A stretch of DNA of 46,737 nt, from positions 1-46,737 of the forward strand of contig JAKARC010000018.1 in assembly GCA_021822385.1 (NCBI GenBank), read 5' to 3'. Source of the DNA: Pseudomonadota bacterium. Its GTDB lineage: Bacteria > Pseudomonadota > Gammaproteobacteria > Steroidobacterales > Steroidobacteraceae. Position 1 is the first letter of the stretch, and each line of letters opens with the position of its first letter. The position numbers and the translations under genes are program-made. Below, piece after piece: positions 1-46,737 of this stretch. Below the pieces are notes generated by a model. That model did not search any database. It was not told the DNA's origin and worked only from the letters and a program-made list of their open reading frames with translations.

Positions 1-393
1 GGTTCCTGTTAACGGCGCCTCGAAAATCGTTGTGATCGGCCGGTCTGCAAATCGATGGCATAGGATTTGCGTCGCGGCCGCCAGGACCACTCACTGGACG
101 GGTCGACCGACTACCCGCCGCGCAACCACTTGTTGTAGCTGGGGAAGACGCCGGGAAGAACAAGACGGTCAAAGGAAACTACCAGAACAAGGCCAAAAAG
201 ACGTCGAGTTTCAAACCGCCCGGATTTCACGACCTTCAGCTCGCCGATGACAGTTCCGGAGACTCCTGCAGCGATGGCTGCCGAGCGGGCGTAGCGAAAC
301 GCCGCAGCCGGCGGCGTTCAGCGTCTGGCACTGGATTTGGCACCAGGAACGCGGCGCCTGCACCTAAGCCCATGAGATCAATCGGGAAAGAAC
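1..393. other. Flank downstream of tRNA-Ser, no gene recognised
   Basis: This stretch lies just beyond the 3' end of the minus-strand tRNA-Ser gene, a common integration site for islands. No reading frame in it looks like a known protein. At 331-350 there are two closely spaced GTGCCA-type words on the minus strand (in TGGTGCCAAATCCAGTGCCA), of the kind sometimes found beside tRNA-targeting integrases. That is only a hint: I see no integrase and no second copy of the tRNA 3' end. Confidence 0.3.
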
Positions 394-484
394 TGGCGGA
401 GAGAGAGGGATTCGAACCCTCGAAGGGCTTTTGACCCTTACACCCTTAGCAGGGGTGCGCCTTCGACCACTCGGCCATCTCTCC
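394..484 (-). tRNA. tRNA-Ser (anticodon GCU)
   Basis: The minus strand reads as a complete 91-nt class II tRNA. It has a GGAGAGA acceptor strand pairing with TCTCTCC near the 3' end, a D arm, an anticodon stem CACCC/GGGTG enclosing the loop CTGCTAA (anticodon GCT, reading AGC and AGU), a long variable arm typical of serine tRNAs, a GGTTCGAATCC T arm and an encoded CCA end. It follows csrA on the same strand, matching the csrA - serV arrangement of E. coli, where serV is also tRNA-Ser(GCU). It may be co-transcribed with csrA or have its own promoter in the 215-bp gap. Confidence 0.97.
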
Positions 485-699
485 ACATTCGTTGCATTCG
501 GTCCCGGCGTCGTCCGGCGTGGCGCGAATGTAAACGTATCGATGTCGCGGCGTCCTGCAGCGCCATCACGTCTTCACCTGCACCTCGACCGGGATACCAG
601 CCGCAGCTTTCTGCAGGACGCATCGCCCACAGCCCCCACCGGGAGGGGCGCATGATACCGAAAGCGCCCGCGAAATGGGACGCTCGGTCGCCTCAGGCC

Positions 700-972
700 T
701 CAGAGCACCACATCCCGCACGCGCAGATCCGCCTCATTTTCGTCCGCTCCGGAACTTTCGTGCGGCGAGCCCTCATCATCCGGGTGCTGCGTTCCGGGGG
801 ACTGGTCCTTCTCCCTCTGAATGCGCCGGTAGATCTCCTCGCGGTGGACGGCGACGCTCTTCGGCGCCTGGATTCCGATGCGGACCTGATTGCCCTTGAC
901 GCCGAGCACGGTGACCGACACTTCGTCGCCGATCATCAGCGTCTCCCCGACTCGTCTGGTCAAAATGAGCAT
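700..972 (-). CDS. csrA: Carbon storage regulator CsrA with acidic C-terminal extension
   Basis: CsrA is a small dimeric RNA-binding protein that binds GGA motifs in mRNA leaders and represses or stabilises target messages. Residues 1-55 match the family almost without change, starting [18 protein letters not shown] and including [12 protein letters not shown] and the RNA-contacting VHREEIY segment. The protein is 90 residues, whereas E. coli CsrA has 61. The extra 30 or so residues are hydrophilic and acidic (several Asp and Glu, Pro, Ser) and look disordered. A very strong GGAGGAGG ribosome site precedes the ATG. The gene lies 71 bp downstream of alaS and upstream of tRNA-Ser, the conserved order. 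The function of the core is secure; whether the tail affects RNA binding or dimer behaviour is unknown. Confidence 0.97.
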
Positions 973-1043
973 GGCTCGACCTCCTCCTCCCAGGCCACTC
1001 TACACCCTTTGGGCCGATCTCCGGGAAATGAACCCCTCGATAA

Positions 1044-3686
1044 TCAGCCGTTCAGGCGATGACGAACCCAATCGGGCACTTCCGCGAGCGCCGGCACCAG
1101 CGCCGCCGGGTCGCTGCCCCCTGCCTGGGCAAAGTCCGCGCGGCCCCCGCCACGCCCACCGAGACGGTTGGCCACCGCACCGACCAGTTCACCAGCCTTG
1201 ATGCGTCCGGTCTGGTCGGCGGTCACGCCCGCCACGAGCACGACCTTTGCCGGCCCCTGTATCGAGGCCAGCACGATGACTGCGGATTTGAGCTTTTCCT
1301 TGAGCTGGTCCACCGCCGTGCGCAACGTGGCCATATCGGCATCCGGAATTTGGGTGGCGAGCACTTTGATCCCCTCGACATCCCGCGCTTCGGCCGCCAG
1401 ATCGCGTCCCTGTCCCGAGGCCAACCGGTCCTTGAGCGTACGAACCTCGCGCTCGAGCTGCTTGGCGCGATCGAGCGTTTCGCGCACCTTGTCCTTCACG
1501 TCCTCACGCGAACCGCGCAGCAGCTGCGCAAGCTCCTTCAGTAGCGCGTCATTCTGCTCCACAAGCTCGATGGCACCCTCGCCCGTGACCGCCTCGATAC
1601 GGCGCACGCCGGCGGCCACTCCACTCTCGCCGACGATCTTGAACAGGCCGATATCGCCGGCGTGGCGCACATGCGTGCCACCGCAGAGTTCCATCGAGAA
1701 GTCCCCGATCCGAAGCACACGCACGTCCTTGGTGTATTTCTCGCCGAACAGCGCCATGGCTCCGGCCGCCACCGCGCTCTCATAGTCCATCAATCGCGTC
1801 TCGGCGGCGGCGTTGGCCCGGATCTGGGCATTGACCTGCCGTTCGACGGAGGTGAGTTCCTCGTCCGTGAGCGGCTGCGGGTGCGAGAAATCGAACCGCA
1901 AGCGATCAGGCGCAACGCGCGAACCTTTCTGCTGGACGTGCGCGCCGAGCGTCTTGCGCAGCGCCGCATGCAGCAGGTGAGTAGCGGAATGATTGAGCGC
2001 AGTGGCATGCCGGCGCGCGCCATCCACCACTGCCGAGAGCGTGTCCCCAACGCGAATTCGCCCGTCGCGCAGATGGCCGACGTGCGCATGCGCATGACCG
2101 CGTTTGATCGTATCCTCGACCTCGAAGCGCACCCCCGCAGCACTGAGCACCCCGGTATCGCCGACCTGGCCGCCGGATTCAGCATAAAACGGCGTACGGT
2201 CGAGGACTACTTCCGCCCGATCTCCGGCACCGATCTCCGGCACCCATTGACCCTCCTTGAGCAGCGCGACCACACGTCCCTCGGCGCTGAGCGTGGTGTA
2301 GCCCTCGAACACCGTCGGGGTCTCGATCGCCGCGACGCCGCGCAGGTCGGCGCCGAACTTACTCGCCTCCTGGGAGCGGCGCCGCTGTACGTCCATGGCC
2401 GCATCGAAACCGTGCTGATCGATGGCCAGACCACGCTCGCGAGCGATGTCGGCGGTCAGATCAGCCGGAAAGCCGTATGTGTCGTAGAGCTTGAAGACCA
2501 CCTCTCCCGGAATGACGGGTCCCGCGCCAGCGCCACCGCCGGCCGTGAGGCCGGTGATGACATCATCGAGCAGGGCCATACCCTTGGCCAGGGTCTCGGC
2601 AAAGCGCTCCTCCTCGTGCTTGAGCACGCGCTCGGCCGCAGCGCGGCCGGCCCGAAGCTCCGGATATGCAGCGCCCATTTCCCGCTCAAGAACCGCCACC
2701 AGCTTGTAGAAGAACGGTGCCTCGATGCCGAGCTTGTACCCGTGGCGGGCGGCCCGACGGATGATTCGTCGCAGCACATAGCCGCGACCTTCGTTGGCCG
2801 GCAGCACACCATCGACCAGCAGGAACGTGCACGCACGGATATGGTCGGCGATCACCCGCAGGGAGCTCGACGTGTGATCCGTGGTGCCGGCGAGCTCGGC
2901 CGCCGCAGCGATCAGATTGCGGAACAGATCGATGTCGTAGTTCGAATGCACGCCCTGCAGCACCGCGGCAATGCGCTCGAGACCCATGCCCGTGTCGACC
3001 GAGGGCTTCGGCAACGGTGTGAGGGTACCGTCGGCGGCCCGGTCGAACTGCATGAACACCAGATTCCAGATCTCGACGAAGCGGTCGCCCTCCTCATCGG
3101 GGGACCCCGGCGGCCCGCCGGGAATCTCCGCGCCGTGATCGTAGAAAATCTCGCTGCACGGTCCACAGGGACCGGTATCGCCCATGGCCCAGAAATTTGA
3201 TTTCTCGCCGAGGCGCGCAAAGCGCTGCGGCGGCACGCCGATCTCCTTCAGCCAGATGTCGGCGGCCGCGTCATCCTCGCGAAACACCGTCACCCACAGG
3301 CGCTCGGGATCGAGCTTCAGCGTTTCTGTGAGGAACGCCCAGGCGAAGCCGATTGCCTCGCGCTTGAAGTAATCGCCAAAGGAGAAATTCCCCAGCATCT
3401 CGAAGAACGTGTGGTGCCGGGCCGTATAGCCGACGTTCTCCAGATCGTTGTGCTTGCCGCCGGCACGCACGCAGCGCTGGCTGCTGGCCGCACGCCGGTA
3501 GTCGCGCAACTCCTTGCCGAGGAACACGTCCTTGAACTGCACCATGCCGGCATTGGTGAACAACAGCGTCGGATCGTTGCCGGGCACGAGCGAGCTCGAG
3601 GGCACGACGGTGTGGCCGCGGTCGCGAAAGAATTCCAGGAATGCGCGGCGCACGTCGGCCGCGCCAAGATAGGGGGGTCGGGTCAC
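1044..3686 (-). CDS. alaS: Alanine--tRNA ligase
   Basis: Charges tRNA-Ala with alanine in the cytoplasm and hydrolyses mischarged Ser- and Gly-tRNA-Ala. It is 880 residues, the normal length. The N-terminal class II catalytic core shows [18 protein letters not shown] and [14 protein letters not shown], followed by the [12 protein letters not shown] segment. The editing domain carries the zinc-binding HSATHLLH motif and the [13 protein letters not shown] motif. A coiled-coil region and the C-Ala domain with a GGRGGG segment finish the protein. It starts just after recX, 5 bp away, so recA-recX-alaS are probably read as one unit with csrA following. The long open frame on the opposite strand is a codon-bias shadow. 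Confidence 0.99.
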
Positions 3687-3691
3687 AGGTG

Positions 3692-4171
3692 TCAGTCCAA
3701 TTCGAATTCGGCGCCAGTGGCCGCCCGGATATCATCCGCTGAAAAGCCCCGATACTGCAAAAATCGGGCTTGGCGCGCCCGTTCAGCCCAGCCCGAGGGC
3801 AGCGTGGCGCCGAACTTGCGCCGGCGCACCCGCGCGGCCAGAGCCCGCCAGTCGGGTCCGCCGGCCAGAGCCGCCTCGATGAGCGCATCGGCCGCCCCAT
3901 GCGCGCGCAGGTCGCGGCCGATGCGCAGCGGCCCCTGGCCACGCTCGGCGCGGTAGGCCACGAACCGCTCGGCGCAGCGCGCATCGTCGAGCAGGCGCTC
4001 GGCGGTGAGCGTCGCGAGCACTGCGGCCGTGGTATCCGCCGCGAACCCGCGGGCCTGCAACTTAGCCGCCAGCTCGGTGCCGAAATAGTCCCGCCGCGCG
4101 AGCAGCGCCACCGCCGCGGCCCGAATGCCGTGCGCGTCGGCGCTCGCCTCAGGCCGAGGCGGCTTCGCCAC
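3692..4171 (-). CDS. recX: Regulatory protein RecX
   Basis: RecX binds RecA filaments and limits their growth, damping recombination and SOS activity. Recognisable features are the three-helix tandem repeats, with [16 protein letters not shown] near the start, then [17 protein letters not shown] and a C-terminal [18 protein letters not shown] segment. The frame stays open far into recA, and an upstream ATG would give 207 residues with an unlikely N-terminus and a 167-bp overlap. I prefer the GTG at 4171, which gives 159 residues (family size about 150-165) and a 23-bp overlap with the end of recA. No clear ribosome site is seen, consistent with translational coupling to recA. The start is the uncertain part. 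Confidence 0.9.
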
Positions 4172-5177
4172 CGCTGCGCGGCGGGCGGACCGGCAGCAGC
4201 CGGGCACGCACTTCCGCCTCGATCTCGCGCGCGACCTCCGGGTTGCTCTGCAGGAATGCGCGCGCGTTGTCCTTGCCCTGCCCGATGCGGTTGCCTTTGT
4301 AGGAATACCAGGCACCGGACTTCTCGATGATCTCCTGGGCGCTCGCGAGATCGATGATCTCGCCCTCGCGCGAGATGCCGAGCCCGTACATGATCTCGAA
4401 TTCGGCCTCGCGGAACGGCGGGGCCACCTTGTTCTTGACCACCTTGACGCGGGTCATGTTGCCGACCACTTCCTCGCCGTTCTTGATCGCGCCGATGCGA
4501 CGGATGTCGAGCCGCACCGAGGCGTAGAACTTCAGCGCGTTGCCGCCCGTGGTGGTCTCCGGATTGCCGAACATCACCCCGATCTTCATGCGAATCTGGT
4601 TGATGAAGATCACGATGGTGTTGGAACGTTTGATGTTGCCGGTGAGCTTGCGCAACGCCTGCGACATCAGGCGCGCCTGCAATCCGACCTGCATCTCGCC
4701 CATCTCGCCTTCGATCTCGGCCTTGGGAGTGAGCGCCGCCACCGAGTCGATGACCACGATGTCCACTGCGTTGGAACGGACCAGCATGTCGGTGATCTCG
4801 AGCGCCTGCTCGCCGGTGTCGGGTTGCGAGACCAGCAGCTCGGCGATGTTCACTCCCAGCTTCTCGGCGTACGCAGGATCAAGTGCGTGCTCGGCATCGA
4901 CGAATGCGGCCGTACCGCCGATGCGCTGCACTTCGGCGATGACCTGCAGGGTGAGCGTGGTTTTGCCCGATGACTCCGGGCCATAGATCTCCACCACCCG
5001 TCCGCGCGGCAAGCCGCCGACGCCGAGGGCGATGTCCAGACCCAGAGAGCCGGTCGAGACGGACTCGACATCATAGACGGCGGTGGCATCGCCCAGACGC
5101 ATGACCGAGCCCTTGCCGAATTGCTTCTCGATCTGTCCCAGTGCGGCGACCAGCGCCTTCTTGCGATTCTCTTCCAT
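4149..5177 (-). CDS. recA: Recombinase RecA
   Basis: RecA polymerises on single-stranded DNA, drives homologous strand exchange and triggers LexA self-cleavage. The 342-residue protein shows the Walker A motif GPESSGKT, the DNA-binding loops around the [18 protein letters not shown] and [20 protein letters not shown] segments, and a C-terminal domain ending in a basic then Gly/Ala-rich tail. The start is the ATG at 5177 ([17 protein letters not shown]); a longer open frame reaches 5240 but adds residues absent from RecA proteins. Upstream sits a possible extended -10 overlapped by a 13-bp palindrome. No lexA gene lies beside it, unlike in Xanthomonas. It follows thpR and pncC on the same strand and leads into recX and alaS. 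Confidence 0.99.
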
Positions 5178-5213
5178 CTGGATTTCCCGGAATATGGTGG
5201 TGACCCACGTACT

Positions 5214-5226
5214 GGATAAATTATCC
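5214..5226 (-). promoter_or_regulatory. Palindrome over a candidate recA extended -10
   Basis: The minus strand reads TGGGATAATTTATCCAG here. GGATAA and TTATCC form a perfect inverted repeat around one central base, and TGGGATAAT fits an extended -10 (TGn followed by GATAAT). The repeat starts 37 bp before the recA ATG, a sensible place for a promoter and operator. It does not match the E. coli SOS box (CTGT-N8-ACAG). No good -35 is visible. Whether LexA or another protein binds here is unknown. Confidence 0.35.
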
Positions 5227-5272
5227 CACAAAGCGCCCACACACCACAGCCTCTGTTTGTGCGCGCACGGTG

Positions 5273-5851
5273 TTATTTCGCCGCCAATACGCCGCCAACC
5301 AGTGGATAGGTTTGCACAACACTGTATACGGGCCCGGCTGTCACCGTGCGGCTGTCAATGAGCGCGCACGCATCGAACCGCCAGAGCACCGCGTGCGGCA
5401 GCACAGAGTCACTTGGGCGCTTGACTTTGCGTGCCACGGTGACATGTGGTCGGAAGGGCTTGAGATCCGGAGCAAAACCGGCCGTAACCAGGGCCGCGCG
5501 CACCGCGCTCGCCCGCTCGGCCAGTCCCGCGGGCGCTGTTCGCGGCACCGCGCACAGCACACGGGGTGCGGACCAATACACCAGATCCTGCAGTGCCATC
5601 TCAATGGACGAGGTCCCCGCGAAATGCCGGGCCGCGGCCTTGATTGCGACATCGAGCGCCTCGAGGCGGGTTTCGGGCACCGCTCCGATGAACACCAGAG
5701 TGAGATGGTAATGGCTCGCCGGCACCGCCTGTCCGGCGCAGGCCGACACGCTGGGGGACACCGCTTCGGCCAGCCGCGCGCGCATCGAGGCCTCGGGCCA
5801 CAGCGCCAGAAACAGTCGGCGCAGCGGCGGCGCATGCGGTTCGGCGCTCAA
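5273..5851 (-). CDS. thpR: RNA 2',3'-cyclic phosphodiesterase (2H family)
   Basis: Members of this family (ThpR/LigT) hydrolyse 2',3'-cyclic phosphate ends of RNA and can join tRNA half molecules through a 2'-5' bond in vitro. The two signature H-x-T/S-x motifs are present: HLTL in the first half (around residue 49) and HVTV in the second (around residue 135, in [10 protein letters not shown]). The 192-residue length is typical. The only in-frame start that keeps the conserved N-terminal strand (RLFLALWP) is a TTG at 5851, 19 bp after the pncC stop, with a GGGGTG sequence upstream. It lies between pncC and recA and may be part of their transcript. It plays no known role in recombination. Confidence 0.9.
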
Positions 5852-5870
5852 GGTCCACGCACCCCGGAAC

Positions 5871-6413
5871 TCATGCCTGGCACGGCAGGGTGGCGCGCGC
5901 CCTCACCTCGAGCAGTTCCAGCCCCAGGCGCAAGGCATGCGCCACTGTCTGGCGCCGCACCGCCTCGCGATCGCCCTCGAATCGGCGCCGTTCGCAGACC
6001 GGCTCCGGTCCCGCGCGCACGGCCGCGGCGAACCACACCGTTCCGACTGGCTTTTCCGCCGTCCCCCCGTCCGGCCCGGCAATGCCGCTCACCGCCACCG
6101 CAAGATCGACTTCGGCGATCCTCAGTGTGCCTTGGACCATCTCGCGCACCGTGGCGACGCTCACGGCGCCGTGCGTCGCCAGAGTGTCGGCCGACACGCC
6201 GACATCCCGCATCTTCGCCGCATTCGAGTACGTCGCATAGCCGCACTCGAACCAGTGCGAGCTCCCGGGGACGTCCGTCAGCGCCTTGGCGATCCAGCCG
6301 GCGGTGCAGGATTCGGCTGTGGCAATGCGCCAGCCTGCCGCGGCGAGCGTCATGCCGAGCCGCTCGGCCAACCGATAGAGGTCGGCATCGGTCGCGAGGG
6401 AAACGGAGCTCAT
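5871..6413 (-). CDS. pncC: Nicotinamide-nucleotide amidohydrolase PncC
   Basis: PncC deamidates nicotinamide mononucleotide to nicotinic acid mononucleotide, returning the NMN left by bacterial DNA ligase to NAD synthesis. The 180-residue protein is a stand-alone CinA C-terminal domain. Visible motifs are TAESCTAGWIAKALTDVPGS, the AVSGIAGPDGG loop, KPVGTVWFA and the conserved FEGDREAVRRQT helix. The first motif is usually SCTGG; here one Gly is Ala, which I take as a mild variation. The gene starts the pncC-thpR-recA-recX-alaS run and is preceded by the accessory lacI gene. Its role links loosely to nadE elsewhere in the window. Confidence 0.95.
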   Translation of the reverse strand: MSSVSLATDADLYRLAERLGMTLAAAGWRIATAESCTAGWIAKALTDVPGSSHWFECGYATYSNAAKMRDVGVSADTLATHGAVSVATVREMVQGTLRIAEVDLAVAVSGIAGPDGGTAEKPVGTVWFAAAVRAGPEPVCERRRFEGDREAVRRQTVAHALRLGLELLEVRARATLPCQA

Positions 6414-6463
6414 CGAGCCAGTCTAGCGCGCCGGCGGCGGCCTGACAGCGGGCCGGCCCGCCC

Positions 6464-7477
6464 TCAACTCGAACGCAGCACGAGCGCCGTGGGCAGCATC
6501 TGCGACTCGACCGTCTCCCCGCGGAGCAGGCCCAGCACCTTGCGAGCGAGCAGCACACCACCCTCCTGCCAGTTCTGCCGCACGCTCGAGAGCGGCGGCA
6601 GGAATGTCGCCGCCTGCGGCGTATCGTCGTAACCAATCACCGAAACGTCCGCCGGCACGGACAGGCCGAGCTCGACCAGGGCGCGGATCGCACCCATGGC
6701 CACCAGATCGCTGCAGGCGAAGATCGCATCGAACTGCACGTGCCGGTTGTGCAGCGAGCGCACGGCCTGCACACCGCTCTCGAGCGTGAAATCCGCCCGC
6801 CGCATCAGCAGCGGCTTGATGCCGTGGCGGCCGAGCTCAGCGACGAAGCCAAACAGGCGCTCGGCCATCTCCGGATGATCGGGATTGCCGATGAACACCG
6901 GGTGGCGCCGTCCAATCGACACGAACCGTTCCGCGACACTCATGCCGCCGTGGCGATTGTCACTGCCGACGACGATATGGGAGTCGCCCCCCATCCCGGC
7001 TGCCCCCCAGACCACCATCGGCAGCCCGAGCCTGTCGTAGACGCGCACGGCATCCTGATGGGCGCCCTGCCCGAGGAGAATCAGCCCGTCGGCCGCCTGC
7101 AGGGCCACGTCGCCGTCGGCCGCGTTCCGGGTGGTGAGCAAAACGTTGTAGCGCGCCGAGGTCAGTTCCTGGGAAATGCCGCCGAGCAGCGCCAGAGGAT
7201 ACGGATCCCACATGGTGCGCTCGGGGGTCGGGGTCATCTCGACGATGACCGCCACCGCGTGACTGCGCCGCAGGCGCAGATTCCGCGCGCTCACGTTGAG
7301 CTTGTAGCCGTGCCTGCGCGCGAGCTGCTGCACCCGCTCGCGGGTCTCGGGATTGACCCGCGCGCTGCCGCTCAAGGCGCGTGAGACGGTGATGGTGGAC
7401 ACTCCGGCGAGCGCGGCCAGATCCGCCATGGTAAGACTGCCGCGCCCGCCCGGGCCCTTTTTCTTACGTTCCGCCAT
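6464..7477 (-). CDS. LacI-family transcriptional regulator
   Basis: A 337-residue sugar-type repressor. The N-terminal helix-turn-helix reads MADLAALAGVSTITVSRAL (about residues 17-35), followed by a hinge and a periplasmic-binding-protein-like effector domain with the usual ACSDLVAMGAIRAL and PADVSVIGYDDTP segments near the C-terminus. It faces away from an MFS transporter gene 67 bp off, with a 12-bp palindrome between the two starts, so it very likely controls that transporter and perhaps itself. The inducer cannot be told from sequence, and no sugar-catabolic enzyme is nearby. It belongs to an insertion between mutS and pncC. Confidence 0.93.
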   Translation of the reverse strand: MAERKKKGPGGRGSLTMADLAALAGVSTITVSRALSGSARVNPETRERVQQLARRHGYKLNVSARNLRLRRSHAVAVIVEMTPTPERTMWDPYPLALLGGISQELTSARYNVLLTTRNAADGDVALQAADGLILLGQGAHQDAVRVYDRLGLPMVVWGAAGMGGDSHIVVGSDNRHGGMSVAERFVSIGRRHPVFIGNPDHPEMAERLFGFVAELGRHGIKPLLMRRADFTLESGVQAVRSLHNRHVQFDAIFACSDLVAMGAIRALVELGLSVPADVSVIGYDDTPQAATFLPPLSSVRQNWQEGGVLLARKVLGLLRGETVESQMLPTALVLRSS

Positions 7478-7497
7478 CGGTGCTTCGCGCCGGAATA

Positions 7498-7509
7498 GAT
7501 ATCGATATC
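7498..7509. promoter_or_regulatory. Putative LacI-family operator
   Basis: GATATCGATATC is a perfect 12-bp palindrome centred on CpG, the arrangement typical of LacI-family operators. It lies in the 67-bp gap between the divergent lacI-type and MFS genes, 21 bp upstream of the repressor start and 36 bp upstream of the transporter start. From there one bound repressor could block both genes. Binding is inferred. Confidence 0.55.
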
Positions 7510-7544
7510 ATCCCCGGGCGCACCGTGCGCGTAAAGGCTGCAGA

Positions 7545-8834
7545 ATGTCGAATACTCTCAACCGCTACCGGCTGATCGGCGCGCTGGCGCTGAGTTTCAT
7601 GATCTTCGCCATTCTGCTGAACAGCGTCGGCACGGTGATCCTGCAGGTCATCCATACCTTCCAGGTCGACAAGCCGCAGGCCAGCCTGCTCGAGCTGTTC
7701 AAAGACCTGCCGATCGTGATCACCTCGTTCACGTTCGCCTCGTTCCTGCCCATTCTCGGCTATCGGCGCTCGATGCTCATCGCGCTCGCCATCGTTGCGG
7801 TGGCATGCACGCTCATGCCACTGCTGCCGAGCTTCCGCACCACCGAGGTGCTGTTCGTGTGCGTCGGCATCGCGTTTGCGCTGACCAAGGTCTCGGTGTA
7901 CGGCTCGATCGGATTGCTCACCAGCAGCAAGAGTGAGCACAACCGGCTCACCAATACGATCGAAGGGCTGTTCATGGTCGGGGTGGTCATCTCCGGCTGG
8001 CTGTTCAGCGCATTCATTCCCGGCCGCAGCGGACCCCGCGCCGCATGGCTGCACGTGTACTGGGTGCTGGTCGGCGCGTCCCTGCTCGCGATGCTGCTGC
8101 TCGCCGGCGCGCGGCTTGACGAATCGGCGGCGCGGGCCAATGCCCGGCCCTTTCGCGAATCGCTGGCGCAGATCCGCCGGCTCTCGCTGCGGCCGACGGT
8201 TTACGCGTTCCTCGCCTCGATATTCCTGTACGTATTGATCGAGCAGAGCTTCGGCACCTGGCTGCCCACCTTCAACAACGAGGTGCTGCGGCTGCCCGAT
8301 GCGCTCGCCGTGCAGATGGCGAGCATCCTGGCCGCCTCCATCGCCGTCGGCCGCATCGTGGCCGGGCAACTGCTGCGCCGCATGTCCTGGTATGTCCTGC
8401 TCAATATCTGCGTGCTCGGCATGGGCCTGCTGATCATGCTGACGCTGCCGCTGGCACGCCAGACGACCGGCACGCCGCACAGCTGGGCGCAGGCCCCGAC
8501 CGCCGCCTATCTGATCCCGTTGATCGGGCTGCTGATGGCGCCGATCTATCCGGTGATCAACTCGGTTATCCTCTCCGCCCTGCCCAAGCCCGCGCATGCG
8601 GCCATGACCGGATTGATCCTGGTATTCTCGGCGCTCGGCGGCACCCTCGGCTCGCGCATCACCGCCATCATCTTCGCCGGCTACGGAGGCATCCGCGCGT
8701 TCTACTTTTCGCTGCTGCCGATGAGCCTGTTGTTGATCACGTTGTTCCTGCTGAAGAGCGCGGCGGCCCGCGCCGCCGCGGGGCCGGAGCCGGCGGTCGG
8801 TTGGGACCAACCGCAGCACAGCGGCGAGCGGTGA
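7545..8834 (+). CDS. MFS transporter, probable sugar permease
   Basis: A 429-residue major facilitator with about 12 hydrophobic segments and the overall look of the FHS (fucose/glucose permease) group, an inner-membrane proton-coupled sugar importer. Membrane segments are evident from LIGALALSFMIFAILL onward, and a long hydrophilic loop sits near the middle (ARLDESAARANARPFRES). The start is the ATG at 7545, with AAAGG upstream; a longer frame reaches back to 7353 but overlaps the divergent repressor gene. The last 25 or so residues are Ala/Pro-rich and soluble. The substrate is not known. Its pairing with a divergent LacI regulator suggests induction by the transported compound. Confidence 0.85.
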   Translation: MSNTLNRYRLIGALALSFMIFAILLNSVGTVILQVIHTFQVDKPQASLLELFKDLPIVITSFTFASFLPILGYRRSMLIALAIVAVACTLMPLLPSFRTTEVLFVCVGIAFALTKVSVYGSIGLLTSSKSEHNRLTNTIEGLFMVGVVISGWLFSAFIPGRSGPRAAWLHVYWVLVGASLLAMLLLAGARLDESAARANARPFRESLAQIRRLSLRPTVYAFLASIFLYVLIEQSFGTWLPTFNNEVLRLPDALAVQMASILAASIAVGRIVAGQLLRRMSWYVLLNICVLGMGLLIMLTLPLARQTTGTPHSWAQAPTAAYLIPLIGLLMAPIYPVINSVILSALPKPAHAAMTGLILVFSALGGTLGSRITAIIFAGYGGIRAFYFSLLPMSLLLITLFLLKSAAARAAAGPEPAVGWDQPQHSGER

Positions 8835-8919
8835 GCGGCTCGTCCGCGGATCGCGGCCCGCCTCGACCCGGCGATTTGCCGCGGCATCTTTGCCCAGCCC
8901 GAACAGCCGGGGCCTGCGG

Positions 8920-9521
8920 TCGCCCGTTGAGCGTGAAAACACGCGGCGCCACAACAAACATTGAGCGCACCGGTTTCGTCTCCTCCAAGAGTGGAACACA
9001 TGCCGGCGAGCTTCCGTGCCTCGAGTTCCTCAGTCCACGCGCGGAACTCGAATACATCCGACTCCTGATCCGCCACGGCGACCGCCCGTGTTCCCGGCGG
9101 CGTGCGCTCGTTAGGCTCGCGCAACGCGTGCAGACACTTCGCGCTTTCCTTCTCTTCGATGGCGGTTTGCTGTCACCGCTCGAATTTCTCCTGATGCCCC
9201 TCTTCGGGAATCTCCTGTCGCGCCCCGATGTTCTGGCTCAGCAGCCCAGATCCATTCCCGAGTCCGTCACCACCGGCGTGTTGCGCATGATCAGCCCTTG
9301 GTCTTCATTGGCCTTGCCGATCGGACCGACGCCACGAGCGTTCGGGTGACCGTTGCAGGAGATGAAGAAAACGTGTCTACGACCGCAAGTAACAGCTCAT
9401 CAACAGCGACCCTATGCCGCTCAGTCGCCCGGATATGCGGCTCGAGGATCGATTCCGGTTGTTGACGGAGATCGAGATGTGCTCCTGTGGACGCAGTCCG
9501 GTTCAGTGATGGTGTCGACAC
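8920..9521 (-). pseudogene. Decayed IS4/Tn5-type transposase
   Basis: Read on the minus strand, pieces of an IS4-family (IS50/Tn5-like) transposase follow each other in the right order but in changing frames. PESILEPHIRATERHRV leads to LLLAVVDTF, with the first catalytic Asp (about 9377). After a frameshift come NGHPNARGVGPIGKANEDQG and VVTDSGMDLG (to 9244). After another come LLSQNIGARQEIPEE, a TGA stop, AIEEKESAKCL and VAVADQESDVFEF, containing the second Asp (about 9065). A last frameshift gives FVVAPRVFTLNGR (8920-8961). The C-terminal part with the catalytic Glu is missing, and the remnant stops near the end of the MFS gene. With at least three frameshifts and one stop it cannot be functional. 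Confidence 0.85.
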
Positions 9522-10093
9522 GCATGGCTTGCCGTAAGGGAAGCAGATTAAGCGTGGACTTGTTGGAGTTTAAGAGTGTGTCCGGGACCCATCGTTGGCA
9601 CTTGCGCGCGACGTAAAGTTCGCACGCTTGACCAATTGCAGGGGTGGCACCAACGATTCGCTTCGCCCGCACCTCGTCGATGTGGTCGAACGCCCCTTTT
9701 CCGCGCGGTGTGCCATGAAGTAGATTCGACCCAGACGAGCACTTTGCAGCTATGGTGGGCGCCCTCCTACCAGCCAACGAGCCATGAGCGCGTGACTTTG
9801 CCTGTCTTTACTTGGGGAGACGCATCACGCGCATGCCGAAGGAGCTGTCGATTTGGTGCGCGTGCTCGACCTGGGTTTTTGTCGAAGGCGGCGGCATCGC
9901 AAGGGCTTCCTTTTCCGAGAAAACGATGTGCTTTTGTCTCTACGACAGCCCAAAATGTGCGGTTGCAAAGATTCGCCCAATTGGGCGTATTTGTGGGCGG
10001 TTTAAAGCGGAAAATCCAGGATATACCGCTCAATTTTTACGGCCATGAGTGTCAGCTGAGTCACGGAACATGAGCGTAACTTACTAATTTTAA
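9522..10093. other. No recognisable gene; lower-GC flank of the IS remnant
   Basis: No frame here resembles a known protein. Base composition is visibly less GC-rich than the neighbours, especially at 9900-10093. The beginning may hold the unrecognisable N-terminal part of the transposase. A 29-codon minus-strand frame (9808-9897) has an AAGGAAG sequence upstream but nothing else to support it. The end must contain the mutS promoter; I see no convincing -35/-10 pair or ribosome site before the mutS ATG. Confidence 0.5.
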
Positions 10094-12685
10094 ATGAAAA
10101 GAACATCTACGCCTGACGAGCAAGGGGGCGCCCCTGAGCATACTCCAGTTATGCAGCAGTACCTGCGGATCAAGAGCCGCCATCCCGAGGCGCTGCTCTT
10201 CTACCGCATGGGCGACTTCTACGAGCTGTTCTACGACGATGCGCGCCGGGCCGCGGCGCTCCTCGATATCACCCTCACCTCGCGCGGCCACTCGGCCGGC
10301 CAGCCCATTCCCATGGCCGGCGTGCCCGTGCACAGCGTGGAAGGGTACCTCGCCCGTCTGGTGCGCAAGGGCGAGAGCGTGGCCATCTGCGAGCAGCTTG
10401 GGGATCCGTCGCAAGCCAAAGGACCGATCGAGCGCGAAGTGGTGCGGATCCTCACCCCGGGAACGGTGACCGATGCGGCGCTGCTCGATGAGCGCCACGA
10501 CACGCTGCTCGCCGCGCTCGCCCGCGATGCCGAGCGCTTCGGGCTCGCCTGGCTCGATCTGGCCGCCGGCCGTTTTACCGTGCTCGAATCAAGCGGTATC
10601 GAGGCGCTCGCCGCCGAGCTCGAGCGCCTCAAGCCGGCCGAGCTGCTCATGCCGGAGGGCGCGGACGCGCCGCCCGCGCGCGGGCCGGCGCTGCGCACCC
10701 GCCCACCGTGGCATTTCGAGCTCGCCAGCGCCTCGCGGCTGCTCACCGATCAGCTCGGTACGCTCGACCTGAAAGGCTTCGGGGCCGACGATCTGCCGCT
10801 CGCGCTCTGTGCCGCAGGCGCACTGCTGCAGTACGTGCGCGATACGCAGAAGACCGCGGTGCCGCACATCCGCGGGCTCAGCGTCGAGGAGCGCTCGGAC
10901 GCGCTCGTGATCGATGCGGCGACGCGCCGCAATCTCGAGCTCGACACGAGCCTCGGCGGACGGGAGGATGCGACGCTGTTCGCGCTGCTCGATGTCTGTG
11001 TCACGGCGATGGGCTCGCGGCAGCTGCGCCGCTGGCTGAATCGCCCACTCACCGATCACCAGCCGCTGCGCGAGCGCTATCAGGCCATCGGGGCGCTGCG
11101 CGAGGCGCGCTGCTTCGAGGATCTGCGCGAGCGCCTGCGCGCGATCGGCGACATCGAGCGGATCCTGGCGCGCGTGGCGCTGCGCTCGGCGCGCCCACGC
11201 GATCTGACCCAGCTGCGCGCCTCGCTCACGGCCGTGCCATCCGTGCACGCGGCGCTCGCGCCGATCGACTCGCCGCTCCTCGCGGCCCTGGGCGCGCGCA
11301 TCGGTGCACACGAGGACATGGCAGCGCTGCTCGGCCGTGCCATCGCCGCGGAGCCCGCCGCCTTCCTGCGCGATGGCAACGTCATCGCACCGGGCTACGA
11401 CGCCGAGCTCGACGAGCTGCGGCGGATCGCCACGCATACCGATCAGTTCCTGCTCGCACTCGAGCAGCGCGAGCGCGAGCGCACGGGCATCGCGACCTTG
11501 AAGCTCGGCTACAACCGGGTGCAGGGGTATTTCATCGAGATTCCGCGCAAGGATGCCGAACGCGCGCCGCCCGACTATGTGCGCCGCCAGACCGTCAAAT
11601 CGGCCGAGCGCTTCATCACTGCCGAACTGAAGGGCTTCGAGGACCGGGTGTTCGGCGCGCGCGAACGCGCGCTCGCGCGCGAGAAGGAGCGGTACGAGGA
11701 GCTGCTGACGCTGTTGATCGAGCAGCTTGCGCACCTGCAGCGCACCGCCGCGGCGATCGCCGAGCTTGATGCGCTCGCGGCACTCGCCGAGCGCGCCGAA
11801 ACGCTGCAGTGGTGCGAGCCGCAGCTCACCAGCGAGCCGGTGCTGCGCCTCAAGGCCGGCCGCCACCCGGTGGTCGAGCGCTTCACCACCGAACCGTTCG
11901 TGCCCAACGATCTCGAGCTCGACGCCGCACGGCGCATGTTGATCATCACCGGTCCCAACATGGGCGGCAAATCAACCTTCATGCGCCAGACCGCGCTCAT
12001 CGTGATCCTGGCGCACATCGGCAGCTGCGTGCCGGCCGAGCACGCGCTGCTCGGGCCGATCGACCGGATCTTCACGCGCATCGGCGCGGCCGACGATCTG
12101 GCCGGCGGCCGCTCGACGTTCATGGTCGAGATGACCGAAGCGGCCAACATCCTGAACAATGCCGGGGAACGCAGTCTGATCCTGATGGATGAGATCGGTC
12201 GCGGCACCAGCACCTACGACGGTCTGTCGCTCGCCTGGGCGATGGCCCGCCATATCGGCACGCGGCTGAAGTCGTTCACGCTGTTTGCAACGCACTACTT
12301 CGAACTGACCAGTCTCGCCACCGAAATCGACGGCTGCGCGAACGTGCATTTGGATGCGACCGAGCACGCCGACCGGATCGTATTCCTGCATGCCGTGAAG
12401 GATGGCCCGGCGAGCCGCAGCTACGGCTTGCAGGTGGCACAGCTCGCCGGCGTGCCGCGTGCGGTCATCGCGCAGGCGCGCCAGTATCTCGAGACCCTGG
12501 AAGCGCAGCGCGACCGTCGCGAGACCTTGCGCCCGCAGATACAGCCGGAGCTGCCGCTGTTCACGGCGGCCGAGCCGCCGCACGATGCGCTGCGCGCGGC
12601 CCTGGCGGCGCTCGATCCTGACAATCTGACCCCAAAGGCGGCGCTCGAGGCCCTGTACCGGCTGCGCCATCTCCTTGAGGGGTAA
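10094..12685 (+). CDS. mutS: DNA mismatch repair protein MutS
   Basis: MutS recognises mismatches and small loops and recruits MutL. The 863-residue length is standard. The N-terminal domain has the mismatch-reading Phe-x-Glu in [11 protein letters not shown] (about residues 37-47). The ATPase domain shows Walker A in [16 protein letters not shown] (about residue 620), the [14 protein letters not shown] segment, Walker B in [19 protein letters not shown] and the downstream ATHYFELT. The C-terminal dimer region is kept. The ATG at 10094 has no clear ribosome site. The inserted lacI/MFS/IS segment lies upstream, and an ArsN2-like acetyltransferase gene follows 6 bp after the stop, so the two are probably co-transcribed. 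Confidence 0.99.
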
Positions 12686-12691
12686 GCGCCC

Positions 12692-13135
12692 ATGACCCTC
12701 CAGCCGCTGATCCGTGCCGCAACCGCCGCCGATCTCACCCCGATCCTGCGCCTCCTCGAGGCCGAGAGTCTCCCGGTGAGCGACCTCGCGGAGGCGCAGC
12801 CGCGCTTCCTGATCGCGTGCGCCGGCACGCAACCCGTGGCCGCCGGTGCGCTCGAGATCTACGGCACGGCGGCGCTGCTGCGCTCGGTGGCGGTGAGTGC
12901 GTCGTGGCAGCGCCGCGGCCTCGGTCGGCGCATCGTCAAAGCGCTCGAGCGCGAGGCGCGCGCCGCCGGGGTCGGGCAACTGTTCCTGTTGACGACGAGC
13001 GCCGCGGCGTTCTTCGCCGGACTCGACTACCGCCCCATCGAACGCGCCGCGGTGCCCGCGGCGGTGTGCGCGAGCACCGAGTTCCGCTCGCTCTGTCCGG
13101 CGACGGCGGTGTGCCTGGCGAAAACACTGCGCTGA
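12692..13135 (+). CDS. arsN2: GNAT acetyltransferase, ArsN2-like
   Basis: A 147-residue GCN5-related N-acetyltransferase. The acetyl-CoA loop is seen in SWQRRGLGRRIVKAL (about residues 70-84), following a LLRSVAVSA strand. The ALEIYGTAALLRSVAV stretch, the FFAGLDYRPIERAAVP segment and the end FRSLCPATAVCLAKTLR closely resemble the ArsN2 group, named for its presence in arsenic-resistance operons. No arsenic gene is in this window, and the partner is mutS, so the substrate is open. The ribosome site GAGGGG lies inside the end of mutS. The GNAT fold is secure; the ArsN2 label rests on remembered family features. Confidence 0.75.
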   Translation: MTLQPLIRAATAADLTPILRLLEAESLPVSDLAEAQPRFLIACAGTQPVAAGALEIYGTAALLRSVAVSASWQRRGLGRRIVKALEREARAAGVGQLFLLTTSAAAFFAGLDYRPIERAAVPAAVCASTEFRSLCPATAVCLAKTLR

Positions 13136-13145
13136 GGGCGCGTGC

Positions 13146-13787
13146 TCACGACTCGCGGAAGCACCCCTCGGCGAGAAAATGCGCGCACTCGCGCGCCACT
13201 CGCGCCGACACCAGCATGCCGGCGTGACTCACCGGCAGCACGAGGTGCGCGCTCGCGCCCGGCAATCGCGTCTCGCTGACCGCAACGGTGCCATCGCTCG
13301 GCTCGTCGAATCCCGCGATGAACTGACCGACGCCGAAGGACAGCGACCCGGCGATGATCCCGAGCGGACGGTCGAAGCGCCAGCGCCGCTCGCGGCGCGT
13401 CAGCAGTTCCTCGGCCACGGCCCGCCCCATCAGCGCGCCGATGACGGGCGCATGGCCGGCCTGCTCGGCCGCGCGGCTCGCCACGCAGGGCGTGGCCAGA
13501 AACACCACGCGGCCGGGCGGCGGACTGGCGTGACGCTCGAAGAAGTTGTAGAGGACCAGGCCGCCGAGACTGTGGCCGACGAAGTGCACGCGCGGCGGAT
13601 CGAGCGCAGCAAGAAAATCGGCAAGCCGCGCGGTGATCTCGTCCATGCCATGCAGGACGGCCGAATAGCTGAAGGCGTGCACCTCGGCGCCGAGGGCGCG
13701 CGCGAGCCGGTGGCGCAGCAGCAGTCCCTCGCTGCCGGACATCCACAGTCCGTGGACGTAGACGATGTGTTGGAGCGGACGAGTCAT
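13146..13787 (-). CDS. Alpha/beta hydrolase (lipase-like)
   Basis: A 213-residue single-domain alpha/beta hydrolase. The oxyanion-hole segment is IVYVHGLWMSG (about residues 8-18), the nucleophile elbow is FVGHSLGGLVLYNFF, and the likely catalytic His is in LPVSHAGMLVSARV near the end; the acid may be the Asp in AGFDEPSDG. No signal peptide is seen, so it is probably cytoplasmic. The start at 13787 (MTRPLQHIVYVHG) is preferred over an upstream GTG-type extension that is Arg/Ala-rich and unlike any family member. It converges on arsN2 and follows oppF on the same strand. The substrate is unknown; a small ester or lipid is a guess from the fold. Confidence 0.82.
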   Translation of the reverse strand: MTRPLQHIVYVHGLWMSGSEGLLLRHRLARALGAEVHAFSYSAVLHGMDEITARLADFLAALDPPRVHFVGHSLGGLVLYNFFERHASPPPGRVVFLATPCVASRAAEQAGHAPVIGALMGRAVAEELLTRRERRWRFDRPLGIIAGSLSFGVGQFIAGFDEPSDGTVAVSETRLPGASAHLVLPVSHAGMLVSARVARECAHFLAEGCFRES

Positions 13788-13837
13788 CGGGCCGAGTATG
13801 CGGCACGCCGTGCGGGCGCGTACGCCCGCCGGGCTCC

Positions 13838-14829
13838 TCAGGGCTGCCCGGCTGCCGCGTCCGCATGGTGGCACGCCACGGCGCGCCCGTCGATCACCCG
13901 CAGCGCCGGCCGCTCGGCGGCACAACGCGCGGTGGCGAGCGGACAGCGGGTACGGAAGACACAGCCCGAGGGCAGCGCAAGCGGCGACGGCAGCTCATCG
14001 CGTCCCGGCGGGGCGCGGTGTGTGCGCGCGCGCACCGGATCGGGAATCGGCACCGCCGCGAGCAGCAGCCGGGTGTAGGGGTGGAGCGGATGCGCGTAGA
14101 GCGCATCGCGGTCCGTGATCTCCATCACCCGCCCCAGGTACAGCACCATCACGCGGTCGGCGATATGGCGGACGGTGGCGAGATCGTGCGCGACGAAGAT
14201 GTAGGTGAGATTCTGCTCGGCGCGCAGATCGAGCAGCAGGTTGATGATCTGCGACTTGATGGACACATCGAGCGCCGACACCGGCTCGTCGCAGATCAGC
14301 AGCTGCGGCTCGACGACGAGTGCCCGCGCAATGCCGATGCGTTGCGCCTGGCCGCCGGAGAACTCATGCGGGTAGCGGTTGATCTGTGCCGGCAGCAGGC
14401 CCACCTGCTGCAGTGCGCGCTCGACCCGCTGCCGCCGCTCGGCGCGCGCGAGCCCGGGCAGGAGCGCCGTGAGGGGCTCGGCGATGATCTCTCCCACCGT
14501 CATGCGCGGATCGAGCGAGGCGAGCGGATCCTGGAAGACGATCTGCATGCGGCGACGCAGCGGACGCAGCGCGGCCTTCTCGAGCGTGGTGAGCTCCACG
14601 CCGCTTAAGCGCACACTGCCGGCGGTCACCGGAATCAACCGCAGAATCGCGCGCAGCAGCGTCGATTTGCCGCAGCCGGACTCGCCCACGACCCCGAGCA
14701 CCTCCCCGGGACGCACCGCGAAGCTCACCTCGTCGACGGCACGCAGCGTCCGGTGGACCGGCAGCCACCCCCGGCCGCGCACCGGAAAGTGGACCGCGAG
14801 ATCGCGCACCTCGAGCAACGCCGTCGCGC

Positions 14830-14833
<4 letters not shown>
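13838..14833 (-). CDS. oppF: Oligopeptide ABC transporter ATP-binding protein OppF
   Basis: Second ATPase of the peptide importer, 331 residues. It shows Walker A in GESGCGKST, the Q-loop in IVFQDPLASLDPRMTVGE, the signature FSGGQAQRIGIARAL, Walker B LLICDEPVSALDVS and the switch His in VAHDLATVRHIADR. The C-terminal oligopeptide-type domain has the Cys pattern GCVFRTRCPLATARC, reported in related ATPases to hold an iron-sulphur cluster. The start ATG at 14833 overlaps the oppD stop as ATGA. A longer frame to 14968 exists but would run deep into oppD. It is the last gene of an oppA-B-C-D-F operon. Confidence 0.96.
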
Positions 14834-15826
<993 letters not shown>

Positions 15827-15852
<26 letters not shown>

Positions 15853-16765
15853 CGCGCAGACCGTCGCCGATGAAGTTGAAACAGTAGACGATCACGGCGA
15901 GAAACGTCGCCGGGATCACCAGCATGTAGGGATGCACCTGCAACACCGAGGCGCCGTCGCTCACCAGACCGCCGAGGGAGGTGAGCGGCGCCTGCACGCC
16001 GAGGCCAAGGAAACTGAGGAACGCCTCGAAGAGGATCACCGCCGGAATGGTGAGGGTGACATAGACGATCACGATGCCGAGCAGGTTCGGCACGATGTGC
16101 CGGCGGATGATGGCGGCAGTGCCAACGCCGCTCGCCCGCGCGGCCTCGACGAATTCCCGCTGGCGCAGACTCAGCGTCTGGCCGCGCACGATACGCGCGA
16201 TGTCGAGCCACGATACCGCGCCGATGGCCGCGAAGATCAACAGCAGGTTGCGACCGAACAGCACCATCAGCACGATCACGAAGGGAATGAACGGGATCGA
16301 GTAGAGGATGTCGACGATGCGCATCATCACGCCATCCAGCCAGCCGCCGATGAAACCGGCGACCGCGCCCCAGGTCACGCCGATCACCAACGTCACCAGC
16401 GTCGCGACCACGCCCACCATCAGGGAAATCCGGCACCCCCACATGACCCGGATGAACAGATCGCGACCGAGCGCATCGGTGCCGAAGATGTGCCCGCCGG
16501 CCCAGGTGGGCGGGTGATACATCAGGTTCCAGTTCGGCTGCGCGTAGCCGTAGGGCCAGACCCAGGGCAGCACGATGGCCGCGAGCGTGATCAGGCCGAG
16601 CACCCACAGGCTGACGAGCGCGGCGCGATTGCGCCGCAGCCGCACCCACGCGTCCTGCCACAGCGAGCGTCCCGCCACCGCGCCGGCGGCAAGCGTCTCG
16701 GCCTTGCGTGCCGCGCCGCGTCCGGGCACCCAGTTGTACCAGACGTGCCGCTCGGGACTGCTCAT
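15827..16765 (-). CDS. oppC: Oligopeptide ABC transporter permease OppC
   Basis: Inner-membrane permease, 312 residues, with the N-terminal extra segment typical of OppC ([15 protein letters not shown]), then about six membrane helices. The [20 protein letters not shown] motif is diagnostic of OppC/DppC, and the cytoplasmic EAA loop is in [24 protein letters not shown]. The ATG at 16765 overlaps the oppB stop as ATGA. The frame stays open much further upstream, but that part is only the out-of-frame shadow of oppB and should not be read as a fusion. It pairs with OppB to form the channel. Confidence 0.96.
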
Positions 16766-17685
16766 GACAGTCGGGCGCGCGGATCGAGCACGCCGTAGAG
16801 CACATCGGCGAGCAGGTTGAAGGCAATGATGAGCACGGCATAGAGGATGGTCACACCCATCACCAGCGTGTAATCGCGGTTCATCGCCCCGTCGACGAAG
16901 AAGCGACCGATACCGGGCAGGCCGAAGATCTCCTCGACGATGATCGAGCCGGTCAGGGTATTCACCGCCGCCGGCCCCAGGAACGAGATGAGCGGCATGA
17001 GCGCGGGCCTGAGCGCATGGCGCAGCAGCACCGTGCGCTCGGGCAACCCCTTGGCGCGCGCGGTGCGTATGTAGGGGCTGTTCAGCACTTCGATCATCGA
17101 GCCGCGCATCAGCCGCGCCACGTAGGCGAGGAGCGGCAGCGTCAGCACCGCCACCGGCAGCACCAGATGCGACAGGCGCCCGTGGCTCCAGCCGCCGGCC
17201 GGCAGCCAGTGGGCTTTCACCGCGAGCAGGAGGATCAGGAGGGGGGCGACGACAAAGGTGGGCACCGAGATACCGATCATGGCGCCAGCCATCGAGACAT
17301 AGTCCCAGGCCCGGTTCTGCCGCAGCGCCGCGAGCATGCCGAGCGGCATGCCGATGAGCAGCGCCAGCGCGAGCGCGAGCCCACCGATGGTCAGGTCCAC
17401 CGGCAGTCCCTGGGCGATCAGCTGGTTGACCGTGGTGCTGCGGTAAACATAGGAGGGGCCGAAGTCCCCGCGCACCATGTGCTCGAGATACCGTCCGTAC
17501 TGCTCCCAGACCGGCTCGTTCAGGTGGTACATGCGCTCGAGATTGGCCATCACCTGCGGCGGTAGCCGGCGCGCCTCGGTGAACGGACCGCCGGGCGCCA
17601 GACGCAGCATGAAAAAGCTCAAGGTCACGATGACCCACAGGGTCGGGATGGCCCAGGCCAGGCGCCGCAGCAGGAAGCGGATCAT
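16762..17685 (-). CDS. oppB: Oligopeptide ABC transporter permease OppB
   Basis: Inner-membrane permease of 307 residues. It begins MIRFLLRRLAWAIPTLWVIV, the usual first helix of OppB, followed by RLAPGGPF and the periplasmic loop. About six helices follow, with the EAA-type loop in PYIRTARAKGLPERTVLLRHALRP and IVEEIFGLPGIGRFFVDGAMNRDY near the end. The start at 17685 forms an ATGA overlap with the oppA stop; a nine-residue longer start exists and is less likely. Together with OppC it forms the heterodimeric channel. Confidence 0.96.
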   Translation of the reverse strand: MIRFLLRRLAWAIPTLWVIVTLSFFMLRLAPGGPFTEARRLPPQVMANLERMYHLNEPVWEQYGRYLEHMVRGDFGPSYVYRSTTVNQLIAQGLPVDLTIGGLALALALLIGMPLGMLAALRQNRAWDYVSMAGAMIGISVPTFVVAPLLILLLAVKAHWLPAGGWSHGRLSHLVLPVAVLTLPLLAYVARLMRGSMIEVLNSPYIRTARAKGLPERTVLLRHALRPALMPLISFLGPAAVNTLTGSIIVEEIFGLPGIGRFFVDGAMNRDYTLVMGVTILYAVLIIAFNLLADVLYGVLDPRARLS

Positions 17686-19409
17686 GGCTGCACCGAGTGC
17701 TGGCGGATCCACAGGTAGCGCGCCAGATGCAGATCCATCACGTTGGCCTCGAACCCGGCCACATAGGGCTTGACCAGATCGTTCGAGTTGTAGAAGTAGA
17801 GCGGAATGAATGGCTCGTCGCGGTTGAGAATGGCGTCGGCCTTGGCATAGAGCGCATAGCGGCGCGCCCGGTTCGGCTCGTCCACGGCCGCGCGCACCAC
17901 CGCCTGATAGGTCGGGTTGTCATAGTCGCCATAGTTCATGGCAAAGCCCTGCACGAACTGATGGGCGAAGGTGTATGGCGAGGGATAATCGCCCACCCAG
18001 GAGCTCCAGAAGAGCTTGGCGTTCTTGTACTGGATGTCCTGCAGCATCACCTTCCATTGCTCCTGCCACAGCTCGATGTCAGCCCCCAGCGCCTGGTGCC
18101 ACATGGTGGCAATGGCCTCCATGAAGTTGCGGGTCTGCACGCCCTGGATCATATACAGGAGCTTCACGCGCAACGGATGCGCGCGGGAATACCCGGCGGC
18201 GCGGTACAGGCGGCGCGCCACGGCCAGACGCTTCGCCATCGGCCAGTGTGCCCATGCGGGTGACTGGCGGGTGAAGCCCGGCAGCGGCGGAAACAGCGAA
18301 TGCGCCGGTACCCCCGCGCCCGCCAGGAGCTTGTCGTCGAGTACCCGGCGATCGAGCGTCATGGCAAGCGCCAGGCGCAGATCGCGATTATCGAACGGCT
18401 TCTCGTGCAAGAGCATGCCGAGATAGCCCGTGCCATACATCGGCGCCACCCGCACCTGCGTGCCGAGGGCGCGCCGCAGCCACGCGGCGTCGCTCGGCGG
18501 GTAGGCCGGATCGTCGACCAGATCGACATCGCCGGCGAGGTAGCGCGCGAGCGCCGCGGCGGAGGACGCGATCGGGTAATCGATCACCTTGCGCAGACGC
18601 ACGTGGGCGGCATCCCAGTAGTACGGGTTCTTCTTCAGGGTCAGGTGCCCGTTAATCACCCACTGGGTGAGGTAGAACGGGCCGTCGCTCACCAGATGGC
18701 CCGGGCGCGTCCAGGCCATGCCCCACTTGCGGATGGCCGGCGGGTAGAGCGGCATGTAATACGTGTTGAACAACATCGAGAGAAAATACGGCGTGGCGTG
18801 CACCAGCCGCACCTCGAGGGTGTGGGGTCCGAGCGCCGTGACGCCGAGCGTGTCCGGCGGTTTCCGCCCATCGATGATCGCCTGCGCATTGACGATGCGG
18901 GAGAGCGACTGGGCATATTCTGCGGCGGTGTTCGGGTTCACCTCGCGCCGCCAGGCGTAGACGAAGTCGGCGGCGGTGACCGGCTGGCCGTTCGACCAGC
19001 GCGCATCGGCGCGCAGGTGGAAAATGTAGCGCGTGCCGTGGTCGGTGATCTGCCAGGACTGGGCCACACCCGGGGCCATCTGCCCGTTCGCGCTGAGGGT
19101 CAGCAGGCCCTCGAACAGGTCCTCCAGCACGTCGGTCGACGGGACATCGGCGGCGAGCGAGGGATCGAGGCTGCGCGGCGTCAGCACCAGGCGCTCGCGC
19201 AGCACCTGCTGCGCCTCGGGCGCGGGCCGATTCGAGATGACGTAGTGCAGGACAGGCCCGGGCAGATGGCCCGAGGCGCTGCTGCAGGCACTCAGCAGTA
19301 CGGGCAGGAGCGCGGCGAGGAGTGCAAGCTGCCGGCGCCTGCGCGGCACCCTGGGCGCGGCGCGCTGCGGCGCACCCGCGGCCACTGCGTGTCCGCTCAC
19401 ACGCCGCAC
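17682..19409 (-). CDS. oppA: Oligopeptide-binding lipoprotein OppA
   Basis: Periplasmic peptide-binding protein of the SBP_bac_5 family, 575 residues from a GTG at 19409. The N-terminus has a basic run, a hydrophobic segment and a lipobox LLSAC with the acylated Cys near residue 42, so it is probably a lipoprotein. Family features follow: LTPRSLDPSLAADVPS, IFHLRADARWSNGQPVTAADFVYAWRR and FIPLYFYNSNDLVKPYVAGF near the end. Several GTG codons lie in the signal region and the exact start is uncertain, but the mature protein is not affected. First gene of the opp operon; the promoter should lie in the 109 bp between it and aspS. It resembles E. coli OppA more than DppA. Confidence 0.94.
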   Translation of the reverse strand: MRRVSGHAVAAGAPQRAAPRVPRRRRQLALLAALLPVLLSACSSASGHLPGPVLHYVISNRPAPEAQQVLRERLVLTPRSLDPSLAADVPSTDVLEDLFEGLLTLSANGQMAPGVAQSWQITDHGTRYIFHLRADARWSNGQPVTAADFVYAWRREVNPNTAAEYAQSLSRIVNAQAIIDGRKPPDTLGVTALGPHTLEVRLVHATPYFLSMLFNTYYMPLYPPAIRKWGMAWTRPGHLVSDGPFYLTQWVINGHLTLKKNPYYWDAAHVRLRKVIDYPIASSAAALARYLAGDVDLVDDPAYPPSDAAWLRRALGTQVRVAPMYGTGYLGMLLHEKPFDNRDLRLALAMTLDRRVLDDKLLAGAGVPAHSLFPPLPGFTRQSPAWAHWPMAKRLAVARRLYRAAGYSRAHPLRVKLLYMIQGVQTRNFMEAIATMWHQALGADIELWQEQWKVMLQDIQYKNAKLFWSSWVGDYPSPYTFAHQFVQGFAMNYGDYDNPTYQAVVRAAVDEPNRARRYALYAKADAILNRDEPFIPLYFYNSNDLVKPYVAGFEANVMDLHLARYLWIRQHSVQP

Positions 19410-19518
19410 CGGCCCCCACGCCTCTTTGGGACGATCATTGCGCTTGGACCGCCGGACCGGCGCAAAGTGCCGCCGGACACACCACCGCCGCAGTGAGTGC
19501 GCGGTGGCGTCCCACGGC

Positions 19519-21288
19519 TCACGCCTGCGGCCCGCGCAGCCGGATGTGCAGCTCGCGCAACTGCGCCTCGCTCACGGCGGTGGGCGCCTCGGTCATCGGA
19601 TCGGCGGCCGTCTGGGTCTTGGGGAAGGCGATGACCTCGCGGATGCTGTCGGCGCCGGCCATGAGCATGGCCAGCCGATCGAGCCCGAAGGCAATGCCGC
19701 CATGGGGCGGCGCGCCGAACTGCAGCGCATCGAGCAGGAACCCGAACTTGCTGCGCGCTTCCGCGGGCGCGATGCCGAGCAGGTCGAACACGGTCGCCTG
19801 CATGTCCTGACGATGAATACGCACCGAGCCGCCGCCGATCTCCGCGCCATTCAACACCAGGTCATAGGCCTTGGCGAGCGCGGCGCCGGGGTTGGCGGCA
19901 ACCTCCGCCGGATCGTCGCTCTGCGGCGAGGTGAACGGGTGATGCATGGCCACCCAGCGGCGCTCGTCCGCGTCCCACTCGAACATCGGGAAATCGACCA
20001 CCCAGAGCGGCCGCCAGCCGCTTTGCACGATGCCGAGATCCTGCCCGAGCAGAAGCCGCAGCGCCCCGAGCGCATCGCTCACCACCTTGGCGCTGTCGGC
20101 GCCGAAGAAAATGAGGTCGTTGTCCTCGGCGCCGGTGCGCTCGAGGATGTCCCCCACCTGCGCATCGCTCAGGAATTTCACAATCGGGGACTGCAGGCCT
20201 TCGCGCCCGCGCGCGCGCGCGTTGACCTTGATGTAGGCGAGTCCCTTGGCACCGAAGCGCGCGACGAAGGCGGTGTAGGCATCGATCTGCGAGCGCGCGA
20301 GCGCCGCCCCGCCCGGCACCCGCAGCGCCGCAACGCGCCCATGCGGGTCGTTGGCCGGTCCTGAAAACACCTTGAAATCGCACGTTCGCACCAGATCGGC
20401 GATGTCGGTGAGCTCGAGCGCAATGCGCAGATCCGGCTTGTCGGAGCCGAAGCGGCTCATGGCCTGCGCGTAGCTCATGCGCGGGAACGGATCGGGCAGC
20501 GCCGTGCCGAGCACGTCCTGGAACAGGTGGCGCACCAGCCCCTCCATGAGGGCCATGATCTCGTCCTGGGAGAGAAAGGACGTCTCGATATCGAGCTGAG
20601 TGAACTCGGGCTGGCGATCGGCGCGCAGATCCTCGTCGCGAAAGCAGCGCACGATCTGGTAGTAGCGGTCGAAGCCCGCCACCATCAGCAGCTGTTTGAA
20701 GATCTGCGGGGACTGCGGCAGGGCGAAGAACTTGCCGGGATGGGTGCGGCTCGGCACCAGATAGTCGCGCGCGCCCTCTGGCGTCGCCTTCGTCAACATC
20801 GGCGTCTCGATATCGATGAACGCGTGCGCATCGAGATAACCGCGCATGGCGCGCGTGATGCGGTGGCGCTGGCGCAGCCGCCCGCTCATGACTTCGCGCC
20901 TGAGGTCGAGATACCGATAGCGCAGGCGCACTTCCTCGCTCACCGTCTCATCGAGCTGGAACGGCAGCGGCTCGCAGCGGTTCAGCACCACCAGTGCCTC
21001 GGCGAGCAGCTCCACCTGTCCGGAGGCGAGGTGCGCATTGACGGTGCCGGTGGGGCGCGCGCGCACGCGGCCGGTAACCTGAACCACGAATTCGTTGCGC
21101 AAACGCTCGGCATCCGCGAACAGAGCCGCGGCGTCTGGATCGAAGACGATCTGCAGCACGCCCTCGCGGTCGCGCAGATCGATGAAAATGATGCCGCCAT
21201 GATCGCGCCGGCGGTGGACCCAGCCGGCGACCTGGAGGGTCTGACCGATCAGGCGTGCATCGACCTGTCCGCAGTAATGTGTACGCAT
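19519..21288 (-). CDS. aspS: Aspartate--tRNA ligase, probably non-discriminating (Asp/Asn)
   Basis: Class II synthetase of the bacterial AspRS type, 589 residues. The anticodon-binding OB fold is at the N-terminus ([16 protein letters not shown]), followed by the catalytic core with [20 protein letters not shown] and a GAD insertion domain, and the C-terminal motif 3 in [12 protein letters not shown]. In the OB fold, position 30 is His ([10 protein letters not shown]) and position 81 is Gly (RARPTGTVN). These match the pair His/Gly reported for the non-discriminating Pseudomonas enzyme, where E. coli has Leu and Lys. Such an enzyme also charges tRNA-Asn with Asp, which GatCAB then amidates. 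The start at 21288 is fixed by the family N-terminus. It lies downstream of adh, 13 bp away. Confidence 0.95.
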
Positions 21289-21301
21289 AAGGGGCGCGAT
21301 G

Positions 21302-22303
21302 TTACGAAGCCGCACCGCCCCCCGCAACCAGGACCGCCGCGCCCTGCAGCGTGCCGGCGCGCACACGCGCGAGGGCCTCGTTGGCCGCGGCCAGGGCAAA
21401 GCACTCGACGGTGGCGCGCAGGCCGAGCTCGACCGCGCGCCGCAGGAACGCTTCGCCGTCGGCGCGGGTGAGATTCGCGACCGACTCGACGCGGCGCTCG
21501 CCCCACAACAGTGCATAGGGAAAAGCCGGAATCTCGCTCATGTGGATGCCGGCGCAGATCACGCGGCCGCCGGGTCGAACCGCAGCGAGCGCCGCCGGCA
21601 CCAGCGCGCCCACCGGCGCGAACAGGATGGCCGCATCGAGCGGCTCGGGCGGCACCCGATCCGACCCTCCAGCCCAGACGGCTCCCAGCTCTCGTGCGAA
21701 CGCTTGGCTCGCGACATCCTCGGGCCGCGTGAATGCGTAGACGCTCCGGCCGTCGGCGCACGCCACCTGCGCCAGCAGATGCGCCGCGGCGCCGAAGCCG
21801 TACAGGCCGAGACGCGGACCGGGGCCGGCGGCCCGATACGCCCGGTAGCCGATCAGCCCGGCACACAGCAGCGGTGCGAGCTCGGCGGCGGGTACGCCCG
21901 CGGGCAGTGCCAAGCAGTAGCGCGCATCCGCCACGATCTCCTCGGCGTAACCGCCATCGACCGTACAGCCGGTGAAGCGGGCATCGGGACAGAGATTTTC
22001 CCGCCCCTCCCGGCAGTCGCGGCACACGCCGCAGGTGTGGGCGAGCCACGGCACCCCGAGGCGCTGTCCCACCTGAAACCGCTCGACCGCCGCGCCACGT
22101 TCGATGACGACACCGACGACCTCGTGTCCCGGCGTGAGCGGAAAGGCTGCCTGCGGCAGCTCGCCGTCGAGCAGATGCAGGTCGGTGCGGCAAACGCCAC
22201 AGGCCTCGACGGCAAGGCGCACCTGCTGCGGTTCAAGCGCCGGCCGCATCCGCGTCTCGAGGCGCAACGGCGCGCCCGGCCGCTCGAGCCGCAGCGCCTT
22301 CAC
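21302..22303 (-). CDS. Zinc-dependent alcohol dehydrogenase family protein
   Basis: A 333-residue MDR-superfamily dehydrogenase. Catalytic-zinc ligands are visible in [12 protein letters not shown] (Cys) and TPGHEVVG (His, Glu), and the structural-zinc cluster in [15 protein letters not shown] (four Cys). The nucleotide-binding segment is [18 protein letters not shown], an altered GxGxxG (GFGAAA) seen in this subgroup. It resembles the AdhA-like zinc-binding group acting on small alcohols or aldehydes, but the substrate is not defined. The ATG overlaps the DUF502 stop as ATGA and aspS follows 13 bp later, so it sits inside the fmdB - DUF502 - aspS unit, where it looks like an added gene. Confidence 0.88.
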
Positions 22304-22983
22304 GCGTTTTCCACCTGCGCCGGCCCGCCCGGCGCCGGCGCGGGCGGACCGACCACTCCGCAGGTGATGATCATCTTCATGGCCGCATCCACGCTCATGT
22401 CGAGCGCGACCAGCTGCCGGCGCGGCACGATGACCAGCACGCCCGCGGTGGCGTTCAGCGCCGCGGAGATGTACACGGCCGCATGCGGCTCCCCGGTGCG
22501 GGCCGTGACCTCCGGCACATCCTCGGCGGTGAGGAACCCGAGACTCCAGAGACCCTGGCGCGGATACTCCACCAGCACCACGGTGCGAAACGCGCTCGAC
22601 TGCGAGAACACGCTCTCGGCGAAGCTCTTCACACCGCCATACACCGCGCCCACGAACGGGATGTGATGGACCAGTTCCTCGCCGTACACCACCAGGCGCC
22701 GGCCGATCAGGTTCGTTGCGAGGATGCCGGTCAGCACCAGCAGTCCGACGGCAAGCAGCAGTCCGAGGCCCGCCTGCACGAGCGGATCGAGGACTTGAAC
22801 CGCGTGCGCCGCCGGCGCCGGCAGCAGCTGCACCAGCCGCGCCAGCGCGCGGATCAGGAACATCAGCACCCAGACCGTGACCCCGACCGGCAACCAGAAC
22901 AGCACGCCGGCGAGCAGGAGCCGCCGCAGGGTCGAGCGCTTCGGCTTCGGCTTCGGCGGTTGCACGGTGACGGGGATGGTCAA
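22300..22983 (-). CDS. DUF502 inner-membrane protein
   Basis: A 227-residue protein of the DUF502 family. After a short basic N-terminus come two or three hydrophobic segments (LLLAGVLFWLPVGVTVWVLM and LGLLLAVGLLVLTGILATNL). A conserved soluble part follows, with GRRLVVYGEELVHHIPFVG, VYGGVKSFAESVF and VVLVEYPRQGLWSLGFLT. The family role is unknown. It stands between the FmdB zinc-ribbon gene (4 bp) and adh (ATGA overlap), the usual setting upstream of aspS in related bacteria. The last 15 residues are Pro/Ala/Gly-rich. Confidence 0.9.
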   Translation of the reverse strand: MTIPVTVQPPKPKPKRSTLRRLLLAGVLFWLPVGVTVWVLMFLIRALARLVQLLPAPAAHAVQVLDPLVQAGLGLLLAVGLLVLTGILATNLIGRRLVVYGEELVHHIPFVGAVYGGVKSFAESVFSQSSAFRTVVLVEYPRQGLWSLGFLTAEDVPEVTARTGEPHAAVYISAALNATAGVLVIVPRRQLVALDMSVDAAMKMIITCGVVGPPAPAPGGPAQVENA

Positions 22984-22987
22984 GGGC

Positions 22988-23425
22988 TCATCGCCTCGAG
23001 CGACCCTTGGCTGCGGGTTTGGCGCTGCGGGCCTTGGGCTTCGCCCGCTGCGCCACCGTGCGCACGGATTTCCCGGCCGGGCGGGCCTTCGCGGCGCGCC
23101 CGGCGGCAGGTTTCGTGGCCGGTGCGCTTGGGGTTGCCGCCGGCGCGGGACTTGCGTCCGTGGCCGCTGCAGCGGCGGGCGCGGGCGCGTCAGGCTTTTT
23201 GGCCTCAGCCTCGGTGCGGGCCAGATTGCGCTTGCGCTCCTCGGCCGACTTGAAGTCGGTCTCGTACCAGCCGCTGCCTTTCAAGCGAAAGACCGGGGCC
23301 GAGACCAGCTTGCGCAGCGTCAAGCGGCCACAGGAGGGGCATTTTTTGAGCGGCGCGTCCGTGATCTTCTGCATCACTTCGACGTAGTACTTGCAGCTCT
23401 GGCATTCGTATTCGTAGAACGGCAT
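22988..23425 (-). CDS. FmdB-family zinc-ribbon protein with basic Ala-rich tail
   Basis: A 145-residue protein starting MPFYEYECQSCKYYVEVMQK, the FmdB-type zinc ribbon, with CxxC pairs CQSC (residues 8-11) and CPSCG (about 29-33) and the conserved SAPVFRLKGSGWYETDFK end of the domain. Residues 70-145 form a low-complexity tail of Ala, Pro, Lys and Arg that resembles histone H1-like bacterial tails. Family members are mostly 70-110 residues, some with such tails. The start at 23425 was chosen from the domain; a longer frame to 23485 overlaps clpB. The role is unknown, possibly nucleic-acid binding. First of fmdB - DUF502 - adh - aspS, 56 bp after clpB. Confidence 0.9.
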   Translation of the reverse strand: MPFYEYECQSCKYYVEVMQKITDAPLKKCPSCGRLTLRKLVSAPVFRLKGSGWYETDFKSAEERKRNLARTEAEAKKPDAPAPAAAAATDASPAPAATPSAPATKPAAGRAAKARPAGKSVRTVAQRAKPKARSAKPAAKGRSRR

Positions 23426-23481
23426 GTTGCGAACGTTGTGCAGGGTTGATGGAGACCGGGGCCGATTATACGCATCGGGCC

Positions 23482-26055
23482 TCAAGCCTTGGCGAAGTGC
23501 AGCTGGCCGTCGCGCACGGTGACCATCACGCGATCGCCCGGCCCGAACTGCCCCTTCAGGATACGCTGCGCGAGCGGATTCTCGATCTGCTGCTGCACGG
23601 TGCGCTTGAGCGGCCGGGCGCCGTAGACCGGATCGAAGCCCGCTTCGCCCAGGCGATCGCGCGCCGCATCGTCGAGGGTGAGCTCCATGTTGCGCTCCTG
23701 CAGGCGCTTGCGCAGGTAGAGCAGCTGGATATCGACGATGGCGCGGATCTGCGCCGCACCGAGCGGATGAAACACCACGATGTCGTCGATCCGGTTGATG
23801 AACTCAGGCCGGAAGCTCTGCTGCACGATCTGCATGACCGCGCTTTTCATGCGTGCGTAGTTGCCCTCCCCGGCGTACTCCTGGATGACCTCGGAGCCGA
23901 GGTTGGAGGTCATGATGATCACCGTGTTGCGAAAGTCGACGGTGCGGCCCTGGCCGTCGGTGAGCCGGCCGTCATCGAGCACCTGCAGCAGCACGTTGAA
24001 CACGTCCGGATGCGCCTTCTCGACCTCATCGAGCAGGATCACCGCGTACGGCCGGCGGCGCACCGCCTCGGTGAGATAGCCGCCTTCTTCATAGCCGACA
24101 TAGCCCGGCGGCGCGCCGATCATGCGAGCCACGGAATGCTTTTCCATGAACTCCGACATGTCGATGCGCACCATGGCCTCCTCGGTGTCGAACAGGAACT
24201 CCGCGAGGGCCTTGGAGAGCTCGGTCTTGCCGACGCCGGTCGGCCCGAGGAAGAGGAACGAGCCGGTCGGCCGGCGCGGATCGGCAAGCCCGGCACGCGA
24301 GCGGCGGATAGCCTCGGCGACGATGCGCAGTGCCTCGTCCTGTCCGACCACGCGCTTGCCGAGCGCCTCTTCCATGCGCAGCAGCTTGTCGCGCTCGCCC
24401 TCCAGCATCTTGGTCACCGGAATGCCGGTCCACTTGGAGACGACCTCGGCGATTTCCTCCTCGGTGACCTTGTTGCGCACCAGTGTGGGAGTGCTGTCCT
24501 CGCTCGCCTCGGCGCTGGCGAGGCGCTTCTCGAGCTCCGGGATCCGTCCATATTGCAACTCGGCCATGCGGCCGAGATCGCCGGCCCGGCGGGCCGCTTC
24601 GAGCTCGAGGCGCGCCCGGTCGAGCTCTTCGCGGAACTGCGCCGTGCCCTGCAGCGCCGCCTTCTCGGACTTCCACACCTCCTCGAGATCGGCGTACTCG
24701 CGCTCGAGGCCATGCAGCGTCTCCTGCAGCGCCGCCAGGCGCTTGCGCGAGGCCTCGTCGTGCTCCTTCTTCAGCGCCTCCTGCTCGATCTTCAGCTGGA
24801 TGATGCGCCGCTCGAGCCGGTCGAGCGCTTCGGGCTTGGAGTCGATTTCCATGCGGATGCGAGCCGCGGCCTCGTCGATCAGATCGATGGCCTTGTCGGG
24901 CAGCTGCCGGTCGGTGATATAGCGGTGCGAAAGCGTGGCGGCCGCGACGATCGCCGGGTCGGTGATGTCGACCCCGTGATGCACTTCGTAGCGCTCCTGC
25001 AGGCCGCGCAGGATTGCGATCGTGTCCTCCACCGAGGGCTCATCGACCAGCACCTTCTGGAAGCGCCGCTCGAGCGCGGCATCCTTCTCGATGTACTTGC
25101 GATATTCATCGAGCGTGGTGGCCCCGACGCAGTGCAGCTCCCCGCGGGCGAGCGCCGGCTTCAACATGTTGCCGGCGTCCATGGCGCCCTCGGCCTTGCC
25201 GGCTCCGACCATGGTGTGCAGCTCGTCGATGAACAGGATCACCTGGCCTTCCTGCTTGGCAAGATCGGTGAGCACCGCCTTCAGCCGCTCCTCGAACTCG
25301 CCGCGGAACTTCGCGCCAGCGATGAGCGCGCCCATGTCGAGCGCGAGAATGCGTTTGTGCTTCAGTCCCTCGGGCACTTCGCCATTGATGATGCGCTGCG
25401 CGAGTCCCTCGACGATGGCGGTCTTGCCGACCCCCGGCTCACCGATCAGCACCGGATTGTTCTTGGTCCGCCGCTGCAGCACCTGGATGGTGCGGCGGAT
25501 CTCCTCATCGCGGCCGATCACCGGGTCGAGCTTGCCCGCGCTCGCCCGCGCGGTCAGATCGACGGTGTACTTCTCGAGCGCCTGGCGGCTCTCCTCGGCG
25601 TTCGCATCGGCGACCGTCGCGCCGCCGCGCACTTCGTCGATGGCTTTCTCGAGCGCGCCACGCACGAGCGCGCTCTGCTGGAACAGCTGTGCGAGGGCGC
25701 GATCCTCGAACGCCGCGAGCACGAACATCTCGCTCGAGATGAACTGATCGCCGCGCTGCTGCGCCAGCTTGTCGGTGACGTTGAAGAGCCGGTTGAGCTC
25801 GTTCGACACGTGCACCTCGCCGGCGGTGCCCTCGACCTTCGGCAGCCGCTCGAGCTGCGCGAGCAGACCGGCGCGCAGGGTGTTGAGGTCGGCGCCCGCT
25901 TTCACCAGCAGCGGACGCACGCCGCCGCTGGCGGTATCGATGAGCGCGAGCAGCACGTGCGCCGGCTCGATGAATTGATGGTCGCGCCCGACGGCGAGGG
26001 ACTGCGCCTCGGCGAGCGCCTGCTGAAATCGGCTGGTCAATCGATCCATTCGCAT
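23482..26055 (-). CDS. clpB: ATP-dependent disaggregase ClpB
   Basis: Hexameric Hsp100 chaperone that with DnaK/DnaJ/GrpE pulls polypeptides out of aggregates. The 857 residues show the N-terminal repeat domain, the first AAA+ module with GEPGVGKT (about residue 208), the long coiled-coil middle domain (about 405-525, rich in Glu, Arg and Leu), and the second AAA+ module with GPTGVGKT (about 607). The pore motif [16 protein letters not shown] and [16 protein letters not shown] are intact. There is no ClpP-binding loop, which separates it from ClpA. The first ATG (26055, with AGGTG seven bases upstream) is followed two codons later by a second ATG at 26049. No clear sigma-32 promoter was found in the 53-bp gap to pgeF. 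Confidence 0.99.
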
Positions 26056-26108
26056 GGGAACACCTGCATCCTCGGTTTACCCGGCAATGGGGGCGCGGCG
26101 CGAGCCGT

Positions 26109-26855
26109 TCAAGCCCGCCAGATCAGCGCGGCCATGCGCCCGCAGCGCCCGTCGCGCCGGTAGGAAAAGAACCGGTCGCGTTGCGCATAGGTACACCAGG
26201 GGCCCCCATGGATGCTGTGCACGCCGAGCGCCCGCAGGCGCTGGCGCGCGAGCGCATACAAATCGCATTGCCAGCGGCCGCGCGCATTGGCGCTGAAGGC
26301 GGCCGCCGCAGCCGGATCGGCGCGCACGAAGGCCGTGCGTACCTCCTCGCCGACTTCGAAGTGCTCGGGCCCGATCGCCGGCCCGAGCCAGGCGAGCACC
26401 TGCGCGGCGGGGGTGCCGAGCGCCCCGAGCGCCGCCTCCAGCACGCCTCCGGCGAGGCCGCGCCAGCCCGCGTGCGCGACGCCCACCGCCGCGCCATCGC
26501 CGGCGGCAAGCAGGACCGGCAGACAGTCGGCCACCTGAACCACGCAGACGCGGCCGCGCTCGCGGGTGATCGCGGCATCGGCCACCACCGGCGCGACCGG
26601 CGCGCCCGCGAGCACGACGGCGCGTGCGCCATGGACCTGCTCGAGCCAGACGGGCTCGTCGGTCAATTCGAGCACGGTCCGCAGGCGCGCGCGGTTCTCA
26701 GCCACGGCGTGCGGCGCGTCCCCGACATGGGCGGCGCAGTTGAACGAATCATAGGGCGGTGCGCTCACCCCGCCGGTCCGCAGGGTGAAGGCGGCCCGCA
26801 CGCCCGGGGGGGCGGGCCAGTCCGGTTCGATCAGATCAGGGCTGCGCACGGACAT
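26109..26855 (-). CDS. pgeF: Purine nucleoside phosphorylase/adenosine deaminase-like PgeF (DUF152)
   Basis: A 248-residue member of the multicopper-polyphenol-oxidase-like family (YfiH/YlmD), now linked to purine nucleoside breakdown and to correcting misincorporated amino acids in peptidoglycan. The zinc-site residues appear in order: His in WLEQVHGARA, Cys in VQVADCLPVLL and His in VGVAHAGWRGLAGG. The C-terminus has GPWCTYAQRDRFFSYRRDG, typical of the family. The start overlaps the end of rluD by 20 bp, and rluD - pgeF - clpB is a well-known order in gammaproteobacteria. Which of the reported activities matters in the cell is uncertain. Confidence 0.92.
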   Translation of the reverse strand: MSVRSPDLIEPDWPAPPGVRAAFTLRTGGVSAPPYDSFNCAAHVGDAPHAVAENRARLRTVLELTDEPVWLEQVHGARAVVLAGAPVAPVVADAAITRERGRVCVVQVADCLPVLLAAGDGAAVGVAHAGWRGLAGGVLEAALGALGTPAAQVLAWLGPAIGPEHFEVGEEVRTAFVRADPAAAAAFSANARGRWQCDLYALARQRLRALGVHSIHGGPWCTYAQRDRFFSYRRDGRCGRMAALIWRA

Positions 26856-27852
26856 CCACCGCCAGCGCGGCGCACAGGGCCGCCAGGTCGGCGGGCATCG
26901 GAGACTCGCACACCAGGGGCCGGCCGGTCAGCGGGTGACTCAGCGCGAGGCGCGAGGCGTGCAGGGCCTGGCGCCGGAAGGTCTGCAGCGCCGCCGCAAG
27001 CGGCGCGCTGCATCCGGCGGGCAGGCGCCGCCGACCGCCGTACACCGGGTCGCCGACGAGCGGATGGCCGATGTGCGCCAGATGAACCCGGATCTGATGG
27101 GTGCGTCCGGTCTCGAGCCGCACCAGCACCAGCGTGTGGGCCCGAAATCGCTCGACGATGCGGTAATGCGTGACGGCCGCACGCCCATCGGCACGCACTG
27201 TCATGCGCGTGCGCTGGGTTCGGTGACGACCGATCGGCTCCGCGACCGTGCCACCGCCGGTCAGCACGCCGGTGCAGACCGCTAGGTACGACCGCTCGAT
27301 CTGTCGGTCCGCGAGCGCTTCGACCAGGCGCAGGTGCGCCTCGAGACTGCGTGCCACCACGAGCAGTCCGCTGGTGTCTTTGTCCAGGCGATGCACGAGA
27401 CCTGCGCGCGGCACGCGAGCGAGGGCAGGATCGAACGCGAGCAGCGCGTTCTGCAGGGTATGGTGGGGATTGCCCGCGCCCGGATGCACCACCCAGCCGG
27501 CCGGCTTGTCGATGACGAGCAGCGCGCGATCCTGATACACGATGTTCAGCGCCCGCGGCTCCGGCTCGATGCGCGTCGCGACCGCGCAGTGCGCGCGCAC
27601 GCGCACCTGCTCCCCGCCCAGCACCCGATCCTTGGCGCGCAGCCGCCGGCCATCGACGGCCACCGCGCCGGCCTCGATCCAGCCCTGCAGTCGGGCGCGC
27701 GAATATTGCGGCAGCGCGCGCGCGAGCGCCTGGTCGAGCCTCATTCCGGCCGCCTCCACCGGCAGCTGCAGCGCATGTTCGTGGAACTCGCCGGCCGCCC
27801 CCCGGTCGGAATCCAAAGCATCCGCGGCCGATTCGCTATACTGCTTTCCCAT
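26836..27852 (-). CDS. rluD: 23S rRNA pseudouridine synthase RluD
   Basis: Makes pseudouridines in helix 69 of 23S rRNA (positions 1911, 1915 and 1917 in E. coli), needed for good ribosome assembly. It is 338 residues, with an N-terminal S4 RNA-binding domain (MRLDQALARALPQYSRARLQGW) and the catalytic domain with HRLDKDTSGLLVVA, where the Asp is catalytic. RLETGRTHQIRVHLAHIGHPLVGD follows. About 28 N-terminal residues precede the usual family start, but no other start codon is better placed. The ATG at 27852 overlaps the divergent bamD ATG (CATG). The end overlaps pgeF by 20 bp. Confidence 0.96.
   Translation of the reverse strand: MGKQYSESAADALDSDRGAAGEFHEHALQLPVEAAGMRLDQALARALPQYSRARLQGWIEAGAVAVDGRRLRAKDRVLGGEQVRVRAHCAVATRIEPEPRALNIVYQDRALLVIDKPAGWVVHPGAGNPHHTLQNALLAFDPALARVPRAGLVHRLDKDTSGLLVVARSLEAHLRLVEALADRQIERSYLAVCTGVLTGGGTVAEPIGRHRTQRTRMTVRADGRAAVTHYRIVERFRAHTLVLVRLETGRTHQIRVHLAHIGHPLVGDPVYGGRRRLPAGCSAPLAAALQTFRRQALHASRLALSHPLTGRPLVCESPMPADLAALCAALAVDVRAQP
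27837..27842 (+). promoter_or_regulatory. Candidate bamD -10 box, very close to the start codon
   Basis: TATACT (5 of 6 to TATAAT) lies only 8 bases before the bamD ATG, so transcription would start at or within about four bases of the ATG. No purine-rich ribosome site exists in the intervening CTGCTTTCCC stretch, consistent with a leaderless mRNA. No clear -35 hexamer is seen 16-18 bp upstream. The box lies inside the 5' coding part of divergent rluD. Confidence 0.4.
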
Positions 27853-28657
27853 GCCATCCCATTCGAGCTCTCGGGGCCGCGCACGCGGCGCCTACGTCGC
27901 CGCACTGTCTGTGCTGGCGCTCGCCCTTGCCGGCTGCGCACACCGCAAGCTGATGCTGAACAGCCCCGTCGCGGTCTACACCCAGGCCAAGAAGGATCTG
28001 GCCGACTACGACTACGGCTCGGCGATCAAGCTGCTGCAGCGGCTGACCGCGGTCTTCCCCTTCTCGATGCAGGCCCGTCAGGCGCAACTCGACCTGATCT
28101 TTGCATATTACCGCGCGGGCGAGAACAAGGCGGCGCTCGATGCGGCCGACACGTTTATCCAACAGCACCCCACGCAGCCGCGCTGTGATTACGCCTGGTA
28201 CATGAAGGGTGTGATCAACTTTCCGCGCCGCGCCGATCCGATCGAGCGGGCCTTCGGCGCGCGCATGTCCAAGCGTCCGCCGATCAAGCTGCGCAAATCC
28301 TTCGATGCCTTCCGCACCGTGGTCGAGCGCTATCCGTATAGTCGTTATGCCCGCGATGCCTGGCAGCGCATGATCTATCTGCGCGACCGCCTGGCGGCCT
28401 ACGACGTGTACGTGGCGCGCTACTACTACATGCGCCACGCCTATGTCGCGGCGGCGCGGCGCGCCCAGGATGTCGTCGAGCGATTCCAGGGCGCCCCGGC
28501 CGTGCGCTCGGCGCTCGCGCTGATGGTGCTCGCGTACCGGCGGCTCGGCCTCAAGACCCCGGCGCGGCAGGCGCAGGAGGTCTACGCGAAGAACTTCAAG
28601 GGCTCGATCGTCGCGGCCGCGGCGCTGCGCCACGACCATTGGTGGCGGTTCTGGTAG
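27851..28657 (+). CDS. bamD: Outer-membrane assembly lipoprotein BamD
   Basis: BamD is the essential lipoprotein partner of BamA in beta-barrel insertion. The 268-residue precursor has a signal sequence with a lipobox at LALAGC (Cys about residue 29). TPR-like repeats follow, beginning MLNSPVAVYTQAKKDLADYDYGSAIKLLQRL and including FPFSMQARQAQLDLIFAYYRAGE and the conserved YPYSRYARDAWQRMIYLRDRLA. The C-terminal part has EVYAKNFKGS. The ATG at 27851 is the only start that leaves the signal peptide whole and has no ribosome site. The gene is divergent from rluD and convergent with nadE. Confidence 0.96.
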   Translation: MPSHSSSRGRARGAYVAALSVLALALAGCAHRKLMLNSPVAVYTQAKKDLADYDYGSAIKLLQRLTAVFPFSMQARQAQLDLIFAYYRAGENKAALDAADTFIQQHPTQPRCDYAWYMKGVINFPRRADPIERAFGARMSKRPPIKLRKSFDAFRTVVERYPYSRYARDAWQRMIYLRDRLAAYDVYVARYYYMRHAYVAAARRAQDVVERFQGAPAVRSALALMVLAYRRLGLKTPARQAQEVYAKNFKGSIVAAAALRHDHWWRFW

Positions 28658-28681
28658 CCGGTCCGGCGCGCCGGCCGGCCG

Positions 28682-30328
28682 CTAGCGGCGATAGCCGTTC
28701 GTGATCGGATAGCGCCAGTCGCGGCCGAAGGCGCGGCGGCTGACCCGAACGCCGGGGGGCGCCTGGCGGCGCTTGTACTCGTTGCGCTTGACCAGATCGA
28801 GCACCCGGCCGACGGTGGCGCGGTCGAACCCGCGCGCGGCGATCTCATCGACCGACAGATCCTCCTCGATGAAGGCCGCCAGAATCGGATCGAGCACCTC
28901 GTAGGGCGGCAGCGCATCGGAGTCCTTCTGCTCGGGGCGCAGCTCCGCCGACGGCGGCCGCTCGATCACCCGCTGCGGAATGACCGCACCGAGAGCATTG
29001 CGGTATGCGGCCAGACGGTAGACGAGCAGCTTGCTGCAATCCTTGATGGGCGCGAACCCGCCGGCCATGTCGCCGTAGAGCGTGGCATAGCCGACGGCCA
29101 TCTCGCTCTTGTTGCCGGTGGTGAGCAGCATCCGTCCGGTCTTGTTGGACAGGCCCATCAACAGCAGCATGCGGCAGCGCGACTGGATGTTCTCCTCGGT
29201 GGTATCGGGCGCGAGTCCGGCGAACTCACCGGCCAGCGTCGCCAGAGTGGCGTTGAACATCGCCTCGATGGGCAACACGCTGTACTTGACCCCGAGCTGC
29301 CGCGCCTCGGTGGCCGCGTCCTCCAGACTCATCGGCGCGGTATAGCGCGAGGGCATCATGACCGCGTGCACACGCTCCGGTCCGAGCGCATCCACGGCGA
29401 TTGCCAGGGTCAGCGCCGAATCGATGCCGCCGGACAGACCGAGCACCACGCCCGGAAAGCCGTGCTTGTTGACGTAGTCGCGCACGCCGAGCACGAGGGC
29501 GCCGTAGATGCTCGCCTCGTCGCTGAGCACGGGGGCGACGGGCCCCGGCAGTGGCTCGACTTTGCCCCCCCGGCGGACGAAATCGACGCCGTACAGTCCC
29601 TCCACGAAGGCCGGGGCGCGCATGCACACCTCGCCGGCGGCATTCATGGCGAAGGAATTCCCATCGAAGACCAGCTCGTCCTGCCCGCTGATCGTGTTGA
29701 CATAGGCGAGCGGCAACCCGACGTCGCGCACGCGCTCGCGTGCGACGCTCTCGCGCTCGCGCTGCTTGCCGCACTCGTAGGGTGAGGCGTTGATCACGGC
29801 GAGCAGCTCCGCCCCGGCCGCCCGGGCCCAGCGCGCCGGCTCCGGCACCCAGATGTCCTCGCAGATGAGCACGCCGACGCGAAAGCCCTTGATCGCGACT
29901 ACGGTGGGCCGCGTGCCGGGGTGGAAATAACGCTTCTCGTCGAAGACCTTGTAGTTGGGCAGCTCCGCCTTGCGATGCACGGCCAGAACACGCCCGGCGC
30001 TCACCACTGCCGCCGCGTTGGCGATGGTGTGATCGGCATACTCCGGAAAACCGACCACGAGGGTGCCGTCGGGCACCGCTCGGCAGATCTCATCGAGCGC
30101 GCGCTCGAGCTGCGCGCGCAAGCCGCGGTGAAACAGCAGATCCTCCGGCGGATAGCCCGAGAGCGCGAGTTCGGGCAACAGCGTCAGATCCGCGTGCTGC
30201 TCACGCCCGGCCGCATGCACGGTGCGCACGATGCGGCGCAGGTTCCCCTGCACGTCGCCGACCAACAGGTCGAGCTGCGCCAGGGCAATGCGCAGAGTGT
30301 CGCTTGTGACGGTCGCGCCGTCGGACAT
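28682..30328 (-). CDS. nadE: Glutamine-dependent NAD(+) synthetase
   Basis: Last step of NAD synthesis: amidation of nicotinic acid adenine dinucleotide using ammonia from glutamine. The 548-residue protein has an N-terminal nitrilase-fold glutaminase domain with the Glu-Lys-Cys triad visible in LPELALSGYPPEDLL, RKAELPNYKVFDEKRYF and VLICEDIWVPEP. The C-terminal synthetase domain has the pyrophosphate loop GLSGGIDSAL (about residue 295) and LTTGNKSEMAVGYATLYGD. The ATG at 30328 has AGGA eight bases upstream. It is 170 bp from the sucD end on the same strand, so a separate promoter is likely there. Confidence 0.98.
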   Translation of the reverse strand: MSDGATVTSDTLRIALAQLDLLVGDVQGNLRRIVRTVHAAGREQHADLTLLPELALSGYPPEDLLFHRGLRAQLERALDEICRAVPDGTLVVGFPEYADHTIANAAAVVSAGRVLAVHRKAELPNYKVFDEKRYFHPGTRPTVVAIKGFRVGVLICEDIWVPEPARWARAAGAELLAVINASPYECGKQRERESVARERVRDVGLPLAYVNTISGQDELVFDGNSFAMNAAGEVCMRAPAFVEGLYGVDFVRRGGKVEPLPGPVAPVLSDEASIYGALVLGVRDYVNKHGFPGVVLGLSGGIDSALTLAIAVDALGPERVHAVMMPSRYTAPMSLEDAATEARQLGVKYSVLPIEAMFNATLATLAGEFAGLAPDTTEENIQSRCRMLLLMGLSNKTGRMLLTTGNKSEMAVGYATLYGDMAGGFAPIKDCSKLLVYRLAAYRNALGAVIPQRVIERPPSAELRPEQKDSDALPPYEVLDPILAAFIEEDLSVDEIAARGFDRATVGRVLDLVKRNEYKRRQAPPGVRVSRRAFGRDWRYPITNGYRR

Positions 30329-30499
30329 GAGGGATTCCTACTGGAGTCGCAGGGCCTGAGCATCCCGCAGTGCGGCGCGGCGCACCCGCCACCGCGCCAG
30401 CCCCGCCGGAGCCGCGAGGCCGCCCGCCCGTTCACGCCCCCTGACGGGTCGCGCTCCCATGGTCGTCGCCGTGTCTGTCTGCGGCGTTGTCCGGGCCGG

Positions 30500-31612
30500 T
30501 CAGCGTCTGCGCCGGGTTGCCACGGCGCGCCGGCGCGCCGGCCGGGCCGCGGGCTTGCCGCCCTTACGTGCCGCTCGGACCGGTCGCTCGACTTTGCGCG
30601 CCGGCTTGGCGGGGCGACGGGCAGCGCTCTTGCGCGCCGCCGGCGGACGCTTCGGCGTCGGCTTACGCCCGCTCGTGCGCGCCGCCGGCGGCGCCGCTGC
30701 CCTGGCCGTTGCCGCGGCGCGCTGGGCCGTGCGGGCGCGGCGGCGGCGCAGCAGATCGTTCATGGCGCTGCCGAGTTCGGCCGGGGATTTCACGGTGCGC
30801 ACGCCCGCGGCCTCGAAGGCGGCATATTTGTCGGCTGCGGTACCCTTGCCGCCGGCGACGATGGCGCCGGCATGACCCATGCGCTTGCCGGGCGGAGCGG
30901 TCACCCCGGCGATGTAGGCCACCACCGGTTTGCTCACGAAGCGATGAATGTAGCGGGCCGCCGCCTCCTCGTCGCTGCCGCCGATCTCTCCCACCAGGAT
31001 GATGCCCTCGGTCCCGGGGTCCCGCTCGAACAGCTCCAGAACATCGACGAAGTTCAAGCCCCGCACCGGATCGCCGCCGATGCCGACGCAGGTGCTCTGC
31101 CCGAGCCCGATGCGCGTCGTCTGGTAGACCGCCTCGTACGTGAGCGTGCCGGAGCGCGAGACGATCCCGACGGTGCCCTTCTTGTGGATGAACCCCGGCA
31201 TGATGCCGATCTTGCATTCATCGGCAGTGATGACACCGGGACAGTTCGGTCCGATGAGGCGTGTAGGCGAGCCGGCCAGGGCCGCCTTGACGCGGATCAT
31301 ATCGTTGACCGGCACGCCCTCGGTGATGCAGACCGCGAGCTCAATGCCGGCGTCTGCCGCCTCGAAAATGGCGTCCGCGGCGCCCGCGGCCGGCACGTAA
31401 ATCATGCTCGCGGTGGCGCCCGTGGCGCGCACCGCCTCGCGCACCGTATCGAACACCGGCAGGCCGAGATGCTTCTGGCCGCCGCGTCCCGGGGTCACGC
31501 CCCCGACCAGCTGCGTGCCGTAGGCGATGGCCTGCTCGGAGTGGAACGTGCCCTGTTTGCCGGTGAACCCCTGGCAGATCACTTTGGTGTGCTTGTTGAC
31601 TAGAATGCTCAT
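30500..31612 (-). CDS. sucD: Succinyl-CoA synthetase alpha subunit with histone-like tail
   Basis: The alpha subunit binds CoA and carries the phosphohistidine in the succinyl-CoA to succinate step of the citric acid cycle. Residues 1-288 are a normal Suc[20 protein letters not shown] (CoA site), [20 protein letters not shown], and the active His247 in [16 protein letters not shown]. After SAMNDLL, where SucD normally ends (about 290 residues), the frame continues for 80 residues made almost wholly of Arg, Ala, Pro and Lys, in repeated KP/RP/AAR units, ending in RRRR. No frameshift or second start marks the join, so it is one protein of 370 residues. The tail resembles histone H1 or AlgP-type bacterial tails. 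sucC lies 35 bp upstream. Confidence 0.97.
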
Positions 31613-31647
31613 GCGTCGATGCCTTTACGCTTGTGCCAACGCGCCGC

Positions 31648-32820
31648 TCAGGCAGCGCGGCCTGCCGCGAGCGCCACAACCTTGCGCGCCGCGTCGGTCA
31701 GATCGGTGGCGGGGGTGATGGTGAGACCGCTGCCGGCGAGGATCTCGCGCGCCTTCTCGGCGTTGGTGCCCTCGAGACGCACGACCACGGGAACCTTGAC
31801 GCCGATGTGCTTGACGGCGTTGACGATGCCATCGGCGATCATGTCGCAGCGGACGATGCCGCCGAAGATGTTGACCAGCACGGCGCGCACCTTCGTGTTG
31901 GACAGGACGAGCTGGAACGCGTGCGTTACCCGCTCGCTGGTGGCGCCGCCACCGACATCGAGGAAGTTCGCCGGCGCGCCGCCATGGAGCTTGATCAAAT
32001 CCATGGTCGCCATCGCCAGCCCCGCACCGTTGACCATGCAGGCAATATCGCCATCCAGCGAGACGTAATTCAACTCGTGCTCGCTCGCGCGCCGCTCGAG
32101 CGGGTCCTCCTGGCTGGGATCGCGCCAGGCGGCGAGGTCCGGATGGCGGAACAGGGCGTTCGCATCGATGTTGAACTTGGCATCGAGCGCGAGCAGCGCG
32201 CCCTGACGGGTCACGATCAGCGGGTTGATCTCGAGCAGGCTCGCATCCTGCTCCTGGTAGATCCGATACAGGGCGAGCACGATGTGTTGGAACTGCTTGA
32301 TCTGCTCGCCGGCAAGGCCCAGCCCGAAGGCAAGCTCGCGGGCCTGGTAGGCCTGCAGACCCGCCGCCGGATGCACGGTAGTGGTGAGGATCTGCTCGGG
32401 GGTCTTCGCGGCGACCTCCTCGATCTCCATGCCGCCGGCGCTGGAGGCGATGAGCGCGATGCGCCCCTTCTCGCGGTTGAGCGTCAGGGACAGATAGATC
32501 TCGCGGGCGATGTCCGAGCCGCATTCCACGTAGACCTTCTCGACCGGCAGTCCTTCCGGACCGCTCTGGTGCGTGACCAACCGCGTGCCGAGCATCGCGG
32601 CCGCCGCGCGGCGCACCGCCTCGAGGTCGCGCACCACCTTCACGCCGCCCGCCTTGCCGCGCCCGCCCGCGTGCACCTGGGCCTTGACGACCCACACCGT
32701 TCCGCCGAGTGCCTGGGCGGCCGCGACCGCCTCCTCGGCGCTGCCGGCGGGCCGGCCCGCGGGCACGGGAATGCCGTATTTCCTGAACAGCTCTTTGGCT
32801 TGATATTCGTGCAGGTTCAT
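31648..32820 (-). CDS. sucC: Succinyl-CoA synthetase beta subunit
   Basis: The beta subunit binds nucleotide (ATP-grasp fold) and succinate. It is 390 residues, the normal length, starting MNLHEYQAKELFRKYGIPVP. KAQVHAGGRGKAGGVKVV and the succinate/phosphate loop NIFGGIVRCDMIADGIV near the end are intact. The start at 32820 is fixed by the family N-terminus, with a CAAGAG sequence upstream; an extra 46 residues of open frame are not family-like. It is the first gene of sucCD and lies divergent from pilS, with 200 bp between that must hold both promoters. Confidence 0.98.
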   Translation of the reverse strand: MNLHEYQAKELFRKYGIPVPAGRPAGSAEEAVAAAQALGGTVWVVKAQVHAGGRGKAGGVKVVRDLEAVRRAAAAMLGTRLVTHQSGPEGLPVEKVYVECGSDIAREIYLSLTLNREKGRIALIASSAGGMEIEEVAAKTPEQILTTTVHPAAGLQAYQARELAFGLGLAGEQIKQFQHIVLALYRIYQEQDASLLEINPLIVTRQGALLALDAKFNIDANALFRHPDLAAWRDPSQEDPLERRASEHELNYVSLDGDIACMVNGAGLAMATMDLIKLHGGAPANFLDVGGGATSERVTHAFQLVLSNTKVRAVLVNIFGGIVRCDMIADGIVNAVKHIGVKVPVVVRLEGTNAEKAREILAGSGLTITPATDLTDAARKVVALAAGRAA

Positions 32821-32980
32821 CGTTGCGCTCTTGAAGTCCGGGCCGAAGACGTAAAGCGGTGGATTCTCGCCAAAAACGGCGGCGGCCGCCAATAAATCAC
32901 GCTTAAGTCGCGCCGCCGGCGGGATATCGAACGTTCTGCGCCGCGCTGCGACGGCCATCGCGTCGCGGCGCGAGCGCCGG

Positions 32981-32989
32981 TGCTACAGT
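32981..32989 (+). promoter_or_regulatory. Candidate extended -10 for pilS
   Basis: TGCTACAGT fits an extended -10 (TGn plus TACAGT, 4 of 6 to TATAAT), 31 bp before the pilS ATG. No -35 match is visible at the right spacing. No matching promoter for the divergent sucC was recognised in the same gap. Confidence 0.3.
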
Positions 32990-33020
32990 CCGCGCCGGTC
33001 CGTCACCGCCCGCCTCACTC

Positions 33021-34652
33021 ATGCCGGCCAGCGCCCCCGCCGATCCCGCCGCCTCCGCCGATCTCGCCCGCCGCATCGGCGGCTGGCTCAGCCTCTATCG
33101 GCTGCTGGTGCCGGCGGTGCTGCTCGGGGCGCGTGCGCTCGCCGGCGCTACCTTCATGCCGGTGACGCACCCGAGTCTGTTCGTCGGCGCCTGCGCCGGT
33201 TACTTCGGGGCCGCGCTCACCCTGGTGGTGCTGCAGGGCCTGCGTGGGGTGCAGCCGCTGATTCAGCCGCTCGCCAACTCGATGCTCGATGCCACGGCGA
33301 TCGGGCTCATCCTGTATGCGAGCGGGGGAGTCGCGAGCGGTCTGGGGATTCTGCTGGCGCTGCCGGTGCTCGCCCTGACGCTGCTCGCGCAGCGCCGCGA
33401 GGGCCTGCTGATCGCCGCGGCTGCGACCGCCGCGGTGCTCGTGCCGCAGGGACTGATCAGCATGCACTCGGCGCACCCGACCGATCTCGCCACGGCCGGC
33501 ATGCTCGGCGTGGTGCTGTTCGCGATCGCGGTGGCGGTGTGGCCGCTCACCGACCGGCTGCGCTCGAGCGAGGCGACGGTACGGCGCCAGGAGGTCGACC
33601 TCGCCAATCTGGCGCAGCTGTCCGAGTACATCGTGCGGCATCTGCGCGAGAGCATCCTGGTGATCGATCCGGAGGATCGGATCCGCCTGATCAATGAGTC
33701 GGCCGCACGCCTGCTCGGGGAGACGGCGCGCGTGCAGGCGCCGCTCGCACAGGTCTGCCCGGCGCTCCTCGAACGGCTCGCGCGCTGGCGCGAGAGTACC
33801 GACAGCACCGGCCTGTTCCCGCTCCAGGATCCGACGTTTGCAGCGCCCGACGGGGCGCGCGAGATCCGCGCGCATTTCGCAGCGCTGGGCGAGCACAGCC
33901 CGGCGGCCGTGCTGGTGTTTCTCGAGGACACGAGCGCGCTGGCCGAAAAGGTGCAGCAATCCAAGCTCGCGGCGCTCGGGCGGCTGTCGGCCAGCATCGC
34001 GCACGAGATCCGCAACCCCGTCGGGGCCATGAGTCACGCCGGTCAGCTGCTCGGGGAATCCGCCGCGCTCGGTCCGGAGGACCGGCGCCTGACGGAGATC
34101 ATCCGTACCCATGCCGGGCGGGTCAGCCACATCATCGACAGTGTGCTGCGCCTCTCGCGCCGGGAGGCGGCGCGGGCCGAGCAGCTCGCGCTCGCGGACT
34201 GGGCCGACGCGTTCCGCGAGGAGTTCTGTGAGACCATGCAGCTACCCCCGGATCGGCTCGTGCTGAGCGTGCCCGAGCGCGCGATCACGATCCGCTTCGA
34301 TCCGGCCCAGCTGCGCCAGATCGTCTGGAATCTGTGCGAGAACGCGCTGCGTCACGCCATGCCGGACTCCGGCGCGGGGGTCATCGAGATCCGTTGCGGG
34401 CGGCGCAGCGGGCGGCGACCGTTCCTCGAGATCGCCGATCGCGGCCCCGGCGTGCCACAGGATCAGGTTGAGCGTATCTTCGAGCCTTTCTTCAGCTCGG
34501 GCCGGGGGACGGGTCTGGGTCTGTTTTTGGCCCGCGAGCTGGCGCAAGCCAATGGCGCGACGCTGCTCTATGAGCCACGTCACGGCGGCGGCAGCGTATT
34601 TCGGCTGGTATTCGCGGACCCGAACCGGTGGACAGGGGAGATCGAGACTTGA
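33021..34652 (+). CDS. pilS: Sensor histidine kinase PilS
   Basis: Inner-membrane kinase of the PilS-PilR pair that controls pilin transcription. Residues 1-180 contain about six membrane segments (for example LGILLALPVLALTLLA and LGVVLFAIAVAVWPL). A PAS-type domain follows (LSEYIVRHLRESILVIDPED), then the dimerisation/phosphoacceptor helix with SIAHEIRNPVGAMSHAGQLL, and the ATPase domain with N box WNLCENALRHA, D box EIADRGPGVP and G box GRGTGLGLFLARELA. The length of 543 residues fits PilS. Its stop overlaps the probable pilR start. No other pilus gene is in the window; the pairing with sucCD is known in Xanthomonas relatives. Confidence 0.95.
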   Translation: MPASAPADPAASADLARRIGGWLSLYRLLVPAVLLGARALAGATFMPVTHPSLFVGACAGYFGAALTLVVLQGLRGVQPLIQPLANSMLDATAIGLILYASGGVASGLGILLALPVLALTLLAQRREGLLIAAAATAAVLVPQGLISMHSAHPTDLATAGMLGVVLFAIAVAVWPLTDRLRSSEATVRRQEVDLANLAQLSEYIVRHLRESILVIDPEDRIRLINESAARLLGETARVQAPLAQVCPALLERLARWRESTDSTGLFPLQDPTFAAPDGAREIRAHFAALGEHSPAAVLVFLEDTSALAEKVQQSKLAALGRLSASIAHEIRNPVGAMSHAGQLLGESAALGPEDRRLTEIIRTHAGRVSHIIDSVLRLSRREAARAEQLALADWADAFREEFCETMQLPPDRLVLSVPERAITIRFDPAQLRQIVWNLCENALRHAMPDSGAGVIEIRCGRRSGRRPFLEIADRGPGVPQDQVERIFEPFFSSGRGTGLGLFLARELAQANGATLLYEPRHGGGSVFRLVFADPNRWTGEIET

Positions 34653-36028
34653 GCGCGACTGAAAGCGCTGTGCGCGGCGACGGCACCCGACCTGCGGTGC
34701 TGATTGTGGATGACGAGCCGGACTTGCTCGAGCTGCTCAGCCTGACGCTGCGGCGCATGAACCTGCGTACCCGCACGGCCAATGATCTCGGCAGCGCGCA
34801 GAAGCTGCTGCGCAGCGAGCCGGTCGACCTGTGCCTGACGGACATGCGCCTGCCCGATGGCAATGGCCTGGAGCTGGTCGAGTGGATCCAGCGCAACCGC
34901 GCCGATCTTCCGGTCGCCGTCATCACGGCGCACGGCAGCGTGGAGGCGGCGGTGCGGGCGCTGAAGCTCGGCGCCTTCGATTTCGTCTCCAAGCCGCTCG
35001 ATCTGGGGGTTCTGCGCAAGCTGATCGACAACGCCATCCGGCTCGGCGCTGGTCCGCCGCCGCCGGCGCCGGAGTTCGGTCGGGCCCGGCTCATCGGCGA
35101 GTCGGCCCCGATGGGACATCTGCGCGAGCTCATCGCGCGCGTTGCGCGCAGCGAGGCGCCGGTGCACATCAGCGGGGAGTCCGGCACCGGCAAGGAGCTG
35201 GTCGCGCGCCTGATCCACGAGTCCGGTGCGCGCCGCGAGCGCCCCTTCATCGCCGTCAACTGCGGCGCCATCCCCACCGAGCTGATGGAGAGCGAGTTCT
35301 TCGGCCATCGGCGCGGCAGCTTCACCGGCGCGGTGGCCGACAAGAAAGGCCTCATCCAGGCCGCCGAGGGCGGCACGCTGTTTCTCGACGAGGTGGCCGA
35401 TCTGCCGCTGCACATGCAGGTGAAGCTGCTGCGCGTGGTGCAGGAGAAGACCGTGCGTCCCGTGGGCGAGGCGAATGAGGAAAAAGTGGACGTGCGCATC
35501 CTCTCGGCCACGCACAAGAACCTGATGGAGCTGGTCGCGCTCGGTCAGTTTCGCGAGGACCTGTTCTATCGCATCAACGTCATCGAGCTGCACGTGCCGG
35601 CGCTGCGCGAGCGCCCGGAGGACATTCCCGACCTCGCGCGCGCCGTGCTTGCGCGTCTCGGCCGCCGGCAGAGCGGCCCGACCCCGCGCATCGCCCCGGA
35701 TGCGCTGGCGATGCTCGCGGACTATCCCTTCCCGGGCAACGTACGCGAGCTCGAGAACGTGCTCGAGCGGGCGCTGACGCTGTGTCTCGGCGGCATGATC
35801 ACCGCCGAGCACATCAAGCTGCGCACCCCGACGCGAACGCCGCCGGCCGCCGCCGGCCTGGCTGCAGGGGCGAGTGGTCCGCTCGGCGATCACCTGGAAG
35901 GCATCGAGCGTAGCGCCATCGTGCAGGCGCTCGAGAAGACCCGCTACAACAAGACCGCCGCCGCCAAGCTCCTCGGCATGAGCTTTCGCGCGCTGCGCTA
36001 TCGGATCAAGAAGCTCGGAATCGAGTAG
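34649..36028 (+). CDS. pilR: Sigma-54-dependent response regulator PilR
   Basis: Response regulator activating pilA with RNA polymerase-sigma-54. Domains: receiver with acidic pocket VLIVDDEPD and phospho-Asp in LCLTDMRLPDGNG; AAA+ domain with Walker A GESGTGKE, the sigma-54 contact loop GSFTGA (a Ser form of GAFTGA also usual in PilR) and Walker B GGTLFLDEVADLP; C-terminal Fis-type helix-turn-helix NKTAAAKLLGMSFRALRYRIKK. I prefer the TTG at 34649, which overlaps the pilS TGA as TTGA and has AGGGGAG eight bases upstream, giving 459 residues. A GTG at 34628 in the same frame is the alternative. Coupled to pilS translation. Confidence 0.95.
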   Translation: MSATESAVRGDGTRPAVLIVDDEPDLLELLSLTLRRMNLRTRTANDLGSAQKLLRSEPVDLCLTDMRLPDGNGLELVEWIQRNRADLPVAVITAHGSVEAAVRALKLGAFDFVSKPLDLGVLRKLIDNAIRLGAGPPPPAPEFGRARLIGESAPMGHLRELIARVARSEAPVHISGESGTGKELVARLIHESGARRERPFIAVNCGAIPTELMESEFFGHRRGSFTGAVADKKGLIQAAEGGTLFLDEVADLPLHMQVKLLRVVQEKTVRPVGEANEEKVDVRILSATHKNLMELVALGQFREDLFYRINVIELHVPALRERPEDIPDLARAVLARLGRRQSGPTPRIAPDALAMLADYPFPGNVRELENVLERALTLCLGGMITAEHIKLRTPTRTPPAAAGLAAGASGPLGDHLEGIERSAIVQALEKTRYNKTAAAKLLGMSFRALRYRIKKLGIE

Positions 36029-36036
36029 CCGGGTAG

Positions 36037-36058
36037 CCGGGCAACACCGACTGCCCGG
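36037..36058 (+). terminator. Hairpin after pilR
   Basis: CCGGGCA and TGCCCGG form a perfect 7-bp stem around an 8-base loop, 8 bp after the pilR stop. No T-run follows, so it is at best a weak or Rho-assisted terminator. Confidence 0.35.
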
Positions 36059-36195
36059 TGCGCACGGCGAGGATGGCGCGCTGGTGCTTGCGGGGCCTGA
36101 CAGCCGGGGACAGGCTCCGGCACACCGCGTAACATCCCCGCGCGAACCGAGGGCACCGAATTGCGTCCGCGGAGCGATCCTCGGACCGTCATTCA

Positions 36196-36225
36196 TTGAC
36201 CCGTCTGATTGCTACAACGTATCAT
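36196..36225 (+). promoter_or_regulatory. Promoter with Zur/Fur-type box, upstream of the OprB-like porin
   Basis: TTGACC (36196-36201) and TATCAT (36220-36225) are separated by 18 bp, a good sigma-70 promoter. Overlapping the -10 is TGCTACAACGTATCA (36210-36224), which matches the perfect palindrome before znuA at 13 of 15 positions when compared in the orientation that shares the promoter direction. The znuA promoter has the same -35, the same 18-bp spacer and the same -10. A bound repressor would cover the -10. The predicted start of transcription is near 36232, pointing to the porin. Confidence 0.65.
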
Positions 36226-36584
36226 TTCGCGCCGACTCCTCGAGGGTCCCGGCAGACGGAAACAGTGACGGCACCTCGGCCGGGTGGCCTCCATGGGATA
36301 TCCAACATTCATGACGCGGAATGCACATGTTGCGCGCAGCACAGCCCCCTGAGCGACCGCTCGCGCCACCGGGCGCCCCCGCCTTGCCGCGCGGAGCGCC
36401 AGCGGCGCGCTTCGGCCCGTGGACGCGCGCGCGAACCGCGCACACAACCCTGTGCATGACCCAATTGCTGCGCGCGGTGAGCACTACGCGCGCACGCTCG
36501 GGCCGAGAAATTGCGCCGGGCGCTCGCCGCTAGCGCCCTGACCGAACAGCGCTGCAGCCGCTGTTGCACATGGAGACCCGCGTG
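36226..36584 (+). other. Long leader or gap before the porin gene
   Basis: About 350 bp separate the porin promoter from the porin start. No convincing gene lies here. A 19-codon frame (36293-36352) follows a GGGTGG sequence but has no recognisable product. If the promoter at 36196 drives the porin, this is an unusually long 5' leader that could hold a further control element; I see no known riboswitch in it. Confidence 0.4.
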
Positions 36585-37697
36585 ATGCGCAGGACGGCTC
36601 TTATTGCTGCGACCCTCATCTGTGCCCTGCGCGCGTCGGCCGCGGATGCCGGCCTCATTCCCTGGCAGGAATTTACGCCGCATGGCGAGTTCATCGGCGA
36701 AACGGTGGGCAATGTGGCCGGCGGCCTGGCGCGCGGCAGCACGGCAACGGCCTATTTCCAGGGGGGCTTCGATTGGATCGGCGCCGCGAACGGGGCTGAT
36801 CCCGGCGGAAAACTGGTCGTTCGGTATCTCGGAGTCGATACCGGTCAACCGGATGCGCTCTATGTGGGCGATGTGCAGGGCGTCAGCAACCTCACGACGC
36901 CGACAAACATCAATCGGCTGTTCAAGCTCTATTTCCGCCAAAGGCTGGGCGCGGTCACCACCCGTTTCGGCCTGATGGATGCCAACGACTATTTTGATTC
37001 CGTCCAGGCGGATCGTTATCTGTTGTGCGCCTCCTATGGAATATTTCCGGTGTGGAGCACGAACCTGCCCGGGACCAGCACGTATCCGTATTCGAGCCTG
37101 GGGGCAATCGTGTCCGTCGGTGGCAGCCGGCACCAGCTCGAAGCCGGCGTGTTCGGTGGCAATGCCCTGCATCCCTTTCTGCATCCGACGCAAAGCGGAA
37201 CGTTGGCGCTCATTCAGTACAACCAGTCCGGATCCTTGGGAGCGGGCACCTATGCGCTCAAGCTGGGCGGATTCTTCAATCACCAGAGCCCGCGCGCCGC
37301 AGCCCTCCTCGGACCGCAGCTGAACGGCTTTTTCGGCTCCGGTGTCTATCGGTTCCGGGCCGCTGGACTCGACTGGGGCACTTTCCTCATCGGCGGTGGC
37401 GCGCCCAACGCCGTCGCCAGCGTACCGTGGTACGTGGGCGGCGGCGTGCGTCTGAAAAAATGGTATCCCGGCCAGCCCGGCGATGTCCTCTCCGTCGGGT
37501 TTTCGCGCGCCAGTCTGAGTGGACAACCCCATGCCGAAACCGATTATGAGGCGACCGCCATTTTCAAGGTCTGTGCGGGGGTGGAGATTCAGCCCGACAT
37601 CCAGGTGATTGCGCATCCCGGTGGCCATCTGCCGACGGCGGTGGCCGGGATACTGCGCATCCGCGTAGATGTGGTCAGGCTGTTCGCGCAGCGCTGA
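36585..37697 (+). CDS. OprB-family outer-membrane porin
   Basis: A 370-residue exported protein with a signal peptide (MRRTALIAATLICALRASA, cleavage after ASA near residue 19) and the pattern of OprB carbohydrate-selective porins. FIGETVGNVAGG and YFQGGFDWIG are near the start, alternating beta-strand sequence fills the middle, and VEIQPDIQVIAHPGG near the end corresponds to the usual 'PD-QY-HPGG' signature. It is shorter than typical OprB (about 430-450) and ends LFAQR, not in an aromatic residue. The start at 36585 has GGAG nine bases upstream; an ATG 21 bp earlier has none. A Zur-type promoter upstream and the convergent znu operon suggest a role in zinc entry instead of sugar uptake, which is inference. 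Confidence 0.85.
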   Translation: MRRTALIAATLICALRASAADAGLIPWQEFTPHGEFIGETVGNVAGGLARGSTATAYFQGGFDWIGAANGADPGGKLVVRYLGVDTGQPDALYVGDVQGVSNLTTPTNINRLFKLYFRQRLGAVTTRFGLMDANDYFDSVQADRYLLCASYGIFPVWSTNLPGTSTYPYSSLGAIVSVGGSRHQLEAGVFGGNALHPFLHPTQSGTLALIQYNQSGSLGAGTYALKLGGFFNHQSPRAAALLGPQLNGFFGSGVYRFRAAGLDWGTFLIGGGAPNAVASVPWYVGGGVRLKKWYPGQPGDVLSVGFSRASLSGQPHAETDYEATAIFKVCAGVEIQPDIQVIAHPGGHLPTAVAGILRIRVDVVRLFAQR

Positions 37698-37719
37698 GCG
37701 CGCGGGCGTGCAGCGCTGC
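37688..37719 (+). terminator. Inverted repeat at the porin stop codon
   Basis: GCAGCGCT (37688-37695) and AGCGCTGC (37712-37719) form an 8-bp GC-rich stem with a 16-base loop, spanning the porin TGA. No T-run follows. The repeat lies between the convergent porin and zur genes and could act as a terminator for the porin transcript. Confidence 0.3.
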
Positions 37720-37857
37720 CCGGACTTCCCGGATGCGTCCCCGAGATCGGTCGCGCCGTGCGCCGTCTTGGGGTCGCGCGCGTGGATGAGTTCTGCCCTG
37801 AACGGATCAATGAGGATTTTGGCCCCGCAGGCTGCCGGCTCGGTGCGTCTGCCGATG

Positions 37858-38367
37858 CTACGATGCGGGCTGTGTGCGTCGTCCTCGAGCGCAGCATAGT
37901 GCGCATACACCGGTCAGCTCGAGCAGGCCGACGTCGAGCGTGAAATTCAACCGGCTGCCGAGACGCGAGGCAGCCTCGGACACGGCTTTGTCTTCCGCCT
38001 CGATCACCGTGCCACACTGGCGACAGATCAGGAGTTGACCCGGATGCGGCCCCTCGGGATGTTCGCACAGGACGAACGAGCGCGTTGAGTCCATGCGATG
38101 CACCAACCCGCTGTCCATCCAGAACTCGAGGGCCCGATACACTGCCGCCGGCGTCGAGCGCCCACCCGAGCGGCGCAGTCGGTCGAGAAGCTCGTAGGCC
38201 GTCAGCGCACCGCCCTCGGCCAGCAATACCTGCAGGACCGCGCGCCGCTGGCGCGTGACGCGCTGGCCGCGGACCCGGCATGTCCTCTCGAGCCTCTCGA
38301 GCACACGCTGCGTGTCATCCGCCGCGGCATGCTTCAGTTCCCTGCGTATGGTGTGCTTTGCGCTCAT
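37858..38367 (-). CDS. zur: Fur-family regulator, probably Zur
   Basis: A 169-residue Fur-family repressor. The winged-helix part is RQRRAVLQVLLAEGGALTAYELLDRL and AAVYRALEFWMDSGLVHRMDS. The structural-zinc cysteines are in LLICRQCGTVIE and GVCALC, both CxxC pairs. As the last gene of a zinc/manganese ABC operon, with its ATG overlapping the stop of the second permease gene (ATGA), it is best read as Zur, which represses zinc uptake when zinc is plentiful. Fur or Mur function cannot be excluded from sequence alone. The longer open frame to 38538 is ignored because it runs through the permease gene. Confidence 0.88.
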   Translation of the reverse strand: MSAKHTIRRELKHAAADDTQRVLERLERTCRVRGQRVTRQRRAVLQVLLAEGGALTAYELLDRLRRSGGRSTPAAVYRALEFWMDSGLVHRMDSTRSFVLCEHPEGPHPGQLLICRQCGTVIEAEDKAVSEAASRLGSRLNFTLDVGLLELTGVCALCCARGRRTQPAS

Positions 38368-39164
38368 AGCGAATGCGCCAGCGCGGCCGCGCCACCCCGC
38401 CAGCGCCCGACGACATAACAGAGTATACCCGCGACCCCCACAAAGAACCCCACCGGCCAGTTGCTGACGTATGCCAGTGCAATGGCGCTCCAGATGGTCA
38501 ACAGGGAAATCCCCACCGTCAGCGCGAGCGCCGACCACGGATGATTCGTGAAGGCGCGCGCCGCGCTACCCGGCCCAACCATCAGGCTGAACACCAACAA
38601 TGCTCCGACGACCGGCACCGCAATGGCGGCCGCTATGCCGAGAACACCGAGGAACAGCAGCTCGAGCGCCGATGGACGGGCACCGGCGGCGGCGGCCAGC
38701 TCGCGCGAAAGCGAATCGAGCAGCAGCGGCCGCGCAATCACGGCCAGGAGCACGAGCATCACGACGCTGCAGCCCCCCACCAGCGCGAGCTCTGCCGCAT
38801 CGATGCCGAGCAGGTTGCCGAAGAGCAGACCATAGACGCTTTCCGCGTACCGGCCCGACAGGCTGAGCAGGAGCATGCCGAGGGCGAGCGCACCGGTGAG
38901 CCAGAGCGCGCTGGCGACTTCGCGCCGTCCGGCGCGCTGCAGCTGATCGATCGCGAGCACACCGAGCACCGCGAACCCCGCCAGTCCCCACAGCTCATTC
39001 ACGCCGAGGAGACTGGCCGCGGCGGCGCCGGGGAAGGCGCCGAGCGGCAGCGCGTGCGCGGCGAACGACGCCCGGCGCGCCACGACGAAGAACCCGACGC
39101 TGCCTGCGCTTATGGCCACGAGCGTCGCGACGATCCACGCGTGCAGCATGAAGGGGGCAAACAT
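38364..39164 (-). CDS. Metal ABC transporter permease, second copy (ZnuB/TroD-like)
   Basis: A 266-residue inner-membrane permease of the ABC-3 family with about seven to eight hydrophobic segments. Family features include RRASFAAHALPLGAFPGAA, the VYGLLFGNLLGI segment and VPVVGALLVFSLMVGPGSAA, equivalent to the conserved VGALLV...PAA stretch. The start at 39164 lies 1 bp after the stop of the first permease gene. The two permeases are clearly different proteins, so the channel is probably a heterodimer as in TroC/TroD systems, unlike the ZnuB homodimer of E. coli. Its stop overlaps the zur start. Confidence 0.88.
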   Translation of the reverse strand: MFAPFMLHAWIVATLVAISAGSVGFFVVARRASFAAHALPLGAFPGAAAASLLGVNELWGLAGFAVLGVLAIDQLQRAGRREVASALWLTGALALGMLLLSLSGRYAESVYGLLFGNLLGIDAAELALVGGCSVVMLVLLAVIARPLLLDSLSRELAAAAGARPSALELLFLGVLGIAAAIAVPVVGALLVFSLMVGPGSAARAFTNHPWSALALTVGISLLTIWSAIALAYVSNWPVGFFVGVAGILCYVVGRWRGGAAALAHSL

Positions 39165-39165
39165 C

Positions 39166-40068
39166 TCAGCGTTCCTGACAACCGGAAAGCGGGGAGGCAG
39201 TGAGCGCGCCGACATCGCGATGCGCGAGCACGCTCGTGAGCACATAGGCGCCGCCGATCAACATGACGATGAAGAAGCTGACCGGCCAGCCGTGGCCCAG
39301 CGTCCAATAGAAGCTGTCATAGGCGAGTACGATGCCACCCCAGGTCGCCCCGAGACCGATCGCGACCGCAAGCACCAGCGCGCTCACGGGCTTGCGTGCC
39401 ACCTGCAGGGCGGCGGCCGCAGGTCCGATCAGAAGCGCCGTGGCGAGAATGGCCCCGACCGTGATTGCGGCCAGCGCCACCGCGAGCGCCAGTGCGAGAG
39501 CATGGACCAGACTCGCGGTGCGCACATTGACACCCTGGGCGCGGGCCATGTCCACGGACAGTGAACTGACGAGCAGCGGACGAAATACCAGCACACTTGC
39601 GGCAAGTGCAATGACCGCGATGGTGAGCACCGTGGGCACGATCGAGGGCGCAATCGAGAACATGGAGCCGAACAGTATGCTGATGGCCGCGTTGCTGACA
39701 CTGCGCAGCGTCACGTCGAGATACAGCAGCAGCGCAGCGAGCCCAAGGCCGGCGCCCAAGACGACACCGGTCACAAGGTCGCGCTCGCGCGCCTCCTGCA
39801 CCTGCGCCATCTCCATCACCCCGGCGGCAAGGCCCGCGAGCCCGATGAACCCGAGCAAGGGGTTGATGCCGAGCAGGTAGGCGGCCGAGCCGCCGGCGCC
39901 GCTGATATCCGCCAGAGCGTGCCCGGCGAAGGATTGTCGACGCATGACTGTGGACAGGCCGACGACGGCGCACACCACGGCGGCGCCACCGCCCACCGCC
40001 AGCGCCACGCGCACCGGACCGTTGCTCCAGAACGCGCTAATGAAGCCCGCGCCAACGCCGCTGATCAT
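39166..40068 (-). CDS. znuB: Metal ABC transporter permease, first copy (ZnuB-like)
   Basis: A 300-residue ABC-3 family permease. After an N-terminal helix comes the conserved MRRQSFAGHALADISGAGGSAAYLLG segment, then SILFGSMFSI, and the TVGAILATALLIGPAAAAL stretch that matches the family's VGxLLVxALLxxPAA core. About eight membrane segments. It starts 3 bp after znuC and ends 1 bp before the second permease. Substrate is zinc or manganese by family; the Zur setting favours zinc. Confidence 0.9.
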   Translation of the reverse strand: MISGVGAGFISAFWSNGPVRVALAVGGGAAVVCAVVGLSTVMRRQSFAGHALADISGAGGSAAYLLGINPLLGFIGLAGLAAGVMEMAQVQEARERDLVTGVVLGAGLGLAALLLYLDVTLRSVSNAAISILFGSMFSIAPSIVPTVLTIAVIALAASVLVFRPLLVSSLSVDMARAQGVNVRTASLVHALALALAVALAAITVGAILATALLIGPAAAALQVARKPVSALVLAVAIGLGATWGGIVLAYDSFYWTLGHGWPVSFFIVMLIGGAYVLTSVLAHRDVGALTASPLSGCQER

Positions 40069-40071
40069 TGT

Positions 40072-40869
40072 CTAGGGCACCGTCACCGTATGGATCGGGT
40101 CGCGCTCAAGAGCGATTCGGGTCTCATCGCGCTCGCCGGCGACCACCACCACCCGCCCGTGCACGCGCAGCACGTCGACGTGGTAGCCGTAAAGACGGCT
40201 CAGCACCTCGGTCCTGACGACATCCTCCGCCTTGCCCGAGACGGCACACCCGTTCGCGAGGTACACGATGCGATCCACGGCAGGCAGGAGCGGGTTCATA
40301 TCGTGCGCCGACAGCAGCACTGCGGTGCCGTAGTCGCGCGCCAGACGGCGCAGCAGCGCCACGATGTCAGCGGTACTGCCGACGTCGAGGTTTGCGAGCG
40401 GCTCATCCAGGAGCAGTAGCTTCGGCCGGCGCACCAGAGCATGCGCCAGCAATACCCGCTGCTGCTGGCCGCCGGAGAGCGCCCCGGAGCGTTGGTCGGC
40501 GAATTCCGCCGCGCCGACGGCCCGCAGCATCTCCTCCACCTGCGCGGCGCGGGTCTTCGACGGCAACCGCATGCCGAAGCGCGCGCCGTCGAGCCCGAGC
40601 GCGACGATGTCGCGCGCCCGCAGCGGCAACCCAGGGTCGATCGAGATTTTCTGCGGCACGTAGCCGATCCCCGCCGTGGGGGCATCGATCCGGCCGCTGC
40701 TGAGCGGTATGAACCCGAGGATTGCGCGCAGCAACGTGGTCTTGCCCGACCCGTTCGGGCCGATGAGGGCGCAGAACTGTGCCGGTTGAAGCGCAAAACT
40801 GACTTCGCGCAGCACGGACCGCTCGCCCAGACGGACGCCCACCCGATCGAGCGCCACGGTGGTGCTCAT
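40072..40869 (-). CDS. znuC: Metal ABC transporter ATP-binding protein ZnuC
   Basis: A 265-residue ATPase with Walker A GPNGSGKTTLLRAILGF, Q-loop GYVPQKISID, signature LSGGQQQRVLLAHAL, Walker B KLLLLDEPLANLDVGS and switch His in LLSAHDMNPLLPAVDRIVY. The ATG overlaps the znuA stop (ATGA). The last 30 residues are an extension beyond the ABC fold, with the HVDVLRVHGRVVVVAGE segment seen in some ZnuC/AztA-type proteins. It powers import of the metal delivered by the binding protein. Confidence 0.93.
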   Translation of the reverse strand: MSTTVALDRVGVRLGERSVLREVSFALQPAQFCALIGPNGSGKTTLLRAILGFIPLSSGRIDAPTAGIGYVPQKISIDPGLPLRARDIVALGLDGARFGMRLPSKTRAAQVEEMLRAVGAAEFADQRSGALSGGQQQRVLLAHALVRRPKLLLLDEPLANLDVGSTADIVALLRRLARDYGTAVLLSAHDMNPLLPAVDRIVYLANGCAVSGKAEDVVRTEVLSRLYGYHVDVLRVHGRVVVVAGERDETRIALERDPIHTVTVP

Positions 40870-41813
40870 TGCGTGCTCACCGCGCCGCCGAGTCTTGCCG
40901 TCGAAATCCCGTGCGCAACGGCGGCACGCAGCGCGCGTATCTCCGCAAGCATCCAGCGTTGATAATCATATCCGGGCTCGGGCATCAGCTCATAAACCCC
41001 CACCACGGGTATGTGCTCCGCCCGGGCAAGCTGCAGGAACGATGCCGTCAAGGGGTCCGTCACCTGCTGGTTGTAGACAAACACCTTCACCTTCCGGTCG
41101 CGCAGCAATGCCTCCTCGGTGGCCACGTCCTGCGGCGCCGGGTCGGTGCCGTTCATGATCGCGAGCTGAAGGGCCAACGGGGTGAGGATGCGGCAACCGG
41201 CGGCCTTGAGCATCATGTCGGCCACAGGCTCGGTCACCGCCACCGGCGTGCCGCTGTACTGCGCGCGGAAGGCCGCAATTTGTGCGTGCCAGGACTGCAG
41301 CGATGCGTCGAAGCGCCGCACATGGGCGGCAAAATAGGCCGCATGCTGCGGCGCCATCGCAGTGAACGCCGTGGCCGCGGCTGCGGCCACCGCCGGCATG
41401 GTCTTCTGCCCATACCACAAGTGCGGGTTGACGGTATCCGCCGGGAGGTTCAGCAATCGCCGGACGATGAAAATGCGCCGCGCGGGGTTCGGATTTGCGG
41501 CAATGAGCGGCTTGATCCAGGCGTCATAGCCAAGACCGTTCTCCACGATGAGACTCGCGTGCGCGATCTTCTCGGCAATCGCTGGACTCGCTTGAAATTC
41601 GTGCGGATCGGTGTTGGGGTTGGTCTCGATCGCCCGCACCTTGATATAGGGCGCGCCAATCTGCGCCAGAACGTTTGCATACTGGCTCTCGACACCAATC
41701 GCGAGCGGCGGTCCATGCCGGTGCTGCGCCGCACAGCCGGCCGCGATGACCGCATATCCCGCGGTCACGGCCAGACCGAGGTACCGCCATCGTTTCCTCG
41801 CGCAGCGACTCAT
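40866..41813 (-). CDS. znuA: Metal-binding lipoprotein of the ABC importer (ZnuA/TroA family)
   Basis: A 315-residue periplasmic binding protein of the cluster A-I metal family with a lipobox AAGC near residue 27. Likely metal ligands: His71 in TDPHEFQASPA, His131 in VNPHLWYG, Glu195 in VAVTEPVADMM and Glu275 in VYELMPEPGYDYQ. E. coli ZnuA uses His at the third site; Glu there is found in manganese/zinc PsaA-type proteins. The His-rich loop of classical ZnuA is absent. So Zn versus Mn is open, though the Zur neighbour favours zinc. The ATG at 41813 is used instead of a GTG two codons earlier. The start is 30 bp from the operator. Confidence 0.88.
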   Translation of the reverse strand: MSRCARKRWRYLGLAVTAGYAVIAAGCAAQHRHGPPLAIGVESQYANVLAQIGAPYIKVRAIETNPNTDPHEFQASPAIAEKIAHASLIVENGLGYDAWIKPLIAANPNPARRIFIVRRLLNLPADTVNPHLWYGQKTMPAVAAAAATAFTAMAPQHAAYFAAHVRRFDASLQSWHAQIAAFRAQYSGTPVAVTEPVADMMLKAAGCRILTPLALQLAIMNGTDPAPQDVATEEALLRDRKVKVFVYNQQVTDPLTASFLQLARAEHIPVVGVYELMPEPGYDYQRWMLAEIRALRAAVAHGISTARLGGAVSTQ

Positions 41814-41842
41814 AGACACCGTCCCGAACCGTGATGCTGCTA

Positions 41843-41872
41843 ATGATACATTGTATCACTTCGGCCGGTCAA
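41843..41872 (-). promoter_or_regulatory. znuA promoter with perfect Zur/Fur-type palindrome
   Basis: On the minus strand, TTGACC (41872-41867), an 18-bp spacer and TATCAT (41848-41843) form a sigma-70 promoter. TGATACATTGTATCA (41844-41858, plus strand) is a perfect 7-1-7 inverted repeat covering the -10. The predicted transcript starts about 23 bases before the znuA ATG. The box resembles Zur operators in being AT-rich and palindromic; assignment to the operon's own Fur-family protein is inference. The same design is found before the porin gene. Confidence 0.75.
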
Positions 41873-42246
41873 CGGATCGCTGCGCGAATGGCGAACGTGT
41901 GCCGCCGGGCCGAGCTGTGGGACAAGCCGTGACCGCCGAGGCATTCTTGTGGGACTGGACGGCGAGCGCGATACATGCCGCGATGCGGCAACGCTTAGAC
42001 GAACCTCACGCAGTGCCAAGGATACAGCAGCGGCGAATGGCCCGATGGCGGTCAGCGCCCTCGCATTGCCTCACCAAGATTGCTACTCAGCACGATCGTT
42101 GCATCACCCGGGATGTTACCGACGGCGCTCGATCGTATAGCCTTCCGGCGAGGCTAAACTGCCCTCTGCTTTCTCGAATTCGAGCGACCGAAATGAGACC
42201 GAGAGGCAGAACTCGGTAACAAAATTACGTGCGGCAATACGAGGGA
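41873..42246. other. Intergenic region, no gene seen
   Basis: About 370 bp between the znuA promoter and the end of the MFS gene. It has lower GC than its surroundings and no protein-like frame. It contains CTCGAATTCGAG (42173-42184), a perfect 12-bp palindrome, and ACCGAG/CTCGGT (42193-42212), a 6-bp stem that might act as a weak terminator for the MFS transcript. Neither has a known role. Confidence 0.4.
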
Positions 42247-43668
42247 TCAGGGACTGATCTCCTCCAGGGCACGGCCGCGGGTCCGGGGGCCGAAGAGGGC
42301 AATGGATCCCATGACCATGAGCATGGAGAAGCCAATGAACATCGCCACGGCAGGTACCCCGCCGGTGTGCAACAGATAGCCAATGGCAAGACCGGCAAAG
42401 GCCGCGGATAGTCGGCTCCAGGAATAGACGAATCCAATGGCGCGGGCGCGAAACCGAGTTGGGAACAGCTCCGCCTGATAATTATGAAAAGCATAGGACA
42501 TCACGTTCGAGCACAGAGTGAACAACACCCCGAGTGCGATCAATGCCACAGGCGTCGATAGCACCGCGAACACTCCGATTAAGACCAGCATGGCGAACGC
42601 AGCGACCACAATCTGCGTCTTACGTTCGCAGCGATCGGAAAACAGTGTTCCGATCAGCGGGCCGAATGGGTTGGCGATCGCAATGATGAACGCATATTCG
42701 AGGCTCTCCGTGACGTGGATGCCACGATGGATCAACAGGGTTGGCACCCAGGCGGCAAAGCCGTAGAAGCCGATTGTCTGGAAGAAGTTGAACACCGAAA
42801 GCATGAGCGTCCGCGTCCGATAAGGCGGACGGAACGCCTCGGAGAGTGAGCCGCTGGCACTGTGCTCAGCGTCATTGCGCTCGGGCAGCGGCTCCGGCAG
42901 CGGACTGCCGCCGACCGCTGCCGCCGCTTCCAGGCGAGCAACGATGCCTTCGGCTTCAACATTGCGTCCATGTTTGAGAAGCCAGCGCGGACTCTCAGGG
43001 ATGCCGAGCAGCAGAAACCAGACCAGCAGTGCGCCGAACGACCCGATCAGCACCACCCAGCGCCAACCTTCGAAGCCGAGCGGAGCAATCGGCACCAACT
43101 TCCATGCCAAAAAGGCGACTACAGGCACCACAGCATAGGTGATCATCTGATTGACCGAGAAGGCACGCCCGCGCACGTTCTTCGGGACCAGCTCGGCAAT
43201 GTAGGTGTCGATCGTCACCAATTCGATGCCGAGACCGATGCCGGCAATGAAGCGCCAGATGTTCAACCATAGACCGGTTTGGGCGAACGCCATGATTGCG
43301 GTGCAGATCATGTACCACATCAGCGCGCCCACGAAGGCCGTGCGACGTCCTACTCGGTCTGCAATCGGGCTGACCATGAGCGTGCCCACCCAGAGCCCGG
43401 CGAAGGTCGCGAAGACGAAGATACCAACCCCCGTCACGGCGATGACCTTCAACGAGGCCAGCCAGCCAAGGGAGGCTGGGCTGAACAGTCCTGACTTCAC
43501 CATTCCCGGGGTCACGTAGGCCGTGAAGAACAAATCGTAAAATTCGAACACTCCGCCGAGCGACAGAAGTATCACCATACGCCAAATCTGCCAGGAGACC
43601 GGCAGCCGGTCGAGACGTGCGGCGAGAGCCGCGCCGGACGGGGCCTTGGGCGTGTCGGGCTTGTTCAT
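42247..43668 (-). CDS. MFS transporter, metabolite:H+ symporter type
   Basis: A 473-residue major facilitator with 12 expected membrane segments, probably importing or exporting an organic acid or sugar. FEFYDLFFTAYVTPGM in the first helix (the D-x-Y-D-like site of AAHS and sugar-porter families), ADRVGRRTAFVGALMWY in the loop 2-3 motif and GIGLGIELVTIDTYIAELVP in helix 4-5 support this, as does PESPRWLLKHGR after helix 6, a sugar-porter motif. The ATG at 43668 has AGGAAG six bases upstream; the TTG immediately before it is not used. The substrate is not known. It lies 215 bp downstream of the exported-protein operon and may be separate from it. Confidence 0.85.
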   Translation of the reverse strand: MNKPDTPKAPSGAALAARLDRLPVSWQIWRMVILLSLGGVFEFYDLFFTAYVTPGMVKSGLFSPASLGWLASLKVIAVTGVGIFVFATFAGLWVGTLMVSPIADRVGRRTAFVGALMWYMICTAIMAFAQTGLWLNIWRFIAGIGLGIELVTIDTYIAELVPKNVRGRAFSVNQMITYAVVPVVAFLAWKLVPIAPLGFEGWRWVVLIGSFGALLVWFLLLGIPESPRWLLKHGRNVEAEGIVARLEAAAAVGGSPLPEPLPERNDAEHSASGSLSEAFRPPYRTRTLMLSVFNFFQTIGFYGFAAWVPTLLIHRGIHVTESLEYAFIIAIANPFGPLIGTLFSDRCERKTQIVVAAFAMLVLIGVFAVLSTPVALIALGVLFTLCSNVMSYAFHNYQAELFPTRFRARAIGFVYSWSRLSAAFAGLAIGYLLHTGGVPAVAMFIGFSMLMVMGSIALFGPRTRGRALEEISP

Positions 43669-43883
43669 CAATTTCTTCCTGCCCAGCTTAGTACTCGAGG
43701 AGCGCCTTCCGCGTCCCCAACAGGGCGGGTCCGGCCGGTCCGATATCGCGATTGTATCCCTTCGTCCCTTCCGCTTCGGCGCTCTTGCGTATCCTCGTTA
43801 TGTACGTCTCTCGAAGGAAGCCCGCGCAGACAACATCTCGCCGCGCGCTGTACGCGGAGCTTGTATGACCGACCGCGCAGCTG

Positions 43884-45392
43884 CTACCGATGAATAGCCC
43901 ACAAGACCATGGCGTCAAACAGCACTTTACCCTGCGGCGTCATGTCATCGTACGAAGAATTGTCCAACGGCAACAGCGCACGCCGTGCCGGCGCAATGAA
44001 CCCGTCGGCCATCCGTGCCCCTTTGGGATAGCCGAAAATCGCATCCTCACGCGGCTCGTTGGGCAGCGTTGCGATCACAGTCGCATCCGGCAGCGGCCAC
44101 GCCCATTTCAGAACTCCTGGGTGATAGGTGAACTTCATTAACCCCGGCTTCAGGCCTGCCGCCATGGGACTCCAGGCGCCGACGATGTCGAGATAATTCT
44201 CCGGCGGATCGTCGCTTTCGAGAATCTCGCCGTGCTCCCCGTAATCGGTGTAACGGTCCCGGCCGGTGAAATGCAGCGTGTCAGATAGCAAACCTTCAAG
44301 CGATATCAGCGGAATAGGCGCGTCGACGTATTTATTCGCGAGCTTCCACTTCGAGCACGTGCTGGAGATCATGATCAGATTCATCCCACGCGCGACGCTC
44401 TGCGGCGCGGTCTGGTCCACAACTTTCACTTCGAATCCAAGACGGCGCAGGTGCGCGACGATGTGCGCATCGGAGCGCCGCCCTTCCCCGCCATTGACCC
44501 GCTCGACATAGAGCACCTTCATACCGCGTGCCGCCCGACGCAGCGCGGTATCGAGCGCCTCCGGGTCGTAAACCGGTTCCGGTGGCGGCGGCGATACGGC
44601 CCACTGCAAAGCGGAATCAAAGAGCTTCAGACCGATCGCCCATTGGCGAAGATTGGGGTCCGCGGCGGGCGGCCCGTACACTGCGGTGAGGAGATGAAAA
44701 TCGTCATTGCCCAGATAAAAGCCCACGCGGCGTGCCGGTGCCGTGCGCCCGTTCTCCAGCGTCGCTTCGCGCTCATAGGTGAACACGGCGGCATAGCGTC
44801 GGGAACCAAAGAAGTCTGCAATTACAGTGCCGCCGGGACCTGGGCGCCCCCATCCCGCGGTTTCGGGCTCCAGGTACAACGTGCCGAATAGCTGCGGCTT
44901 TAGACCCACAGCGCGGCTGATCTCTGAGGTTATGTTTGCACCGAAGCCGTAGAGAACGGCGAAGCTGTCCGCGTACTGCTGCACCGGATCGATAACACCA
45001 AAGTCGCGATGCAATACCGGTCCGGTCATGCCGAGGTTCGGGTAATCGAATGTATTCCAAGTAAAAATCGGAATCGGCATGTCCGCGAACTTCTTGCCGA
45101 GCTCGTGCGCGTTGGCGGTGGAGGAGATCACGATCAGGGCGGCACCATCGGCAGCCGCCTGGGGAGCCGCCGCATTTACGGTGCGTACCACGAACCCAAG
45201 GTTGCGCAGATGACGCGCCACAGCCGCATCGTCATTAGGCTTGGGGCTCGTAATTCCACCGGTGACGAACAGCACTGCTTTGCCCGCAAGCTTCGGCCAG
45301 GGCTGAAGCGCTGCGTATCCCTGTGAGATCAAAACGCTCGCAAGCCAGATCAACAGAACGCGCGTGCTCAATTTGCTGAAGAGTCCGTTCAT
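43884..45392 (-). CDS. Exported protein made of two tandem copies of an unnamed module
   Basis: A 502-residue protein with an N-terminal membrane segment (LLIWLASVLISQGYAAL), probably a signal peptide or anchor. Residues 38-267 and 291-502 are two copies of one module. Each starts with a beta strand (KAVLFVTGG; MKVLYVERV), then DDAAVARHLRNLGFVVRTV versus DAHIVAHLRRLGFEVKVV, then LIVISST versus LIMISST, and MPIPIFTWN versus APIPLISLE. Each ends in an LFD.....WA helix (LFDSALQWAV; LFDAMVLWAI). The fold looks Rossmann-like and recalls ThuA/glutamine-amidotransferase-like domains of secreted proteins, but I see no catalytic triad. GGAGG precedes the ATG, which overlaps the upstream stop (ATGA). 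Function unknown. Confidence 0.8.
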   Translation of the reverse strand: MNGLFSKLSTRVLLIWLASVLISQGYAALQPWPKLAGKAVLFVTGGITSPKPNDDAAVARHLRNLGFVVRTVNAAAPQAAADGAALIVISSTANAHELGKKFADMPIPIFTWNTFDYPNLGMTGPVLHRDFGVIDPVQQYADSFAVLYGFGANITSEISRAVGLKPQLFGTLYLEPETAGWGRPGPGGTVIADFFGSRRYAAVFTYEREATLENGRTAPARRVGFYLGNDDFHLLTAVYGPPAADPNLRQWAIGLKLFDSALQWAVSPPPPEPVYDPEALDTALRRAARGMKVLYVERVNGGEGRRSDAHIVAHLRRLGFEVKVVDQTAPQSVARGMNLIMISSTCSKWKLANKYVDAPIPLISLEGLLSDTLHFTGRDRYTDYGEHGEILESDDPPENYLDIVGAWSPMAAGLKPGLMKFTYHPGVLKWAWPLPDATVIATLPNEPREDAIFGYPKGARMADGFIAPARRALLPLDNSSYDDMTPQGKVLFDAMVLWAIHR

Positions 45393-46411
45393 CGCACCTC
45401 CGAGACGGGAGTACCGAGCCGCCACAGCGCCGCGGGCTTACCACCGCTCGGCGCTACGGCGAGCCACAGCACGCCAACCGGGGGGGCAATTGCGAACGCT
45501 GTGACACGACGCGTCAGGGGAAATCGCCCGGCGGCCTGATAGCGCACGAAGCTCTGCATTTGAATTGCGCTTACTGCGCCGCCGCCGACAAAGAAAATCC
45601 CACCCTTCCAACCGTGAGGGCCGAGGGGACGAAAGGCAAACGCAGCGCGCAAATCTCTGCCGTACTGAATGGGGAATCGGTCGAACGTAAAGCCGAGATC
45701 CGCGTCGACGATGAGCGCGCGGCCGTTGCTGCAGGCGGCGAATAGACGCCGACCCACCGTATCCATCGCCAGAGCGCGTGGCGTACTGCAGCGCTGCAGT
45801 GGGATAGCACCCTCATAGTTCATCCGGCGCGCACCAATGACATCAATCGCATCGTGCGTCGAGTTCACCACGTACAACGTTCCACGGCCGTTGGCAGCCA
45901 TTTGTCCCAATGCGCCTACGAGCCGCACACTCCCGAGCGCACGGCCTGTCTGCGGATCTAGGCGCGTAACTGTGTGCGCCGTGCGGTATTCGATGAAAAG
46001 CATCCGCGCCAAAGAATCGTAAACGAGCTCCGAAGGCGTCGCCGCGCCAAGCCTCCGCTGGCGCAGCACGCGCAACGACCTGGCGGCGAGAAACTCAAGA
46101 CGTGAGGGATCGCTTACAGCCACGACGATCGTTCCATCGACCGTAGTCAGGGCGCGCACCGTGCCGTCAAGGTGCTGATGATCGATCCGCTCAGCGCTCG
46201 TTGGCGCGTAGAGACTCACCGTATCACCTTGCCCGACACAGACGTCACGTCCGTCCACCGCCAATGCTCCGACACTTCCTGCGTCTGGCAGTGAGATACG
46301 GTAAAGCCCGTGGTACGGAAAGATGGTCGCGTGGACTACCGGACCTGCGACCGTAAGCGCCACAAGGCAGATCAGGTTCGATACAAGTTGTCGCACCCCG
46401 GCTGCGCTCAT
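45389..46411 (-). CDS. Exported beta-propeller (YncE-like) protein
   Basis: A 340-residue protein with an N-terminal signal segment (LICLVALTVAGPVVHA). It has a repeated blade-like pattern of about 40-45 residues: GALAVDGRDVCVGQGDTV, ALTTVDGTIVVAV, ELVYDSLARMLFIEY, QMAANGRGTLYVVN, ALAMDTVGRRLFAAC. This is the usual look of YncE/NHL-type seven-bladed propellers. It probably acts in the periplasm as a binding scaffold; no catalytic motif is seen. Start and stop both overlap neighbours by ATGA, tying it to the PstS-like gene before and the duplicated-module gene after. Exact role unknown. Confidence 0.75.
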   Translation of the reverse strand: MSAAGVRQLVSNLICLVALTVAGPVVHATIFPYHGLYRISLPDAGSVGALAVDGRDVCVGQGDTVSLYAPTSAERIDHQHLDGTVRALTTVDGTIVVAVSDPSRLEFLAARSLRVLRQRRLGAATPSELVYDSLARMLFIEYRTAHTVTRLDPQTGRALGSVRLVGALGQMAANGRGTLYVVNSTHDAIDVIGARRMNYEGAIPLQRCSTPRALAMDTVGRRLFAACSNGRALIVDADLGFTFDRFPIQYGRDLRAAFAFRPLGPHGWKGGIFFVGGGAVSAIQMQSFVRYQAAGRFPLTRRVTAFAIAPPVGVLWLAVAPSGGKPAALWRLGTPVSEVR

Positions 46412-46737
46412 CGGTGGGCCCCCGCCTGCTGAAGGCGCGCGATCCGGCGCGCGGTACGTACCTGATAGGCCCGCAAGGGCAGAAACACGGCCTCGTGCCG
46501 CACATCATTTTGACCCTGTCGGCTGAGAATAAGCCGCAGAAACTCTCCCAGAACAGGTGGCGGTCGCTTGCCGGGCCGTAGATTGATGTTTGCATAGAGC
46601 ACACGACTCAGCGGATAGCGAGCCAGCGCGACATTGGTATAAGTCGGCGACAATGCCTGTTCTCCATGACCCAGCGCCAGCACCTTCACACCCGCGTCGA
46701 GGAACGCCAGACCCGTGTACCCGATACCCTCTGGATC
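46408..46737 (-). CDS. PstS-like periplasmic binding protein, partial
   Basis: The C-terminal 109 residues of a protein cut by the window edge; its start lies beyond 46737. DPEGIGYTGLAFLDAGVKVL, then YPLSRVLYANINLRPGK and VLGEFLRLILSRQGQ match the closing part of PstS-type phosphate-binding proteins, including the typical 'RYPLSR.LY' turn and 'FL.f.LS.+GQ' helix. The ligand cannot be confirmed without the N-terminal half. It is the first visible gene of an operon with the beta-propeller protein and the duplicated-module protein, and overlaps the former by ATGA. Confidence 0.8.
   Translation of the reverse strand, partial: DPEGIGYTGLAFLDAGVKVLALGHGEQALSPTYTNVALARYPLSRVLYANINLRPGKRPPPVLGEFLRLILSRQGQNDVRHEAVFLPLRAYQVRTARRIARLQQAGAHR

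Follow-up and report, generated by a model that had tools for sequence, protein, structure and literature searches.

Positions 36196-36225 of the window, by which we mean the whole 46,737-nucleotide stretch of DNA analysed here, probably hold a Zur-repressed promoter that descends from a znuA promoter of the lineage and drives an OprB/FeoP-like porin, which would let zinc in for the importer ZnuABC. Judged from the sequence, the Zur link of the porin to the znu genes is probable, and zinc transport by the porin in the service of Znu is plausible.

Results

A porin gene tail to tail with a znu operon

The porin gene, on the forward strand, lies tail to tail with a znuA-znuC-znuB-znuB2-zur operon that is read on the reverse strand from 41813 down to 37858 (Table 1). 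The preliminary description of this DNA had read the same gene content from the letters, and our searches agree with it: ZnuA, an ABC ATPase, two ABC-3 permeases and a Fur-family protein, with an OprB-family porin on the opposite strand. The Fur-family protein (P0002) scored 117 bits against the Zur model PRK11639, under the curated cut-off of 167 bits, versus 48 bits for the next model. By sequence it is nearer to Zur than to the Fur or PerR models, and it is encoded within the znu operon. The order znuA-C-B-B2-zur, with zur last, was found in all 12 relatives whose available sequence was long enough to show it.

Table 1. Features of the porin-znu locus, in window coordinates
Feature	Position	Strand	Remarks
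Porin promoter	36196..36225	+	-35 TTGACC 36196-36201, 18-bp spacer, -10 TATCAT 36220-36225
Porin Zur-type box TGCTAC-AAC-GTATCA (predicted)	36210..36224	+	overlaps spacer and -10; a single half-site base departs from TGATAC-N3-GTATCA
Porin leader	36226..36584	+	359 nt, from -10 to chosen porin start
OprB-family porin (P0001)	36585..37697	+	370 aa; signal peptide probable on visual inspection; 16-stranded barrel in the model
zur (P0002)	37858..38367	-	last gene of the znu operon; best NCBIfam match Zur PRK11639, 117 bits
znuB2, ABC-3 permease	38364..39245	-	mechanical ORF start; later start near 39164 likely
znuB, ABC-3 permease	39166..40068	-	
znuC, ABC ATPase	40072..40869	-	
znuA (P0003)	40866..41813	-	periplasmic zinc-binding protein family PF01297
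znuA Zur-type box (predicted)	41844..41858	-	perfect palindrome TGATACAATGTATCA
znuA promoter	41843..41872	-	TTGACC-N18-TATCAT

Among the Pfam-tested genes at 33021-41813 none is a sugar gene; an MFS gene (Sugar_tr) lies at 42247-43671. A PilS/NtrC-type two-component pair occupies 33021-36028, just upstream of the porin promoter, and two long ORFs without a Pfam match (43884-45425 and 45389-46411) could be mis-called frames.

The draft assembly of the window genome is fragmented into 90 contigs, and GC3 is 0.74 in the porin gene versus 0.78-0.88 in znu, zur and the two-component genes (0.75 in the MFS gene beside znuA). Both points would suit an assembly error that fused a foreign porin contig to the znu contig. 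However, the porin promoter matches the znuA promoters of this very genus, and the join would have to fall just there, which makes such an error very improbable.

Two near-identical promoters on opposite strands

The two promoters proposed in the preliminary description are both present, one on each strand (36196-36225 and 41843-41872), with the same TTGACC, the same 18-bp spacer and the same TATCAT. The pattern TTGACC-N18-TATCAT matched twice in the window and not once in any of 100 dinucleotide-preserving shuffles. The overlapping 15-mers TGATACAATGTATCA (znuA) and TGCTACAACGTATCA (porin) are identical at 13 of 15 positions, as had been counted. One of the two differences sits in the 3-bp spacer, so that a single half-site base is off; the spacer AAC of the porin box also occurs in two sister znuA boxes (L054 and L064). 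The two promoters form inverted repeats flanking porin and znu (window 36196-41872), and recombination between them would exchange which operon each one serves.

We built a promoter profile over the -35, spacer and box from 23 sister znuA promoters, leaving out both window sites. The window znuA promoter ranked first (48.4) and the porin promoter second (37.5), the latter under every sister znuA promoter (training range 41.3-52.2); the next window site scored -1.5, once opposite-strand readings of the two promoters were set aside. The best score was 3.2 in 20 mononucleotide-shuffled windows and 2.7 among 13 further loci with box-like sequences in the window's genome. The -35 of the porin promoter is closer to the TTGACA consensus than the TGGACG of most sister znuA promoters. 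Taken whole, the predicted promoter is strong evidence that the porin site is more than a chance box.

This promoter is the only sigma-70-like site found at 35900-36800 (shuffles average 0.1). No second promoter-like site was found in the porin leader, and Rfam models gave no match at E up to 1 over 35900-42300, leader included. At 359 nt the leader, which would be co-transcribed with the porin, is long beside the 29 nt of the window znuA and the 6-7 nt or so estimated by eye for most of the sister genes (L053-L077). With their start codon so close behind the -10 TATCAT, the znu mRNAs of these sisters would be leaderless or nearly so. In Acidithiobacillaceae, the distance from box to porin is about 50-145 bp, varying with the start chosen.

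The box marks znuA in the genus, and the porin promoter resembles a znuA promoter

At up to one mismatch, the pattern TGATACANWGTATCA is present in 28 of the 58 genomes of the genus. Twenty-four of the matched loci, the window's own included, are true palindromes, and all 24 lie upstream of znuA; the other four are one-sided matches away from znuA. A search with a free spacer added one exact palindrome, in G305, which is counted below among the sites elsewhere. By this distribution, the palindrome is a mark of the znuA promoter in the genus.

Searched as TGATAC-N3-GTATCA at up to one mismatch, the 58 genomes gave 97 sites: 24 at znuA, one at the window porin and 72 elsewhere (12 for the reversed control), up to 10 of these in the largest genome. 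Because single-mismatch sites away from znuA thus occur about 1.2 times per genome, the box by itself is weak evidence. The window's own genome has exactly two such sites, those of the porin and of znuA. A third candidate in this genome, C27:16824, was rejected, as it has two mismatches and no matching promoter (profile -5.0); the gene after it resembles, by eye, one for a Tat-secreted protein.

The 14 bases beside the porin box agree at 11 positions with the znuA promoters of two close sisters (L060 and L068), and at 5 with the window's own znuA promoter. Against L060, 20,000 random placements in the window reached at most 10 matches, the stretch and the best relatives having been picked after inspection. 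Given this resemblance to sister promoters, the porin promoter looks like a descendant, or copy, of a znuA promoter of the lineage.

These results bear on two rival explanations. The first, that the two promoters resemble each other by chance, can appeal to the frequency of single-mismatch boxes, but neither the shuffles searched for the promoter pair, nor the profile scores of shuffled windows, nor the random placements of the flank reached what is seen at the porin. We therefore reject chance for the whole promoter, where we give it practically no credence, and not for the box alone. The second is that the porin promoter is a functionless leftover, copied from znuA during a rearrangement, the real promoter of the porin being another. 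A flank closer to the sisters' znuA promoters than to the window's own, the long leader, and the arrangement of the promoters as inverted repeats bracketing porin and znu would all suit a leftover. Its -10 is nevertheless intact and its -35 near consensus, and the search ahead of the porin turned up no other promoter-like site. In addition, Acidithiobacillus has the same association of porin, znu and box, with the box spelled differently (see below), and a local accident does not explain this recurrence. We consider a leftover quite improbable.

The protein is a predicted 16-stranded porin of the OprB family

P0001 matched PF04966 with 48.6 bits (cut-off 22.9). No other Pfam family matched it at E up to 0.001, so that membership of the Msp family is unlikely. 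Its AlphaFold2 model has 16 strands (pLDDT 86.1, pTM 0.81), and the best PDB match of the model is Pseudomonas putida OprB (4gey), with a TM-score of 0.75 by query length and 16% identity; searched by sequence, the PDB gave no match at E up to 1. P0001 is therefore assigned to the OprB porin family, as a modelled 16-strand barrel. OprB is a sugar porin, and the preliminary description had mentioned the usual link of the family to sugars; the window protein is better viewed otherwise, as it groups with the FeoP-type, metal-linked OprB porins.

The porin was not found in the same-genus genomes sampled and has its best named relatives in Acidithiobacillaceae

In a sample of 296 genomes of the order, that of the window included, we found four distant relatives of the porin besides the window's own, none of them in the same genus. 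The porin was not found in at least 20 same-genus genomes of this sample. Other OprB-family matches occur in 31 of the 58 genus genomes (the window's own included), and the five closest sister genomes (G176, G196, G307, G308 and G318) gave no OprB-family match, with a profile that scores even the window porin weakly and could miss a diverged copy. Across a phylum sample, distant relatives with 25-33% identity appeared in 40 of 398 genomes, window included, and a plasmid search returned four weak records.

Among named genomes, the best matches are from Acidithiobacillaceae: 50% identity in A. ferrivorans (L109) and 40-42% in five others. A gammaproteobacterial metagenome-assembled genome (L115) carries a relative with 38% identity. 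The porin gene of A. montserratensis and that of A. marinus are divergent from znuA-C-B-B2, and the intergenic region holds the palindrome TGCAAC-N3-GTTGCA. A survey of metal-transport genes round 103 distant porin loci turned up one Fe-type binding protein (L119), one NRAMP, one COG0523, two FeoB (L144 included) and nine ABC ATPases. As metal genes are few at these loci, we confine the claim of a general metal link to Acidithiobacillaceae.

Separate porin branches carry Fur-like and Zur-type boxes

Searches of 17 genomes of the A. montserratensis genus gave 40 porin matches, 30 of them with loci examined. Together with the named loci they make up a tree of 38 rows, from which three duplicates and two fragments had been dropped. 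In one branch of 16 rows, which we call the FeoP branch, feoAB is adjacent in 14 (only feoB was recognised in one) and znuA lies downstream in two. A Fur-like box (up to 6/19 mismatches) was found in 13 of the 16, and a Zur-type box in none at up to one mismatch and in one (L243) at two. A second branch (X, 7 rows) has neither type of box. A third, the Zur branch, comprises eight genes in nine rows, two of which are identical. There, TGCAAC-N3-GTTGCA lies within 500 bp upstream of six of the seven genes with upstream sequence (five exact, one with a single mismatch); for the seventh (L144) it is found ahead of the DUF1826 gene that directly precedes the porin. In five of the eight cases, porin and znuA are divergent. 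None of the 24 other porins of the tree that were examined (16 in the FeoP branch, seven in branch X and one from A. ferrivorans) has the palindrome when one mismatch is allowed. The mature proteins carry a net charge of +2 for P0001, -6 to +1 in the Zur branch and -8 to -19 in the FeoP branch; the overall charge of P0001 or of the Zur branch does not point to a preference for cations.

The window porin pairs with an A. ferrivorans porin, L249 (support 100/98), and the pair joins the Zur branch (96/89), a placement of moderate strength since the window row is long-branched. It thus falls outside the feoAB-linked branch, and has znu and zur as neighbours instead of feoABC. Upstream of it the best match to a Fur box has 10/19 mismatches, which amounts to none.

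These data in part bear out the idea, put forward in the preliminary description, of an outer-membrane channel induced by zinc starvation and feeding Znu, with the box expected before OprB-like genes near znu in related genomes. Porins of the Acidithiobacillaceae sister branch do carry the Zur-type palindrome of their own lineage, most of them divergent from znuA. To this extent the regulatory reading withstands the refuting condition named in that description, absence of the box in orthologous loci. The expectation fails at two other relatives. L249, the closest (51% identity), sits after an NRAMP-family transporter gene; neither type of box was found within 500 bp of it, nor ahead of the NRAMP gene, which speaks against a strict zinc rule. 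The L115 locus lacks a TGATAC-type box even with two mismatches allowed.

Some loci combine features of zinc and iron systems. Three porins of the Zur branch (L255, L256 and L259) have an exact Zur-type palindrome together with a Fur-like box (4/19 mismatches), which suggests double control by zinc and iron. In Ca. Igneacidithiobacillus taiwanensis (L144/L244), box, DUF1826, porin, feoA and feoB follow in series, so that an iron-transport cluster is headed by a zinc-type box. L242 and L243 have the porin-znuA arrangement of A. caldus, and in both the Zur-type palindrome precedes znuA, without mismatch in L242 and with one in L243; the Fur-like match of the porin has 5/19 mismatches in L242 and 7/19, over the threshold, in L243. 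Two regulators may thus meet at these loci. In Acidithiobacillus sp. YTS05 (L113 6299-8867), a transposase-like gene interrupts a Zur-boxed porin gene.

The porin may then be Zur-controlled and still be a FeoP-like pore of general use or for another metal, such as iron or manganese, with zinc entry incidental. The NRAMP gene before the nearest relative, the feoAB genes and Fur-like boxes of the FeoP branch, the three porins with both boxes and the feoA-feoB pair downstream of L144 all lean that way. Against this, the window porin stands beside znu and zur and lacks a Fur box, and most Zur-branch porins are divergent from znuA. We regard such a general or other-metal pore as unlikely, although by no means negligible.

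Targets of the Acidithiobacillus palindrome and its candidate regulator

The palindrome TGCAAC-N3-GTTGCA has 16 exact sites in seven Acidithiobacillaceae genomes. An eighth genome searched, that of L115, lacks the palindrome even when one mismatch is allowed, and the A. ferrivorans genome is not enriched in it (10 sites versus 8 for the reversed control). Fifteen of the 16 exact sites fit by context, the remaining one being in A. ferrivorans. They precede znuA (four, two of them in common with a divergent porin), a porin (one), DUF1826-porin (one), cobW/COG0523 (two), TonB-receptor-like genes (four) and amino-acid permease genes (three). DUF1826 goes with Zur. Six of the seven box-headed products tested were confirmed by Pfam, and a truncated one (L229) had no match. 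Of the four products called TonB-receptor-like, one (L234) is so assigned by Pfam and three by the likeness of their N-termini. The permease sites (L220, L221 and L236, in three Acidithiobacillus genomes) are exact palindromes at the start of the gene, which Pfam identified in L220 and L236; possibly these permeases take up zinc-amino-acid complexes. In the accessible portion of a review, the listed Zur targets include znuABC, COG0523 and TonB receptors (PMC6103462).

A PRK11639 search of 17 Acidithiobacillus genomes gave matches that read mostly as Fur itself. A second Fur-family protein is present in all 17 (L297-L313); the one compared (L296) is identical to the window Zur at 43 of 121 positions. 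In five of six inspected loci its gene is divergent from a recognisable peroxiredoxin gene, a context described for PerR in the part of a published account available to us (PMC2631029), and this second regulator may thus be Zur or PerR.

Discussion

We favour the reading of the porin promoter as a Zur-repressed derivative of a znuA promoter. The two window promoters share both promoter and box, the link between box and znuA is genus-wide, and the association of porin, znu and box recurs in Acidithiobacillus. With ample zinc, zinc-loaded Zur would sit on the palindrome over the -10 and block both promoters; as zinc falls, both would open. The porin would then make the outer membrane more permeable to Zn2+ or to small complexes of the metal, and the zinc would be carried inward by ZnuABC.

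A wider proposal, on which we are evenly divided, is that a branch of OprB/FeoP porins is dedicated to zinc, is controlled by Zur and not by Fur, and works with ZnuABC both in Acidithiobacillus and in the lineage of the window. The pair of porin and importer would have been inherited, or re-formed in separate lineages, with differently spelled operators, and would provide a passive yet regulated route for zinc across the outer membrane. The feoP-znuA locus of A. caldus, interpreted in print as serving iron transport, would then mark the split between an iron (Fur) and a zinc (Zur) branch.

Little is known about how zinc gets through the outer membrane where no TonB receptor carries it. Within the same porin superfamily, one branch has Fur-like boxes and another Zur-type boxes; if our reading is true, passive entry of metals is regulated at the level of single porins, and iron and zinc are assigned to sister branches. 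Divalent metals stay soluble for acidophiles, and it is in acidophiles (Acidithiobacillus) that a porin which may share the switch of ZnuABC recurs. The pairing of porin and znuA in these acid-loving relatives suggests a pore for zinc uptake under scarcity.

Comparison with known systems

ZnuD-type TonB-dependent receptors are active, TonB-driven systems. ZnuD and other Zur-controlled receptors of this kind are similar to our case in providing outer-membrane entry of zinc under Zur; they differ in being driven by TonB, while the model of the window protein is a porin barrel of 16 strands. The best structural match, P. putida OprB, differs in that the window porin is placed with zinc genes. Among the matches listed in the open-access literature, no title reported a Zur-controlled OprB/FeoP porin.

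Msp porins are a mycobacterial family. Published excerpts describe one of them, MspD of Mycobacterium smegmatis, as induced by zinc starvation and by zur deletion (PMC7174638, PMC13098993). It is, like our candidate, a Zur-controlled outer-membrane pore near znuABC-type genes that is proposed to aid zinc entry; unlike it, it belongs to the Msp and not the OprB family, in another kind of outer membrane and under another Zur. The view that a passive porin had no established place in Zur regulons is thus superseded by these excerpts. In addition, the abbreviations of a Zur-regulon table, in the available part of a review, include the outer-membrane porin oprD (PMC6103462), and sections of a study of P. 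aeruginosa attribute the repression of OprD by zinc to CzcR, not Zur (PMC10393844).

As far as the available text goes, a Zur-controlled porin (MspD) and FeoP are hence both already known. Extracts on FeoP describe an OprB-like porin for which a Fur box is predicted, found with feoABC in A. ferrooxidans (PMC2631029), and a feoP-znuA-htrB cluster in A. caldus, where Fur shifted the feoP promoter (PMC7237784). On this description, FeoP shares with the window porin its superfamily, a link to metal uptake and a box for a Fur-family regulator at the promoter. It differs in its feoABC partner and, in A. caldus, its Fur-bound promoter, whereas the window porin has no Fur-like box and falls in a separate branch.
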